A stretch of DNA of 64,000 nucleotides from Nesterenkonia aurantiaca (lineage in GTDB: Bacteria; Actinomycetota; Actinomycetes; Actinomycetales; Micrococcaceae). Location: NCBI RefSeq assembly GCF_004364585.1, contig NZ_SOAN01000007.1, forward strand, positions 1 to 64,000, read 5' to 3'. Under the pieces are notes generated by a model. The model was not told the DNA's origin. It saw nothing but the letters and a program-made list of their open reading frames with translations, and did not search any database. Below, in pieces: positions 1 through 64,000 of the stretch; position 1 is the stretch's first letter, and every line of letters starts with the position of its first letter. Both the position numbers and the translations under genes were made by a program.

Positions 1-96
1 TATGTCTACGTGCCATGTCAGTGAATTTCCTCCTGCACCCATTATCGGATGCGAAACCCACACAGTCACTGGACTCCTACCCGGGGACCCAACCAC

Positions 97-285
97 GGCG
101 GCTTCGGTGCGGGTCTGGCCGGGTTTGGCGCCGTCATCGATCTCGGCCCGGCGCAGCCATTTCTGCAGCGTCATGGAGTGGACTCCGAAGTCTTTGGCGA
201 TCTGTTCGATCGTGACTCCGGGCTCACGTTTCCTGGCCACGCGGACAACATCGTCGCGGAACTCTGAGGGATAGGGCTTGGGCAC
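97..285 (-). pseudogene. Truncated IS3-family transposase OrfA (N-terminal part)
   Basis: Reading the minus strand from a GTG at 285 gives a protein beginning MPKPYPSEFRDDVVRVAR, followed by a helix-turn-helix region containing GVTIEQIAKDFGVH and LQKWLRRAEIDDG. This is the N-terminal DNA-binding part of IS3-type OrfA transposases, which normally run to about 100 residues with a leucine zipper. Similarity stops near residue 63, and the frame then continues into unrelated sequence to the window edge, so zipper and OrfB are missing. The inverted repeat GTGACATC (287-294) / GATGTCAC (326-333) just upstream may be part of the element's end. It is probably inactive. Confidence 0.75.
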
Positions 286-326
286 TGTGACATCCTTCCA
301 GGCCGCCCGCAGGCAAGCCAGAGTAG

Positions 327-731
327 ATGTCACCTACCGGTGCAGCAGACCCTTGTCAGTCCGACTACTTGAGGAACTATAAACTTGTTTCAGGTGTCGT
401 GTCTGGTGGCATAAACGAACCCGAACGAGTGACATCTGGCGCAATCGCCCTCCGCCTGCTGCTCGAAGGGTATCTGCACCGCAAGTATCCAGAGGTGATC
501 CCGACCGGGATAACGCTAGGAAAGGCAATCTCGGCGATAGAGGAAGCAGCTGGGACGGATTCGCCGTGTGCTGTTATGGCTTCTCGGGTAGAGGATCTCC
601 GAGAGATGAATGATTATGCCAGCCAGTTCCATCACGAGACTCAACCTGATTATGCCGCCGCACAAAGAGCGGACCATCGAGAAATCGCGCGAAGCGGCGA
701 GAGGATCTTGGAGTTCATCCACTCGGCCTAG
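327..731 (+). pseudogene. C-terminal remnant of an AAA_13-type ATPase (PrrC/RloC-like)
   Basis: This 134-residue open frame looks like the extreme C-terminus of the AAA_13 family (large ATPases that include PrrC/RloC-like anticodon nucleases and other defence ATPases). Diagnostic-looking segments are RLLLEGYLHRKYPEV, a spaced TLGKAISAIEE, LREMNDYASQFHHE and a final GERILEFIHSA. There is no Walker A or B motif and a stop codon directly precedes the ATG at 327, so the ATPase core is gone. It lies next to a truncated transposase, consistent with decay after an insertion. Family membership rests on remembered motif patterns, and a real short protein of unknown function is the alternative. Confidence 0.5.
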
Positions 732-1484
732 CGTGGTCCTGAAGTCTTATTTACGAGTGTTGCCGTCCTGCTCGATCGATTGGATGTGACAGGAATCTGG
801 CGGTGCCCTGGGCGCATGGGGCCATGCAGTCTAGCTCTCCGCCGCAACCATGACCTGGAGCTGTGGACTCCTTGCCCAAACGGTATCGCGGTTGATGGCC
901 TGGCGCGGCCTCTGACCCTCAGATGGGAACGGTGTAAACGCAGGGGGAGGTAGCACTGCATGTATTCGCGGTCGATCCGCTCGATAACATGGCTGGCGCC
1001 TCAGGTAGACGGTCCTTTCAGGGTAGTTCGCTTGCCACAGAGCAGCGACACAAGAGTACTGCCGCCATGTTCTGTGCCGCGTGGACCCTTCGTGAACTCA
1101 TCGATGACGGTGGGGCGGGCTGGCTAAGGCTCCCGGTCTTCCTCCGCTTCCGGAGCCCGTCCAAATGCTGTGAATCGAACCCGTTAGCTTTGACAGGCTC
1201 ATCCCCGTGAGGTTTTCCCAACGCACGGAGTGCCGACATCGCACTGAAGCTAGAACAATCGACCCAACCGAAACGAGGCGCGAGTCCTCTAAGCAGAAGT
1301 GGTGGTCGTGAACTTGGTTGCCGGGAGAGCCGCTGAGAAGGCGTGGCCTCCCCCTGGTGCCGAGTGCGTACGAACAAGCTGGACAATGCCTTGAGAGTTT
1401 GCTTGCGACGGGGATTCCACGAGCCCACGTTCAGACTGCATGGCAGGTAGGTTCCGGAGGTTCAGGGTGCCCCTCAAGCCAGCG
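732..1484. other. Gene-poor stretch, no feature recognised
   Basis: About 750 bp between the ATPase remnant and the terminator behind the GAPDH gene. Open frames occur on both strands (for example 1018-1428 minus), but their translations are Arg/Ser/Pro-rich, have no recognisable motif and no good ribosome binding site. I see no tRNA, no clear inverted repeats and no insertion-sequence ends. It is best read as decayed accessory DNA. Confidence 0.5.
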
Positions 1485-1528
1485 CGACGACGGCAACCCG
1501 CCCCAGGAATTGAGGGTCGCCGTCGTCG
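1485..1528 (-). terminator. Hairpin terminator behind the GAPDH gene
   Basis: The arms CGACGACGGC (1485-1494) and GCCGTCGTCG (1519-1528) pair perfectly. After one mismatch the pairing extends by ACCC/GGGT. The hairpin lies 32 bp past the stop of the minus-strand GAPDH gene. There is no long T-run, as is common in high-GC actinobacteria. Confidence 0.6.
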
Positions 1529-1560
1529 TGTTGCAGTTCAGTACTAACCGCGTCCGATAA

Positions 1561-3060
1561 TCAGCGAGCCGCCGTGGGGGCGCCGCTGTTCACCGAAGCC
1601 TCGCGCGGCTGCACCTTCGGGTACTTCACCGGGGCGCTGCCGGTCATGTGCTCCAGCACCCGGACCACCTGAGCGGAGTAGCCGAACTCGTTGTCGTACC
1701 AGACGTAGAGGATTGCCTGCTTGCCGTTCACGATGGTCGCCAGCCCATCCACAATTCCCGCAGCTCGGGTGCCCACGAAATCGGTGGAGACCACCTCCGC
1801 GGAATCGATGTAGTCGACCTGCTTGTGCAACGGGCCTTCCAAGGATTCACGCCGCAGGAACTTGTTGAGCTCCTCCTTGGTGGTCTCGCGGTCCAGCTCC
1901 AGGTTCAGGATCGCCATCGAGACGTCCGGGGTGGGGACGCGGATGGCGTTCCCGGAGAGCTTCCCGGCCAGCTGGGGGAGCGCCTTGGCCACGGCCTTCG
2001 CCGCACCGGTCTCGCTGATCACCATGTTCAGCGCCGCGGACCGGCCGCGGCGTTCCCCGGGGTGGAAGTTGTCGATCAGGTTTTGGTCATTGGTGTAGGA
2101 GTGCACCGTCTCCACATGCCCGTGGTCGATCCCGTAGGCCTCGTCCATGAGCTTGGCCACCGGGGTGATCGCGTTGGTGGTGCAGGACGCCGCGGAGATG
2201 ATTGTGTCCTCGTCGGTGATCTCCTCGTGGTTGACCCCGAACACGATGTTCTTCAGGTCGCCCTTGCCCGGAGCGGTCAGCAGCACCCGGGAGACGCCCT
2301 TAGCCTTGAGGTGCTGGCTGAGCCCCTCCTCGTCGCGCCAGCGGCCGGTGTTGTCCACCACCACGGCATTGCTGATCCCGTGGGCGGTGTAGTCCACTTC
2401 CGCCGGGTTCGAGGCGTAGATGACCTTGATGAACGTGCCATTGGCGATGATCGCCTGGTTCTCCTGGTCCACCCGGATGGACCCTTCGAAGGGCCCATGG
2501 ACCGAGTCGCGGCGCAGCAGCGAGGCGCGCTTGGCGAGGTCGTCCTCGGCACCCTGGCGCACCACGATGGCGCGCAGTCGCAGCCCCGAGGCCGAGGAGG
2601 CGTTGCCAACGATGATCCGGGCCAGCAGCCGTCCGATGCGGCCGAAGCCGTAGAGCACCACGTCGCGGGGCTCGATCATGCCTTCGCCGCCGCGGCCGAT
2701 GACCTCGGCCAGCTCCTCACGCAGGAAGCCGTCCATGTCCTCGGAGGCCGCGTAGGCAGAAGCTCTGTAGCGGGAGTTCAGCCGGGCGACGTCGATGCTT
2801 GCGGCGCCCAGATCCAGCGTGGTCAGCGCCTGCACCAAGGGCAGGGTCTGGGAGACCGGAAGCTCGGTCTCGTCGACCTGGCGGGCGAAGCGGTGCGCCT
2901 TGAGGATCTCGATGGCGGACCGATTGACCAGTCGGCGACCGTAGATCCCGGTGACCACATTGTTCTCACGGTAGAGCTTGCCCAGCAGAGGGATCATGGC
3001 CTCGGCCTGGGACTCTCGGTCGATCCAGCTGCGCAGTTGTTCGTCTGCTTCAGTGGTCAT
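1561..3060 (-). CDS. gap: Long-form glyceraldehyde-3-phosphate dehydrogenase
   Basis: Cytoplasmic oxidation of glyceraldehyde 3-phosphate to 1,3-bisphosphoglycerate (or the reverse, gluconeogenic reaction) with NAD(P). From the ATG at 3060 the protein has 499 residues, against about 335 for ordinary GAPDH. About 135 extra residues precede the nucleotide-binding motif GFGRIGR (residues 138-144). The catalytic cysteine is in SAASCTTNAITP (Cys293). The WYDNEFGYSAQVVRV segment near the C-terminus is also typical. Long-form enzymes of this kind (GapB/Gap2 type in corynebacteria and relatives) are often gluconeogenic, but the coenzyme cannot be read here. An in-frame ATG at 3093 is possible; 3060 is preferred because GAGG lies upstream at a usable distance. 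Monocistronic, followed by a hairpin. Confidence 0.9.
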   Translation of the reverse strand: MTTEADEQLRSWIDRESQAEAMIPLLGKLYRENNVVTGIYGRRLVNRSAIEILKAHRFARQVDETELPVSQTLPLVQALTTLDLGAASIDVARLNSRYRASAYAASEDMDGFLREELAEVIGRGGEGMIEPRDVVLYGFGRIGRLLARIIVGNASSASGLRLRAIVVRQGAEDDLAKRASLLRRDSVHGPFEGSIRVDQENQAIIANGTFIKVIYASNPAEVDYTAHGISNAVVVDNTGRWRDEEGLSQHLKAKGVSRVLLTAPGKGDLKNIVFGVNHEEITDEDTIISAASCTTNAITPVAKLMDEAYGIDHGHVETVHSYTNDQNLIDNFHPGERRGRSAALNMVISETGAAKAVAKALPQLAGKLSGNAIRVPTPDVSMAILNLELDRETTKEELNKFLRRESLEGPLHKQVDYIDSAEVVSTDFVGTRAAGIVDGLATIVNGKQAILYVWYDNEFGYSAQVVRVLEHMTGSAPVKYPKVQPREASVNSGAPTAAR

Positions 3061-3237
3061 TATTGGACGTGTCCTCACTCGTCTAGACGTCATTGTCTAC
3101 GTGGACCCATCGGGTGTTCGAATCACAAGCGAACACCGCGATGTGTCCGTAGGCGAGTCTAGCCGAAGCCGACTGGCTCGGCGCCGGAGAGCGGAGCGCG
3201 TTCACGCGCGCCGTGGAGGGCACGGGGGAGCGGGTGG

Positions 3238-3647
3238 GGGACGGGTCGGTCGATAAGCCGGGTTCTGTCGCCGCGGTGATTGCTCACCGAGGCGGACCAT
3301 CATCCATCTGGGCCTCGTGTTGCCACGGACCTCAAGCGATCAACCCGGATGCTCGGGCGGGCAGCCCTCAAACACATCCTGTTCGACCTTGCACCGGATG
3401 GGGTTTGCCTAGCCGCCCCAGTCACCTGGGGCGCTGGTGGTCTCTTACACCACCGTTTCACCCTTACCTGCGACGACGAGCGCCGCGGGCGGTCTGTTTT
3501 CTGTGGCACTGGCCTGCGGGTCTCCCCGAGTGGGCGTTACCCACCATCCTGCCCTGTGGAGCCCGGACTTTCCTCGGCCCGAGGCAGTTATCCGCCGTCT
3601 CCGGCGGGCCTCAGTCTCGAGCCGCGATGGTCTGACCGACCCGTCCC
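3238..3647 (-). ncRNA. rnpB: RNase P RNA (M1 RNA), bacterial type A
   Basis: On the minus strand the region holds the hallmark GAGGAAAGTCC core near the 5' end and the conserved 3' segment ACAGAACCCGGCTTA. The ends pair in a 14-bp P1 helix: GGGACGGGTCGGTC at 3634-3647 with its complement at 3238-3251. The length of about 410 nt fits actinobacterial RNase P RNAs. It is the catalytic subunit that removes 5' leaders from pre-tRNAs. The exact ends are taken from P1 and may be off by a few bases. Confidence 0.93.
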
Positions 3648-3773
3648 GGCTCACCATGGTACGGGATCTAGTCACCGCCCCCGGCACGACGGTGAGGCCG
3701 GGCACACGGCCGGTCCTGAGGCCGCAGGCGCGCGGAGGCGGTCCCTCCCCGGGCGGCTTGCTAGCCTTGCCCG

Positions 3774-4583
3774 GTGCTGATCTTCCTGCCGCCCTCCGAG
3801 GGCAAGACACCCCCGAGCGATCCCAGTGCATCCGCGGTGGATCTGCGCAGCCTGATCCTGCCCGAGCTGGACCAGGCTCGGAGCACCGTGATGGACGCGC
3901 TGGTCCAGGTCAGTGCGCAGGAGGACGCGCAGCAGATCCTCAATGTGGGCAAGACCGTGATGCCCGAGGTGCGCGCCAACGCCCACCTCGGCACCGCCCC
4001 CACGGCACCCGCGCACGAGATCTACACCGGGGTGCTCTTCGAGGCCCTGGACTCCGCATCCCTGACCCCCGAGCAGCTGAACCGGGCTACTAAGCAGGTG
4101 CTGATCTTCTCCGGGCTCTTCGGTGTGACTTCGCTCACCGATCGGATCCCGGCCTACCGCCTCTCCATGGGCGTCAGTCTCAGCGCCCCGGGCACTGGGC
4201 AGGGTCCCGGTGCGGCTCCAGCACGTCCCGCACCGGGTCGACTGGGCAGCTTCTGGAAGACCGCCCTGGCCGAGCCGCTGTCCGAACACATCGGTGATCA
4301 GCTGGTCGTGGACTGCCGCTCGAGTTCCTACGCCCAAGCCCACCGCTCCGCGCCGGAACAGACCTTGATGGTCAACAGCTTCACCGAGCGCGACGGGCAG
4401 CGGAAGGTCGTCACGCACTTCGCCAAGCATGCCCGCGGAATCCTCGCGGGGATGCTGCTGCGCACCGAGGGTGCCGAGCCTGAAACGGTCGAGGACGTCG
4501 CCGAGCTGGCCTCCCAGCGATGGCGGGTGGAGCTGCGTCCGGCCACCGCGAGGACTCCGCATCAGCTGGACCTGATCGACTGA
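3774..4583 (+). CDS. yaaA: YaaA family peroxide-stress protein (DUF328)
   Basis: 269 residues starting with LIFLPPSEGKTPP, the N-terminal signature of the YaaA/DUF328 family. Further family marks are ILNVGKTVMPE, YTGVLFEALD, LIFSGLFGV and a C-terminal NSFTERDGQRKVVTHFAKHARG. Escherichia coli YaaA lowers intracellular iron and binds DNA during hydrogen peroxide stress, so a similar protective role is inferred. The start is the GTG at 3774, which places LPPSEGK at the usual position. There is a short acidic/Pro-rich insertion in the middle (SAPGTGQGPGAAPARPAPG). It is divergent from rnpB and probably transcribed alone. Confidence 0.88.
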   Translation: MLIFLPPSEGKTPPSDPSASAVDLRSLILPELDQARSTVMDALVQVSAQEDAQQILNVGKTVMPEVRANAHLGTAPTAPAHEIYTGVLFEALDSASLTPEQLNRATKQVLIFSGLFGVTSLTDRIPAYRLSMGVSLSAPGTGQGPGAAPARPAPGRLGSFWKTALAEPLSEHIGDQLVVDCRSSSYAQAHRSAPEQTLMVNSFTERDGQRKVVTHFAKHARGILAGMLLRTEGAEPETVEDVAELASQRWRVELRPATARTPHQLDLID

Positions 4584-4661
4584 CCCGCGCAAGCCCGATC
4601 AGCCCGGACGGCCCAGCGGGCCATTAGCAGATTCTCTGCCCCGCCGACTAGCCTGGGGACC

Positions 4662-6344
<1,683 letters not shown>

Positions 6345-6404
6345 TCCCGCAGCCCAGTCACCGACTGATCTGCTCGATCAACCCGCAGAGGAACCTGCGA
6401 GGCT

Positions 6405-6454
6405 GACTCGGCCCGCCCGCGACACCACTTCGGTGACCGCGGGCGGGCCGAGTC
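6405..6454. terminator. Bidirectional terminator between ettA and ssb
   Basis: A GC-rich hairpin with GACTCGGCCCGCCCGCG at 6405-6421 and its complement ending at 6454. The inner part also pairs (CACC/GGTG) around an ACTTC loop. It lies between two convergent genes, so it can serve both. Confidence 0.8.
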
Positions 6455-6508
6455 GTGTGCCCGTATTGTCCCTCGCTCGACATGGTCCTTCGCTCGGCGT
6501 CGTGCCGG

Positions 6509-7021
6509 TCAGAAGGGGGCTGCCTCCTTCTCCTCGGCCGGTTCCCGGGCCTCGGCGGTCTCGGTACCCCAGGCAGTCTCCGCGGCGGAGCTGGAAGAGC
6601 CGTTGGAGGACTCCGAGTTCGACTCCGTCATGTTGCGCCCGCTGTCTTCCCCGGAGCCTGCGCCACCGAGCCGGGTGAAAGAGCCCGAGCCGAAGGTCAG
6701 GTCATAGCCGATGGCCTCGGCGTCGATCTCTACCGAGGTCCCGCGCTGACCCTTCTCGTTCTCCCACTGCCGCACCCGCAGCCGTCCGGTGACCAACACC
6801 GGGTCGCCCTTGTGCAGGCTGCTCTTGACGTTCTGGGCCAGCTGACGGAAGGCCGAGACGGTGTACCAGTTGGTCTCCCCGTTGACCCACTGTTCGGTCT
6901 TGCGGTCGAAGCGCCGGGGCGTGCAGCCGAGCCGGAAGTTCGAGATCGGCAGCCCTTGGAGCGTGGTGAACTCCTCCACTTCGCCGCCCAGGAATCCGCG
7001 GACGGTGATCGTTTCGCTCAT
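6509..7021 (-). CDS. ssb: Single-stranded DNA-binding protein (second, SsbB-like type)
   Basis: 170 residues: an OB fold (about 1-110; MSETITVRGFLGGEVEE, TNWYTVSAFRQLAQNV, LHKGDPVLVTGRLRVRQWE) and a flexible Ser/Glu-rich tail. It binds ssDNA during replication, repair or recombination. The tail ends EEKEAAPF, not the usual DDDIPF-type tip. The N-terminus (SETITVRGFLG) differs from the replicative Ssb (MAGDTVITV...), and the gene is not next to rpsF/rpsR. This is therefore probably the second actinobacterial SSB, linked to recombination or DNA uptake. A strong ribosome binding site (GGAGGAGAG) precedes the ATG. Confidence 0.88.
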   Translation of the reverse strand: MSETITVRGFLGGEVEEFTTLQGLPISNFRLGCTPRRFDRKTEQWVNGETNWYTVSAFRQLAQNVKSSLHKGDPVLVTGRLRVRQWENEKGQRGTSVEIDAEAIGYDLTFGSGSFTRLGGAGSGEDSGRNMTESNSESSNGSSSSAAETAWGTETAEAREPAEEKEAAPF

Positions 7022-7274
7022 TGCTCTCCTCCATCTCTGTCACGGCCGCTCAGGAACGGCACGGTGTGCCTGGCCCCGCCGCAGGCCGTGGCAGTCGGAG
7101 ACGGGGTCCCACCAGTGTTCGCGGTCAGGCTGCCCGGCAGGGTCATCTTCGGTGGGTGTGGATGACCGGCGCCTCGGCGGCGTGGCGAGGGACGCTGGGG
7201 AAAACCGGGGCCGTGAGGAGCAGGTAGACTCTCTGCCTGGACCTGCTCAGGATGCTGAGACTCTGCGTGTCCAC

Positions 7275-7347
7275 GCCTCGGTAGCTCAGGGGATAGAGCA
7301 GCGGCCTTCTAATCCGCCGGTCGGGGGTTCGAATCCCCCCCGGGGCA
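7275..7347 (+). tRNA. tRNA-Arg (anticodon TCT)
   Basis: A 73-nt cloverleaf. The acceptor arms GCCTCGG and CCGGGGC pair with one G-U, the D-arm is AGCTCAGGGGATAGAGC, the anticodon loop reads CTTCTAA (anticodon TCT, codons AGA/AGG), and the T-arm is GGGGG-TTCGAAT-CCCCC. Base 73 is A and CCA is not encoded. The next gene begins two bases downstream. Confidence 0.95.
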
Positions 7348-7348
7348 C

Positions 7349-8806
7349 TTGTCCATTTCGCATAGACTCCAGCTGGCCGCCGTCATGACGGCGGCTGCTC
7401 TGCTGTATCTCGCGCACTCCCTGCTGCGGTTCCGCAACTTCGAGGCCAAGGGCTACGATCTGGGCATCTTTGATCAGGCGGTGCGCCAGTACTCGCTGTT
7501 CAAGGCGCCGATCGTGCCGATCAAGGGCGAGGACTTCCACCTGCTGGGGGATCACTTCCACCCGATCATCGCCGCCTTCGCCCCGCTGTATTGGATCTGG
7601 GACGATCCCCGGGTGCTCAACATCGGCATGATCGCTCTGCTGGTCTCCACAGCGATCCCGGTCTACCTGGTGGTGCGCGGTTGGTTCAGCCACCTTCCGG
7701 CCCTGCTGGCCGCCGTCGCGCTGCTGCTCTTCTGGCCCTTCCAGGCGCTGGTGAACTGGGACTTCCACGAGATCGCCTTCGGAGTCCCGCTCATCGCCTG
7801 GGTGATCTGGGCCATCGAGCGTCGCCGGATGTGGCTCGCCGTGGGGCTCGGCGCGGCGCTGCTGCTGGTGCGTGAGGACATGGGAGTCACCCTCATCGCG
7901 CTCAGCCTGGTCCTCGCGATCAAGCGCGCCTGGCTGCCCGCGCTGGTGACCGCCGGCCTCGGTGTCTTCGGCTACTGGTTCGCCGTGGAGCTGGTGATCC
8001 CGCACTTCTCCGCAGCCGGGGAGTTCGGCTACTGGGAGTTCACCGCACTGGGACCCAGCGCGGGTGCCGCCATCGTCTTCCTGCTCACCCAGCCGTGGAA
8101 CGCGGTGGTGATCCTCTTCGATCACCCGACCAAGGTGGGACTCTGGGCGCTGCACTTCCTGCCGCTGCTGCTGCTGCCCTTCGCCTCCCCGTATGTGCTC
8201 CTCGGCGCCCCGATCCTGCTCTCGCGGCTGTTCAACGATCGAGCGAACGTCTGGTCGGTGATCTATCAGTACGACGCGATCCTGACCCCGATCTTCCTGC
8301 TCGCCGGCTTCGACGTCGCCCGTCGGCTCATCGCGCGCTGGCCGCGGCTCAAACCGCTTGCCGTCGGTCTGCCCGGCACCGTCATCGCGGTCGGTCTGGT
8401 CGGCACCTTGGCGTTCCCCGGAGTCTTTCCGCTGCAGCGCACGGTGACCGCGGACAACTGGACCATGGGGGACCGGGCGCTGGCGCATCAGCAGGTCACC
8501 GAGGCCGTGCCCGACGACGTCTGCGTGGAGGCCGCGGACACCGCGGTGCCGCACCTGGTGGACCGCACCTCGGTGGGTCTGCACGGCACCACCGACGAGG
8601 ACGCGCTGACCTGGCTCATCATCGACGACACCGTTCAGGAGCTGGGCGGCTCGAACCCGTTGAGCCCCGCGGAGGCCTTCGAGCGGGCCGAGCGGCTCGG
8701 CTTCGAACCGGTCATCGAGGATGCTGAGGGGCTCTGGCTGCTTGAGCGTGCCTCCGCCCCCGAGGGCGACGCCGCGAACGAATGCGCGGAATACCTGCGG
8801 CGATGA
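7349..8806 (+). CDS. DUF2079 multi-pass membrane protein
   Basis: 485 residues with about nine to ten hydrophobic segments. The DUF2079 hallmarks are an early GYDLGIFDQAV (residues 35-45) and a GDHFHPI motif. The family is an integral-membrane group distantly related to GT-C glycosyltransferases, and no substrate is established. The C-terminal 130 residues are soluble and probably extracytoplasmic, with the sequence EAADTAVPHLVDR. The start is uncertain: a TTG at 7349, two bases after the tRNA-Arg end, keeps the whole first membrane helix, whereas the ATG at 7385 would cut into it. Neither has a good ribosome binding site. Co-transcription with the tRNA is likely from the spacing. Confidence 0.85.
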   Translation: MSISHRLQLAAVMTAAALLYLAHSLLRFRNFEAKGYDLGIFDQAVRQYSLFKAPIVPIKGEDFHLLGDHFHPIIAAFAPLYWIWDDPRVLNIGMIALLVSTAIPVYLVVRGWFSHLPALLAAVALLLFWPFQALVNWDFHEIAFGVPLIAWVIWAIERRRMWLAVGLGAALLLVREDMGVTLIALSLVLAIKRAWLPALVTAGLGVFGYWFAVELVIPHFSAAGEFGYWEFTALGPSAGAAIVFLLTQPWNAVVILFDHPTKVGLWALHFLPLLLLPFASPYVLLGAPILLSRLFNDRANVWSVIYQYDAILTPIFLLAGFDVARRLIARWPRLKPLAVGLPGTVIAVGLVGTLAFPGVFPLQRTVTADNWTMGDRALAHQQVTEAVPDDVCVEAADTAVPHLVDRTSVGLHGTTDEDALTWLIIDDTVQELGGSNPLSPAEAFERAERLGFEPVIEDAEGLWLLERASAPEGDAANECAEYLRR

Positions 8807-8878
8807 CCGCGCTGTAGCATAAGGACCGAACCACCACACCCCTCAGCCGCGCCGCCGCGCGGCGTCATGGAGAGCCAC

Positions 8879-10165
8879 ATGTCCACCGACTGCGTCCCTG
8901 CGGGGGTCTGCCGAGCCTCGCAGACCGACCCGGAATCGGCCCGCGTGGTCATGGTGAGCCTGCACACCTCACCCTTGGCGCAGGCCGGAAATCGGGACGC
9001 CGGAGGGCTCAACGTCTATGTCAACGCGCTCAGCGCGGCTCTCGCCCAGTCGGGTCTCACCGTGGACATCGTGACCAGCGACGTCGACGCCGAGACCTCC
9101 GCCGGCGCGGACAGCGTCACGGTCCTCGATGACGGCCGGCGGATCCACACCCTGGCTGTGGGCGAGCAGGCGCGGGCCGAGAAGTCACTGCTGCCCGAAC
9201 GGGTCGACATGCTCGCCGCCCGGGCGCTGCGCAGCCTGGAATCGATCGACATGAATCCGGTCACCACGGTGCACTCGCACTATTGGATCTCCGGGCTGGC
9301 CGGGATCCAGCTGGCCCGGGCGCTCTCGGCGCCGCTGGTGCACACCATGCACACGATCGCTGCGGTGAAGCAGGAGCTGGACCCGACGGCCTCAGCGAGC
9401 CCGCGGCGCAGCCTCGCGGAGGCGGAGATCGCCCGCGCCGCGGATCTGGTGACCGCCAACACCGAGCGCGAGATCGCCGACCTGAAACGGCTCTTCGGCC
9501 TCGCCGACGCCTCCATCGCGCTGGTCCGGCCGGGGGTGGACCTGGAGATCTTCCATCCGCCGGCGGGGAGGGACCCGCGCTCCGGCCCGTTGGCCGGGCG
9601 CGCGCTGCGCCTGGCCTTCGCCGGGCGGCTCCAGCCGCATAAGGGGCCGCAGGTCGCCGTGGAGGCCCTCGGCGCGCTGCGCCGGATGATGCCCGAGGTG
9701 CCGGTGCAGCTCGTGGTCGCCGGCAGCCAGAGCGGAGACGACGTGCTGGACCTCCAATCCCTGGCAGCCCGGGCCGGCGTCGCCGATGCGGTCCAGGCTC
9801 TGCCCCCGCTGCCGCATGAGGAGCTGGCAGAGCTCTTCCGAGGCAGCGACGCCGTCCTGGTGCCCTCGTTCAGCGAATCCTTCGGGCTGGTCGCGCTCGA
9901 AGCCATGGCCTGCGGCACCCCGGTGATCGCCCACGACGTCGGCGGCCTCTCCTCGCTGATCACCCACCGCCGCAGCGGCCGGCTGATCCCTAGCCTGGAC
10001 CCTGCGCTGTGGGCCGAGCAGCTGCGCTGGCTGGTGCTGCACCGGCGGGCCTGGAGCCGCTACAGCGCGACCGCGGCCACGCTTGCCCGCTCCTACTCCT
10101 GGGAGGCGACGGCGACCGCTACGCTGCAGGCCTACCGCAGCGTGGCGCTGATCACCAGTTGCTGA
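8879..10165 (+). CDS. mshA: GT4 glycosyltransferase, probable D-inositol-3-phosphate glycosyltransferase MshA
   Basis: MshA transfers N-acetylglucosamine from UDP-GlcNAc to inositol 3-phosphate, the first step of mycothiol synthesis. The 428-residue GT-B protein has the MshA-type N-terminus (SLHTSPLAQAGNRDAGGLNVYV), then VHSHYWISGLAG and VHTMHTIAAVK. The C-terminal nucleotide-sugar half carries FSESFGLVALEAMACGTPV (E-x7-E, about residue 330). I place the start at the ATG at 8879 because GGAG sits at 8869-8872; an upstream ATG at 8867 has no such site. A sucrose-phosphate-synthase-like GT4 enzyme is the alternative, but the N-terminal motifs favour MshA. Confidence 0.82.
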   Translation: MSTDCVPAGVCRASQTDPESARVVMVSLHTSPLAQAGNRDAGGLNVYVNALSAALAQSGLTVDIVTSDVDAETSAGADSVTVLDDGRRIHTLAVGEQARAEKSLLPERVDMLAARALRSLESIDMNPVTTVHSHYWISGLAGIQLARALSAPLVHTMHTIAAVKQELDPTASASPRRSLAEAEIARAADLVTANTEREIADLKRLFGLADASIALVRPGVDLEIFHPPAGRDPRSGPLAGRALRLAFAGRLQPHKGPQVAVEALGALRRMMPEVPVQLVVAGSQSGDDVLDLQSLAARAGVADAVQALPPLPHEELAELFRGSDAVLVPSFSESFGLVALEAMACGTPVIAHDVGGLSSLITHRRSGRLIPSLDPALWAEQLRWLVLHRRAWSRYSATAATLARSYSWEATATATLQAYRSVALITSC

Positions 10166-10237
10166 GCCCGCCCGTCAGGAACCGATCCTCTTCCCGGGTG
10201 GCGGAGTCGCGGCGGGCTGGCCTCCAGCCCGCCAGGC

Positions 10238-11275
10238 TCAGGTCTCCAGGTAGCGCGAGGACCAGGTCTGGGCGTACTTCTTGTTGATCGCCCGAGTGGC
10301 GCGGGAGCTGTTCACCAGGGTCTGTTGCATCTTCTCGGAGAGCTTCGGGCGCAGACCTTCCGGGGGCCGCACCATGCCCTCCTGGGCCACCGAGGCGACC
10401 AGCGCGCCGTCGCGGCTGTAGATGGACCCCTGCGCCAGGCCGCGGGCGTTCTGCGCGCTCGGGCTCTGCTGGACATAGAGCAGCCACTCGTCGGCGCGGG
10501 CCTCGCGGTGCCACCACATGGCGTGGTCGAGTGAGGCGACCTTCATCTCCGGCTTGGCCCAGTAGAGACCGTGCCGGCGCAGCACCGGTTCCAGCAGCGT
10601 GTAGTCCGAGGCGTAGAGGATCGCGGCCCGGTGGAGATTGGGATCATCGGGCAGCGCGGCCTTGGTCTTGAGCCACACCGCGCTGGTGGCATGCGGATTC
10701 TGGTCGGCCTCGAGGTAGATCGGACGGTCCACATGGCGGATGTCGAACGGGCGTCCATGCGCCCACTCATGCACGATCGGGTGCTTCACGTGTCCCACAA
10801 GCTCCTGGGGAGGTGCCAGATCCTCGGGATCCGGGACCCCCTCAGGCATCGTGCGCTGGTGTGCCACTCCGGCCGAAGGCCGCTGGAAGGACGCGATCAT
10901 GGACAGGATCGGGGTCCCGTCCTGATAGGCCTGGCTGCGGCGAGCAGAGAAGGAGCCGCCGTCACGCAGCCGCTCCACCGAGACCTGGATCGGCTTGCTC
11001 GCGTCACCGGGGCGAAGGAAGTAGCCGTGCACCGAATGGATCAGCCGGTCAGGATCCACCGTGGTCATGGCCGCGGTCGCCGCCTGGGCGAGCACCTGCC
11101 CGCCGAAGACCCGCCAATAGGCCTGCTTGAACACCGGCCCGAGGAAATGATCCTCGCCGCTGCGTCCGGCGGCCGCCTCGGCATCGCTGGGATCCAGGTG
11201 CTTCAGCTGGAGCATGTCCACGAGCTGCTGCACCGACTCGGCGGCGGCGGGCACCTCATAACGGCGATCAGGCAT
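10238..11275 (-). CDS. tesB: Acyl-CoA thioesterase II (TesB)
   Basis: Hydrolyses acyl-CoA to free fatty acid and CoA in the cytoplasm. 345 residues in a double hot-dog fold. The N-terminal half has RVFGGQVLAQAATAA and VHSVHGYFLRPGD-type sequence. The C-terminal half has the catalytic segment SLDHAMWWHR, then WLLYVQQSPSAQNARGLAQGSIYSRDG and VASVAQEGMVR, all standard for TesB. The actual sequence of the first motif reads IHSVHGYFLRPGD. It is slightly longer than the E. coli enzyme (286) because of an extended N-terminus and tail. The ATG at 11275 follows AAAGGA. It lies downstream of gntK on the same strand with a gap of about 90 bp. Confidence 0.92.
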   Translation of the reverse strand: MPDRRYEVPAAAESVQQLVDMLQLKHLDPSDAEAAAGRSGEDHFLGPVFKQAYWRVFGGQVLAQAATAAMTTVDPDRLIHSVHGYFLRPGDASKPIQVSVERLRDGGSFSARRSQAYQDGTPILSMIASFQRPSAGVAHQRTMPEGVPDPEDLAPPQELVGHVKHPIVHEWAHGRPFDIRHVDRPIYLEADQNPHATSAVWLKTKAALPDDPNLHRAAILYASDYTLLEPVLRRHGLYWAKPEMKVASLDHAMWWHREARADEWLLYVQQSPSAQNARGLAQGSIYSRDGALVASVAQEGMVRPPEGLRPKLSEKMQQTLVNSSRATRAINKKYAQTWSSRYLET

Positions 11276-11367
11276 GCGACGTCCTTTCGGGCGTGGACAG
11301 GGTCAGGTGCCTCCACTCTAACGGCCCTTCAGCCCGGCTCCGGGGGAGCAGGATCAAGCGTCGAGTG

Positions 11368-11946
11368 TCACGAGGGATTCTGCTCATCGATGGAGTCGGA
11401 GGCGGAGGCATTGCTGCGGAGCCAGGCTCGGGCCGACTCCAGGAGGTTCTCGACCGTGGTGTCATTGGCGAGCACCACGCCGTCCTCTCCCGGCTCGAGG
11501 GCTTCCAGGGTGCTCAGCTGAGACTCCAACAGCGCCGGGGGCATGAAATGTCCGCTGCGGTGGGCCAGTCGGGTGTTCAGCCGCGGAATCTCCACATCCA
11601 CGTGGAGGAACACCACCCGCCCTGCGGCGGTGCGCAGCACATCGCGGTAGCTGCGCCGCAGCGCGGAGCAGGTGATCACGCTGCCGGTCGCCGCCTGGGT
11701 GGACATCCAATCGCGCAGGGACTCGAGCCAGGGCCAGCGATCCTCGTCGGTGAGCGGGGTCTGGGCCGCCATCTTCGCGATGTTCTCAGGTGGGTGGAAC
11801 TCATCTGCTTCAGCCATCGGCAGGCCAAGGTCTGCCGCAAGGGCGGCTGCCAGAGTGGATTTTCCAGAGCCGGAGACGCCCATCACCACGAGGTGACGAG
11901 GGGGTGTGGGTTCACCCGGGCTAGGCTGTGCTGGGGGATTCGACAT
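11368..11946 (-). CDS. gntK: Gluconokinase
   Basis: Phosphorylates D-gluconate to 6-phosphogluconate using ATP, feeding the pentose phosphate pathway. 192 residues, P-loop kinase fold: GVSGSGKST at 23-31, then the GntK-specific EADEFHPPENIAKMAAQTPLTDEDRWPWL-type segment, followed by ITCSALRRSYRDVLR and RSGHFMPPALLESQLSTLE. The ATG at 11946 follows AAAGGA at good spacing. The gene is divergent from a GntR/FadR regulator, with a palindromic operator between them, so repression relieved by gluconate is likely. The matching transporter (gntP) and idonate genes lie 9 kb downstream. Confidence 0.93.
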   Translation of the reverse strand: MSNPPAQPSPGEPTPPRHLVVMGVSGSGKSTLAAALAADLGLPMAEADEFHPPENIAKMAAQTPLTDEDRWPWLESLRDWMSTQAATGSVITCSALRRSYRDVLRTAAGRVVFLHVDVEIPRLNTRLAHRSGHFMPPALLESQLSTLEALEPGEDGVVLANDTTVENLLESARAWLRSNASASDSIDEQNPS

Positions 11947-12015
11947 CGAATTCCTTTGTGCTGAGGGCTGGTTCTCGAGCCCCCTGTGACGGGGACCACG
12001 TTCCAGCTAAGATAG

Positions 12016-12036
12016 CACCTTTAAGTTCTAAAGGTG
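12016..12036. promoter_or_regulatory. Palindromic operator between gntK and gntR
   Basis: A perfect inverted repeat with 8-bp arms CACCTTTA (12016-12023) and TAAAGGTG (12029-12036) around AGTTC. It lies in the divergent gntK/gntR region directly after a possible -10 hexamer TAAGAT (12008-12013). That position suits a repressor controlling its own gene and gntK. Binding by the adjacent GntR protein is inferred. Confidence 0.6.
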
Positions 12037-12070
12037 TGATGTTTGGTTCTGCGTCGATGAAGGAGACTCC

Positions 12071-12769
12071 GTGGCGAACTCTGCCGTGGCCCGGGTGGGC
12101 CGTGACGCGATCTCCGAGACCCTCGGACGCGAGATCGTCGATGGGGCGCATCGATCTGGGGCCGTGCTGACCCTGGAGTCGCTGCAACAGCGTTTCGGGG
12201 TCTCGCGCACCGTGGCCCGAGACAGCGTCAAGGTCCTGGAGTCCCATGGTCTGCTCTACTCCAAGCGACGCATAGGCCTGGTGGTGACCGCCGCGAAGCA
12301 CTGGGACGTGATGTCGCCCTCGGTGATCGCCTGGCGCCTGGCCTCAGCCGACGCGCGCGGCGCGTTCATCGAGCTGACCCAGCTGCGCATCGCGGTGGAG
12401 ACCGAGGCCGCCGCGCTGGCCGCGGCTCGACGGACCGAGGTCCAGGCACATCAGATGCTGGATCTGGCCGCCACCATGCGCCGGCTGGGGGAGTCCGAGC
12501 AGCTCACGGAGTTCATCACGGCGGACATCGCCTTTCACCGGCTGATGCTCGAAGCAGGCGGGAACTCGATGTTCGCTGCCCTGGCCGACGTCGTCGCCGA
12601 GGTCCTCTCCGGGCGCACCCAGCATGGTCTGATGCCGACCCGACCGATGCCAGAGGCGCTGGACGCCCACGACGGCGTGGCCCGAGCGATCGCGGACCAG
12701 GACCCCCGCGAGGCGCGGCGCTACATGGAGGTGCTGGTCGATGAGGTGCGCTCTGCTCTGGAAGAATGA
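12071..12769 (+). CDS. gntR: GntR/FadR-family repressor, probable gluconate regulator
   Basis: 232 residues: an N-terminal winged helix (about 10-75; ETLGREIVDGAHRSG, LQQRFGVSRTVARDSVKVLESHGLL) and a C-terminal all-helical FCD ligand domain (about 95-230; LTQLRIAVETEAAALAA, DIAFHRLMLEAGGN, DAHDGVARAIADQDP). This architecture is the FadR subfamily, whose members bind GT-N3-AC palindromes. Position opposite gntK indicates that it senses gluconate or a phosphorylated derivative. The start is a GTG with AAGGAG upstream. A candidate regulator also for gntP-idnO-idnD. Confidence 0.88.
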   Translation: MANSAVARVGRDAISETLGREIVDGAHRSGAVLTLESLQQRFGVSRTVARDSVKVLESHGLLYSKRRIGLVVTAAKHWDVMSPSVIAWRLASADARGAFIELTQLRIAVETEAAALAAARRTEVQAHQMLDLAATMRRLGESEQLTEFITADIAFHRLMLEAGGNSMFAALADVVAEVLSGRTQHGLMPTRPMPEALDAHDGVARAIADQDPREARRYMEVLVDEVRSALEE

Positions 12770-12774
12770 GCCCC

Positions 12775-13488
12775 ATGACTGACTCGCTGCGATTCGCTGA
12801 AGCCGTCTCGCTCCAGGACCTCTCCACCTACATCAAGCGCGCCAGGCGGATCCAAGAACAAGGCATCCGGCTCCAGGCCGTGGGCCGGGTGCTTGCCGCC
12901 TGGGTGCCGGTGATGACCCCGGGATCGCTGACCAGCCAGCTGCCGGCGGTGCTGGGACTGCGCACCGTCGCCCTGGCCGAGGAGTCCCGGGCCGATGTCA
13001 CCGCGGAGCTCAGCTCGATCAGTGAGCGCATCGCCCGGATGAACCCGGCGGAGACCGAGCTCTCGCTGCCGCCGAGCCGGCTCAGCGTGCCCTGGGCGGC
13101 CGTGACGCCACCTCGCTCGGGCTGGGAGCCGCTGGGAAGTGTGGCCGATGACCAGCTGCGCTCCCAGGCCGCATCAGGCATCGCCCAGATCACCGAAGCC
13201 GTGCCGACCACGGCGGGCGCCGCCGTCGTCGAGCAGGTCCGGGAACAGGTCTGGGGCCGGGACCTGGAGACCGATGCCTCAGCAGACGGTGGGCAGGCGG
13301 CCCAGGCGCAGCAGCGCAGCGATGCCGCCATCCCGGCGGGCGCGGCCTTCGGCGCCCACGCGCTGAACTTCCTGGCCTCCGAGGGCGCTGGCGGCTCCAC
13401 CGCGATCCACCGTCGGGGCCGCTGGGTCCGGCTCAGCTCGCAGGGCGGCTACATCCTGTGCCGCAGCACCCGGGAGCCGAGTCTCTGA
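12775..13488 (+). CDS. Conserved hypothetical protein
   Basis: 237 residues from the ATG at 12775; an in-frame ATG at 12766 overlaps the gntR stop codon as ATGA. Composition is Ala/Glu-rich with regular helices (TYIKRARRIQEQGIRLQ, ADVTAELSSISERIARMNP). There is no transmembrane segment, signal peptide or catalytic motif I recognise. The C-terminus (AIHRRGRWVRLSSQGGYILCRS) looks like a short beta domain. Tight coupling to gntR implies co-transcription but says little about function. Codon use looks normal for this genome. Confidence 0.7.
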   Translation: MTDSLRFAEAVSLQDLSTYIKRARRIQEQGIRLQAVGRVLAAWVPVMTPGSLTSQLPAVLGLRTVALAEESRADVTAELSSISERIARMNPAETELSLPPSRLSVPWAAVTPPRSGWEPLGSVADDQLRSQAASGIAQITEAVPTTAGAAVVEQVREQVWGRDLETDASADGGQAAQAQQRSDAAIPAGAAFGAHALNFLASEGAGGSTAIHRRGRWVRLSSQGGYILCRSTREPSL

Positions 13489-13552
13489 GCTAAGTGCCTT
13501 CAGGCGCCTGAGCTGAAGACGCTCACCCCGAAGAGGTGTGAGCCTCTCCGGC

Positions 13553-14128
13553 TCAGCTGTTGACCATCGAGTGCGCGGCGCGCTCCAGGTAGTCCCAGAG
13601 GATCTGCTCGTGCAGCGGGGAGAGCTCCGCGGCGTCGACTCCGGCGCGCATGAACCTCAGCCACTTGTCCCGGGCCTGCGCGTCCACGGCGAACGGCATG
13701 TGCCGCATCCGGAGCCGGGGGTGCCCGCGCTGCTCCTGGTAGGTGCGCGGTCCGCCCCAGTACTGTTCCAAGAACATCAGCAGGCGCTCCTTGGCAGGTT
13801 CCAAGTCCGTCTCGGGGTACATCGCCCGGAAGTCCTCATCCTCGGCCACATGTGCGTAGAAGACCTCGACGATGGTCTCGAAGGTCTTGCGCCCACCGAC
13901 GGCATCGTAGAAGCTCTGCTGCTCGGCGCCGGAGGGTTCCGGGGCGGGCGGTGCGGGGTTGGCCAGGGCGGCGTCGGAGGGTCCTGAGCTCGGCGGCGCC
14001 GCGCGCCCGGGCAGGCCGGAGACCTGGGACGGAGGCTTGCCCACTGGACGCACGGTGGCTATCGGTGCCCCCAGGCGGTTCGAGAACTTCGGAAGCTCGC
14101 GGGCGGGCTGGGACTCTTGCTCGGACAT
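13553..14128 (-). CDS. glbO: Group II truncated haemoglobin (GlbO-like)
   Basis: Haem protein that binds oxygen or nitric oxide. From the ATG at 14128 (preceded by AGGAGG) the protein is 191 residues. The globin domain spans about 70-190: [46 protein letters not shown], then [13 protein letters not shown] with the proximal His at about 143 and the group II tryptophan in RDKWLRFM (about 156). Ahead of it lie about 65 Pro/Ala/Ser-rich residues not present in ordinary 130-residue GlbO. Upstream open sequence (to 14257) lacks a ribosome binding site and is excluded. Confidence 0.88.
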
Positions 14129-14292
14129 GTTCCTCCTCTTGCGCGGTGCAGGGTGCAACGATACTCGCTCGGCCCATGTTCCCGTCGGCAGCGCTGCCCA
14201 GCGGCCAGCGCCGGCCCCTCGCCGCGCGACGTAGGATTGACCCGGCCCTCGGGCCACCCGCGCCCTCGTCCCGAAAGGTCTGAGAAGAGATC

Positions 14293-14778
14293 ATGGTAGA
14301 CAGCATCGAAGTCCACATCGCCACCGATCACGCGGGGATGGAGCTCTCCGCCCACCTGGTGGATCATCTGCGCGGCCTCGGCTACACCCTCATCGACCAC
14401 GGACCGCAGGAATACGACGCGCTGGATGACTACCCCGCGTTCTGCATCCGCGCCGCCGCGGCGGTGGTGGCCGCCCAGGGTGCGGGCAGGCACGCGCTGG
14501 GGATCGTGCTGGGCGGATCCGGCAACGGCGAGCAGATCGCCGCGAACAAGGTCACCGGGGTCCGCGCCGCGCTGGCCTGGAACCACGACACCGCGGTCCT
14601 CGCCCGGGAGCACAACGACGCCAACGTCGTCGCACTCGGCGGGCGCCAGCACAGCCTCGCGGAGGCCACCGGGATCGTGGAGGCCTTCCTGGGTGCCGAG
14701 TTCAGCGGAGATGAGCGCCACGCCCGCCGGATCGGGAAGATCTCCCACTATGAGCTCACCGGCGAGATCCTCGACTGA
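14293..14778 (+). CDS. rpiB: Ribose-5-phosphate isomerase B
   Basis: Interconverts ribose 5-phosphate and ribulose 5-phosphate in the pentose phosphate pathway. 161 residues with the RpiB/LacA fold: IATDHAGMELSAHL at the N-terminus, LGIVLGGSGNGEQIAANKVTGVRAAL (the actinobacterial type, with an active-site Glu in GNGEQ instead of the E. coli Cys), HNDANVVALGGR and a C-terminal EFSGDERHARRIGKI. It is followed after 3 bp by the nei-type glycosylase, so the two form an operon. Confidence 0.94.
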   Translation: MVDSIEVHIATDHAGMELSAHLVDHLRGLGYTLIDHGPQEYDALDDYPAFCIRAAAAVVAAQGAGRHALGIVLGGSGNGEQIAANKVTGVRAALAWNHDTAVLAREHNDANVVALGGRQHSLAEATGIVEAFLGAEFSGDERHARRIGKISHYELTGEILD

Positions 14779-14781
14779 TCC

Positions 14782-15660
14782 ATGCCTGAAGGCCACACCC
14801 TCCACCGGCTCGCCGCGCAGATCAACACGGTCTTCGCCGGTCATCCGTGGCGGGTCAGCTCTCCGCAGGGACGTTTCATCGCCGGCGCGCAGCGTCTGGA
14901 CGGGCAGGTGCCCCAGCATGCCGAGGCCTGGGGCAAGCACCTGTTCGTGCACCTCGGTCCCGAGGTGTGGCAGGTCCACCTGGGGCTCTACGGCGCGTTC
15001 AGCTTCCGCGGCGATGCGGACTTTGCGGCAGAGGCCACGGTCGGTGCCCCGCGCGCCGCGGTGGGGACCCTCGAGCCGCGCTACGCCGAGGACGGCTGGC
15101 TCATCCCAGAACCGCCCAAGGGTGCGGTGCGCGCCCGGGTCAGCGCCCGGCACGGGTGGGCGGACCTGCGCGGCCCCACCACCTGCGCGGTGCTGGACCT
15201 GACCGAGTACCAGGCTGTCGTGGATCGGCTGGGGCCGGATCCGCTGCGCCAGGGGATCAGCCAGGACGCCCGAGCCGATGCGCAGCTGCGCGAGCTCTTC
15301 CTGCACAATCTCAGCCGACGTCGAATCAGCATCGCCGCCGCCCTGATGGACCAGGCGGTCATCGCCGGGGTGGGCAACATCTACCGCGCAGAATCCCTTT
15401 TCCTCGAGGGGCTCGACCCGTATACGCCCAGCAACCAGCTGGATCCTGAGCGCGCGGCACCACTGTGGGACCGACTCACCGAGCAGCTGCGCGACGGGGT
15501 CGCCGAGGGTCGGATCCGCACCGTGCGCACCGGCGGCTCGCGTCGGCACTGGGTCTATAAGCATCAGGGCACCGCCTGTCCACGCTGCGGGACGGTCATC
15601 AAGGCGGCCGAGCTGCAGGGCCGAAGACTCTACTGGTGTCCGGGGTGCCAGCGCGACTGA
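14782..15660 (+). CDS. Fpg/Nei-family DNA glycosylase/AP lyase
   Basis: Base-excision repair of oxidised bases. 292 residues starting MPEGHTLHR, in which Pro2 is the catalytic nucleophile and Glu3 the general acid. The helix-two-turn-helix region reads LMDQAVIAGVGNIYRAESLF, and a C-terminal zinc finger has CPRCGT and CPGC. MPEGHT (rather than MPELPE) marks the Nei side of the family. The substrate preference (oxidised pyrimidines) is inferred. It follows rpiB closely and precedes thrS by 75 bp. Confidence 0.92.
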   Translation: MPEGHTLHRLAAQINTVFAGHPWRVSSPQGRFIAGAQRLDGQVPQHAEAWGKHLFVHLGPEVWQVHLGLYGAFSFRGDADFAAEATVGAPRAAVGTLEPRYAEDGWLIPEPPKGAVRARVSARHGWADLRGPTTCAVLDLTEYQAVVDRLGPDPLRQGISQDARADAQLRELFLHNLSRRRISIAAALMDQAVIAGVGNIYRAESLFLEGLDPYTPSNQLDPERAAPLWDRLTEQLRDGVAEGRIRTVRTGGSRRHWVYKHQGTACPRCGTVIKAAELQGRRLYWCPGCQRD

Positions 15661-15735
15661 GCCCCGCTTCAGTTCCGCCGGCGTTCCCGTAGAATCACCT
15701 GCGTCCGCAGAACATCCATGAGGAGTACATCCCAA

Positions 15736-17805
15736 GTGTCCGAAAACGCAGCATCGGAAGCCCCGTCCCAGGCCGCAGCGCCGGCTGAATCCATCAGCAT
15801 CACCCGCGACGGCGAGACGGCGAGCATCGAGCGCGGCACCACCGGCACCACGCTCTTCGCCGCGGACAAGACCACCGTGGTCATGCGGGTGGACGGCGAG
15901 CTCTGGGACCTCTCCCGGGAGATCCCGGCCGGCGCCGCCGTGGAGGCCGTGGACATCGCCAGCCCCGACGGGCTCAACGTCCTGCGCCACTCCACTGCCC
16001 ACGTGATGGCCCAGGCGGTCCAGCAGCTCTACCCCGAGGCCAAGCTCGGCATCGGCCCCTACATCACCGACGGGTTCTACTTCGACTTCGACGTCGCCGA
16101 GCCCTTCACGCCTGAGGATCTCAAGAAGATCGAGAAGGCCATGCAGAAGCTGATCAACCAGACCCAGCAGTTCGAGCGCGAGGTGGTCAGCGAAGATCAG
16201 GCCAAGGCCGCGATGGCGGATGAGCCGTACAAGCTCGAGCTGCTCGGCGTCGCCAGCGCTGCCGCCGGCGCAGGCGGTGCCGCTGAGGCCGCCGAGGGCG
16301 CCAACATCGAGGTCGGCGGCGGGGAGATCACGATTTACCACAACGTCGATCGTCACGGCGAGCGGATCTGGTCTGATCTGTGCCGCGGCCCGCACCTGCC
16401 CAACACCAAGCTGATCGCCAACGCCTACGCCGTGATGCGCTCCGCCGCCGCCTACTGGCGCGGCAAAGAGTCCAACCCGCAGCTGCAGCGCCTCTACGGC
16501 ACGGCCTGGCCGACCAAGGACGACCTCAAGGCCTATAAGGAGCGGCTCGCCGAGGCCGAGCGTCGCGACCACCGTCGACTGGGCTCCGAGCTGGACCTCT
16601 TCAGCTTCCCCGACGAGCTGGGCTCCGGACTGCCGCTGTTCCACCCCAAGGGCGGCATCATCAAGCGCGAGATGGAGGACTACGTCCGGACCCGGCACAT
16701 CGAGGCCGGCTTCCAGTACGTGGGCACCCCGCACATCTCCAAGGACGGCCTGTTCCACACCTCGGGACACCTGCCCTACTACGCCGACACCATGTTCCCG
16801 CCGCTGCACGTGGATGAGGAGCGCGACGCCGAGGGCAACATCACCAAGCAGGGCCAGGACTACCGGCTCAAGGCGATGAACTGCCCGATGCACAACCTGA
16901 TCTACCGCTCCCGCGGACGCTCCTACCGCGAGCTGCCGATGCGACTCTTCGAGTTCGGCTCGGTCTACCGGTATGAGAAGTCCGGCGTGATCCACGGCCT
17001 GACCCGCGTGCGCGGCTTCGCCCAGGATGACTCCCACTCCTATGTCACCAAGGAGCAGGCCCCCGATGAGGTCCGCCACCTGCTTAGCTTCGTGCTCTCG
17101 CTGCTGCGCGACTTCGGACTCGATGACTTCTACCTGGAGCTCTCCACCCGGGACGAGGACTCAGAGAAGTTCATCGGCAGCGCCGAGCAGTGGGCGGAGG
17201 CCACCAAGGTGCTTGAAGACGTCGCCACCGAGACCGGTCTGGAGCTGGTCGCCGATCCCGGCGGCGCGGCCTACTACGGACCGAAGATCTCCGTGCAGGC
17301 CCGCGATGCCATCGGCCGCACCTGGCAGATGTCCACCGTGCAGTACGACTTCAACCAGCCCGAGCGCTTCGGCCTGGAATACCAGGCCGCCGACGGCACC
17401 CGCCAGGAGCCCGTGATGATCCACGCCGCGAAGTTCGGCTCGATCGAACGCTTCCTCGGCGTGCTCACCGAACACTATGCAGGTGCGTTCCCGGTCTGGC
17501 TCTCCCCGGTCCAGGTCCGCGCGATCCCGGTGGCGGAGCCGTTCAACGACTACCTCACCGAGGTCGTCGCGAAGCTGCAGGCCGCCGGGGTGCGCGCCGA
17601 GCTCGAGGACAGCAGCGACCGCTTCCCGAAGAAGATCCGCACGGCCTCGAAGGACAAGATCCCGTTCGTGCTGATCGCCGGGGGCGACGACGTCGACGCC
17701 GGTGCGGTCTCCTTCCGGTTCCGCGACGGCAGCCAGGACAACCAGGTGCCGGTGGACGCGGCCGTGGCCCGGATCCTCGCGGCCATCGAATCCAAGGAAG
17801 GCTGA
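15736..17805 (+). CDS. thrS: Threonyl-tRNA synthetase
   Basis: Charges tRNA-Thr. 689 residues from a GTG at 15736 with GAGGAG upstream; an ATG at 15718 lies before that site and is less likely. Order of domains: a TGS-like N-terminus ([22 protein letters not shown]), an editing domain with the HSTAH zinc-site motif, a class II core with [40 protein letters not shown] and AQDDSH, and a C-terminal anticodon-binding domain. An Ala/Gly-rich loop (about residues 170-190) is inserted in the editing domain. It heads the cluster thrS-HIT-pgsA, a common actinobacterial arrangement. No T-box leader fits in the short upstream gap. Confidence 0.95.
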
Positions 17806-17810
17806 GTCGG

Positions 17811-18353
17811 GTGGGGTCCGGCGACGAGTTCGAACTGGCAGGCGTGCCCGACGCCTTCCAGCGCCTCTGGACCCCACACCGCGCTGCCTACCAGCAGCGC
17901 GGCCAGGACCAGGTCAGCGGGTCAAGCGACTGCCCGTTCTGCCAGGGGCCGAAGCGCAGCGACGAGGAGTCGCTGATCGTGCACCGCGGTGAACGCTGCT
18001 TCGTGCTGTTGAACCTCTACCCCTACAACCCCGGTCACCTGATGGTCTGCCCCTACCGGCACGTCCCGGACCTCACCGACCTCGACGCCGAGGAAGCCTC
18101 GGAGTTCATCACGCTGACCCAGCAGTGCATGCGCGTGCTGCGCGCCACGGCGAACCCGGGAGGGTTCAACCTGGGGGTCAACCAGGGCAAGGTCGGCGGG
18201 GCAGGCATCGCGGCGCACCTGCACCAGCACGTGATCCCGCGCTGGAACGGGGACACCAACTTCATGCCGATCATCGCCCAGACGAAGAACCTCTCACAGA
18301 CGCTGGGCGAGACCCGCGCCCTGGTGGCCGAGGCCTGGGAGGCGAACCGCTAG
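17811..18353 (+). CDS. HIT-family nucleotide hydrolase/transferase
   Basis: 180 residues with the histidine triad HLHQHV at 136-141 and the upstream helices typical of Hint/Ap4A-phosphorylase-like proteins (LLNLYPYNPGHLMVCPYRHV). A CPFC pair at 41-44 may bind zinc with the histidines, as in the Fhit-like actinobacterial subfamily. It probably hydrolyses or phosphorylyses AMP-containing nucleotides. It starts 5 bp after thrS and touches pgsA with no gap, so the three genes are an operon. The exact substrate cannot be read from the sequence. Confidence 0.9.
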   Translation: MGSGDEFELAGVPDAFQRLWTPHRAAYQQRGQDQVSGSSDCPFCQGPKRSDEESLIVHRGERCFVLLNLYPYNPGHLMVCPYRHVPDLTDLDAEEASEFITLTQQCMRVLRATANPGGFNLGVNQGKVGGAGIAAHLHQHVIPRWNGDTNFMPIIAQTKNLSQTLGETRALVAEAWEANR

Positions 18354-18968
18354 ATGCTCAACCGCTACGCGCGCGCCTTCTTCGGCGGGCTGTTCACCCC
18401 GATCGCCAAGGCGCTGCTGGGTATCGGAATGACCCCGAACATGGTCACGGTGATCGGCACGATCGGTGTCTGTCTGGGCGCGCTGGTCTTCTACCCGATG
18501 GGAGAGCTGTTCTGGGGCACGGTGTTCATCACCGTCTTCGTCTTCTCGGATCTCGTCGATGGGCTGATGGCCAGGATCAGCGGCCAGGGATCGGTGCTGG
18601 GCGGCTTCCTGGACTCCTGCCTGGACCGGGTCCAGGACGGCGCGGTGTTCTTGGGCCTGCTGATCTGGTTCTTCACCGGGGGAGACCACGTCTGGCTCGG
18701 GATCGCCTCGGCGTTCTGCCTGCTGGCGGGCAACCTGGTCTCCTATGTGCGGGCCAAGGCCGAGGCGCTGGGCTACACCGCCGACGTCGGGATCGCCGAA
18801 CGCTCCGAGCGGATGGTGCTGACCCTGGTGTTCACCGGCTTCACGGGCCTGGGCCTGCACTCCTCGGTGCTGCTGGTGGTGCTGACCCTGCTCGGGGTCG
18901 CCTCGGTGGTCACCATCGCCCAGCGCTTCCGCACCGTGATCGCCCAGACCGCCGCCGCCACCGACTGA
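18354..18968 (+). CDS. pgsA: CDP-alcohol phosphatidyltransferase, probable phosphatidylinositol-phosphate synthase
   Basis: Membrane enzyme joining CDP-diacylglycerol and inositol 3-phosphate, the first step to phosphatidylinositol. 204 residues with about five to six membrane helices. The full CDP-alcohol phosphotransferase motif is present: D66-x2-D69-G70-x2-A73-R74, then G and D87-x3-D91 (in GGFLDSCLDR). The position after thrS and HIT is that of the actinobacterial PIP synthase. In related genomes acyltransferase and mannosyltransferase genes for phosphatidylinositol mannosides usually follow; here they do not. Confidence 0.88.
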   Translation: MLNRYARAFFGGLFTPIAKALLGIGMTPNMVTVIGTIGVCLGALVFYPMGELFWGTVFITVFVFSDLVDGLMARISGQGSVLGGFLDSCLDRVQDGAVFLGLLIWFFTGGDHVWLGIASAFCLLAGNLVSYVRAKAEALGYTADVGIAERSERMVLTLVFTGFTGLGLHSSVLLVVLTLLGVASVVTIAQRFRTVIAQTAAATD

Positions 18969-19037
18969 CCCGGCGGCGTCTCCGCCCCGCTCCTCCCCGC
19001 TGCTCCCCGCAGCTCCGCAGCTCCTTCCGCGCATCTG

Positions 19038-19105
19038 TCGCATCCCTATGCCATGTCCCATCGTTATTTCCGTCCATAGCCATGGGACATGGCATAGGGA
19101 TGCGA
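19038..19105. repeat. Perfect 24-bp inverted repeat with 20-nt loop
   Basis: The left arm 19038-19061 begins TCGCATCCCTATG and is exactly complementary to the right arm 19082-19105, which ends CATAGGGATGCGA. The 20-nt spacer is AT-richer than its surroundings. It lies between pgsA and the DUF429 gene. It could be a terminator for thrS-HIT-pgsA, although no T-run follows, or a copy of a dispersed palindromic repeat. Confidence 0.85.
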
Positions 19106-19177
19106 TAAACCGTGGCGGGAGCGCTTCCGAGGGCTCGGCACACGCACCGCCGGGTCCAATTGGGTAGCGTCAGGGTC

Positions 19178-19942
19178 ATGACTGATGTCCCGATGCGCAC
19201 CGCCGGGGTCGATCTGGCCGCCGAGAGCAAGGGGACAGCCCTGGCCACGATCGAGTGGGGATCCGGAGGCGCCCGACTGGTCCAGCTGAGTCTCGACGTC
19301 GAGGACGCGGAGATCACCGAGGCCGCTGCAGGGATCACCAGGATCGGCATCGATTGCGCCTTCGGCTGGCCCGATGAGTTCGTCTCGTTCATCGCCGATC
19401 ATGCGAACCTCGCAGCCCAGCAGCGCCCGGATGGGCGCATGCAATGGCGCCGGACGTTGGCCTACCGGGAGACCGATCGGTGGATCCGCGAGAAGATCGG
19501 ACGCTGGCCGTTGAGCGTCTCGACCGACCGGATCGGTCTGACCGCGATGCGCTGCGCGGGTCTTCTCGGCAGACTCGCGGCCAGCGGGCTTCTCGTCGAC
19601 CGGTCCGGCCGGACCGGCGTCGTCGTAGAGGTCTACCCCGGGGCCACGCTCAGAACCTGGGAGTGGGAGGTTCGCGGATACCGGGCGGACCCGCAGGTGC
19701 GCCGGGCACTGGTGCAGCGGATGCAGCGCGACGCACCCTGGTTGGCTCTGGGCCCGCACGCGCAGCTCATGGTGGAGTCCACCGATGCCTTCGACGCCGT
19801 GGTGGCGGCCCTTGCCGCGCGCGCCGCTGCACTGGGTCGGTATGACCCTCCGCCTGCCGAACACCAGGCGCGAGCCGAGCGCGAGGGCTGGATCGTGCTG
19901 CCATCCTGTTCGCTCGCAGACCTGCGTCCCGCTCAGACATGA
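19178..19942 (+). CDS. DUF429 domain-containing protein
   Basis: 254 residues. The N-terminal GVDLAAESKGTALATIEW and IGIDCAFGWPDEFVSF are the conserved acidic motifs of DUF429, an RNase H-like-fold family of unknown function. Later segments TLAYRETDRWIREKIGRWPLSVSTDRIG and VVEVYPGATLRTW also fit. The family is probably a predicted nuclease; no reaction is known. The ATG at 19178 is chosen because it directly precedes the first beta strand. Its stop overlaps the start of the MFS pseudogene (ATGA), so they were once co-transcribed. Confidence 0.8.
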   Translation: MTDVPMRTAGVDLAAESKGTALATIEWGSGGARLVQLSLDVEDAEITEAAAGITRIGIDCAFGWPDEFVSFIADHANLAAQQRPDGRMQWRRTLAYRETDRWIREKIGRWPLSVSTDRIGLTAMRCAGLLGRLAASGLLVDRSGRTGVVVEVYPGATLRTWEWEVRGYRADPQVRRALVQRMQRDAPWLALGPHAQLMVESTDAFDAVVAALAARAAALGRYDPPPAEHQARAEREGWIVLPSCSLADLRPAQT

Positions 19943-20826
19943 AGCTGCGAGGTAACTCAGCCTTCATGCGGTTCTGGTTTGCCTCCACCGTCTCGGACTT
20001 CGGCACGTACATCACCACGGTGGCCCTCTCGGTTCTGGTCCTGGTGTCTCTGAGCGGCACCGCGTTCGATCAAGGGCTGGTCAACGCGGCACGCTGGGCG
20101 CCCTAGCTGCTGCTATGACTGTTGGCGTGCTGGGACTCCTCGACGTGGCAACCGTGATGGTGTTGATCTTTTGCTTCGGGACCCTGGCCTTGATGAGCGA
20201 CGCGACCTCCCAGTCCTTCCTGCCGCAGCTCGGCTCGCGGCCTCTGCTCACATGCGCCCAACGCCCGGCTGCAGCAGAGCGACACCGTGGCCCAGACCAC
20301 GGGAAGCGCCGTGGCAGGCGGCCTGGTCGCCCTGGTCACGGCCCCCTTCGCGCTGCTGCTCGGCGCGATCACCCACTTCATCTCCGCGACGGTCCTGCTC
20401 ACACTCAAGCATGTCGCCGCCGAGACGCCGCTCGCGCACACTCCGGAACCGCTTCGCCGGAAGGTGCGTGAAGGTCTGCGCTGGATCTACCGGCACCCTC
20501 GGTTCGAACCCTTGGCCTGGTCCAGCCACGCCTGGTTCATCGGCTCAGCGATGATGGGCGCCGTCCTGCCGGTTCTGGTCCTCAACGATCTGGGACTCGG
20601 AGCGCTCGGACTCGGCCTGGTGCTCACCGTCGCTGGCATCGGCTCGGTCATCGGCACGGTCATCGGCACGGTGCTCTCGGTCTGGATCGGCCAACGGTGG
20701 GGGACTGGCCTGACCATGGTGATCGCCCGGTTCGTCCAGCCGCCAGTCCTGGCGCTGGTCATCTCGGGATTCCGCGACGCGACGGTCGAGGAGGACCAAC
20801 TCACCGACGACGAGGCCCTTGCCTGA
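19939..20826 (+). pseudogene. Broken MFS transporter gene (frameshifts, internal deletion)
   Basis: Three pieces of one major-facilitator gene lie in different frames. 19939-20106 encodes MKLRGNSAFMRFWFASTVSD plus one helix and ends in TAG. About 20115-20250 encodes a second helix and SDATSQSFLPQL, the marker of MefA-like drug-efflux MFS proteins. About 20287-20826 encodes about five more helices and then stops early. The loop that should carry the DR-rich cytoplasmic motif after helix 2 is absent, so DNA was deleted near 20106, and the C-terminal half is truncated. About 290 codons remain where about 400 are expected. Confidence 0.8.
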
Positions 20827-20865
20827 GAGACCGACACCGCGGGCACTCGGAGCCCAGAAACACAC

Positions 20866-20898
20866 AGGTACTACCTTTTCTTGCCAAAAGTACTACCT
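20866..20898. promoter_or_regulatory. Two tandem GntR-type operator boxes upstream of gntP
   Basis: AGGTACTACCT at 20866-20876 is a perfect odd palindrome (AGGTA-C-TACCT). AAGTACTACCT at 20888-20898 differs from it at one base. They are 22 bp apart centre to centre, two helical turns, so two dimers would sit on one face. GGT-N3-ACC fits the FadR-subfamily operator pattern GT-N3-AC. Control by the gluconate repressor at 12.1 kb is inferred. Confidence 0.6.
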
Positions 20899-20909
20899 GT
20901 CTGCCACCA

Positions 20910-20925
20910 TGTGACAGGAAACACA
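20910..20925. promoter_or_regulatory. CRP/GlxR-like site upstream of gntP
   Basis: TGTGA-CAGGAA-ACACA matches the TGTGA-N6-TCACA consensus at nine of ten defined positions. It is about 97 bp before the gntP start and just downstream of the two GntR-type boxes. In corynebacteria gluconate genes are known to be under both GlxR and GntR-type control, so the arrangement makes sense; function here is inferred. Confidence 0.45.
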
Positions 20926-21021
20926 GGTGGGCGGCTCTTCGCAGTCATCACAAGGCTCCGACGCCGCCTCACAACATCCCTCGCACCTGCGAAATATTCT
21001 TACTCTGCAACGGAGATACCC

Positions 21022-22410
21022 ATGGAAGATTGGACTCAGACTCTGGGCACAGGCCCCTTGTTGTCCATCGCGGTCGGCGCCGTCGCGCTGATTCTGATAT
21101 TGATCATTCGATTCAAGGTCCACGCGTTCATCACCTTGATCGTGGTCTCGACCCTCACCGCCGTCGTCGCCGGTGTTCCGCTGTCAGCGCTTTCCGAGAC
21201 GTTGACTGACGGATTCGGCGCCACGCTGGCCAGTGTCGCGATCCTCGTCGCACTGGGCGCGATGCTGGGGCGCCTGGTGGAACACTCCGGGGGAGCCAAA
21301 GCTCTCGCGGAAGCACTGATCTCGAGGTTCGGGGAACGTCGAGCTCCCTTCGCCCTTGGCATAGCGTCTCTGATCCTGGGCTTCCCGATGTTCTTCGACG
21401 CCGGCCTGGTCATGATGCTGCCGATCGTCTTTGCCGTCGCACGTCGAGTGACAGGCAAGAGCGTGCTGCTCTTCGGATTGCCCACCGCTGCAGCGTTCTC
21501 GGTCATGCATGTCTTCCTGCCGCCGCACCCAGGGCCAGTGGCCGCGTCCGAACTCTACGAGGCCAACCTCGGCATCGTTCTGCTCGTCGGCCTGGTGATC
21601 GCCTACCCCCTCTGGTACCTCGCCGGATACCTCTGGGGCATGTTCGTTGGTCAGCGCCTGATGATTCCCGTCCCGGCGATCTTCGGTGAGGTCGACGAGG
21701 ACCAGCCGAGCAACCCGCCCCGCGTCAGGACCATCGTCTTCCTGCTTCTGCTGCCGATGACGCTCATACTCTTCAACACGGGTCTGAACAGCCTGACCTC
21801 GGTCGGAGTCTTCGATGGGGACAGCACCTGGGTTCAGGCGCTGTCGTTCCTCGGGACCACCATGATGGCGCTGCTGATCACGGTGATCGTGGCGACCATC
21901 GTGCTGGGGTACCGTCGCGGTGAATCCGGCACAGCCGTGGAGAAGCTCCTCGACTCGGCTCTGGGCCCGGTCTGCTCGGTCATCCTCATCACCGGCGCCG
22001 GTGGCATGTTCGGCGGTGTGCTGCGCGCCTCCGGCATCGGCGACGCCCTTGCGGACTCACTCAGCGATCTCGGGCTGCCCGTCATCGTCGCGGCGTACCT
22101 GATCGCCGTCGCGATCCGGCTCGCCCAGGGCTCCGCCACCGTCGCGCTGGTCACAGCCGCCGGTCTGGCAGCCCCGGCCGTGCTGGCGGGAGACTTCAAC
22201 TCCTTCCAGGTGGCCTCGATCGTGCTGGCAACCGCCGCTGGATCGGTATTCGCCGGTCACGTCAACGACTCCGGGTTCTGGCTGGTCGGACGGCTCATGG
22301 GGATGAACGTCAAGGAGACGCTGAAGACCTGGACGGTCCAGCAGGCACTGCAGTCGGTGCTGGGCTTCGTCATGGTCGTCGTCGTCTACCTCGCAGCCTC
22401 GCTCCTCTGA
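21022..22410 (+). CDS. gntP: GntP-family gluconate/idonate permease
   Basis: 462 residues and about 12-14 membrane segments. GntP-family marks are LVALGAMLGRLVEHSGGAKALAE, FGLPTAAAFSVMHVFLPPHPGPVAA, the late LAQGSATVALVTAAG and HVNDSGFWLVGR. It imports gluconate (or idonate) by proton symport. The ATG at 21022 follows GGAG; an open reading frame from 20881 covers the operator region and is rejected as start. It is the first gene of gntP-idnO-idnD, with gaps of 13 bp and 3 bp. Imported gluconate would be phosphorylated by the gluconokinase at 11.4 kb. Confidence 0.93.
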   Translation: MEDWTQTLGTGPLLSIAVGAVALILILIIRFKVHAFITLIVVSTLTAVVAGVPLSALSETLTDGFGATLASVAILVALGAMLGRLVEHSGGAKALAEALISRFGERRAPFALGIASLILGFPMFFDAGLVMMLPIVFAVARRVTGKSVLLFGLPTAAAFSVMHVFLPPHPGPVAASELYEANLGIVLLVGLVIAYPLWYLAGYLWGMFVGQRLMIPVPAIFGEVDEDQPSNPPRVRTIVFLLLLPMTLILFNTGLNSLTSVGVFDGDSTWVQALSFLGTTMMALLITVIVATIVLGYRRGESGTAVEKLLDSALGPVCSVILITGAGGMFGGVLRASGIGDALADSLSDLGLPVIVAAYLIAVAIRLAQGSATVALVTAAGLAAPAVLAGDFNSFQVASIVLATAAGSVFAGHVNDSGFWLVGRLMGMNVKETLKTWTVQQALQSVLGFVMVVVVYLAASLL

Positions 22411-22423
22411 AAGGAACTACGCA

Positions 22424-23218
22424 GTGACACACAGAAGCACCGAGAGCGCAGCGCAGGGGCTCTTCGACATCACCGGTCAGAGCGCGCTCGTCACAGGCTC
22501 CTCACGAGGACTTGGCCGACAGCTGGCCTTGGCCCTGGCGGGAGCAGGCGCGGAGGTCACGCTCCACGGTCGCGACGCCACGGCACTGGAAGATGCTCGT
22601 GCGGAGGTGGAGTCCGTCTCCGGCCGGCCGGCTCACAGCGTCAGCTTCGATGTGACGGATTCGGATCAGGTTCGTGCCTCCTTGGACCGGCTCGTCGAGG
22701 AACGCGGCACCCCGGACATTCTGGTGAACAACGCAGGGCTGCAGCGCAGGGGGCCCTTCCAGGAGTTCGCCACACAAGACTGGGATGACATCGTCTCGTC
22801 CAACCTCAGCAGCGTCTTCTATGTGTCGCGGGCGCTGGTCCCTGGAATGATTCAGCGCGGTTCCGGAAAGATCATCAACATCGGTTCCGTCCAATCCATG
22901 TTGGCCCGGGAGACGATTGCGCCGTATTCGGCCACAAAAGGTGCCGTAGCCCAGCTGACCAAGGGTATGGCCGCCGACATGGCTCGCCACGGAATCCAGG
23001 TCAACACCATTTCCCCGGGCTACTTCGCCACCGACATGAATCGGGCTCTGGTGGCAGATGAGGACTTCAACACCTGGGTGTGTCAACGCACACCGGCCGG
23101 ACGCTGGGGTTCCTTGGATGAGCTCGCCGGTGCCCTCCTGTTCTTCAGCTCCCCGGCTTCCAGCTTCGTCTCCGGACAGAACCTGTTCGTCGACGGTGGC
23201 ATGACTTCGGTGGTGTGA
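22424..23218 (+). CDS. idnO: Gluconate 5-dehydrogenase (SDR family)
   Basis: Reduces 5-keto-D-gluconate to D-gluconate with NAD(P)H, the second step of idonate catabolism. 264 residues, classical short-chain dehydrogenase: TGSSRGLG at 24-31, NNAG at 102-105, and catalytic Ser155, Tyr168 and Lys172 in IGSVQSML and PYSATKGA. The C-terminal segment FVSGQNLFVDGGMTSV is family-typical. Specific assignment to IdnO rests on sequence resemblance plus its place between gntP and an idonate-dehydrogenase-like gene; another sugar-acid SDR is possible. Start GTG at 22424 with AAAGGA upstream. Confidence 0.85.
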   Translation: MTHRSTESAAQGLFDITGQSALVTGSSRGLGRQLALALAGAGAEVTLHGRDATALEDARAEVESVSGRPAHSVSFDVTDSDQVRASLDRLVEERGTPDILVNNAGLQRRGPFQEFATQDWDDIVSSNLSSVFYVSRALVPGMIQRGSGKIINIGSVQSMLARETIAPYSATKGAVAQLTKGMAADMARHGIQVNTISPGYFATDMNRALVADEDFNTWVCQRTPAGRWGSLDELAGALLFFSSPASSFVSGQNLFVDGGMTSVV

Positions 23219-23221
23219 CGC

Positions 23222-24301
23222 ATGACGACATTGAATGACTACCCCGGCATCGCGCACAGTTCGAATCACGCACTGGTGATCCAAGGTCCGAGGAGCTGCC
23301 GCTGGGAGACGGTCCCGATGCCTGAGCTTCACGAGCAGCAGGTACTGATCCGCGTCGACTACGTCGGGATCTGTGGCTCTGACCTGCATTACTACCGCGA
23401 TGGAGCCAACGGGGACTTCCGAATCCGCGAGCCCCTGATCCCGGGACACGAGATGTCGGGGGCAGTCGCCTTCGACCCCTCGGGCGGACTCGCCGTGGGT
23501 ACGCCCGTGACGGTCCACCCGGCGCGGTGGGGCAGACCGACGGAGGGCTTGGAGAAGGCCCCTCACCTGCGGCCCGGTGGATCCTACCTCGGCAGCGCCT
23601 CCACCTGGCCGCATACTCAGGGAGCCTTGGCTGAGTTCATCGCCGTGGACCGCGCCATGGTTCGTGCCCTTCCCACTGAGCTCCCCATCCGTCGCGCGGT
23701 GCTCGCGGAGCCACTCGCCGTGGCGCTTCACGCCATCGAGCAGGCCCGCTCGGTGGGCGCCGTGGTGGAATCTGCGCGGATCCTCGTCTCTGGAGTCGGC
23801 CCGATCGGTCTGCTGACCGTTGCGGCGCTTCATGCCGCGGGCGCTGCGCACATCACCGTGACAGATGTGGTGCCAGAGGCGTTGGAACGTGCGGCGGAGC
23901 AAGGCGCAGCCGTCTGCCTCGATGTGTCCAAGCGCAGCGTTCCTGAGAACAGCTTCGACGTGGTCTTCGAGTGCTCTGGTGTGGAGGCCGCCATCGACGC
24001 CTCGGTCTCCCGGGCTCTGCGGCCCGGGGGCGTCCACGTCCAAGTAGGCATGGTCTCGCCGGACTCACGGCCCGTGGGACTCTCCCGCGTCATCTCGGGC
24101 GAGATACGACTCGTCGGTGCGTTCCGCTTCATCGATGAGATTGATGCAGCGATCCGGCTCCTGGAGTCACGTCCAGAGATCGAGAAGGTCATCACCCATG
24201 AGCTGGATCCAGAGGACCCCGCGACCTTGTTCGACACGGCCTCGAATCCACGTCTCTCGGGGAAGGTGATCGTCGCGCTGCCAACTGCCGCGGCATCCTG
24301 A
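23222..24301 (+). CDS. idnD: Zinc-type alcohol dehydrogenase, probable L-idonate 5-dehydrogenase
   Basis: Oxidises L-idonate to 5-ketogluconate. 359 residues, medium-chain dehydrogenase: catalytic-zinc ligands Cys51 (GICGSDLHYY), His76 and Glu77 (PGHEMSG), and a Rossmann motif GVGPIGLLTV near 191. The lobe that in E. coli IdnD carries four structural-zinc cysteines has none here (the stretch from PARWGRPTEGLE to SYLGSAS), so only one zinc is expected. Some actinobacterial IdnD-like proteins share that loss. A hairpin at 24341-24378 follows. Function is supported by gene neighbours rather than by unique residues. Confidence 0.8.
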   Translation: MTTLNDYPGIAHSSNHALVIQGPRSCRWETVPMPELHEQQVLIRVDYVGICGSDLHYYRDGANGDFRIREPLIPGHEMSGAVAFDPSGGLAVGTPVTVHPARWGRPTEGLEKAPHLRPGGSYLGSASTWPHTQGALAEFIAVDRAMVRALPTELPIRRAVLAEPLAVALHAIEQARSVGAVVESARILVSGVGPIGLLTVAALHAAGAAHITVTDVVPEALERAAEQGAAVCLDVSKRSVPENSFDVVFECSGVEAAIDASVSRALRPGGVHVQVGMVSPDSRPVGLSRVISGEIRLVGAFRFIDEIDAAIRLLESRPEIEKVITHELDPEDPATLFDTASNPRLSGKVIVALPTAAAS

Positions 24302-24653
24302 ACGCGAGCCTCGAGAGCGAATGGGGTACCAGGAAGAGGCCATGACTCGGGCCGCGCGCGACGTCGGTCCGAGTCATGGTCTGCCTCTGGAGGCCCATGA
24401 CGGTGCACCGGGTCTGGAAAGAGCCACCGTCGTGTCTGCTGGAGGCCGACGGCCGACGCTGATGCCTGGGTGCGAAGAGACGGGTATTGATGCAGGCGGC
24501 AGCGGCGTCTGGTCGTGACGCCTCCTCGGTTCACGGCGCGCTCCCAGGTGTGCGCCGTCATCCTGGATGGCGCCGCCAGGGGAGTGTCACCCCGTCGGCC
24601 ACGAGGCCGCCATGACTCCTCAGCAGCCAGGACTCCGAGGGGCGATCTCCCGC
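24302..24653. other. Convergent intergenic region with hairpin
   Basis: 352 bp between the ends of idnD and the M3 peptidase gene. It holds a 10-bp stem CATGACTCGG (24341-24350) / CCGAGTCATG (24369-24378), extended inward by GCCG/CGGT, probably the idnD terminator. Short open frames here have no ribosome binding site or motif. No gene is called. Confidence 0.55.
24341..24378 (+). terminator. Probable terminator of the gntP-idnO-idnD operon
   Basis: A perfect 10-bp stem with inner extension, starting 40 bp after the idnD stop. There is no T-run. It is close to symmetric, so it may also act on the opposite strand. Confidence 0.5.
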
Positions 24654-26876
24654 CTAGAGCCCCAGCTGGCGCAGCAGGGGTTCCATGTGCGGCTCCCGGC
24701 CGAAGCTGATCCGGTAGGACTCCAGGGGATCCCGGGTGTTCCCGCGGGCCAGCAGCTCGCGGCGCACCTGGGAGCCCGCCGCGGCCAGGGCACGGTCCTG
24801 CTGCTCGGAGTCATCGAGTGCACCCAGCTGCTCCCGGTACCACTGCGAGGCGTCGGCGGCGAGCACCTGGGCCCACAGGTAGGAGTAGTACCCGGCGGCG
24901 TACCCGGATCCGGCGAAGATGTGCTTGAAGAAGCCGGTTCCATACCGCGGCGGCACCAACGGGTGATCCAGGCCCCAGGCGGTGAGCGCGGCGGCGGAGA
25001 ACGCGTCGGGATCCTCCGCGGCGGCCTCGGCCTCCTCGACGGAGAGGGTGTGCCAGGCCAGGTCCAGGACGACGGCGGCGATGTGTTCGAAGGTGCTGAA
25101 TCCCTTGCCCCAGAGGTCCTCCGCCGCCGGCGCCTGCCCTGCTTCGGCGAGGCCACCGGTGAACAGCTCCTGGAAGATCTCGTTGACCTGGGACGGGAAC
25201 TCGACGTTGTCCCGAGGCACCGCAGTGCCGGAGAGCTCCTCGAACTCGGCCTCGGCCAGCAGGCCATGCAGGGCATGACCGAACTCGTGGAAGAGCGTGC
25301 GCATCGCCGAGGGCGTCAACGCCGGCTCTTCTCCGGGGGCCGGGGCGGTGATGTTCAACGCGTTGATCACCACCGGTGAGGATCCGGTCAACGTGGAGGC
25401 CACCGAGAAGGAGTTCATCCACGCCCCGCCGGACTTGCTCGGCCGGGCGAAGAGGTCGAGCAGGAACAGGCCGATGCCCGCACCGGGCCGCTGTTCTGCG
25501 GAGGCCTCGAAGACCTCGAAGCTGCGAGCTCCGGGAGCGAAACCGGGCAGGTCATCACGTTCGACCACCGTGATCCCGTAGAGCCGGGACGCCGCGGCGA
25601 AGACCTGCCTCAGGGCCTCCTCAAGGGGCACGTCCTGCCCCTTGGCCGCTGCTGCCGACTGGTCCGCTCCTGCCGACTGGTCCGCTCCTGCCGACTGCTC
25701 CGCTCCTGCCGACTGCTCCGAGCCGGAGGCCGCATCAGAGGACCGCTGCTTCGCCACGGTCGCGAAGCCGAAGCTGATGTCCCAGGGGTCGAGCTCTGCG
25801 GTGCTGCTCGAGTGCGCGGGGTCCGACGCGCTTCCCGCGAGGACCCCGGTCTCGCGCAGGGTCTGGATCTCGGCCTCGAGCCGGGCCGAGGCGCCGTCGG
25901 CGATGGTGCGCAGCATCGTCTCGATGCTGGTGCGGTCCTCGGCTGTGCGCGAAGGCAGCACGCTGTCCAGGTGATGCTCGAAGCCCAGCATCCGTGCGCG
26001 CCGGGCGCGCAGCAGAGCGATCTGCGCTCCGATGGCACTGGTGGTCCTGCCCTCGTCATCGGTCAGGGTGCCGCGCGCCGTGGAGGCCTGGTGCAGCCGA
26101 CGCCGGGAGTCGCGAAGGGTCATCCGCTCCAGCGGGCCCTGCTGGACGGGCAGATTCAGGGGCAGCAGCGCTCCGCTGACGTGACCGGCTTCCCGGGCCG
26201 CCGCCTCCGCAGCGGCCAGCTCCTGCTCGCCGAGTCCGGCCAGCTCCGAGAGTTCGGTGAAGTGGACCGCGTGGGCGGCCGCCTCCTGCCGCTGAAGCTG
26301 CTCATAGGCGGTCTCGGCGGCGGTGAGCTCGAGGTTGATCGCGCGCAGCTGCTGCTGGGTGGCCTCCACGAGTCCTGCCCCGGCGGCGCGGGCTGCGTCC
26401 AGCGTCTTCTGCAGCATCCGCAGCTGCTCCGGGGTGGCGCTGGCCTGACCCTGCGCCAGCGCGGTCTCCAACGCAGCGAGCCGGCGGAAGAGCCCTGGGT
26501 GCAGGGTGAGCCAATCCCGGTGCCCGGCCAGTTCTTGGGCCAGCTCCTGCTGGACCTGCTGCCGCTCGGGAGTGGCGTGCACCGAGGACATGCAGGAGAA
26601 CGCCCGCTCCACCCGGGAGAGCAGTCGGTGGGAGAGTCCCAGCGGGTGCAGCACGGTGGCGACGCTCGCGGGGGAGTCATCGGCGGCGATCGCCTCTACC
26701 GCTTCGCGCTGCGCGGTGATCCCGGCGTGCAGCGCGGGGAGCCAGTGCTGATCTTCGATGCGGGAGAGGTCAACCAGCCCATAGTCCAGGGTGCCGTCTG
26801 CGAGCAGGGGATTCCAGGTGGGCGGCTGGTGCGTCGTCGGGCGCGCTGTGGCGCCTGGGCGCTCGGTGTGCTCCAT
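24654..26876 (-). CDS. dcp: M3-family metallopeptidase (peptidyl-dipeptidase Dcp type)
   Basis: Zinc oligopeptidase of the cytoplasm. From the ATG at 26876 it has 740 residues. The catalytic HEFGH motif is at about 530-534 in TLFHEFGHALHGLLA, and the third ligand and partner residues are in NEIFQELF. YGTGFFKHIFAGSGYAAGYYSYLWAQVLAAD near the C-terminus is typical of Dcp/OpdA. A low-complexity insertion of pentapeptide repeats (xQSAG, four copies) sits just before the catalytic half. Longer upstream open sequence to 27053 overlaps the yebC promoter region and is rejected. It is divergent from yebC. Confidence 0.9.
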   Translation of the reverse strand: MEHTERPGATARPTTHQPPTWNPLLADGTLDYGLVDLSRIEDQHWLPALHAGITAQREAVEAIAADDSPASVATVLHPLGLSHRLLSRVERAFSCMSSVHATPERQQVQQELAQELAGHRDWLTLHPGLFRRLAALETALAQGQASATPEQLRMLQKTLDAARAAGAGLVEATQQQLRAINLELTAAETAYEQLQRQEAAAHAVHFTELSELAGLGEQELAAAEAAAREAGHVSGALLPLNLPVQQGPLERMTLRDSRRRLHQASTARGTLTDDEGRTTSAIGAQIALLRARRARMLGFEHHLDSVLPSRTAEDRTSIETMLRTIADGASARLEAEIQTLRETGVLAGSASDPAHSSSTAELDPWDISFGFATVAKQRSSDAASGSEQSAGAEQSAGADQSAGADQSAAAAKGQDVPLEEALRQVFAAASRLYGITVVERDDLPGFAPGARSFEVFEASAEQRPGAGIGLFLLDLFARPSKSGGAWMNSFSVASTLTGSSPVVINALNITAPAPGEEPALTPSAMRTLFHEFGHALHGLLAEAEFEELSGTAVPRDNVEFPSQVNEIFQELFTGGLAEAGQAPAAEDLWGKGFSTFEHIAAVVLDLAWHTLSVEEAEAAAEDPDAFSAAALTAWGLDHPLVPPRYGTGFFKHIFAGSGYAAGYYSYLWAQVLAADASQWYREQLGALDDSEQQDRALAAAGSQVRRELLARGNTRDPLESYRISFGREPHMEPLLRQLGL
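25648..25722. repeat. 15-bp tandem repeat inside the M3 peptidase gene
   Basis: About four to five copies of a 15-bp unit (consensus TCCGCTCCTGCCGAC on the plus strand) encode xQSAG pentapeptides. The unit is a multiple of three, so slippage would change the length of a linker without a frameshift. Confidence 0.8.
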
Positions 26877-26923
26877 GAGACTCAAGGTCCTCTCCGATAG
26901 GCTGGTGGCAACACTATAGGACC

Positions 26924-26938
26924 GTTGCTTGATGCAAC
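26924..26938. promoter_or_regulatory. Small palindrome between the M3 peptidase gene and yebC
   Basis: GTTGC-TTGAT-GCAAC is a perfect 5-bp-arm inverted repeat in the divergent promoter region. A candidate -10 TATAGT for the peptidase gene lies close by on the minus strand (around 26913-26918). It could be an operator, but short palindromes arise by chance. Confidence 0.3.
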
Positions 26939-26979
26939 TGTTGATTGTGATCATCCGGACGTCATTCACGAGGAGAACC

Positions 26980-27738
26980 ATGGCCGGCCATTCCAAATGG
27001 GCCAACACCAAGCACCGCAAGGCTGCTGTGGATGCCAAGCGCGCCAAGCTCAACGGGCGCTACATCAAACAGATCGAGGTGGCCGCGCGCAACGGGGGCC
27101 CCGACCTCGCCGGCAACCCCGGGCTTGAGCTCGCCGTCTCCAAGGCGAAGAAGAACTCCGTGCCCAACGACAACATCGACCGCGCGATCAAGCGAGGCGC
27201 CGGACTCTCGGGCGACAGCGTGGAGTATGAGGAGATCACCTATGAGGTGCGCGGCCCGCAGGGCTCGGCGCTTCTGGTGGAGTGCCTCACCGATAACCGC
27301 AACCGCGCCGCCTCGGAGGTCCGCATCGCGGTGACCCGATCCGGCGGCACCGTCGCGGACCCCGGCTCGGTGGCCTATATGTTCCAGCGCAAGGCCGTGG
27401 TGCAGCTGCCCAAGGCCGAGCTGAGTGAGGACGATGTGCTGGCCGCCGTGCTGGAGGCCGGGGTCGAGGACCTCATCGAACACGATGCCAGCTTCGAGAT
27501 CCGCGCCGAGCCGCAGGACCTGCACGCGGTGCTCAAGGGTCTGGAGGAAGCCGGCCTGAGCTGGGACAGCGACGAGGTGGAGTTCGTCTCCGATGTCACC
27601 GTGGACCTCGACGTGGACGCCGCCAAGAAGTTCTTCAAGCTGCACGACGCCCTGGAGGACCTCGACGACGTGCAGAACGTGCACACCAACGCCGACCTCA
27701 GCGCCGAGACGCTGGCAGCCCTCGAGGCCGAGGACTGA
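26980..27738 (+). CDS. yebC: YebC/PmpR-family protein (TACO1 family)
   Basis: 252 residues beginning [21 protein letters not shown], the family signature. It continues with [51 protein letters not shown] and a C-terminal [13 protein letters not shown]. The family is annotated as transcriptional regulator, and recent work connects members to relief of ribosome stalling at proline stretches; either role is inferred. The ATG at 26980 has AGGAG directly upstream. It lies upstream of ruvCAB, its usual actinobacterial location. Confidence 0.95.
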
Positions 27739-27786
27739 GGCAGGCGCAGCCCCGATGCCGCAGCACACGATGAGCTCGGTGCCGCA

Positions 27787-28488
27787 GTGAGCCCGGCGGG
27801 AGTCGTCTCCGGCACCGCCGGGACCTCGCGGACCGCACAGCGGATCTTGGGAGTCGATCCCGGGCTGACCCGCTGCGGCTTCGCCGTGGTGGAGATGAAC
27901 CTCAATCGCACGGGGGAGTCCCTGCACGTGGAGGTCACCGGGACCAAGGCGGCGCAGGACCTGGCCGAGAGGATCCTTAGCATTCAGCGCGCCGCTGAGG
28001 CGCTGCTGGATCGATTCGCCCCGGACGTGCTGGCCATCGAACGGGTCTTCGCGCAGAACAATGCGCCTACGGTGGTGGCCACCGCCCAGGCCTCAGGGGT
28101 GATCATCGCGGCCGCGGCCGCCCGGGGCATCCCGGTGGCCTGGCACACCCCCTCGGAGGTCAAGGCCGCGGTCACCGACGACGGCAACGCCGATAAGCAG
28201 GCCGTGGCCCGGATGGTGCAGCGGATCCTGAAGCTCCCCGGCCTGCCGACTCCGGTGGACGCCACGGATGCCTACGCGGTGGCGATCTGCCATGGCTGGC
28301 GCTCCGGGATCGGTGCGCGGTTCAACATGTCGGGATCCACCCAGACCCACCAGGGCGCCACGACCGGGCTGCAGCGGGCTCAGCAGGCGGCAGGCTCCAC
28401 ACCCGGTGGATCGAAACGAGCGGCCTCCGGGGCCGGGCTGACCCCCGCGCAGCGCGCCTGGATGGAAGCCGCCAAGCGGGCGCGCTAG
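27787..28488 (+). CDS. ruvC: Holliday junction endonuclease RuvC
   Basis: Cuts four-way junctions paired with the RuvAB translocase. 233 residues; the catalytic acidic residues are visible as Asp24 (LGVDPGLTRCG), Glu85 (AIERVFAQNNAPT), Asp158 and Asp161 (VDATDAYAVA). The protein is about 55 residues longer than E. coli RuvC because of a Gly/Ala/Thr-rich tail after the nuclease fold, common in actinobacteria. The start is a GTG at 27787. First gene of ruvC-ruvA-ruvB. Confidence 0.95.
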   Translation: MSPAGVVSGTAGTSRTAQRILGVDPGLTRCGFAVVEMNLNRTGESLHVEVTGTKAAQDLAERILSIQRAAEALLDRFAPDVLAIERVFAQNNAPTVVATAQASGVIIAAAAARGIPVAWHTPSEVKAAVTDDGNADKQAVARMVQRILKLPGLPTPVDATDAYAVAICHGWRSGIGARFNMSGSTQTHQGATTGLQRAQQAAGSTPGGSKRAASGAGLTPAQRAWMEAAKRAR

Positions 28489-28568
28489 AGTGTTCGAATA
28501 CATGTTCTAATGGCTCCGGGGCATCCCTGGTCCGTGACCAGTCGCCAGCGGCGACGGTGAGGTGAGAA

Positions 28569-29174
28569 ATGATCTCTTCCATCCGTGGCGACGTGCTCCA
28601 CGTCGGCATCGACCACGCGGTGGTCGAGGTCTCCGGCTTCGGGCTGCACGTCTCCGCCACCCCGAAGACCCTGGCGGATCTGCACCGCGGCAGCGAGGCG
28701 CGGCTGCACACCAGCTTCGTGCCGCGCCAGGACGATGCGCCGCTGCTCTTCGGCTTCTCCGAGCTCTCCGAACGGGTCATCTTCACCACCCTGGTCTCGA
28801 TCTCCGGGATCGGGCCCAAGATGGCGCTGGCCGTGCTCGCGGTGCACACGCCGCACGAGGTCCATCAGGCCATCGCCGAGTCCGACACCGACGCGTTCAC
28901 CCGGGTCCCGGGCATCGGGAAGAAGACCGCGCAACGGATCCTGCTGGAACTCGCCGGCAAACTGGTGATCGATCCGCCGGCGCCGACCGCCGCCGCCCCG
29001 GCTGAGCCCGAGGTCGCCGTGCAGGTCCGCGAGGCCCTGGTCTCTCTGGGCTGGACCGAGAAGGACGCCCGCACCGCCGTGGAGAAGCTGCTGGCCGCCC
29101 AGCCGGAGCTGATCACCGCCGATGTCTCCACCGTGCTGCGCCAGGCGCTGCGCAGCCTCGGAGGTGCCAGGTGA
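28569..29174 (+). CDS. ruvA: Holliday junction DNA helicase subunit RuvA
   Basis: Binds the four-way junction as a tetramer and loads RuvB. 201 residues: OB fold ([25 protein letters not shown]), tandem helix-hairpin-helix motifs ([17 protein letters not shown] and [23 protein letters not shown]), an Ala/Pro linker, and a C-terminal RuvB-binding domain ([23 protein letters not shown]). Its stop overlaps the ruvB start by 4 bp. Confidence 0.96.
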
Positions 29175-30205
29175 ACGCAGAGGCTCCCCGCGAGCTGGTG
29201 GGCGGGAACTCGATGACCGAGGAGCGTGCCATGGAGGCGGCGCTGCGACCGAAGGCGCTGCGCGACTTCGTCGGGCAGCAGACGGTCCGCCGTCAGCTCT
29301 CCCTGGTGCTGGAGTCCTCCCGGATCCGTGGCACCGCCTCGGACCATGTGCTGCTCTCCGGGCCTCCCGGGCTGGGCAAGACCACGCTGGCGATGATCAT
29401 CGCCGCCGAGATGAACGCCCCGCTGCGGATCAGCTCCGGGCCTGCGATCCAGCATGCCGGGGACCTCGCGGCGATCCTGTCCTCGCTGACCGAGGGCGAG
29501 GTGCTCTTCGTCGATGAGATCCACCGGATGTCCCGGCCCGCGGAGGAGCTGCTCTACATGGCGATGGAGGACTTCCGGGTCGATGTGATCGTGGGCAAGG
29601 GTGCCGGTGCGACGTCGATCCCCCTGGAGCTGCCGCCCTTCACCCTGGTGGGGGCGACCACCCGCGCGGGCCTGCTGCCCGGGCCGCTGCGCGATCGGTT
29701 CGGCTTCACCGCTCAGCTGGAGTTCTACAGCACCGACGAGCTGGAGCTGGTGCTGCGCCGCTCCTCGGCGATGCTGGACATGGACGTCGCCGGCCAGGGC
29801 TTCGCGGAGATCGCCGCGCGCTCCCGGGGCACCCCGCGGATCGCCAACCGGCTGCTGCGCCGGGTCCGGGACTGGGCGCTGGTCCATCGGGTGCCGCAGG
29901 TGGACCGGGCGACCGCCTCCGAGGCACTGGAGATGTACGAGGTCGACGAGCGCGGCCTGGACCGGCTGGACCGCTCGGTGCTCGAGGCCCTGTGCCTGAA
30001 GTTCAACGGCGGCCCGGTCGGACTCTCCACGCTGGCCGTGCTGGTGGGGGAGGAGACCGAGACCGTGGAGACGGTCGCCGAGCCGTACCTGGTCCGAGAG
30101 GGGCTGCTCGCCCGGACCCCGCGCGGGCGCGTCGCCACTGACCAGGCCTGGCGGCACCTGGGGCTGACTCCGCCGGAGCGTCACCCTGATAGTCTGTCGG
30201 GTTGA
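29171..30205 (+). CDS. ruvB: Holliday junction branch-migration ATPase RuvB
   Basis: AAA+ hexameric motor of branch migration. 344 residues: Walker A GPPGLGKT at 64-71, Walker B VDEIHRM near 116, sensor [18 protein letters not shown], arginine-rich [16 protein letters not shown], and a C-terminal winged helix ([20 protein letters not shown]). Start GTG at 29171 overlaps ruvA, so translation is coupled. Confidence 0.97.
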
Positions 30206-30282
30206 ATGCCCGGCCAGCTTCTACGGGGTGAAGATCCGCCCGCTGGCCCCGAACATCCCGCGACGAGAGATTGGCCCGATCT

Positions 30283-30624
30283 GTGAACGCTTCGCTCTAC
30301 CACGCCCAGCTTCTAGCCACTGAGGGCGGTGGGACCGGTCCCGCGCTGGACCCGTTCCTGCTGATCATGATCGCGATCCTGGTGATCTTCATGGTGCTGA
30401 CCTTCCGCCGCGGCAAGAAGATGCGCGATGAGCAGACCAAGGCCCGCGGCGGCGCCGTGGTCGGCGCCCAGGTGGTCACCGCAGGCGGCATGGTCGGCAC
30501 CGTGGTGTCCCGTGATGAGGAGGCCCAGCGGCTGACCCTGGAGTTCAGCTCCGGGGACCGCGTGGACTTCCTGATCGGCGCCATCCAGCAGGTGGTTGAA
30601 CCCGCCGCCACCACCGAGGACTGA
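30283..30624 (+). CDS. yajC: Sec translocon accessory subunit YajC
   Basis: Small inner-membrane partner of SecDF. About 113 residues: a single N-terminal membrane helix (FLLIMIAILVIFMVLTF) followed by RRGKKMRDEQ and a cytoplasmic domain with GAQVVTAGGMVGTVVSRD. The start is either the GTG at 30283 or a TTG at 30271; I prefer GTG, with GAGAG upstream. It precedes secD by 10 bp. Confidence 0.92.
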   Translation: MNASLYHAQLLATEGGGTGPALDPFLLIMIAILVIFMVLTFRRGKKMRDEQTKARGGAVVGAQVVTAGGMVGTVVSRDEEAQRLTLEFSSGDRVDFLIGAIQQVVEPAATTED

Positions 30625-30634
30625 TCCGCCTCCT

Positions 30635-32605
30635 ATGGCTCCACGCACCCCCGTCGCGAGTGCCCGCGGCGCCCTGATCGGTCTGCTCGTGCTGCTCCTC
30701 GGCATGGGCGGACTTCTCGCGTTCGCCGTCCAGGACGGCCGCGCCCAGTGGGCGCCGCTGCTCGCCCTGGACCTCGAAGGCGGCACCCAGATGGTCCTCT
30801 CGCCCCAGGTCGAGGGTGACGCACAGATCGACGCCGAGCAGCTGGACCAGGCGGTGGAGATCATCCGCCAGCGCGTCGACGGCTCCGGCGTCACCGAATC
30901 GGAGATCGCCACCCAGGGTGCGGAGAATGTCGTCGTGGGCATGCCCGGCGTGCCCGATGAAGAGACCCGAGAACTGATCCAGGCCTCGGCGAACATGGAG
31001 TTCCGCCCGGTCATCCAGGTGGAGCAGGACCTGGACTTCCTGCAGCAGACGCTGCTCGAGGACGAGGACCTCTCCGAGGAGGAGGCCGAGGCTCTCGAGG
31101 AGGAGCTCGCGGCCACCGAGGAGGACGAAGACGAGGCCCCGGCGGCCCAGCCCGAGGACTTCGAGGAGCCCACGGCAGAGCCGGAGAACGGCTCAGACCC
31201 GAACTGGATCACCCCTGAGGTGGCCGCGGACTTTGCGAACTTCACCTGCAGCACCGAGATCAGCCTTGAAGAGCGCGCCGAGGCCTCCGACGAGGAGCCG
31301 CTGAGCGCATGTGACCCCAACTCTGGGGTCAAGTACCTGCTGGGACCCGTGGAGGTCCCCGGTACCAACATCGCAGACTCCAGCTTCGGCATGGAGCAGT
31401 CTCCCAGTGGGCAGTCCACCGGACGCTGGGCGGTGACCATCAACTTCGACGCCGAGGGCACCGAGGCGTTCCGCGACACCACCACCCGCCTGGTCAACCT
31501 GGAGGCCCCGCGCAACCAGTTCGCCATCATGCTCGACGGCCAGGTCATCTCGGCACCGACCACGCAGGCAGCGATCGTGGACGGGCGCCCACAGATCACC
31601 GGTGACTTCACAGAAGATGAGGCCCGCGGGCTCTCCGAGCAGCTGCGCTATGGCTCGCTGCCGATCAGCTTCGAGATCGAGTCCGAGCAGCAGATCTCCG
31701 CCACCCTGGGCGAGGAGCAGCTGCGGCTCGGACTGATCGCCGGCATCATCGGCCTGGTCCTGGTCGCCGGCTACGCGATGTTCCAATACCGCTCCCTGGG
31801 CCTGGTCACCATCGCCTCGCTGGTGGTCGCCGGTGTGATGACCTGGTGGGCCATCGCCCTCCTGGGCTGGAGCGACGGCTACCGGCTGTCCCTCGCCGGC
31901 ATCGCCGGACTGATCGTCTCGATCGGTCTCACCGCGGACTCCTTCATCGTCTACTTCGAACGCGTCAAGGACGAGCTGCGCGAGGGCAGATCCCTGCCCG
32001 GGGCAGTCGAAGCCGGCTGGGCCCGTGCCCGACGGACCATCCTCGCGTCCAAGGCCGTGAACATCATCGCCTCTGTGGTGCTCTACCTCGTCGCCGTGGG
32101 CAATGTGCGCGGATTCGCGTTCACCCTGGGCCTGACCGCCATCATCGACATCATCCTGGTGTTCCTCTTCACCCACCCGTTGATGCAGCTGATCGCCCGA
32201 CGGAAGTTCTTCGCCGCCGGCAAGCCCTTCTCCGGGCTCTCCGAGAAGGAGCTCGGCGTCGATGTGCTCTACCGCGGCCGCGGCCGGTTCGCGCGCAGGA
32301 CTGTGGTCGCCGAAGGACCGGCGGGGCCGATGACGCCGAGCGATTCCACCGCAGATCCGGGCGGGGCCTCTCGGCCGCCGAGCAGTGCGCTGCCACGCTC
32401 GGCGGTAACTCCCGACGACGCGCGGGAGGCCCGGATACAGGAGCTCCCCGAGATCTCAGATCTCGAATGGAGCCAGATGACGATCGCCGAACGGCGCCGC
32501 ACGCGGGCCGCAGCGGCCCGTCAGCGCAGCTCCGAGCACGCACCGCATGACGCAGTGGCCTCGGAACAGCGCCTGAGAACTAGTGAGACCGAGGAGGACC
32601 GCTGA
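30635..32605 (+). CDS. secD: Protein translocase subunit SecD
   Basis: Membrane component that uses the proton gradient to aid late steps of Sec export. 656 residues: a first helix (ALIGLLVLLLGMGGLLAFAV), then DLEGGTQMVLSP of the SecD family, a large external P1 domain, and five C-terminal helices with LSLAGIAGLIVSIGLTADSFIVYFERVKDELREG. A strongly acidic Glu/Asp-rich stretch of about 55 residues (near 135-190) is inserted in the external domain. A cytoplasmic tail of about 110 residues rich in Arg, Ser and Pro follows the last helix. The ATG at 30635 is chosen over upstream Pro-rich sequence that overlaps yajC. It overlaps secF at TGATG. Confidence 0.95.
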   Translation: MAPRTPVASARGALIGLLVLLLGMGGLLAFAVQDGRAQWAPLLALDLEGGTQMVLSPQVEGDAQIDAEQLDQAVEIIRQRVDGSGVTESEIATQGAENVVVGMPGVPDEETRELIQASANMEFRPVIQVEQDLDFLQQTLLEDEDLSEEEAEALEEELAATEEDEDEAPAAQPEDFEEPTAEPENGSDPNWITPEVAADFANFTCSTEISLEERAEASDEEPLSACDPNSGVKYLLGPVEVPGTNIADSSFGMEQSPSGQSTGRWAVTINFDAEGTEAFRDTTTRLVNLEAPRNQFAIMLDGQVISAPTTQAAIVDGRPQITGDFTEDEARGLSEQLRYGSLPISFEIESEQQISATLGEEQLRLGLIAGIIGLVLVAGYAMFQYRSLGLVTIASLVVAGVMTWWAIALLGWSDGYRLSLAGIAGLIVSIGLTADSFIVYFERVKDELREGRSLPGAVEAGWARARRTILASKAVNIIASVVLYLVAVGNVRGFAFTLGLTAIIDIILVFLFTHPLMQLIARRKFFAAGKPFSGLSEKELGVDVLYRGRGRFARRTVVAEGPAGPMTPSDSTADPGGASRPPSSALPRSAVTPDDAREARIQELPEISDLEWSQMTIAERRRTRAAAARQRSSEHAPHDAVASEQRLRTSETEEDR

Positions 32606-33732
32606 TGGCTGCAGGATTCGCCAAGACCGGCAACCAGCTCTACACCGGTGAACGGTCTTACCCGTTCATCCAGCGATCCAACCTCTGGTTCCTGATCGCC
32701 GGGATCCTGGTGCTCGCCTCGATCGCCCTGCCGTTCTTCCGCGGCGGCTTCAACCTCGGGATCGAGTTCACCGGCGGCTCGGAGTTCACGGTCTCGCAGA
32801 CCGAGAACACCGACATCGCGGTCGGTGAAGACGCCGTGTCCGAGATCTCCGGCCAGGAGGCCGTGGTCACCAACGTCGCGCCCAACACGGTGCGCGTGCA
32901 GACCGCAGAGCTCAGCGACACCGAGACCCTGGAGGTCGCCGACGCGCTCCAGCAGGGCTACGGCGTGACCGGGGAACAGGTCAGCTCCACCTTCATCGGC
33001 CCGGTCTGGGGCGAGCAGATCTCGCAACAGATGCTGCTCGGCCTGGTGATCTTCGTGGTGCTCGTGGCGCTGTATATGGCGTTCTACTTCCGCACCTGGA
33101 CCATGTCCCTTGCGGCGATGCTCGGGCTGGGCTTCGTGGTGATCACCACGGTCGGCATCTACTCGCTCACCGGATTCGAGGTGACCCCCAGTGCGATCAT
33201 CGGATTCCTCACGATCCTCTCCTATGCGCTCTACGACACCATGGTGGTCTTCGACAAGATCCGCGAGAACCTGGAGCCGCTGAAGGACCAGAAGGACCAG
33301 ACGTTCACCGAACGGGTCAACCTGGCGGTGAACCAGACCCTGGTCCGTTCGCTGAACACCTCGGTGGTGGGCATTCTGCCGGTGGGCTCGATCCTGTTCA
33401 TCGGCTCTCTGCTGCTCGGCGCCGGCACGCTGCGCGACATCTCGCTCTCGCTCTTCGTGGGCATCATCGTGGGCACACTGGCCACGATCTTCATCCAGGC
33501 CCCGCTCTACGCGCGGATGCGCCGCAACGACGGGGAGATCAAGGCTCACACCCAAGAGGTCCTTCGGCTGCGAGAGCTCCGTGGGGTGCACGCGGTCACC
33601 TACTCCGGAACTGCGCTGGATGAATCCGGACGACCGGTGAAGTTCCCGCCGCTTCCAGAGCCGGAGCCGGAGGAGGAGCTGGAAGCCGAAGACGAGTACC
33701 AGGTCATCATTCAGACCCCGCACGAGCACTGA
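32605..33732 (+). CDS. secF: Protein translocase subunit SecF
   Basis: Partner of SecD. 375 residues: one N-terminal helix, FNLGIEFTGGSEFTVSQT (the SecF counterpart of the SecD motif), a small external domain and five C-terminal helices with FLTILSYALYDTMVVFDKIRENL and VNQTLVRSLNTSVVGILPVGSI. The ATG overlaps the secD stop by 1 bp. The acidic C-terminal tail (PEPEPEEELEAEDEYQ) is cytoplasmic. Confidence 0.96.
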   Translation: MAAGFAKTGNQLYTGERSYPFIQRSNLWFLIAGILVLASIALPFFRGGFNLGIEFTGGSEFTVSQTENTDIAVGEDAVSEISGQEAVVTNVAPNTVRVQTAELSDTETLEVADALQQGYGVTGEQVSSTFIGPVWGEQISQQMLLGLVIFVVLVALYMAFYFRTWTMSLAAMLGLGFVVITTVGIYSLTGFEVTPSAIIGFLTILSYALYDTMVVFDKIRENLEPLKDQKDQTFTERVNLAVNQTLVRSLNTSVVGILPVGSILFIGSLLLGAGTLRDISLSLFVGIIVGTLATIFIQAPLYARMRRNDGEIKAHTQEVLRLRELRGVHAVTYSGTALDESGRPVKFPPLPEPEPEEELEAEDEYQVIIQTPHEH

Positions 33733-33821
33733 GTCTCAGCAGCTGCTGAAATGGGGCTAGAATTGCCGACACGCCGTCTTCAGCATCCCGGCTCAGTCCT
33801 AGGGAAAGCAGGTCCGCACTG

Positions 33822-36179
33822 GTGAACGAGGAACGCCCAGCAGTCGAGGGCACCACGCAGCTCGCCGCAGCGAGCGCAGCCTCACCGCCCGTGGTCCGAC
33901 GGGCTCGCGCCGTCGGGGTGGTCAGTGATGAGGCAGCCTCCTCGCCGCTGCTCGAGCCGCTGCTGCGCGCCATGCGGGCCAACGATTCGCAGCAGGACTT
34001 TCCCCTGGTGCAGCGCGCCTTCGAGGTGGCGAACCATCACCACCGGGACCAGAAGCGCAAGAGTGGGGATCCCTACATCACCCACCCGGTGGCAGTGGCC
34101 ACCATCCTGGCTGAGCTGGGCCTGACCGGATCCACCCTCGCCGCCGCGCTGCTGCACGACACGGTCGAGGACACGAGCTACTCGCTGGAACAGCTCACCG
34201 AGGAGTTCGGCGCTGAGATCGCGCTGCTGGTAGACGGGGTAACCAAGCTGGACAAGCTCAAGTTCGGCGACGCCGCGCAGGCCGAGACCGTGCGCAAGAT
34301 GGTCCTGGCCATGGCCAAGGACATCCGGGTGCTGATGATCAAGCTCGCCGACCGGCTGCACAACGCGCGCACCTGGCGCTATGTGGCCGCCGAGTCCAGT
34401 GCCCGCAAGGCCAAGGAGACCCTGGAGATCTTCTCCCCGCTGGCCCACCGGCTGGGGATGAACACGATCAAATGGGAGCTCGAGGACCTCTCCTTCGCTG
34501 CCCTCTACCCCAAGGTCTACGAGGAGATCGTCCGGCTGGTCGGGGACCGCACTCCGCAGCGCGAGAAGTTCCTCTCCGAGGTGCGCGAGACCATCGCCGA
34601 TGACCTCAACGAGTCGGCCATCTCCGCGACCATCACGGGGCGGCCCAAGCACTACTACTCGATCTATCAGAAGATGATCGTGCGCGGCAAAGAGTTCGAC
34701 GACATCCACGACCTGATGGGCGTCCGGGTGCTGGTGGACACCATCCGGGACTGCTACGCGGTCCTCGGCGCGCTGCATGCCCGCTGGAACCCGCTGCCCG
34801 GGCGGTTCAAGGACTACATCGCGATGCCGAAGTACAACATGTACCAGTCGCTGCACACCACGGTGCTCGGCCCGGCCGGCAAGCCCGTCGAGATCCAGAT
34901 CCGCACCCATGAGATGCACCGACGCGCCGAGTACGGTGTGGCCGCGCACTGGAAGTACAAGCAGGACTTCTCCGCCTCCGCGCCGCACTCTGCGGTGAAC
35001 CAGCCCTCCGGCGGATCCCTGGCCGGGACCGCGACCCAGCAGTCTCAGGCCACCGAGGACATCGGCTGGCTGCGCTCCCTGGTGGACTGGCAGTCCGAGA
35101 CCAAGGACCCCGACGAGTTCCTGGATTCGCTGCGCTTCGAGATCAACGCCAAGGAAGTCTTCGTCTACACCCCCAAGGGTGAGGTCATGGCGCTGCCGGC
35201 GGGCTCCACCCCGGTGGACTTCGCCTATGCGATCCATACCGACGTCGGACACAAGACCATCGGGGCTCGGGTCAACGGGAAGCTGGTGCCGCTGAACTCC
35301 GAGCTTCAGCACGGGGACTGGGTGGAGATCTTCACCTCCAAGTCCGAGACCGCCGGGCCCAGCAACGACTGGCTGATGTTTGTCAAGAGCCCGCGGGCCC
35401 GGAACAAGATCCGGCACTGGTTCTCCAAGGAACGCCGCGAGGAGTCCATCGAGCGCGGCAAGGAGAGTCTCACCAAGGCCATCCGGAAGTCCGCGCTGCC
35501 GCTGCAGAAGGTGATGAATCCCGAGGTGCTCGACACCGTCGCCAAGCAGCTGCACTACACCGAGGTCGCCGGGCTCTACGCCGGGGTGGGGGAGGAGCAC
35601 GTCTCCACCCAGAACGTCATCGACCACCTCACCGCGCTCTTCGAGCCCGAGGAGGAGTCCGAGGAACACGACACCACCCCGATCACCTCCCCAGGCACTC
35701 CGGCCAACCAGTACTCCGACGCCGGAGTGATCGTCAAGGGCGCCGGGAACGTGCTGGTGAAGCTGGCCCGCTGCTGCACCCCGGTGCCGCCGGATGAGAT
35801 CGAAGGATTCGTCACGCGCGGCCAGGGGGTCTCGGTACACCGCGGAGACTGTCGCAACGTCCAGCAGCTGCGCGAGCAGCCCGGGCGTCTGGTGGAGGTC
35901 GAGTGGGCCCCCACGAAGTCCTCGGTGTTCCTGGTCGAGATCCAGGTTGAAGCGCTGGACCGCAAGTCGCTGCTCTCGGACGTGACGCGGGTCCTCGCCG
36001 AATCCCAGGTCAACATCCTCTCCGCGAGCGTGCAGACCTCTCGGGACCGGGTGGCGATCTCCCGGTTCTCCTTCGAGATGGGCGACCCCCGCTACCTGAA
36101 CCACGTGCTGAATTCTGTGCGCCGGATCGACGGCGTCTACGACGTCTACCGCACGGTGGGCAAACGCCGGGAACATTGA
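33822..36179 (+). CDS. relA: Bifunctional (p)ppGpp synthetase/hydrolase (Rel)
   Basis: Makes and degrades the stringent-response alarmone. 785 residues: the N-terminal HD hydrolase domain has [14 protein letters not shown] and intact [11 protein letters not shown]; the synthetase domain has [13 protein letters not shown] and [21 protein letters not shown]. These are followed by TGS ([28 protein letters not shown]), a zinc-finger-like region ([14 protein letters not shown]) and a C-terminal ACT domain. Both active sites look intact, as expected for the single actinobacterial Rel. Start GTG at 33822 with GGGAAAG upstream. It lies downstream of secF with a 90-bp gap. Confidence 0.96.
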
Positions 36180-36209
36180 GCCTGGCGCCGACGCCCGCGC
36201 CTAGAGCGT

Positions 36210-36941
36210 TCACCGGCCGAAGACCCGGGCCAGGAGCAGCGCCTCGAGCCGCTCCTGGCCTCGGCGCTGCGCGGTGTCTCGGCCTCCGCGCCGGGTCTCG
36301 ATCGCCCGGAGCAGGGTGGCCAGCTGGATCTGTTCCGGGTTGGCGCGGCGCAGTCCGCGGATCAGCGCCCACCGTTCTGCGCATCCGGGACCGGCGGGCG
36401 CGCCAGCGACCCATGCCGAGTCCGTGCGCTGGGCTGATCCCGGTTGACCCGCCGGCTCCGCGCTGAGTGCGGTGGGCGGTGCATCCAGGGCACGGCGGCT
36501 CTGCACCGTGCCGATGCCCAGGAAGAGGTCCGCCGCGGTGCGCAGCGCAGTGGTGACCGGGACTCCTTGCAGCTGGAGCTGCTCGTGTGCTCCCAGCGGC
36601 ACCTGATGGACCTGCCAGGGGATCGCACCTGCGGTCCGGCGCCGGTACACCCCGGCGGTGATCACGGTGATCCGCGCCGGGGCTGACCCGACGCCCAGGT
36701 GCACCCACGCGGCGGACTGCCCGCAGAGCACCGCGTGGGCGTGCAGCGAGCCACTGAGCAGCACCCGGCAGGCCTGGGCGCGCAGGGAGGGGGCGTCGGG
36801 CAGGGCGCTGCAGGCGTAGAGATCGCCCAAGAGCGGACGCACGGCGCCCTCGTGGACCATGACCTGGAGTTCTGCCGCGGAGAAGCCCGAGCCGGAGCGG
36901 TAGAGGCCCGGAGGTAGATCCGGCGCGGTATGGGGTGGCAT
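36210..36941 (-). CDS. AbiEi-antitoxin-like hypothetical protein
   Basis: 243 residues from the ATG at 36941. The N-terminal half resembles the winged-helix/AbiEi antitoxin-like proteins of actinobacteria: FSAAELQVMVHEGAVRPLLGDLYAC, then a core with AHAVLCGQSAAWVHLGVG, ARITVITAGVYRRRTAG and TTALRTAADLFLGIG. The C-terminal half is Arg-rich and variable. No partner toxin (AbiEii-like nucleotidyltransferase) is adjacent, so if the assignment is right it is an orphan, perhaps a plain DNA-binding protein. Start uncertain: other in-frame ATGs at 36962 and 37049. It is convergent with relA. Confidence 0.6.
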   Translation of the reverse strand: MPPHTAPDLPPGLYRSGSGFSAAELQVMVHEGAVRPLLGDLYACSALPDAPSLRAQACRVLLSGSLHAHAVLCGQSAAWVHLGVGSAPARITVITAGVYRRRTAGAIPWQVHQVPLGAHEQLQLQGVPVTTALRTAADLFLGIGTVQSRRALDAPPTALSAEPAGQPGSAQRTDSAWVAGAPAGPGCAERWALIRGLRRANPEQIQLATLLRAIETRRGGRDTAQRRGQERLEALLLARVFGR

Positions 36942-37104
36942 ACGTCCAGCCTGCCCGATCATCACCGCATCGCCAGGACCTCGGTCACGTCTGTGGAGGA
37001 GCCTGGTCCAGGACCCTGAGCGGCGCGAAGCTGTGGAGAAAGCCGTCATGCCGCCAGTTTTGCGCGCTCCACCTTCAGAGCCCCGTCGTGCCCGCGGCCC
37101 GTGC

Positions 37105-37656
37105 TCAGGCCGCGGAGACTGGCGCTCCCGGTTCCCGGCCCCAGGACTGCCGCAGGTCCAGGGCGTGGGTGAGGATCTCCACGGCCGCAGCCTGATCGAT
37201 GCGAGTCCGCTGATCCTTCGATGCGACCCCGGAGGCGCGCATCTTGCTAGCGGCCGAGACTGTGGAGAGCCGCTCATCGATGAGGTAGACCTCGGTCTGC
37301 AGTTCAGCGGTCTTGATCATCCCGGCAAGCTGCCCCGCGTAGTCACGGGCCTTCTGCGTCGAGGGGGTCTCGCGGCCCGAGAGCGACAGCGGCAGACCCA
37401 CATAGACCGCGCGGGCCTGCCGATCCCGGATGATGGTGATCAGCATGGTCAGATCAGAGGACCGATTGGGGTCTCGGCGCAGGGTCATCACCGGGGTGGC
37501 GATCAGCGCGTCGGGATCTGAGGCGGCGAGTCCGACGCGGGCCTCACCCACGTCGATGCCCAGGCGCACACCCGCCCGCACGCTCGGGCCCGGGGCGTCG
37601 CCGGTGGCGGAGGTGGCCGCTGTACCCGCAGTGGGCTCCTCGGGGTGATCAGCCAC
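37105..37656 (-). CDS. ruvX: YqgF/RuvX RNase H-fold protein (putative pre-16S rRNA nuclease)
   Basis: 183 residues from a GTG at 37656. Motifs of the YqgF family: GIDVGEARVGLAASD (Asp35), YVGLPLSLSGRET, YLIDERLSTVSA and a final RIDQAAAVEILTHAL. It is involved in 16S rRNA 5'-end maturation in E. coli and was earlier suggested to act as a Holliday junction resolvase. The start lies inside the last codons of alaS (8-bp overlap), so it is translationally coupled to alaS. Confidence 0.92.
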   Translation of the reverse strand: MADHPEEPTAGTAATSATGDAPGPSVRAGVRLGIDVGEARVGLAASDPDALIATPVMTLRRDPNRSSDLTMLITIIRDRQARAVYVGLPLSLSGRETPSTQKARDYAGQLAGMIKTAELQTEVYLIDERLSTVSAASKMRASGVASKDQRTRIDQAAAVEILTHALDLRQSWGREPGAPVSAA

Positions 37657-40348
37657 GCTGGCCCACTGCGGAGGTGACTTCCTGCAGGGCTGCGGGGATC
37701 TTCGAGGCATCCTGCCCGCCGCCCTGGGCGAGGTCGGCCTTGCCGCCGCCTCCGCCGCCGAGCACCGCGCAGGCGCGCTTGACCAGGTCTCCCGCTGAGA
37801 CTCCCTGTTCCCGGGCCGTCTCGGTGGTCGCCACCACGATCACCGGTCGGCCCTTGGACTCACCGGCAACCGCGACCGCTGCCGCACGGGAGCCGAAGCG
37901 TCCGCGCAGGTCCAGTGCGAGGGCCCGGAGATCATCGGCGCCGGCCACGGTTCCGGCGTTGTGTGCCAGGACCTCGACGCCACCGGCGTCCACCGCCTGC
38001 GAGAGCAGCTCACCGGCCTTGGCGCGCAGCTGGGCGCTGCGCATCTTCTCCAGCTCACGCTCGACCTCCTTGAGCTTGGCCAGGGTCGCAGCGATGCGGT
38101 CTGGGACCTGATCGGCGGGGACCTTGAGCATCTCGGTGAGCTGGTTGACCAGGGTCCGCTCAGCGGCGAAGTGGTGGAAGGCGTCGAGGCCGACCAGGGC
38201 CTCGACGCGCCGGTTTCCTGACCCCACTGAGGCCTCAGACATCAGGGCCAGGGTGCCGATCTCGGCGGTGGCGTCCACGTGGGTGCCGCCGCAGAGTTCG
38301 CGGGACCAGGCCCCGTTGATCTCGACCATGCGGACCTCGTTGCCGTACTTCTCACCGAAGAGCATCATCGCGCCCTGCGCCTGCGCCTCTTCCAGCGAGG
38401 TCACCCGGGTCTGGACCTCGTAGTTGTCCCGGATCGCCAGGTTCACGGCGGCCTCGAGCTCCTGCCGGGCGGCGCTGCTCATCGCGGCCTCGGAGGTGAA
38501 GTCGAAGCGCAGGTAGCCCTCCTTGTTGAAGGAGCCGGCCTGCACGGCTTCCGGGCCCAGCACGTCGTGCAGCGCGGCGTGGATCAGGTGCGTGCCGGTG
38601 TGGGCCTTCTCGGCGTCGAGTCGGCGGCGCACATCGATGGCGCCCAGCGCCTCGGCGCCGGCGGGCACCTCGCCGGAGAGGACCCGGGCGCGATGGACCG
38701 AGAGGCCCTTGATCGGTGACTGCACGTCGAGGACCTCGAGTTCGAAGCCGTCGCCGCTGATCCGGCCGGTGTCCGGAGCCTGACCACCGGCCTCGGCGTA
38801 GAACGGGGTGGCGTCGAGGACCAGCTCGATGTCCTCCCCGGCCGAGGCGCTGCTGCGGGTCTCTCCGCCCACCAGCAGCCCGCGGATCCGAGATTCGGTG
38901 GTGTGTTCGGTGTAGCCGGTGAAATGGGTGGGGGAGTCGGCGCGCAGCTCCTGATACACCTGGGTGTCGGCGTGGCCGGACTTCTTGCCCTTGGCGTCGG
39001 CCCGGGCGCGTTCGCGCTGCTCGGTCATCAGGGCCCGGAACCGGGTCTCGTCGACCCCGACCCCGGCCTCGGCGGCCATCTCCAGGGTCAGGTCGATCGG
39101 GAAGCCGTAGGTGTCGTGCAGCGCGAACGCGTCGGCGCCGGTGACCGCAGCCCCCGCGCTCTGTGCCGAGCTCACTGCTGAGCGCAGCTTGGCGGTGCCG
39201 GCGGAGATGGTCCGCAGGAAGGCCTGCTCCTCCTTGACCGCGACCTGGTGGATCTTCTCGAAGCCGGACTCGACCTCTGGGTAGGTGCCCTTCATCGCGT
39301 CCTTGGACACGCTGACGAGTTCGCCGAACACCGGCTCCTCCACACCCATGAGTCGCATCGCGAGGATCACCCGGCGGATCAGGCGTCGCAGCACGAAGCC
39401 GCCGCCCTCATTGGAGGGGCGGACACCGTCGGAGATCAGCATCAACGAGCTGCGCACGTGATCGGCGATCATCCGCAGCCGCACATCATTGGCATGGTGC
39501 GAGTCGGCGGGATCCTCGGTGGAGGTGTACTCGATGCCGGCGAGCTCGGCGGCGCGGTCGAGCACCGGGCGGACCTGATCGGTCTCGTACATGTTCTCCA
39601 CGCCCTGGAGCACCATGGCGAGGCGCTCGAGGCCCAGACCGGTGTCGATGCTCTTGTTCTGCAGCGGACCCGCCACCTCGAACTCGGTCTTGGAATGTAC
39701 CGCAGAGAGCCGGTACTGCATGAAGACCAGGTTCCAGATCTCCACGTAGCGGGTCTCGTCGGCGGCCGGTCCGCCCTCAACGCCGTAGGCGGGACCGCGG
39801 TCGTAGTAGATCTCGGAGCAGGGACCGCCCGGGCCGGGCTGGCCGGTGTTCCAGTAGTTGTCCTCGGGGCCGAAGCGCTGGATCCGGGCCTCGGGAACTC
39901 CGACCTGATCGCGCCAGATCGCGTACGCCTCGTCGTCGTCCTGATACACGGTGATCCAGAGCCGCTCCGGGTCCAGCCCGTAGCCGCGCAGACCCGTGAC
40001 CGGGTCGGCCTCCCGTGGGTGGGTCAGCAGCTCCCAGGCCATCGGGATGGCGGTCTCCTTGAAGTAGTCGCCGAAGGAGAAGTTTCCACACATCTGGAAG
40101 AAGGTGCCGTGGCGGGCGGTCTTGCCGACCTCTTCGATGTCGGCGGTGCGGATGCACTTCTGCACAGAGACCGCACGGGAGTAGGGGGGCTTCTCGGTGC
40201 CCATGAAGTAAGGGATGAACGGCACCATGCCGGCGATGGTGAACAGCACCGAGGGATCTGGCGAGATCAGTGATGCTGAGGGGACGCGCTCATGCCCCTT
40301 GGCGGCGAAGTAGTCGTACCACGTCCGGGCGATGTCCTCGGTCTTCAT
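37649..40348 (-). CDS. alaS: Alanyl-tRNA synthetase
   Basis: Charges tRNA-Ala. 899 residues: class II core (RTWYDYFAAKGHERVPSASLI, FQMCGNFSFGDYFKETAI, EIWNLVFMQY), editing domain with the zinc site HTGTHLIHAALHDVLG and RELCGGTHVDATAEIG, and a C-Ala domain with the glycine-rich AVLGGGGGGKADLAQGGGQD near the end. Full length. It is transcribed with ruvX and lies downstream of rpsD, but a terminator hairpin separates it from rpsD. Confidence 0.97.
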   Translation of the reverse strand: MKTEDIARTWYDYFAAKGHERVPSASLISPDPSVLFTIAGMVPFIPYFMGTEKPPYSRAVSVQKCIRTADIEEVGKTARHGTFFQMCGNFSFGDYFKETAIPMAWELLTHPREADPVTGLRGYGLDPERLWITVYQDDDEAYAIWRDQVGVPEARIQRFGPEDNYWNTGQPGPGGPCSEIYYDRGPAYGVEGGPAADETRYVEIWNLVFMQYRLSAVHSKTEFEVAGPLQNKSIDTGLGLERLAMVLQGVENMYETDQVRPVLDRAAELAGIEYTSTEDPADSHHANDVRLRMIADHVRSSLMLISDGVRPSNEGGGFVLRRLIRRVILAMRLMGVEEPVFGELVSVSKDAMKGTYPEVESGFEKIHQVAVKEEQAFLRTISAGTAKLRSAVSSAQSAGAAVTGADAFALHDTYGFPIDLTLEMAAEAGVGVDETRFRALMTEQRERARADAKGKKSGHADTQVYQELRADSPTHFTGYTEHTTESRIRGLLVGGETRSSASAGEDIELVLDATPFYAEAGGQAPDTGRISGDGFELEVLDVQSPIKGLSVHRARVLSGEVPAGAEALGAIDVRRRLDAEKAHTGTHLIHAALHDVLGPEAVQAGSFNKEGYLRFDFTSEAAMSSAARQELEAAVNLAIRDNYEVQTRVTSLEEAQAQGAMMLFGEKYGNEVRMVEINGAWSRELCGGTHVDATAEIGTLALMSEASVGSGNRRVEALVGLDAFHHFAAERTLVNQLTEMLKVPADQVPDRIAATLAKLKEVERELEKMRSAQLRAKAGELLSQAVDAGGVEVLAHNAGTVAGADDLRALALDLRGRFGSRAAAVAVAGESKGRPVIVVATTETAREQGVSAGDLVKRACAVLGGGGGGKADLAQGGGQDASKIPAALQEVTSAVGQRG

Positions 40349-40448
40349 GGGCTTTCGGGTCCTCCTGCTGATGGTCGCTGCGAGTCGGCCGGGGAGGTCT
40401 CATATCTGCGACCTCTCCGGATCTGCGCCGGGACCAGCTTAGTGGAAA

Positions 40449-40495
40449 CACAGAGCCCGCTGCGGCCTCCGGTGGGGAGGGCAGCGGGCTCTGTG
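40449..40495 (-). terminator. Terminator behind rpsD
   Basis: A perfect 15-bp stem: CACAGAGCCCGCTGC (40449-40463) with its complement at 40481-40495, followed by TTT on the minus strand. It lies 37 bp past the rpsD stop and upstream of alaS. Confidence 0.85.
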
Positions 40496-40531
40496 GGTTT
40501 CAGAACGAAGTTCTGAGAGATCCTCTGGGGA

Positions 40532-41164
40532 TCAGCGTGCGTAGAACTCGACCACGAGCTGCTCTTCGCAGGTGACCGGGACCTCTTCGCGCTTGGGCTT
40601 GCGGGACAGAGTCGCCTGAAGCTTCTCGATCTCGACGGTGAGGTAGCCGGGGACCGTGGGAAGCGCATCCTGGTGGGTGCCTGCGGCGGCCACCTGGAAG
40701 GGCTCGAAGACCTCGGAGCGCTCGTGCACGTGGATCATCTGACCGGGCTTCACGCGAAAGGACGGGCGGTCCACGCGCTTGCCGTTGACCATGATGTGGC
40801 GGTGGACCACGAACTGGCGGGCCTGGGCGATGGTGCGGGCGAAGCCCGAACGCAGAACCAGGGCGTCAAGCCGAGACTCGAGCAGCTCGACCAGGTTCTC
40901 ACCGGTCAGGCCCTCGTGCATGCGCTTGGCCTCTTCGTAGTAGCGCAGCATCTGCGCTTCGCGGATGCCGTACTGGGCGCGGAGACGCTGCTTCTCCTTC
41001 AGACGCACCGCGTAGTCCGAGTCGGTGCGACGACGGGTCCGGCCGTGCTGGCCGGGGCCGTAGGGGCGGCGATCCAGGTACTTCTGGGCCTTGGGGGTCA
41101 GCGCGATGCCGAGGGCTCGCGATGCCTTCACAGTACGACGACTGCGCAATGGTGATGTGGGCAT
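40532..41164 (-). CDS. rpsD: 30S ribosomal protein S4
   Basis: Primary 16S rRNA-binding protein that nucleates 30S assembly. 210 residues: RALGIALTPKAQKYLDRRPYGPGQHGRTRRRTDSDYAVRL at the N-terminus, and the S4 RNA-binding domain LDALVLRSGFARTIAQARQFVVHRHIMVNGKRVDRPSF. The version without zinc cysteines at the N-terminus is present. It is the stand-alone copy, not in the alpha operon, as usual in actinobacteria. The ATG follows AGGAAGG. Confidence 0.97.
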   Translation of the reverse strand: MPTSPLRSRRTVKASRALGIALTPKAQKYLDRRPYGPGQHGRTRRRTDSDYAVRLKEKQRLRAQYGIREAQMLRYYEEAKRMHEGLTGENLVELLESRLDALVLRSGFARTIAQARQFVVHRHIMVNGKRVDRPSFRVKPGQMIHVHERSEVFEPFQVAAAGTHQDALPTVPGYLTVEIEKLQATLSRKPKREEVPVTCEEQLVVEFYAR

Positions 41165-41258
41165 TGAATGCCTTCCTGTCTTGTCGGCGAATGATGTTTA
41201 TTCCTGACCGCGACAAACGTTCAGGTACCTGGCCTCCGAGATCCGTGGTTCGGAGAGT

Positions 41259-41278
41259 GTGAGCCGCCGAAGGCTCAC
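41259..41278 (-). promoter_or_regulatory. Hairpin in the rpsD leader
   Basis: GTGAGCC-GCCGAA-GGCTCAC lies about 95 bp upstream of rpsD in its leader. In Bacillus the rpsD leader is the target of S4 autoregulation; whether this short stem plays such a role is open. Confidence 0.3.
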
Positions 41279-41404
41279 GGCACTGCGACTTCGCACCGGC
41301 ACACGGGCGCACCACCAGAGTTGACCGGGGGGCGCCTGGGTGCAGGGGATCTTCGGTAGAGATGCGAAGCCTGCCAGACAGCACAACAGCCTAGCACCGG
41401 GGAT

Positions 41405-41445
41405 GACAGAACCCCAATCATCGCGTGGATGATCGGGGTTCTGTC
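41405..41445 (-). terminator. Terminator behind the DUF4191 gene
   Basis: The 11-bp arms GACAGAACCCC (41405-41415) and GGGGTTCTGTC (41435-41445) have inner pairing ATCATC/GATGAT around a 5-nt loop. It lies 29 bp past the DUF4191 stop and just upstream of the rpsD promoter region. Confidence 0.8.
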
Positions 41446-41473
41446 AGGCAGGTGGTTCGGCCGCGTGTCAGGA

Positions 41474-42274
41474 TCAGCCGCGCAGCGCCTTGCGGTCGGG
41501 GCGGGTGCGATAGGGATCCACGCCCTTGGGGATCGGCGGCCGGGAGATCGGCAGCGCCGTGAGCCTGCGGTCCACCGCGTTGACCTCGTGCTTGGTGAGC
41601 TTCTTGTCGAGCTTCTTGATGGTCTTGGCCAGCTTCTGCAGCGGGACCTGCTGATCCCCGCGGCCGGACTGGATCACGTGGATCGGCACTCCGGTGTCGC
41701 GCAGGATCGGACTGAACCGCTTGCGGGTCTTCTCCACCAGCTTGTTCACCCGGCCGGCGGGTCCCTCGGTGACCAGCACCAGGCCCGGCTTGCCGAGCAC
41801 CCGGAAGATCGCGTCCTGGGTCTTCGGGTCCATGGCCACCGGCTCCTCGGTGACGATCCAGCCGCGCTTGAGCGTGCTCAACGCCGCGGCGGCGGCCCCC
41901 GGGCGTCCTTCGATCCTGGAGAACGCGGCCTTCTCAGCCCGCCGGTTCATCACGATCATCGCGGCCAGCAGGCCGAAGGGCAGACCGATCAGCAGGCCGG
42001 TGACCCAGTTCATCAGCAGGGTGAAGAGCAGGAAGAACACGCCGAGGGTGGCGAAGAAGGCCAGCGCCATCCACCACCCGATGTTGGGATCATAGGAGCG
42101 GGTCATCGTGAAGACCTGCTTGATCCGCGAGAAGAAGCCTTCCTGCTTATTGGCCTTCTTGCGGGCCTTTCGGTCCCGCTGTTCGGCCTTCTGCTCGGCC
42201 TTGAGGTTCTTGAGCGCGGCCTTTGCCTCTGCCTTGGAGGAAGCCTTGGGAGGAGTGGAGTCTGCTGGTGCCAT
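41474..42274 (-). CDS. DUF4191 membrane protein
   Basis: 266 residues. A Lys/Ala-rich cytoplasmic N-terminus (KAEAKAALKNLKAEQKAEQR) is followed by FFSRIKQVFTMTRSYDPNIGWWM, two membrane helices (about 70-110) and a long cytoplasmic domain with AMDPKTQDAIFRVLGKPGLVLVTEGP. This is the actinobacterial DUF4191 family, found next to lipA/lipB and without a known function. It lies 23 bp downstream of lipA on the same strand and is probably in its operon. Confidence 0.9.
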   Translation of the reverse strand: MAPADSTPPKASSKAEAKAALKNLKAEQKAEQRDRKARKKANKQEGFFSRIKQVFTMTRSYDPNIGWWMALAFFATLGVFFLLFTLLMNWVTGLLIGLPFGLLAAMIVMNRRAEKAAFSRIEGRPGAAAAALSTLKRGWIVTEEPVAMDPKTQDAIFRVLGKPGLVLVTEGPAGRVNKLVEKTRKRFSPILRDTGVPIHVIQSGRGDQQVPLQKLAKTIKKLDKKLTKHEVNAVDRRLTALPISRPPIPKGVDPYRTRPDRKALRG

Positions 42275-42297
42275 AGTGACCTCAGTCTACCGCAGGC

Positions 42298-43305
42298 TCA
42301 GTAACCCGCGGCGACCAGCGTGGAGGCCTCCTGCTTGGTCGCGCCGGAGGGTTCGATGTGTGCGAGTGCGGCAGGGATCTCCCAGCCCTTCTTCTGCATC
42401 GCTTTGGCCCACAGGGACCCGGCCCGGTAGGAGGAGCGGACCAGGGGCCCGGACATGACGCCCAGGAATCCGATCTCCTCGGCCTCCTGGGAGATGTCCA
42501 GGAACTCCTGGGGCTTGACCCAGCGGTCCACCGGAAGGTGGCGCGGGGTGGGCCGCAGGTACTGGGTGATCGTGAGCAGGTCACAGCCGGCGTCGTGGAG
42601 ATCGCGCAGCGCCTCGGAGACCTCCTCGCGGGTCTCGCCCATCCCGAGGATCAGGTTGGACTTGGTGATCATGCCGTGGCTGCGTCCCTGGGTCAGCACG
42701 TCGAGGGAGCGTTCGTAGCGGAACGCCGGGCGGATCCGGCGGAAGATCCGCGGGACCGTCTCGACGTTGTGCGCGAACACCTCGGGTGCGGCCTCGCAGA
42801 TTCCGGCGATGTTCTCCTCGCGCCCGGAGAAGTCCGGGATCAGGATCTCGACCCCGGTGCCGGGGTTGAGCTCATGGATCTTGCGGATGGTCTCGGCGTA
42901 GAGCCACACGCCCTCATCGGGGAGGTCATCGCGGGCCACACCGGTCACGGTCGCGTAGCGCAGCTGCATCTCTTGGACCGACTGGGCGACCTGCAGCGGC
43001 TCGGACTCGTCTACCGCGCCGGGGCGGCCGGTGTCGATCTCGCAGAAGTCACACCGTCGGGTGCAGGCGGAGCCGCCGATGAGGAAGGTGGCCTCGCGGT
43101 CCTCCCAGCATTCGAAGATGTTCGGGCATCCTGCCTCTTCGCAGACGGTGTGCAGGCCCTTCTCGCCGACCCGCTTCTTCATCTCGGTGAACTCGGTGCC
43201 GATCTTGACCTTGGTGCGCATCCACTCGGGCTTGCGCTCCACGGGGATCGAGGCGTTGCGTGCTTCGACGCGCAGCATGCGTCGGCCTTCAGGTGCCACA
43301 TTCAC
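42298..43305 (-). CDS. lipA: Lipoyl synthase
   Basis: Radical-SAM enzyme that inserts two sulfurs into protein-bound octanoyl groups. 335 residues with both iron-sulfur clusters: auxiliary cluster ligands Cys55, Cys60 and Cys66 ([14 protein letters not shown]) and the radical-SAM ligands Cys81, Cys85 and Cys88 (ACTRRCDFC). The late RSSYRAG motif supplies the conserved Ser ligand. Start GTG at 43305 overlaps the lipB stop by 4 bp. It serves the SucB lipoyl domains encoded 3 kb away. Confidence 0.97.
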
Positions 43306-44039
43306 TGTGGTGCTCCTTCTGTAGTTCGGGACATCACACAGGTGTCCTGGTCTGCGCCGAGGCCGGGGGATCCGGTCAGGACGGGCGCGTCGTCGTCGTG
43401 CAGCAGCGGCGGCAGTGCCTGGCGCAGCTCCTCGGTGACCCGGTCGGCCACCTGCTCGGGGGTGACTTCACGGCCCAGTTCGGCGCTGATGCTGGTGGTC
43501 TTCGCGTCGGTGATCCCGCAGGCGATGATGTTCTCGAAGGGTGTGAGGTCGTTGGAGCAGTTCAGGGCGAACCCGTGCATGGTGACCGAGCGGTGCACGC
43601 GCAGCCCGATGGCGGCGATCTTGCGGTCGGGGCCGTTCCCGGTGATCCAGACCCCGGAGCGCCCCGGCACCTGGGTGCCGGTGATGCCGAAGTCGGAGGC
43701 GAGGATCCGGATCAGGGTCTTTTCCAGCACGCAGACGTAGTCCTTGACCAGGGACCGGTCGCGCAGGTGCAGGATCGGGTAGCCCACGAGTTGACCGCGT
43801 CCGTGCCAGGTGAGCTTTCCGCCGCGATCCACCTCCACCACGGGGGTGCCGTCCTGGGGGAGATCAGCGGGCTCGGTCCGGCGCCCGGCGGTATAGACGT
43901 CGGCATGTTCGAGCAGCAGGACGGTGGAGGGCGCCGAACCCTGCTGCACCGCAGCGTGCAGCCGGCGCTGGACCTCGAGCGTCTCGGAGTAGTCGAGAAG
44001 CTGCGGATCGAATCCCAGCTTCGTGAAGGTGAGCTCCAT
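43302..44039 (-). CDS. lipB: Octanoyl-ACP:protein N-octanoyltransferase
   Basis: Moves octanoate from acyl carrier protein to lipoyl domains. 245 residues: [37 protein letters not shown], then the catalytic Lys segment [27 protein letters not shown] and [17 protein letters not shown] with the active-site Cys. First gene of the lipB-lipA-DUF4191 operon, divergent from the kinase-like gene. Confidence 0.96.
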
Positions 44040-44132
44040 GACACCAGCCTAGACCGAGTTGGTCCTGCGCAGAGAACTGCGGCCAGATGATGACCTGTGG
44101 ATAACCCCTGGATCGGGCATCGAGCGACCAGA

Positions 44133-45986
44133 ATGGAGGTCATGGACGGTGACATCACCGCAGGGGCCACCGGAGGCCAGGCAGCACCCATCCGGGGGGA
44201 TCTGACTGTGGACAGCACGGACCGGGCGAGGCCGCTGGAGCGGGTCGTGCGGAGCTTCGACGCTGCGGGTCACCAGGGCTGCGAGCCCCCGGCGGCGTCC
44301 GGCATCACGGTGGAGCGGCTGCTGGGCGGTGGCAGCAGCGCACTGGTCTGGCTGGTGTGGTGGGATTCCCCCGCGGAACCGGACTGGCACCTCGTCGACG
44401 GCTGCCCGCCCGCGGCGTTCGCGCTGAAGGTTCCTCGCGCCCACCCCGCGGGCCGCCCACCGCTGCAGCACGTCATCGCGGAGCTTCAGGCGCTGGACAT
44501 GCTGCGTCATGAGCACCTGGTCCGGGCCTACGGGGCGCTGGAGACCTCACAGGGCATCGGGCTGATGCTGGAGCCCTACAGCGCCGGATCTCTGGCCCAG
44601 CTGCTGCGCGGCGTGGGCCGGCTCGAGCTGGGTGAGGTGGTCACCGTGCTGACTCCCATCGCCACCGCGCTGGGAGCCCTGCATCAGGGCGGGGTCGCCC
44701 ACGGGGACGTCTCGCCCGGCAACATCTTGCTGGCCGCCGACGGAAAACCTGCCCTGGGAGACCTCGCGGACGCTCCGATCCTCGGGACCCCGCGCTCAGA
44801 CACCGGCACCCCTGGGTTCGCTGCCCCGGAACGGGAGTTGGAGGGGCGACTTCCTTTCGGTGCGGATTCGGCCACCCGAAGAGCCGCCCGCGCGGGACTG
44901 GCCCCGGAGGCTGACGTCTATTCCCTGGCGGCAGTCGCCTGGTTCGCACTGACCGGGTCGATGCCAGCCCGGGAGCGCCACCGGGCACCGCTGCAGAGTC
45001 TGCGCCCGGAGCTGCCGGTCTCCATCACACGGCTGCTGGAATCGGCGCTGCAGAGCGATCCCACACTGCGGCCCGACGCTCAGGACTTCGCCGTGGAGCT
45101 CTTTCGCTGCGCCGCTCCCAGGGCGTTGGATCTGACCCCTCATGTCCACGAGGAGGTGGTGCCGGAACTGCCGGCCCTGACCGGACCCGGCACGGGTGCC
45201 CGACGCTGGGTCCCTCGCCTCGGGGCGTTCGCCGTCGCTGCCCTGGCTGCCGTGGTGCTCGCAGGGCTCTGGTTCTCCTCCGAGATCCTGACCCCCGGCC
45301 CGACCACGCCGCTTTGGTCGGTCGCGCAGCAGACGGAGGTGGAGCAGACGGAGGTGGAGCAGACGGAGGTGAAGCAGGGCCGGGACCCCAGAGGTGCGCA
45401 GCCCAGCGGGGTGCCGACCGGATCCGGCGCCGACCCGTCCAGTGCGCCCAGCCCCGGGGCACCCAGCCCCGGAGTGCCCAGTTCTAGTACACCCAGCCCC
45501 GGGGAACAGCTGCGAGATCGGGATCGGGTGCGAGCGGTGCAGGGGCTCGCAGAGCTGCGGACGCAGGCGCTGCGCGAGGCCTCCCAGGAGACGGTCCGGC
45601 GCTATACGGTGCCCGAGAGCCCGGCCCGGGTGGCAGATGCCGCGCTCATCCAGCGACTCATCGATGGTGGCACGAGCTACCAGGGTGAGACTCTCAGGAT
45701 CCGAGTCACCGATCCGGCCCAGGACGTGCCCTCGGCCAGGGAGCCAGACCCTGCGAGGACAGAGTCCGCGGAGCCCGGGGCCGGGTCGCCCACGATTGCT
45801 GAGCTGCGCGCCTCGGTGATCGCCGGCGGGCTGGCCGCTGGAGCGGCTGAATCCCAGGACGTGGTGCTGGTGATGCACCGTCGCGAGGGGGAGTGGCTGC
45901 TGTACAGCGTGCGGGAGCCTGGCGCCGTCGAGCCGGACTCAGACGCAGAGCCGGACTCAGACGCAGAGCAGGGCCCGTCCGAATGA
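44133..45986 (+). CDS. Membrane-anchored Ser/Thr protein kinase-like protein with altered HRD and DFG motifs
   Basis: About 617 residues. The kinase domain has a glycine loop (LLGGGSSALVWLV), the ATP-anchoring Lys99 (FALKVP) and its partner Glu117. The catalytic loop reads AHGDVSPGN (HGD in place of HRD, with Asp192 and Asn197 kept), and the metal loop reads GDLADA (DLA for DFG, Asp210 kept). TPGFAAPE replaces the usual APE context. One membrane helix follows at about 357-385, then a Ser/Pro-rich extracellular linker with three EVEQT repeats and a C-terminal domain of about 170 residues. Key catalytic residues remain, so activity is possible. Start uncertain (44097, 44133 or 44142). The stop codon lies in a terminator loop. 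Confidence 0.8.
   Translation: MEVMDGDITAGATGGQAAPIRGDLTVDSTDRARPLERVVRSFDAAGHQGCEPPAASGITVERLLGGGSSALVWLVWWDSPAEPDWHLVDGCPPAAFALKVPRAHPAGRPPLQHVIAELQALDMLRHEHLVRAYGALETSQGIGLMLEPYSAGSLAQLLRGVGRLELGEVVTVLTPIATALGALHQGGVAHGDVSPGNILLAADGKPALGDLADAPILGTPRSDTGTPGFAAPERELEGRLPFGADSATRRAARAGLAPEADVYSLAAVAWFALTGSMPARERHRAPLQSLRPELPVSITRLLESALQSDPTLRPDAQDFAVELFRCAAPRALDLTPHVHEEVVPELPALTGPGTGARRWVPRLGAFAVAALAAVVLAGLWFSSEILTPGPTTPLWSVAQQTEVEQTEVEQTEVKQGRDPRGAQPSGVPTGSGADPSSAPSPGAPSPGVPSSSTPSPGEQLRDRDRVRAVQGLAELRTQALREASQETVRRYTVPESPARVADAALIQRLIDGGTSYQGETLRIRVTDPAQDVPSAREPDPARTESAEPGAGSPTIAELRASVIAGGLAAGAAESQDVVLVMHRREGEWLLYSVREPGAVEPDSDAEPDSDAEQGPSE
45329..45375 (+). repeat. 15-bp tandem repeat in the kinase-like gene
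   Basis: Three copies of CAGACGGAGGTGGAG (the third with one change) encode QTEVE repeats in the extracellular linker just after the membrane helix. The unit keeps the frame. Confidence 0.85.
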
Positions 45987-46008
45987 ACGGACGAGCCCTG
46001 CTCTGCGT
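45961..46008. terminator. Hairpin terminator containing the kinase-like gene's stop codon
   Basis: The 14-bp arms ACGCAGAGCAGGGC (45961-45974) and its complement (45995-46008) have six further inner pairs after one mismatch. The TGA stop of the kinase-like gene (45984-45986) sits in the loop. It also faces the end of the convergent sucB gene at 46101. Confidence 0.8.
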
Positions 46009-46100
46009 GACGAGGCTGGAGACGATCGGGCCGGGCCAGCGCTGCCTCTCGGCTGGAATGCCGCTGAGGCCTGTGAGTCGCGCCGGCTGCCCTGCCGGGT

Positions 46101-47972
46101 CTAGAGGCCCAGCTGCGCCTCGAAGTTGCCCTCTTCCAGACGAGCCTTCAGCGTCTGCATGAAACGACCGGCGTCGGCGCCGTCGACCAGTCGGTGATCG
46201 TAGGTCAGCGAGAGGTACATCATGTGCCGGATGCCGATGGAGTCGTTGCCGTCACCGTCGGTCACCACCATCGGGCGCTTGACGATGGTTCCGGTGCCCA
46301 GGATCGCGACCTGCGGCTGGTTGATGATCGGAGTGTCGAACAGGGCCCCGACCGAGCCGAAGTTCGTGATCGTGAAGGTGCCTCCGGAGAGCTCTCCCGG
46401 ACCGATCTTGGACTGGCGGGTCCGCTCGGCCACATCGGCGATCTTCTTCGAGAGCCCGGCGATGCTGAGATCTCCGGCGTCATTGATCACCGGCACCAGC
46501 AGGCCCTTTTCGGTGTCCACGGCCAGCGCGAGGTGCTCGCTGTCATGGTAGGTGATCTGCTGGTTGGCCTCGTCGTATTCGGCGTTGAGCTTGGGGTGCT
46601 GCTTCAGCGCCTCGGTGACGGCGGTGCCGATGAAGGGCAGGTAGGTGAGGTTCACCCCGTTCTGCTCCTTGAAGGAGGCCTTGGCCTTCGCGCGCAGGTT
46701 CACGATCCGGGTCATGTCGATCTCGTGGACCTGGGTCAGCTGCGCGGAGATGTCCAGCGACTCGTTCATCCGCTGGGCGATCACCTGGCGGATCCGTGGA
46801 GCCTTCTCGGTGGAGCCGCGCTTGGTCTTGTCCACCTCGACCTTTGGTGCGGACTTCGCGGCTGCGGGAGCCTCGGCGGGGGCCTCGGGCTGGGCCTGGG
46901 ACTTGCTCGCCTCAGCGGCGTCGACCACGTCCTGCTTGCGGATGCGTCCACCGACCCCGGTGCCCTTGACCTCGGCCAGGTCCACGCCCTCGTTCTTGGC
47001 CAGACGGCGCACCAGCGGAGTCACGTAACCCTCGGCGGAGGAGTCCGAGGACTCGCTCTTGGGCTCGGCCTTGGACTCGGACTTCTGTTCGCTCTGAGCC
47101 GGGGCCTCCTGTTTGGTCCGCTCCTGGGGGGCGGGCTCCTGCTCCGGCTCCGACTGTTCTGGCTCGGACTGCTTCGGTGTGGACTCCTCGGTGGCCGGCT
47201 CGGTCGCCTGCTCCTCGGCTTCGGCGTCCTGCTCCTGCTCGGCGTCGGCGGAGTCGGAGGACCCACCCGAACCTGAAGCTGCGCCGGACCCGGATCCCAC
47301 GAGGGCCAGGACCGCGCCGACCTCGATGGTCTCGTCCTCGGAGACCTTGATCTCCTGGATGGTGCCGGCCACGGGGGAGGGGACCTCGGTGTCGACCTTG
47401 TCGGTGGAGACCTCCAGCAGCGGCTGGTCGACCTCGACGGTGTCGCCGACCTCGACGAGCCACCGGGTCACGGTGCCCTCGGTGACGGATTCGCCCAGCG
47501 CCGGGAGGGTGACCTCCTGGGTCTCGCCGCCGCCCTCGGAGGGTGCGTCGGTGGACTCGTCGGAGGACTCGGGAGCGGACTCCTCGGAGGTGTTCTCCTC
47601 GGCAGCCTGCTCGGTGGCCTCGGGCTGCGCAGCCTCGGTGGCAGCATCCTCGACCTCTTCGGCCTCGTCGCTGGACTCCTCCGGCTCGGCCGGGGCAGAC
47701 TCACCGGAGTCGCCCGAGGAGTCGGAGTCCCCGGAGCCGTCGCCGATCCGCACCAGCGGGGCCCCTACTTCAATGGTCTCGTCCTCGGCGACCAGGAGCT
47801 CCTCGATGGTGCCGGCGGCCGGGGAGGGAACCTCGGTGTCGACCTTGTCGGTGGAGACCTCCAGCAGCGGCTGGTCGACCTCGACGGTGTCACCGACCTC
47901 GACGAGCCAGCGGGTCACGGTGCCTTCGGTGACTGACTCACCTAGGGCTGGAAGGTTCACGGTTTCAGACAT
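46101..47972 (-). CDS. sucB: Dihydrolipoamide acyltransferase E2 (2-oxoglutarate dehydrogenase complex)
   Basis: Core E2 component. 623 residues: two N-terminal lipoyl domains (about 1-80 and 150-230), each with the lipoylated lysine in [12 protein letters not shown]; acidic Glu/Ser/Ala-rich linkers; a peripheral subunit-binding domain ([21 protein letters not shown], about 318-350); and a catalytic domain ending with [15 protein letters not shown] (active-site His and Asp). Actinobacterial proteins annotated SucB act as E2 for pyruvate dehydrogenase as well, so the substrate is not certain. ATG at 47972 after AGGAG. lpdA lies just upstream on the same strand. Confidence 0.93.
47361..47504. 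repeat. Direct repeat, copy 1 (second lipoyl domain of sucB)
   Basis: About 144 bp that recur at 47808-47951 with an offset of 447 bp (149 codons). A run of about 60 bases around the lipoyl-lysine codon is identical between copies. Confidence 0.85.
47808..47951. repeat. Direct repeat, copy 2 (first lipoyl domain of sucB)
   Basis: Partner of the copy at 47361-47504. It differs by only a few, mostly third-position, bases, closer than expected for an old domain duplication. Confidence 0.85.
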
Positions 47973-48076
47973 GGTGTCCGACTCCTACTCTCAAAGTTCG
48001 ACGCAGCCTCACGGCTGGAACATTTATCTCAACGGGCGGTTCTGGAAAGTGGCCCCGGGAATCCGGGATATGCGGG

Positions 48077-49450
48077 TCAGCCGTGCAGCGGGTGGCCGAA
48101 GAGCGCCATCGCGGCCTCGCCCATGGCTTCGTTCTGCGTGGGGTGCGCGTGGAGCAGGGTCGCGACGTCCTCGGGGTAGGCCTCCCAGTTCACGATCAGC
48201 TGGGCCTCGCCCACCTGCTCGCCGATGCGGGTGCCGATGCCGTGGACTCCGACGATCGGGCCGCCCTTGACGCCGACCATCTTGATCAGGCCGCCGGTGC
48301 CCAGGATGGAGGACTTGCCGTTGCCCGCGAGGTTGTACTCGGTGATCTCGATCTGGTCCTTGCCGTACTTCTCCTCGGCGGCGGGCTGGGTGTAGCCCAC
48401 GGACATGATCTCTGGCTCGCAGTAGGTGACCTTGGGAATGTTGATGTCCTCGACGACGACCGGATTGTTGCCCGCGATCTCCTCGGCGACGAAGATTCCC
48501 TGCTGGTAGCCGCGGTGGGCCAGCTGCAGACCTGGGACGATGTCGCCGATCGCGAAGATGTTGCCGACTCCGGTGTGCAGCCGCTCGTCGGTGATCACGA
48601 AGCCGCGGTCCAGGGTGATCCCGGCGTCTTCGAAGCCGAAGCCTTCTGTGACGGGTCCGCGGCCCACGGCGACCAGGCAGATCTCGGCCTCGAAGGTCTT
48701 GCCGTCTTCGAGGGTGACCTTGACGCCGTCTTCGGTCTCCTTGACCTCGTTGAAGAAGGTGCCGGTGTTGAAGGTGATCCCGCGCTTCTTGAAGGTGCGC
48801 TCAAGCTGCTTGATGATCGCAGGATCCTCGTTGGGCACCAGCGAGGGAAGACCCTCGATGATGCTGACCTCGGTGCCGAAGGAGGTCCATGCCGAAGCGA
48901 ACTCGCAGCCGATCACGCCGCCGCCGAGCACGATGGCCGACTTCGGGGTGTAGTCCAGCTCGAGGGCTTCGGTGGAGGTGATGATCTTCTTGCTCAGCGG
49001 CAGCCCGAAGGTCTTCGAGGTCGAGCCGGTGGCCAGCACGATGTTCTTGCCGGTGTAGCGGGTGCCGTCGACCTCGATCTCGTTCTCCGAGACCAGCTTG
49101 CCCTCGCCGGAGATCACGGTGACCTTGCGCATCTTCAGCAGACCGGTCAGACCCTTGTACTTGCCGGCGACGATGCCGTCCTTGTACTCGCGGACCTTGG
49201 CCATGTCCACGCCTTCGAAGTTCATCTTCACGCCGTACTTCTCAGACGTCCGCGCCTCATCGGCGAGCTCGGCGGAGTGCAGGTACGCCTTGGTCGGGAT
49301 GCAGCCCCAGTGCAGGCAGGTCCCGCCCAGCTTGTCCTTCTCGATGAGGCCCACGGTGAGTCCGTGCTGGACTGAGCGAAGCGCTGCGGCATAGCCGGCG
49401 CTGCCCCCTCCAAGGACGAGTACGTCGAATTCCTGAGGCTGGTCGGCCAC
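48077..49450 (-). CDS. lpdA: Dihydrolipoyl dehydrogenase (E3)
   Basis: Re-oxidises dihydrolipoyl groups with NAD+. 457 residues: FAD-binding VLGGGSAGYAAALR, redox disulfide Cys45/Cys50 in GGTCLHWGCIPTK, NAD-binding VLGGGVIGCEFAS, second FAD motif VGNIFAIGDI, and the C-terminal active-site HAHPTQNEAMGEA. Start GTG at 49450 with GGGAG upstream. It is followed by sucB after 104 bp. Confidence 0.96.
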   Translation of the reverse strand: MADQPQEFDVLVLGGGSAGYAAALRSVQHGLTVGLIEKDKLGGTCLHWGCIPTKAYLHSAELADEARTSEKYGVKMNFEGVDMAKVREYKDGIVAGKYKGLTGLLKMRKVTVISGEGKLVSENEIEVDGTRYTGKNIVLATGSTSKTFGLPLSKKIITSTEALELDYTPKSAIVLGGGVIGCEFASAWTSFGTEVSIIEGLPSLVPNEDPAIIKQLERTFKKRGITFNTGTFFNEVKETEDGVKVTLEDGKTFEAEICLVAVGRGPVTEGFGFEDAGITLDRGFVITDERLHTGVGNIFAIGDIVPGLQLAHRGYQQGIFVAEEIAGNNPVVVEDINIPKVTYCEPEIMSVGYTQPAAEEKYGKDQIEITEYNLAGNGKSSILGTGGLIKMVGVKGGPIVGVHGIGTRIGEQVGEAQLIVNWEAYPEDVATLLHAHPTQNEAMGEAAMALFGHPLHG

Positions 49451-49504
49451 GGTCGTTGCTCCCTTGCATTGGGTGAGACGTGAAGATCATGATTCGGTCT
49501 GAGT

Positions 49505-49542
49505 CGGCTCCCCGGCGGGCCGTGGGGCGCGTCGGGGAGCCG
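49505..49542 (-). terminator. Terminator behind pepA
   Basis: CGGCTCCCC (49505-49513) pairs with GGGGAGCCG (49534-49542) in the gap between pepA and lpdA, both on the minus strand. Confidence 0.65.
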
Positions 49543-49600
49543 TTCCCAGGGTGTTTCCTGCGGTCAGCCTATCGCTTGTGCGCAGGCATCAGCCACTGGA

Positions 49601-51190
49601 TCAGCGGCTCAGGCCCTCGAGGTAGCTGATCAAGGTGCGGACCATCACGCCGGTGCCCGATTTCGGGGTGTATCCGTAGGCGCCCTTCTCGTTGAACGCC
49701 GGACCGGCGATGTCCAGGTGCGCCCACGGGATGCGGGAGGTCTCGGGGTCCAGCGGGTCAGCCGCGGCGCCGGTGCGGTCTCCGACGAACTCGCGCAGGA
49801 AGGCCGCGGCGTTCATCATGCCGCCGAAGCGGTCGCCGAGGTTCGTGAGATCGGCGACCTCCGAGTCGAACCCGGAGCGACCCTCCTCGAGGATCGGCAT
49901 CGGCCAGAGGCTCTCGCCAGCCGCCTTCGAGGCCATCACCAGGGCTTCACGCAGCTCCTCATTGCCCATCACGCCGGAGGTGCGCGTACCCAGGGCGATC
50001 ATCTGCGCCCCGGTGAGCGTGGCCACGTCGATGATCGCGTCGGGCTGCTCGGCGGAGGCCGCGACGAGACCGTCGGCCAGGACCAGTCGACCCTCGGCGT
50101 CGGTGTTGAGCACCTCCACGGTCTTGCCGCCGTGGATGGTGATGACGTCCTCGGGACGCTGCGCGGTGTCGGAGGGCATGTTCTCGGCCAGGCACAGCCA
50201 GCCGGTGACCTTGACCGGCAGGTTGAGGTCCGCAACCGCCCGGACGACGGCGGCCACCGTAGCGGCGCCGCCCATGTCCAGCTTCATAGTGGTCATCGCG
50301 GCGGCAGGCTTCAGCGAGAGCCCGCCGGAGTCGAACGTGATGCCCTTGCCGACCAGCGCGATGTGCGCCACCGGCTTGGCGGGGGAGTGCTCCATGCGGA
50401 CCAGCCGGGGCTTGCGGGAGGATCCGGCACCGACGCCGAGGATGCCGCCGAAGCCGTCGCGGGCCAGTTCCTTCTCGCCCCAGACCTTGATCTTGAGCTT
50501 GGCCGCCCGCGCGGTGCCGCCCTGCTGGGCCGGCGCCTTGGTGCGCTCACCGAGCGTGGAGACCACCTCGGCGAAGCTCTCGGGGTAGAGGTGGCTCGGG
50601 GGAGTGTTCACCAGGTCACGGGTGGCGCGCACCGCGGATCCGACGACGGCAGCCCGGTCGATCGCCGGTCGGGTCTGCTTCTCCTTGAGCGCGGTCAGCA
50701 CCTGGATGTTGCTGACCGGGCTGGAGGTGCGGGCCTCCTCGGAGCTGCGGAAGTGGTTGAAGGAGTAGGCGCCGATCGCGGCCCCCTCTGCGATGGCTCC
50801 GACCTGTTCCACCGAGGCCGCAGGCAGCGCCAGCGCCACGGACCCGATGCTGCCGAGCTGACGCACCGCGGAGCCGGCGGCACGACGTAGCGCCTCCAGG
50901 CTGATTCCGCCGGTGACCTCACCCGTCAGCGGTCCCACACCGATGAGCACCAACGTCTCGGAGGCGAAGCCGTCCATCCCGGGCAGACGCAGCAGCTGAT
51001 CCGCTGCTCCGGTGGCACCAAGGGCCTTCAGCGAGTCTGCGACGCCCTTGGCGGCGTCGTCGGCCAGCGGGTTGGGGAGCAGGATCGGACCCTGCGGCCC
51101 CTTGGCGACGCCGAGCACCAGAGCATCGGTGTCGGTCTTCTCAACGGAGGTGGAGACGGCGGAAAGGCTGGGCTGAAAATCGTGGATCAC
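49601..51190 (-). CDS. pepA: Leucyl aminopeptidase (M17)
   Basis: Cytosolic manganese/zinc aminopeptidase that removes N-terminal residues from peptides. 529 residues: variable N-terminal domain, then the catalytic domain with GKGITFDSGGLSLKPAAAMTTMKLDMGGAATV (metal-binding Lys and Asp) and NTDAEGRLVLADGL (catalytic signature). PFLxEFVG-type end motifs are present (AAAFLREFVGDR, WAHLDIAGPAF). Start GTG at 51190. It is divergent from the PAC2 gene. Confidence 0.95.
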   Translation of the reverse strand: MIHDFQPSLSAVSTSVEKTDTDALVLGVAKGPQGPILLPNPLADDAAKGVADSLKALGATGAADQLLRLPGMDGFASETLVLIGVGPLTGEVTGGISLEALRRAAGSAVRQLGSIGSVALALPAASVEQVGAIAEGAAIGAYSFNHFRSSEEARTSSPVSNIQVLTALKEKQTRPAIDRAAVVGSAVRATRDLVNTPPSHLYPESFAEVVSTLGERTKAPAQQGGTARAAKLKIKVWGEKELARDGFGGILGVGAGSSRKPRLVRMEHSPAKPVAHIALVGKGITFDSGGLSLKPAAAMTTMKLDMGGAATVAAVVRAVADLNLPVKVTGWLCLAENMPSDTAQRPEDVITIHGGKTVEVLNTDAEGRLVLADGLVAASAEQPDAIIDVATLTGAQMIALGTRTSGVMGNEELREALVMASKAAGESLWPMPILEEGRSGFDSEVADLTNLGDRFGGMMNAAAFLREFVGDRTGAAADPLDPETSRIPWAHLDIAGPAFNEKGAYGYTPKSGTGVMVRTLISYLEGLSR

Positions 51191-51387
51191 TGTGGTCCTG
51201 TCTGATTCCTGGGGTGTTGGAATCGGTTATGTCGTCGTGGTTCTTCCTGTGTTCGATCCTAACCAACTTCCAGGCGGGAATGCCCGCAGCTGGCATCCTG
51301 TTGTACTGACGACCCTAGGAGTCGGACCGGCGGCGTTTCATAGGCCGGGCCCCGCTCGAACCCCATACCGGAAAGAGGACCCCTCAG

Positions 51388-52599
51388 GTGAAGGACCCCC
51401 TGGATCTGCTGCATGTCCATCCCGCAGCCGATGGAGAAGAGGAGTCGGACTCCTCCATCAACCTCGGCGCCCAGGACGGGCATGAGTCCAGCGTGAGCGC
51501 CGAGGGCGGTGCTCTGGTGCTGCGCGAGGCTGCGCCGCCCGCCGATCGACTGAGCCTGCTGGTCTCCTGGTCCGGCCACACCGACGCCGGGAGCCTGAGC
51601 GAGCAGCTCTCGGAATCCCTGCTCGGCGCGCTGCCCCACCGGCGGCTCGCCAGCTTCGAGGTGGATGAACTCTTCGACTACCGGTCACGGCGACCACAGA
51701 TCACCTTCACCGGCAACCGGTTCAGCAACTTCGAGGCGCCCTCGCTGGAGCTCTACGAGGTGCGCGACGCCCTCGGTCGGCCCTTCCTCTTCCTGACCGG
51801 CGACGAGCCCGACTATCAGTGGGACCGAGTGTCCCAGGCCGTGCTTGCGCTGGTGGAGCGGCTCGATGTGAAGCTCGTCGTGCTGGTGGACGCGCTGGGT
51901 CTGCCGACCCCGCACACCCGCCCGATCGGGGTGACGGCCCACGGCAACCGTCCCGATCTCATCGACGGCATCTCCACCTGGGGGCCCAGCGCGCAGATCG
52001 AGGCCGGACTGAGTCAGTTCCTGGAGCTGCGGGTCGCCGAGGCGGACCGGGACGTAGTGGGCTACACGCTGCATGTCCCGCACTACCTCGCAGGTGGGCG
52101 CTTCCCGCACGTGGCGGTGTCCGCCCTGGAATACGCCGGTGCGGCGCTTGAGCTGATGCTGCCCACCGATGAGCTGCGCGAGTCCTCGCGGATGGTGGAG
52201 CAGGACATCTCCCGGCAGGTGGCGCAGAACACCGAGATCCAGGGCATGGTGGACCGACTCGAGCGCAACTTCGACGAGTACGCCACCCCGCAGCAGCGGT
52301 CGCTGCTGGTCAAGGACGACGACGCCGTGCCCGACGCCGAGGAGCTGGGCGCGGCGGTGGAGGCCTATCTGCGCCACCACGATCCAGCCGCCGACGCCGA
52401 AGCAGCCCGTGCCGCCTCGATCGAGGGCCTGCTCGACGACGCGTCCACGGAGCTCGGGGCGCCATCCCCCGGAGGTGCCGGCCCGGTGGATCCCGGCCCG
52501 GAGGGCGACCATGTGGCACCGGAGAATCCCGGCTCAGCTTCGCGGGAAGACCCACAGGGCCCCGCGGTCGATCCGGAGAATCACGACCGCCCCCAGTAG
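51388..52599 (+). CDS. PAC2-family protein
   Basis: 403 residues. The PAC2 (proteasome-assembly-chaperone-2-like) domain covers about 55-300: LVSWSGHTDAGSLSEQLSESLL, FEVDELFDYRSRRPQITFTGNRF, FLTGDEPDYQWDRV, VDALGLPTPHTRPIGVTAHGN and HVPHYLAGGRFPHVAVSALEYAGAALEL. The function of bacterial members is not established. The C-terminal 90 residues are Pro/Ala/Asp-rich and disordered. Start GTG at 51388 after CTCAGG; its place between pepA and DUF4192/sigA is typical of Micrococcales. Confidence 0.88.
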   Translation: MKDPLDLLHVHPAADGEEESDSSINLGAQDGHESSVSAEGGALVLREAAPPADRLSLLVSWSGHTDAGSLSEQLSESLLGALPHRRLASFEVDELFDYRSRRPQITFTGNRFSNFEAPSLELYEVRDALGRPFLFLTGDEPDYQWDRVSQAVLALVERLDVKLVVLVDALGLPTPHTRPIGVTAHGNRPDLIDGISTWGPSAQIEAGLSQFLELRVAEADRDVVGYTLHVPHYLAGGRFPHVAVSALEYAGAALELMLPTDELRESSRMVEQDISRQVAQNTEIQGMVDRLERNFDEYATPQQRSLLVKDDDAVPDAEELGAAVEAYLRHHDPAADAEAARAASIEGLLDDASTELGAPSPGGAGPVDPGPEGDHVAPENPGSASREDPQGPAVDPENHDRPQ

Positions 52600-52746
52600 C
52601 CGCCGCGCCGCACCGGAGCCCTCCCACGGCGCTGCTCAGGGCCGGGGGTTCTCCACAGCACCGCCGCTGTGGAGCCCGCCCGCGGAGATGTCCACAGTCA
52701 ACCCCGGCAGCGCCCGGGCACCCGGGACTTCAAGCACGCTGGCTCC

Positions 52747-54072
52747 ATGGACGCACACCCGCACGCACGGCATCCGCTTCCCGGCCCAGCCCAGAGCACC
52801 TATGCCTCGGACCCTCCTCCAGGACCGCTCGACATCGCGAACCCTGCAGACTGCCTCGCCCTGGTGCGGCACACCTTCGGGGGGCTGCCGCAGGAATCAC
52901 TCATCGTCATAGGGCTGCTCGACGGCTGCACCGGCGGTCACATGCGGATCGACCTGCAGCCGGCGCTGCAGGAGCCGTTCACCTGCGCCCGGCTGATCGC
53001 GGACTGCCTGGCCGGGGAGGGGTCCTCCCCGGCACCCGAGGCGGCCATGTTGATGCTGATCGGTGACGAGGCTCCTTCGCAGACCCAGGACGAGGCCTGG
53101 CGATGCTGCCTGGAGGCGCTGCGGATCGTGCTCGAGGCCGAGTACTGCGTGCGAATCGTCCAGACCTGGTTCCTCGCCGCCGACCACGTCCGCGACCCGC
53201 TCTGCGCCGACCCAGCCTGCTGCGGGCTGCCGGGCCGTGGCATCGGCGAGCTCCGGATCCCCACCCTGGGAGGCCTCCCGAACGGGCTCCCCGGCCGCGA
53301 GCCTGCGCCGCTGGAGAAGGCAGCCGCCACATTTCTTCAGCGAGCCCCGGTCGCGGACACGAGGGTCGAGGCGCTCCTCGCCGACCTGCGCACGGGCAAC
53401 GCCGCACATCCGCTGCCCGAGCCGCGGCAGCTGCGACATCGGCTCCAAGCCTGGGACCTCGCGCTGGCTCGGGCTGCCGCCGCACCGCAGCAGGGGCGCT
53501 GCATCGATGCCGAGGCCCCGCGCAGCGAGGATCAGACAGCCACTCCCGAGGAGCCCCTCGCTCAGGCTCAGAACCTCATCAAGCTCCTGGAGCAGCTCCA
53601 CACCGGGTTCGAGCGGGATCTGCTGATTCCTCTGGCCACCTTGGGGCTTGATCACGCCATGGCCGGGCTGCGCCACCGGGAGGGCCACCTGGTGTCCCCA
53701 CCTGAACGGGCGGAGGCGGCGATGCTGCAGCGCTATGCGGCGTCGTTCCTCGGCGAGACCCGGTCACGGCCCGACTGGCAACGAGTCGACGGGCTTGAAG
53801 CCGTGCTCAACGCTCTGGTGCCCTACGCCCGAGGCGTCGAACGCGAGCACCTTCTCTGCCTCATGGCGTGGATCGAATGGGCCAGAGGCCGAGGCACCGC
53901 CGCCGGATCCTTCATCGACCGCTGCTTGAGCGAGTTCCCGGACAACGAGCTCAGCCGGATCATCGAGCGGCTGATGCAGCTCAAAGGCGTGTGCCTCTGG
54001 GCCCGGACCAAGCAGCACAGCTGGTCCTGGACCAGGACCACCGGCAGGACCACCGGGCCGAGCCCCGACTAG
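52747..54072 (+). CDS. DUF4192 domain-containing protein
   Basis: 441 residues from the ATG at 52747. DUF4192 marks: IANPADCLALVRHTFGGLPQESLIVIGL, then a middle part with LEAEYCVRIVQTWFLAADHVRDPLCADPACC, and a C-terminal helical region HLLCLMAWIEWARGRGTAAGSFIDRCL that resembles tetratricopeptide-like helices. The family is actinobacterial and uncharacterised. Cysteines at DPACCGLPG could bind metal. Upstream open sequence to 52669 lacks a ribosome binding site. Confidence 0.85.
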   Translation: MDAHPHARHPLPGPAQSTYASDPPPGPLDIANPADCLALVRHTFGGLPQESLIVIGLLDGCTGGHMRIDLQPALQEPFTCARLIADCLAGEGSSPAPEAAMLMLIGDEAPSQTQDEAWRCCLEALRIVLEAEYCVRIVQTWFLAADHVRDPLCADPACCGLPGRGIGELRIPTLGGLPNGLPGREPAPLEKAAATFLQRAPVADTRVEALLADLRTGNAAHPLPEPRQLRHRLQAWDLALARAAAAPQQGRCIDAEAPRSEDQTATPEEPLAQAQNLIKLLEQLHTGFERDLLIPLATLGLDHAMAGLRHREGHLVSPPERAEAAMLQRYAASFLGETRSRPDWQRVDGLEAVLNALVPYARGVEREHLLCLMAWIEWARGRGTAAGSFIDRCLSEFPDNELSRIIERLMQLKGVCLWARTKQHSWSWTRTTGRTTGPSPD

Positions 54073-54092
54073 CCCGGAAAATCTCTCAGATT

Positions 54093-54119
54093 GGGAATGC
54101 GGGCGGAACACGCTATGTT
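54093..54119 (+). promoter_or_regulatory. SigH/SigR-type promoter upstream of sigA
   Basis: GGGAAT (54093-54098), an 18-bp spacer, and GTT (54117-54119) match the GGGAAT-N18-GTT consensus of actinobacterial thiol-oxidative-stress sigma factors (SigR in Streptomyces, SigH in mycobacteria). It lies about 167 bp before the sigA start and immediately after the DUF4192 stop. Streptomyces hrdB, the equivalent of sigA, is known to have a SigR-dependent promoter. Confidence 0.55.
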
Positions 54120-54285
54120 GTCAACCATTGAGACCCTGCAACCATCGTAGGATCCCACCCACCCGAGGGGCTGTTGACAGCTCCTCAGAGGAGTGCGGTT
54201 CCTATTATGGCCTTGACAGGGTCATAGGTGTGTTGACCGACAAGTTCATCGCATCTGCACCATATGTCTAAGTCGGAAGGTCACC

Positions 54286-55746
<1,461 letters not shown>

Positions 55747-55763
55747 GTATCAGCTCCGCTGGC

Positions 55764-55786
55764 GCTCAGCTCCACTGGAGCTGAGC
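55764..55786 (+). terminator. First hairpin after sigA
   Basis: GCTCAGCTCC-ACT-GGAGCTGAGC is a 10-bp stem with a 3-nt loop, starting 18 bp after the sigA stop. A much stronger stem follows at 55820. Confidence 0.6.
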
Positions 55787-55819
55787 CCGGCGAGTTCCCG
55801 CGGAACCTCAGCGGAGACA

Positions 55820-55863
55820 GAAGAAGGGTGCGGACCGGATTTCTCCGGTCCGCACCCTTCTTC
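55820..55863. terminator. Strong bidirectional terminator between sigA and the zinc-ribbon gene
   Basis: A perfect 20-bp stem with a TTTC loop. The left arm starts GAAGAAGGGTGCGG, and the right arm ends CACCCTTCTTC with TTCTTC at the plus-strand end. It serves sigA and the convergent small gene. Confidence 0.9.
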
Positions 55864-55876
55864 GTCTGGTGCTGCG

Positions 55877-56092
55877 CTACTTCGCGGTCGCGAGGCGATC
55901 CGACTCGTCGATCCACTCGACGGTCTTGGGGCGCAGCGAGTTCTCGACCTGCCGGCCGTGGTGATTGCAGAAGAGCAGAACACCGGATGTGAGCGCTGCT
56001 CGCACATACGCCTGCGCTCCACAGCGGTCGCAACGGTCAAGGGCAGTCAAGGTAGTGGGCTGGTTTTCCACGGTGCCAGTTGTGCCGGTCAT
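55877..56092 (-). CDS. Small zinc-ribbon protein (DUF7455-like)
   Basis: 71 residues. CDRCGAQAYVRA and LLFCNHHGR give a CxxC and a CxxH pair, a likely one-zinc ribbon. Small proteins of this form occur next to sigA and parE in many actinobacteria. No function is known. The ATG at 56092 has GAGGAGG upstream. It is divergent from parE and convergent with sigA. Confidence 0.85.
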   Translation of the reverse strand: MTGTTGTVENQPTTLTALDRCDRCGAQAYVRAALTSGVLLFCNHHGRQVENSLRPKTVEWIDESDRLATAK

Positions 56093-56322
56093 GCTCTTCG
56101 CCTCCTCAGGTCAATGCTCCAGAGGTCCTGCAGCCGGGAAGGCCTGACTCAGGATCTCTTGGTGTTCCATAGAACCACGGACTCGGCCGTTTCATTCGCA
56201 GCGGCAGCCATAAACCGCCGTGCTTTCGCTGTGCGCGTACCGACTGCGGCGCTTCTGCGGAGCCCACGGTCCGCCTCGCACTACGATGGCAATGATTCCC
56301 CACCACCACAGGAGGACACTGC

Positions 56323-58404
56323 GTGGCCAAGCGCTCGGAGTATGACGCCCGGCATCTGTCGGTGCTCGAAGGTCTCGAAGCTGTTCGCAAGCGTCCCGGA
56401 ATGTACATCGGTTCCACGGACTCTCGCGGGCTCATGCACTGCCTCTGGGAGATCATCGACAACTCCGTGGACGAGGCACTGGCCGGCCACGCCTCCACCA
56501 TCACCATCACCCTGCACCGGGATGATTCCGTAGAGGTCAGCGACGACGGACGCGGGATCCCGGTGGACATCGAGCCCCGCACCGGACTCTCCGGCCTGGA
56601 AGTGGTCTTCACCAAGCTTCACGCCGGCGGGAAGTTCGGCGGCGGCTCCTATAACGCCGTGGGAGGGCTCCACGGCGTGGGCGCCTCAGTGGTCAACGCG
56701 CTCTCGGCCCGACTCGACGCCCAGGTCACCCGGGGCGGGAAGGTCCATCAGCTCTCCTTCCGCCGCGGCGAACCCGGCGTCTTCTCCGGCTCCCGGCCCG
56801 ACCCCGATGCGACGTTCACTCCGGCCCTGGACGGCTCGCCGCTCGACATCATCGGCAAGGCGAAGCGGGGGGTCACCGGAACGACGATCCGCTACTGGTC
56901 TGATCGACAGATCTTCACCTCCGACGCCGGTTTCAACGACATCGAGATCGCCAACCGTGCCCGACAGACCGCGTTCCTGGTCCCGGGGCTGCGCATCACC
57001 GTGCGCGACGAGCGCGGCCCGGAGCCCCTGGAGGAGGTCTTCCAGTACGACGGCGGCATCAGCGAGTTCGCCGAGCACCTTTCTGCGGACACCTCGGTCA
57101 CCGATATCTGGCGCATCCAGGGCCACGGGAAGTTCACCGAACGCATCCCGGTGCTCGCGGCAGACGGACGCAGCCACATGGAGGACGTGGAGCGCGACTG
57201 CGAGGTGGACATCGCGCTGCGCTGGGGGATCGGCTACGAGACCACCGTGCGCAGCTTCGTGAACATCATCGCCACGCCCAAGGGCGGCACCCACCTGACC
57301 GGCTTCGAACAGGCCCTGCTGAAGTCCCTGCGCAAGACTGTGGAGTCCAACGCGCGCAAGCTCAAGGCGGGAAGCGACAAGCTTGAAAAGGATGACGTGC
57401 TGGCCGGACTCACCGCAGTGGTCACCGTGCGCATCGCCGAGCCCCAGTTCGAGGGGCAGACCAAGGAGATCCTGGGCACACCCGCGGCCCGCCAGATCGT
57501 CTCCAAAGTGGTCAGCAAGGAGCTCGAGACCCGGCTGAGCTCCACCAAGCGGGGGGACAAGCAGCAAGCGACCGCGGTGCTGGAGAAGGTCGTCGCAGAA
57601 ATGAAGTCACGCATCTCCGCCCGGATGCACAAGGAGACCCAGCGGCGCAAGAACGCGCTGGAGACCTCCTCCATGCCGGCCAAGCTGGTGGAGTGCCGCT
57701 CGAAGGGCGTGGCCGAGACCGAGTTGTTCATCGTCGAGGGCGACTCCGCGCTGGGCACCGCGAAGCTCGCCCGCTCTTCGGACTTCCAGGCGCTGCTGCC
57801 GATCCGCGGAAAGATCCTCAACGTCCAGAAGGCCTCGGTTGCGGACATGCTCTCCAACACCGAGTGTGCCGCTCTGCTGCAGGTCATCGGTGCCGGCTCC
57901 GGTCGATCCTTCGACCTCGACGCCGCCCGCTACGGCAAGGTGGTGCTGATGACCGATGCCGACGTCGACGGCGCCCACATCCGCACCCTGCTGCTGACCC
58001 TGTTCTTCCGCTACATGCGCCCACTGATCGAGGCTGGCCGCGTCTTCGCCGCCGTGCCTCCGCTGCACCGGGTGGAGATCATCCACCTGGGCCGCAGGGC
58101 GAACGAGGTCAAGTACACCTACTCCGAGGGGGAGCTGAATCAGCTCCTGGCCCAGCTGGAGCAGGACGGGTTGAACTATAAGGAGCCGATACAGCGATAC
58201 AAGGGTCTGGGCGAGATGGATGCCGATCAGCTCTCCGAGACGACCATGGACCCGCAGCACCGGGCGCTGCGCCGGATCAGGGTGCAGGACGCCGAAGCCG
58301 CCGAACGGGTCTTCGACCTCCTCATGGGTTCGGTGGTCGCGCCCCGCAAGGAGTTCATCATCGAGGGATCCCAGGCGCTGGACCGCGACCGGATCGACGC
58401 CTGA
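56323..58404 (+). CDS. parE: DNA topoisomerase IV subunit B (ParE/GyrB family)
   Basis: ATPase subunit of a type IIA topoisomerase. 693 residues: ATP site HCLWEIIDNSVDEALAGHA, DDGRGIPVDIEP and GGLHGVGASVVNALSARL; transducer domain; TOPRIM motifs FIVEGDSALGTAKLARSSDFQALLPIRGKILNV and MTDADVDGAHIRTLLLTLFFRYM; and the C-terminal RYKGLGEMDADQLSETTMDP. MHCLWEIIDNS in place of the GyrB HHLVYEVVDNS, and the position after sigA far from dnaA/recF, favour ParE over the replicative GyrB. No parC is in the window. Start GTG at 56323 after AGGAGG. Confidence 0.88.
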   Translation: MAKRSEYDARHLSVLEGLEAVRKRPGMYIGSTDSRGLMHCLWEIIDNSVDEALAGHASTITITLHRDDSVEVSDDGRGIPVDIEPRTGLSGLEVVFTKLHAGGKFGGGSYNAVGGLHGVGASVVNALSARLDAQVTRGGKVHQLSFRRGEPGVFSGSRPDPDATFTPALDGSPLDIIGKAKRGVTGTTIRYWSDRQIFTSDAGFNDIEIANRARQTAFLVPGLRITVRDERGPEPLEEVFQYDGGISEFAEHLSADTSVTDIWRIQGHGKFTERIPVLAADGRSHMEDVERDCEVDIALRWGIGYETTVRSFVNIIATPKGGTHLTGFEQALLKSLRKTVESNARKLKAGSDKLEKDDVLAGLTAVVTVRIAEPQFEGQTKEILGTPAARQIVSKVVSKELETRLSSTKRGDKQQATAVLEKVVAEMKSRISARMHKETQRRKNALETSSMPAKLVECRSKGVAETELFIVEGDSALGTAKLARSSDFQALLPIRGKILNVQKASVADMLSNTECAALLQVIGAGSGRSFDLDAARYGKVVLMTDADVDGAHIRTLLLTLFFRYMRPLIEAGRVFAAVPPLHRVEIIHLGRRANEVKYTYSEGELNQLLAQLEQDGLNYKEPIQRYKGLGEMDADQLSETTMDPQHRALRRIRVQDAEAAERVFDLLMGSVVAPRKEFIIEGSQALDRDRIDA

Positions 58405-58581
58405 GCCGACGCGGGACTACCAAGACCGGCCGACCCAGGCGCGCGCCGATCGACACCGCGCCATTTCTACGAGCTGTAGAAACAATTCGGCGCACAGGCC
58501 GGTCGGCTCTGCCGAGGCCATGCGCGACCGGTACACTGAACGACGACGACGAGTGCACCTCGACCCCCTGTGAGCTGAGAC

Positions 58582-59565
58582 GTGACCCAACAGACTTCTG
58601 TCGCCCCGACCGGCGATTCCGCATCCCGAGCAGCTTCCGCTGCCCCCGGTGTGGAGGCCGCGACGCCTCGATGGCGACGCAAGATGGCCGCATACTGGTC
58701 TCTGACCAAGCCGCGCGTCATCGAGCTGCTCCTGGTCACCACGTTGCCCACCATGTTCTTCGCGCAGCGGGGTGTGCCCGACTTCTGGCTGGCACTGGCC
58801 ACGCTGGTCGGTGGGGCCATGGCCGCTGGTTCCGCGGGGGCCTTCAACTGCTATATCGATCGCGATATGGACAAGCTGATGAACCGGACCAAGAAGCGTC
58901 CGCTGGTCACTGGGGAGCTCAGTCCCCGTGAGGCGCTGATCTTCGCCTCGGTGCTGGGTGCCGCCGCCATCGCGGTCCTCTGGTTCGGAACCAACCCGCT
59001 GGCCGCAGGTCTCGGCGCGGCCGCCATCTTCTTCTACGTTGTGGTCTACACGATCATCCTCAAACGCCGCACCGAGCAGAACATCATCTGGGGCGGCATC
59101 GCGGGGTGCTTCCCGGTGGTGATCGCCTGGGCCGCGGTGCGCGAGACGCTGGAATGGCCCGCGGTGGTGCTGTTCGTGATCATCTTCCTATGGACCCCGC
59201 CGCACTACTGGCCGTTGTCGATGAAGTACCGGACCGACTACCAGACGGCGCACGTGCCGATGCTCGGCGCCGTCGCCACGGCGCGCACCGTGTCAGTCCA
59301 GGTGGTGCTCTACGCCTGGGCCACCGTGATGTGCTCGTTGCTGTTGATCCCCATGGGATGGGCCGGCATCACCTACACGGCGTTCGCCCTGGCCTCGGGC
59401 GCATGGTTCATCTACGAGGCCCATGCGCTGCACCGGCAGGCGGAGGACGGCACCCTCACGGACAAGAAGGCCATGAAGGTCTTCCATCTCTCGATCCTCT
59501 ACCTCACCCTGCTGTTCATCGGGCTCTGGATCGATCCGTTCATCGGGACTCCCCTGATGGGCTGA
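58582..59565 (+). CDS. ctaB: Haem o synthase (protohaem IX farnesyltransferase)
   Basis: Membrane prenyltransferase that adds farnesyl to haem b for cytochrome oxidase. 327 residues, about nine helices, with the UbiA-family motif [26 protein letters not shown] (first Asp-rich loop) and the second loop [13 protein letters not shown], preceded by [14 protein letters not shown]. It is usually beside coxA/tkt genes in actinobacteria; here it follows parE alone. The last 26 bp overlap the convergent CBS-like gene. Start GTG at 58582 after GTGAGCTGAGA. Confidence 0.95.
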
Positions 59566-59959
59566 TGCTCGCAGCTCCGGAGGACTCCTGGTCCCGACGC
59601 CAGGCGCTGATGCTCCCGGGCAGCAGGATGCCTGCGGCTTGGTCCTGATCCAGGACCAGCAACGGTCGGGTGGTGTCCAATACCGGGCTGACCAGCAGCT
59701 CACGGATCGGGGTGCTGCGCTGCAGTGCCTGATCGCTCGTCCGGACCAGAGCTGCGCAGCGGCGCTTGGACCAGCCCTTTGGCTGCCGCTGCCGCAAGGA
59801 CTCGATGTCCGCGCGGGTGATGAGCCCGATGGCTCGGTACGAAAGGTTCAACACCACCACCGGGTCGGACTCTTCGAGAACCTGCGCCGCATCGGCCAGA
59901 GACCTTGTGCCGAGAATGGTGGCACCCAGGGGTGCCATGATGTCTTCGATGGCGGTCAT
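59540..59959 (-). CDS. CBS-domain-like protein
   Basis: 139 residues from the ATG at 59959 (GAGAGGA upstream). The N-terminal part reads like a CBS motif ([46 protein letters not shown]) and a second, weaker copy runs from [32 protein letters not shown]. Such pairs sense adenosine nucleotides. Between them is a basic segment ([15 protein letters not shown]). No enzymatic domain is attached. It overlaps the end of ctaB by 26 bp on the opposite strand. The family call is by pattern only. Confidence 0.6.
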
Positions 59960-60259
59960 GCCCACAGTCCTCTCGGGGTTGTGGCGTGCCCTGTCTGACC
60001 CCGACGCGACCGGCGTGTGGAGAGCGTTCGATGCGGAAGCCGCGAAGTCTTGCGGCGCGCCTAGCAGTGGGCGGATCATATCTGCTCCTATGAGTGATGA
60101 GCTGAGCCCACTGCTGAACTCGTTTCCCAGTCTAACCACTGACCTCCCCGCCGGGAACCCGTGGAGAAAGAGCTCTGGACAGAGCGGACGACGCTGAAGG
60201 ATTCAAGTAAACTTGTGGCGTCGCTGAGGGCGGCGCATACGTTCCGAGCGGAGATAACT

Positions 60260-61069
60260 ATGAGCACAGAGTCAAAGCTGAGCGATCACATCCTGGAGAC
60301 CGACACCCAGACTGTGGATGACGCCGTCCTGGATGCCATCGACACCGATGCCGCGGGTCTCGACGCCTCCGCGGACCTGCAGGTTCTGCTCGAACAGGAC
60401 ACCGACATCTCCAGCTTCCTGCAGGGTCTGGCCCAGGTCTCAGCCGAGCGGTTCAGCGGAACCCAGCCGGTGCTGTGCAGCATCATCCTCGACCGATCCA
60501 AGCGCAACGTCGTGGTCGCCGCCAGCAGTCCGGAGGCGGCACGGCTGGATGAGGTCCAGGCAGGCTTCGATGAGGGACCCTGCCTGGAGGCCCAGCGCAC
60601 CAACACCGTGATCAGCGTGTCCGATGTGCGCTCTGAGCGACGCTGGCCCGGGTATATGGCCGCGGTGCGGGAGTTCGGCATGCGCAGCGTGCTTGCGCTG
60701 CCGCTGACCCTGCAGTCCGAGTCCGCCGCCGCGATGAACCTCTACACCAGCACGCCGGAGGCCTTCGGCCCGGCCGAGATCGAGGCGGCCCGCCGCTACG
60801 CGGAGCTCGCCTCCAAGGTCGGCGTGATCGCACTGCGACTGGCGGCCTACTCCGAGAACGTCGAGCACCTTCGCGCCGCCATGGAGTCACGCACCGCGAT
60901 CGACATCGCCATCGGCGTGGTCATGGCGCAGAACCGCTGTACTCAGGAGGAGGCCTTCGCGATCCTGCGCAAGGCCTCGAGCCACCGCAACGTCAAGCTG
61001 CGCACGCTCGCCGAAGAGCTGGTGGCCAAGGTGGGACGCCAGTCCGCCTCGACGGTCTTCGACACCTGA
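60260..61069 (+). CDS. GAF and ANTAR domain regulator
   Basis: 269 residues from the ATG at 60260 (GGAG upstream). The GAF sensor domain spans about 40-190 (FDEGPCLEAQRTN, MRSVLALPLTLQSESAAAMNLY). A C-terminal ANTAR RNA-binding domain follows (AMESRTAIDIAIGVVMAQNRCTQEEAFAILRKASSHRNVKLRTLAEELV). ANTAR proteins bind paired hexaloop hairpins in mRNA leaders and act as antiterminators or translational regulators. Only one base separates its stop from that of the convergent yigZ. Its ligand and target are unknown; no obvious twin hairpin lies directly beside it. Confidence 0.92.
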   Translation: MSTESKLSDHILETDTQTVDDAVLDAIDTDAAGLDASADLQVLLEQDTDISSFLQGLAQVSAERFSGTQPVLCSIILDRSKRNVVVAASSPEAARLDEVQAGFDEGPCLEAQRTNTVISVSDVRSERRWPGYMAAVREFGMRSVLALPLTLQSESAAAMNLYTSTPEAFGPAEIEAARRYAELASKVGVIALRLAAYSENVEHLRAAMESRTAIDIAIGVVMAQNRCTQEEAFAILRKASSHRNVKLRTLAEELVAKVGRQSASTVFDT

Positions 61070-61070
61070 G

Positions 61071-61796
61071 TCACCGGTCCACCCAGCGCTGACCCGCTGG
61101 CGTCGGAATCACCGTTCCGGCACTGAGCGCGGCGATCCTGCGATGCAGCTCCTGGGTCTGCACCTCGGTGTCTGGCACCGAGAGTCGGATCTGGGCCTGC
61201 GCACCGTCGCTGCTGTACTCGGTCGCGGTCACCTCCACCCCGGTGGCGCGGAGCTCATTCTCCCAGCGGCCTGCCTCAACGATGGGTGCCTCAACGTCGA
61301 AGACCCGCATGGAGGTCCGGCTCCGGAGCTGACCCTGTTCCCGGGCGCGGTGCAGCGCGCCGGTCACCGAATCTGAGTAGGCGCTCACCAATCCACCTGG
61401 ACCGAGCAGCGTCCCACCGAACCAGCGCAGCACCACGGCCACGACATCACTGAGGTCGGCTGCTCCGCCGGGCATCTCGGTCTTCTGCAGCGCCGCCAAG
61501 ATCGGGGCTCCCGCGGTGCCGGATGGCTCGCCGTCGTCGTGGGACCGCTGGAGCTGCCGCTCCGGCCCGATGACCCAGGCGCTGCAGTGGTGCCGCGCGT
61601 CGGGGTGGGCCCGGCGCAGCTTCTCGACCCAGGACTGCGCCTCGGCTTCGTGCTCGACGCGGCGCAGGAGGGTGCGGAACCGTGAGCGTCGACGCTCGAT
61701 CTCATGGGTGATCTCCGCGCCGGAGCTCAAGACGGTATAGGGCCGGGCGAGCTGCGGGAGATCTGTCCCGGTGGGACCGGCAGAGAATGCGGACAT
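61071..61796 (-). CDS. yigZ: YigZ/IMPACT-family protein (UPF0029)
   Basis: 241 residues. Family marks: EIERRRSRFRTLLRRVEHEAEAQSWVEKLR, HHCSAWVIG, DDGEPSGTAGAPILAAL, VVAVVLRWFGGTLLGPGGLVSAYSDS and a C-terminal ferredoxin-like domain (EYSSDGAQAQIRLSVPD). Related to eukaryotic IMPACT, which modulates translation; the bacterial role is unclear. It lies downstream of the GAF regulator on the same strand, 79 bp away. Confidence 0.93.
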   Translation of the reverse strand: MSAFSAGPTGTDLPQLARPYTVLSSGAEITHEIERRRSRFRTLLRRVEHEAEAQSWVEKLRRAHPDARHHCSAWVIGPERQLQRSHDDGEPSGTAGAPILAALQKTEMPGGAADLSDVVAVVLRWFGGTLLGPGGLVSAYSDSVTGALHRAREQGQLRSRTSMRVFDVEAPIVEAGRWENELRATGVEVTATEYSSDGAQAQIRLSVPDTEVQTQELHRRIAALSAGTVIPTPAGQRWVDR

Positions 61797-61875
61797 GACT
61801 GAGCAGTCTACGATGCCGCTCGCCGAGTCGCCGGCTCACCGGCAGGGGCAGGGGTGGCGCGGAGTGGGCTGGAGC

Positions 61876-63066
61876 CTACGGCGTGCTGCGTGCCACCAGG
61901 ACCGCCCGGCGCGGCGAGTATGCCGGCATCACGCGCAGCGCGGTGCGCACGGCGTCCTGGTCTTCGGCGGCCTCGGTGAGCTGCAGATAACGCCACAGAT
62001 CCTCGGCGGAGCCGTCTGAGAGGACCGCCTCACGCAGCAGCGCCGAGAGTTCCCGGCGCACCCTCAAGACTCCCGGAGCCTCGCTGCCCGGCAGCAGCTG
62101 ACCGCGATAGAGGTCCAGGGCACCCTGCCGGTCACCCGCGGTGAGAGCAGTATGGGCGTCTCGGGCGTCCACCCGCAACGGGGCGCTGAGCCGGTAGGGG
62201 CGCGAGAGCAGGTCGATGCTGGGGGAGTGGTGCTCTGCCAGCAGGCGGCGCAGCCGGACCAGCTCGGCGCGGACCGTCACCTCATGGTCGGCCTCGCCAT
62301 AGAGCAGCACGGCCAGTTCCTCCGCGGTGAGCCCTCGCTCCGATCCGGGCTCCGAGTGCCACCCCAGCAGGAACAGGATCTCCGCGTGCCGCAGACCGAG
62401 CGGCTGATGCGCATCGAAGGTGCCCAGCACGGCCGGCCCGGCCCCGAGTGTGGTCAGTGTGGCCTGCGCCGGAACGGCAGGGTGCAGCCTGAGCTCCGCC
62501 TCCGCCGCGGATACCGCGGCGAGCAGCAGCGGCAGCGAATGGACTGCCACGGCCTGGGCATCTCCGGTCAGATCCACCACGCCCAGCAGCGCTCCGGTGG
62601 AAGGGTCGCGCACCGGCACCGCCGAACAGGAGAAGCGGTGTGCGGTGTAGGAGAAATGCTGCTCTCGGTGCACCTGTGCGCCGCGTCCTGTGGCCAGGGC
62701 GAGGCCCGGGGCCGAGGTGCCGATGGCCCGCTCAGACCAGTTCGCCCCCGGCTGGAAGGCCGAGCGCTCCGCCTGGCGCAGCGTCTCGCGCGCGCCCTCC
62801 ACCCAGAGGAGCCGCCCCGCCGCATCACCGATAGCCACGATGAGTCCAGCCTCGGCGGCCGGCTCGATCAGCAGGCGCTGCAGCACGGGCAGCACCAGCC
62901 GCAGCGGGTGGTTCCTCCGGTACTCCCGCAGCTGGAGCTCGTCGAGCTCGATGGGCGGCAGCGCGCTGATCGGGTCTCGCACGCCCCCGGCGGAACGCAG
63001 CCAGGACTCGCGCAGCGCGTGGGGCAGCGCGGCCCAGGTCTTCGGCTCGGTGGAGAACGCCTCCAT
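61876..63066 (-). CDS. GAF-domain transcriptional regulator (AcoR-like N-terminus) beside an aldehyde dehydrogenase
   Basis: 396 residues from the ATG at 63066, with AAGGAG at 5 bp. The N-terminal region is AcoR-like (ALRESWLRSAGGVRDPISALPPIELDELQLREYRRNHPL), then a GAF domain (about 70-195; NWSERAIGTSAPGLALATGRG, EQHFSYTAHRFSCSAVPVRDPSTGALLGVVDLTG). In place of the AAA+ module of true AcoR there is a winged-helix-like C-terminus (LRHAEILFLLGWHSEPGSERGLTAEELAVLLYGE). It is divergent from the aldehyde dehydrogenase, so it most likely regulates it in response to an aldehyde, alcohol or acetoin. Confidence 0.8.
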   Translation of the reverse strand: MEAFSTEPKTWAALPHALRESWLRSAGGVRDPISALPPIELDELQLREYRRNHPLRLVLPVLQRLLIEPAAEAGLIVAIGDAAGRLLWVEGARETLRQAERSAFQPGANWSERAIGTSAPGLALATGRGAQVHREQHFSYTAHRFSCSAVPVRDPSTGALLGVVDLTGDAQAVAVHSLPLLLAAVSAAEAELRLHPAVPAQATLTTLGAGPAVLGTFDAHQPLGLRHAEILFLLGWHSEPGSERGLTAEELAVLLYGEADHEVTVRAELVRLRRLLAEHHSPSIDLLSRPYRLSAPLRVDARDAHTALTAGDRQGALDLYRGQLLPGSEAPGVLRVRRELSALLREAVLSDGSAEDLWRYLQLTEAAEDQDAVRTALRVMPAYSPRRAVLVARSTP

Positions 63067-63130
63067 GACACTCCTTCGACGCTTTGCGGTGCCCGGGAGC
63101 TGCGTAAGACTGCAGCGCACCACAACTGCG

Positions 63131-63146
63131 TGTGTGCTTGCTCACA
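63131..63146. promoter_or_regulatory. CRP/GlxR-like site, proximal to the GAF regulator gene
   Basis: TGTGT-GCTTGC-TCACA matches TGTGA-N6-TCACA with one change. It is 65 bp before the regulator's start codon. Confidence 0.5.
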
Positions 63147-63153
63147 GTCTAAC

Positions 63154-63198
63154 CATGCAACGGTGCTGCAACCTGAAGAGATCTAAGCTTGTTGCATG
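63154..63198. promoter_or_regulatory. Repeated TGCAAC elements in the divergent promoter region
   Basis: CATGCAAC at 63154-63161, TGCTGCAAC at 63164-63172 and the inverted GTTGCATG at 63191-63198 lie between the two CRP-like sites. They are candidate binding sites for the adjacent GAF regulator. Confidence 0.45.
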
Positions 63199-63212
63199 TG
63201 AGGCAGATCACA
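63197..63212. promoter_or_regulatory. CRP/GlxR-like site, proximal to the aldehyde dehydrogenase gene
   Basis: TGTGA-GGCAGA-TCACA is a perfect match to the palindromic CRP/GlxR consensus arms. It is 67 bp before the aldehyde dehydrogenase start, a usual activator position. Confidence 0.6.
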
Positions 63213-63279
63213 GCGCCGGGCGTGGACTCTCGCAATCCGGGAGGATCCTCCGGCGCAAGGCCAAGAGAAGGAGCCCAAT

Positions 63280-64000
63280 ATGACCATCTATGCCCAGCCG
63301 GGAACCGACGGCGCACTGGTGAGCTACAAGTCCCGCTACGAGAACTACATCGGCGGGGAGTGGGTCGCGCCGGTAGACGGCGAGTACTTCGAGAATCCCT
63401 CGCCGGTCACCGGTAAGAGCTTCACCGAGATTCCCCGTTCCAAGGCCGCTGACATCGAACTGGCACTCGACGCCGCCCACCGCGCCGCGCCAGCCTGGGG
63501 CAAGACCTCGGTGGCCGAGCGCGCCGTGGTGCTGAACAAGATCGCGGACCGGATCGAGGAGAACCTCGAGATGCTGGCCGTGGCCGAGACCTGGGAGAAC
63601 GGCAAGCCCGTCCGGGAGACCCTCGCCGCGGACCTGCCCCTGGCGGTGGATCATTTCCGCTACTTCGCCGGAGCGATCCGGGCCCAGGAGGGCGGGATCA
63701 GCGAGATCGACGGCGACACGGTGGCCTACCACTTCAACGAGCCGCTCGGCGTGGTGGGACAGATCATCCCGTGGAACTTCCCGATCCTGATGGCGGTGTG
63801 GAAGCTCGCGCCGGCGATCTCGGCAGGCAACGCCGTGGTGCTCAAGCCCGCTGAACAGACCCCTGCCTCGATCCTGGTGCTGATGGAGGTCATCGGAGAC
63901 CTGCTGCCGGCCGGGGTGCTCAACGTGGTCAACGGCTTCGGTGCTGAGGCCGGCGCCCCGCTGGCCTCCAGTCCGCGGATCCGCAAGATCGCCTTCACCG
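63280..64000 (+). CDS. Aldehyde dehydrogenase (partial, runs off the window)
   Basis: NAD(P)-dependent oxidation of an aldehyde to an acid. The first 240 residues are present: [29 protein letters not shown], the cofactor-binding [38 protein letters not shown] and [13 protein letters not shown]. The catalytic Glu and Cys lie beyond the window. The sequence resembles the ExaC/AcoD acetaldehyde dehydrogenases, which fits the AcoR-like regulator next door. The ATG at 63280 has AGAAGGAG upstream. Confidence 0.93.

Follow-up and report, generated by a model that had tools for sequence, protein, structure and literature searches.

The window, by which we mean the whole stretch of 64,000 nucleotides that was analysed, corresponds to contig C7:1-64000 of a 2.95 Mb genome, and close to its right end two genes diverge from a shared intergenic region. 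The minus strand carries a regulator gene (61876..63066) whose product of 396 aa combines a DhaR-like GAF domain (model residues 14-196) with a SARP-like wHTH and helical domain (model residues 200-396). The plus strand carries the gene of an ExaC-type acetaldehyde dehydrogenase (ALDH, 63280..64000), which runs past the end of the window. The full ALDH, taken from region L104 and 507 aa long, scored 983.2 bits on the NCBI acetaldehyde dehydrogenase ExaC model (cut-off 900). The regulator is 97% identical to its counterpart in Nesterenkonia sp. E16_10. Of 98 genomes, 64 carry it, and within the genus, leaving the own genome aside, so do 27 of 29. Beyond the right end of the window, on the same contig, a small gene that we take to be DUF779 (L104:6842-7231) lies directly 3' of the ALDH gene, and this adjacency is kept in many relatives. 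In three genomes (G023, G005 and G026), a second, more distant GAF regulator with 33-36% identity lies near the same locus (L080:6281-7192, L082:5140-6039 and L123:2314-3273).

All promoter positions given here depend on TANNNT being read as a -10 element with its first T at -12, so the start sites are putative and would fall near 63139 (minus strand) for the regulator and near 63196 (plus strand) for the ALDH gene. Two CRP/GlxR-like palindromes, listed without strand, stand in the intergenic region. Site 1 (TGTGTGCTTGCTCACA, 63131..63146) has one mismatch to TGTGA-N6-TCACA and would cover -7 to +9 of the regulator promoter, and site 2 (TGTGAGGCAGATCACA, 63197..63212) is perfect and would cover +2 to +17 of the ALDH transcript. 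Both palindromes, starting 66 bp apart, are as an earlier, sequence-only reading of this DNA had described them. That reading had also set each site 65-67 bp from a start codon, which agrees with the 67 bases between site 2 and the ALDH start codon (63280), but on the regulator side we counted 64 bases from site 1 to the start codon (63066). The putative regulator -10, TAGACT (63146..63151, minus strand), has its last T in common with site 1, and the centre of site 1 also falls near -57.5 relative to the putative ALDH start.

The direct and inverted TGCAAC elements that had been reported between the palindromes were found at 63156, 63167 and 63191. The direct copies (63156-63161 and 63167-63172) open two 11-bp direct repeats, which make up a candidate activator box (63156..63177, plus strand) at a predicted -40 to -19 of the ALDH promoter, and the putative ALDH -10, TAAGCT (63184..63189, plus strand), follows 11 bases after the second TGCAAC. 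TGCAAC was ruled out as a -35 element, the copies lying 11 and 22 bases from the -10. The inverted third copy (63191..63196 on the minus strand, GTTGCA on the plus strand) abuts site 2. Palindromes of this kind are rare: with at most one mismatch there are four in the 64-kb window, and perfect ones number six in the whole genome, the reversed pattern giving none in either search. In shuffled intergenic regions, sites with at most two mismatches occurred at 0.05 per region, and two or more were seen in 0.15%. At positions 4124 and 20910, the window has two more CRP-like sites, each of which departs from the motif by a single mismatch.

Conservation was followed in 25 divergent regions of the genus, the window included, which share descent and hence are not independent draws; L010 was dropped as a fetched piece without the ALDH gene, and L027-L030 are not divergent. 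A CRP-like site (at most two mismatches) was present on the regulator side in 24 of the 25 and on the ALDH side in 24 of the 25, L024 being without both, so the conservation in close species on which the sequence-only reading had relied is found. The pair TGCAAC-N5-TGCAAC occurs in all 25 regions, always with exactly 5 bases between the copies and 11 to TANNNT, and with C as its first base in L020. At most two mismatches allowed, the box precedes 25/25 ald and 17/17 adh promoters of Nesterenkonia. The inverted copy did not hold up as a conserved element, since it stands at its place in one of the 25 regions (L014 and L016 carry GTTGCA within the box). It was ruled out as an operator half on the same count, and it is probably a chance occurrence.

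The two palindromes are anchored to different promoters. The downstream site begins 12-17 bases past the first T of the ALDH -10 in 24/24 regions, and the start of the upstream site ranges from -53 to -151 relative to the same -10 (24 regions). On the minus strand, a TANNNT-GTGA is fused to the upstream palindrome through a shared last T in 20 of 24 regions, the exceptions being L022, L023, L025 and L026. Because the offset of site 1 is fixed to the regulator -10 and variable to the ALDH gene, each palindrome appears to belong to its own promoter.

The regulator protein and its modelled fold

By sequence, the regulator contains a DhaR-like GAF domain, with 58.3 bits on the DhaR model against a cut-off of 551 and a PDB match to 4lrx. 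Regulators of at least 340 aa and near-full coverage were kept in sets of 40 (of 52 listed), 37 and 30 sequences, and all 37 members scanned matched the DhaR model. Among the Pfam families of the 40 members (E <= 1), GAF was found in 17 and Trans_reg_C in 13, and no AAA+ family was present. Trans_reg_C was also found in 14 of the 30 C-terminal halves (E <= 10). Pfam BTAD was absent from the families of the 40 members at E <= 1 and of the 30 C-terminal halves at E <= 10, and the regulator is thus not classed as a SARP by sequence. Sequence profiles matched PhoB-type wHTH domains (E 0.0008-0.006) and did not retrieve AfsR from the PDB; the fold search alone did.

The full-length AlphaFold model, built with 37 sequences, had a mean pLDDT of 89.0 and a pTM of 0.54, a value at which the spatial arrangement of the domains is uncertain. 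Its residues 14-196 matched DhaR(N) with a Z of 24.2 over 180 residues, and its residues 200-396 matched AfsR with a Z of 13.8. Modelled alone, the C-terminal half reached a pLDDT of 92.1 and a pTM of 0.88, and Foldseek at E <= 0.001 returned five matches, all of them AfsR or EmbR. The Z values were 13.8 for AfsR 8k60_J, 13.6 for AfsR 8hvr_I and 12.6 for EmbR 2ff4_A. As a group, the AfsR and EmbR matches had a Z of 12.1-13.8 over 184-189 of 199 residues with an rmsd of 4.4-5.0, and domains consisting of a wHTH alone came next at 8.7. Given this large rmsd and an identity of 18-21%, we describe the modelled C-terminal half as having a fold likeness to SARP. An OmpR-type wHTH followed by a helical BTA domain, the order by which we recognise a SARP fold, is predicted in this half.

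These results agree with the earlier proposal that a winged-helix end replaces the AAA+ module, and they add the helical domain behind it. The sigma-54 DBD (PF04552) gave no match in the own genome, which is listed as 99% complete, and the same search was positive in 4 of 14 genomes as a control. The missing sigma-54 fits the loss of the AAA+ half.

The TGCAAC box and its candidate targets

The strict motif TGCAAC-N5-TGCAAC-N11-TANNNT had 57 matches in 47 of 98 genomes, the own genome included, and the reversed control had 0. It was present in 47 of the 64 genomes with the regulator, missing from the other 17, and present in 0 of the 34 genomes without it (Fisher 5.9e-14, a value that is optimistic because the genomes are related). 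In a class-wide scan of 394 genomes, 54 motif matches were found in 46 genomes and the reversed control gave one match, in G380. The regulator profile matched 202 of the 394 genomes, among them 45 of the 46 with the motif, the exception being G344 (Fisher 1.7e-13). A regulator gene is no more than 500 bp away from at least 37 of the 54 class-wide matches. Outside Nesterenkonia, the box (at most two mismatches) precedes 86 of 91 ald promoters, with 5/91 lacking it at that threshold, and a single one of 47 adh genes has it upstream. The box remains with the enzyme gene, its spacing fixed at 5 and 11, both where the regulator is divergent and where it lies upstream in tandem. By this distribution, TGCAAC-N5-TGCAAC-N11-TANNNT behaves as a promoter signature.

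The link between TGCAAC and the GAF regulator that had been suggested is supported by this co-occurrence, the motif tracking the regulator in 47/47 and 45/46 motif-bearing genomes. It could still be argued that the pair is read by a different factor and merely adjoins the GAF regulator, as 17 of the 54 class-wide matches are not within 500 bp of the regulators among the matches listed and G344 carries the motif without a regulator match. With the tracking just given, a repeat geometry that agrees with the modelled fold and a box that stays at the enzyme gene despite changed gene order, we regard such a different reader as very improbable.

Within the own genome, an AdhP-like ADH gene 135 kb away has a copy of the box that differs by one mismatch, and TGTGACTACAGTCACG overlies the -10 of this gene. 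This ADH is 81% identical to the ADH query, which itself scored 370.1 on AdhP (cut-off 344). The ExaC acetaldehyde dehydrogenase and the AdhP-like gene 135 kb off are likely the targets. In 45 class-wide regions, from which matches already fetched for relatives were excluded, 47 boxes were found, of which 29 stand before an ALDH gene, 1 before an ADH gene and 17 before neither (ten of them without assignment). Other genes behind the box include an ethanolamine permease in L231 (540.2 bits, cut-off 381.75), a diol dehydratase small subunit in L245 (202.5, cut-off 183), a propionate or acetate CoA ligase in L217 (a piece) and isochorismatase-like proteins in L226 (scanned, weak) and L243 (by likeness). 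In L234, an EutB-like start (a piece, 4e-39) lies behind a reading frame similar to the L231 ethanolamine permease. Such targets suggest that the signal may be a C2/C3 aldehyde or alcohol. In L253 of genome G377, the box precedes the regulator gene itself by about 400 bases, an arrangement that suggests self-activation in that genome.

The CRP-type sites and the direction of regulation

A CRP-family gene, which the sequence-only reading had required, exists in the genome. It is a GlxR homologue (L032:976-1653, 3.9e-80 to solved CRP-type regulators), and a cyclase domain was also found (40.2 bits, cut-off 21.9). Proteins of M. tuberculosis and C. glutamicum are presumably among the solved structures that this homologue matches, and it is 54% identical, with the stretch RETVNKAL included, to a presumed C. 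glutamicum GlxR sequence. A match to PF00325 in L031 was rejected as a CRP gene, as it falls inside a long frame whose translation resembles another regulator type. A second CRP-family gene with a Crp-type HTH lies on the minus strand at L033:1429-2241, and its existence would favour a reading in which the palindromes are bound by another CRP/FNR-type protein, such as that of L033, instead of the GlxR homologue. Against this, L033 has REGTSKVL where L032 shares RETVNKAL with the presumed GlxR sequence. The motif TGTGA-N6-TCACA is, moreover, the published GlxR consensus as given in an extract of PMC10483779, and we consider another reader improbable.

We scanned 55 promoters from -11 to +45 and found a CRP-like site (at most two mismatches) in 37, versus 1.9% in shuffles. 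Among the 37 sites, 13 are centred on the -10, 22 start 12-17 bases after its first T, and 2 are elsewhere (L087 and L107). A site with at most one mismatch was found within 300 bases upstream of only 4 of 95 tandem-type regulators, which counts against GlxR repression of the regulator gene. In one genome family (L218 to L239), nine promoters have a weak CRP-like site with two mismatches 7 bases past the first T of the -10.

The sequence-only reading had a CRP-type regulator jointly activating both genes. The conservation of both palindromes and the existence of the GlxR homologue and the cyclase-domain protein are in keeping with it, but both sites overlie putative core promoters or start sites. 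The regulator -10 runs into site 1, site 2 begins 12-17 bases past the first T of TANNNT on the ALDH side, and the predicted coverage of -7 to +9 and of +2 to +17 argues for repression rather than joint activation. The AdhP-like gene, with the same box and a GlxR-like site over its -10, counts on the side of repression. In the C. glutamicum ald case, an extract of PMC10483779 places the GlxR sites downstream of the start site and describes a base change in one of them that went with 4-fold more ALDH protein, a case of repression. Joint activation is improbable in our view.

Repression would not be a rule for all promoters. Among boxed ald promoters outside Nesterenkonia, a site stands at -48/-49, upstream of the box, in 32/86 and at -6 in 6/86, and 38/86 have none; the 32 upstream and 38 siteless promoters speak against a general repression rule, and -48/-49 is a position where a CRP-type protein can activate, which counts against the repression account. 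We accordingly argue for repression in Nesterenkonia and at the -6 promoters, on the predicted site positions.

With site 1 near -57.5 of the ALDH start, help to the ALDH gene could also come from this site. GlxR might then have a dual role, in which site 1 represses the regulator yet from about -57.5 aids ALDH activation and site 2 is a brake. The Arthrobacter-type promoters with a site at -48/-49 before the -10 in 32/86 boxed cases lend it some support, as does the GlxR activation through its site that the ldhA work reports (PMC7999487); PMC7026483 likewise describes GlxR as also able to activate. On the other side, the distance from site 1 to the ALDH -10 varies over the range given above with the offset to the regulator -10 fixed in 20/24, and -53 and -48 are half a helical turn apart. 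We consider the dual role unlikely, though less so than joint activation or another reader of the palindromes.

Proposed mechanism and comparison with known systems

The account that we prefer, with moderate confidence, combines a box for a GAF-SARP activator with GlxR operators over both core promoters, GlxR repressing the regulator and the ALDH gene. The intergenic region would control a small regulon for acetaldehyde and alcohol, and the regulator would unite a DhaR/AcoR-like GAF sensor with a SARP-type output half. Judging from the targets, the effector that engages the sensor may be acetaldehyde or a related C2 compound. Once the sensor is engaged, two regulator subunits would bind next to each other on the TGCAAC-N5-TGCAAC pair (-40 to -19), and the bound regulator would recruit the housekeeping RNA polymerase to a promoter that has a -10 and no fitting -35. 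GlxR bound to cAMP would occupy both palindromes, each over a core promoter, and block both genes. By shutting off the activator plus its target, GlxR may serve as a catabolite-type brake.

In a wider sense, Actinobacteria without sigma-54 may have swapped the AAA+ half of DhaR/AcoR for a SARP half, a proposal for which we find the case evenly balanced. It would have given rise to a widespread class of SARP-like activators gated by a ligand, which recognise TGCAAC-N5-TGCAAC-N11-TANNNT and govern acetaldehyde/short-aldehyde metabolism (ExaC and AdhP, and in some genomes an ethanolamine permease, a diol dehydratase and an acyl-CoA ligase), with the GlxR operator shifting between lineages, first upstream, then onto the -10 and then onto the start site. 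If this is true, activation of the SARP type, which is known chiefly in antibiotic clusters, drives primary C2 catabolism as well, with a small-molecule sensor attached, and the short promoter signature allows targets to be listed in actinobacterial genomes. The system would also allow one to study how a global operator shifts position relative to an activator box that stays in place, and its promoter would be a candidate for one that responds to aldehydes or alcohols. In a literature search of open-licence papers, not made by the string TGCAAC, we recognised no description of this GAF-SARP protein or of the box; PMC12838073 was set aside as a precedent, since what it describes is a MarR regulator.

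Among known systems, the SARPs (AfsR of Streptomyces, 8hvr and 8k60; EmbR, 2ff4 and 2fez) share their fold with the whole modelled C-terminal half of the regulator. AfsR, according to an extract of PMC10936776, binds a pair of direct repeats of 11 bp that span -40 to -19, the afs box, and recruits RNA polymerase by contact with sigma region 4. The geometry of the present box is equal to this, as the fixed 11-bp repeat followed by 11 bases to TANNNT would place the repeats just before the -10. In SARPs of small, medium and large size the SARP domain comes first (PMC10972967), whereas in the present regulator the SARP half is C-terminal (200-396) behind a GAF sensor. The TGCAAC sequence of the box, the targets in C2 catabolism and the lack of a Pfam BTAD match further set it apart.

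The sigma-54 activators DhaR and AcoR resemble the regulator in its N-terminal half, by the DhaR(N) match described above. Unlike them, the regulator is without the AAA+ half and scores below the DhaR cut-off, and the genome is without a sigma-54 DBD match. In C. glutamicum, the GlxR-controlled ald likewise encodes an acetaldehyde dehydrogenase and has a CRP-type palindrome beyond its start site, but the extract of PMC10483779 names RamA and RamB as the further regulators there, rather than a GAF-SARP protein. With GlxR-controlled promoters in general, the present system has in common the TGTGA-N6-TCACA sites, a GlxR homologue and a cyclase domain as the putative source of cAMP.
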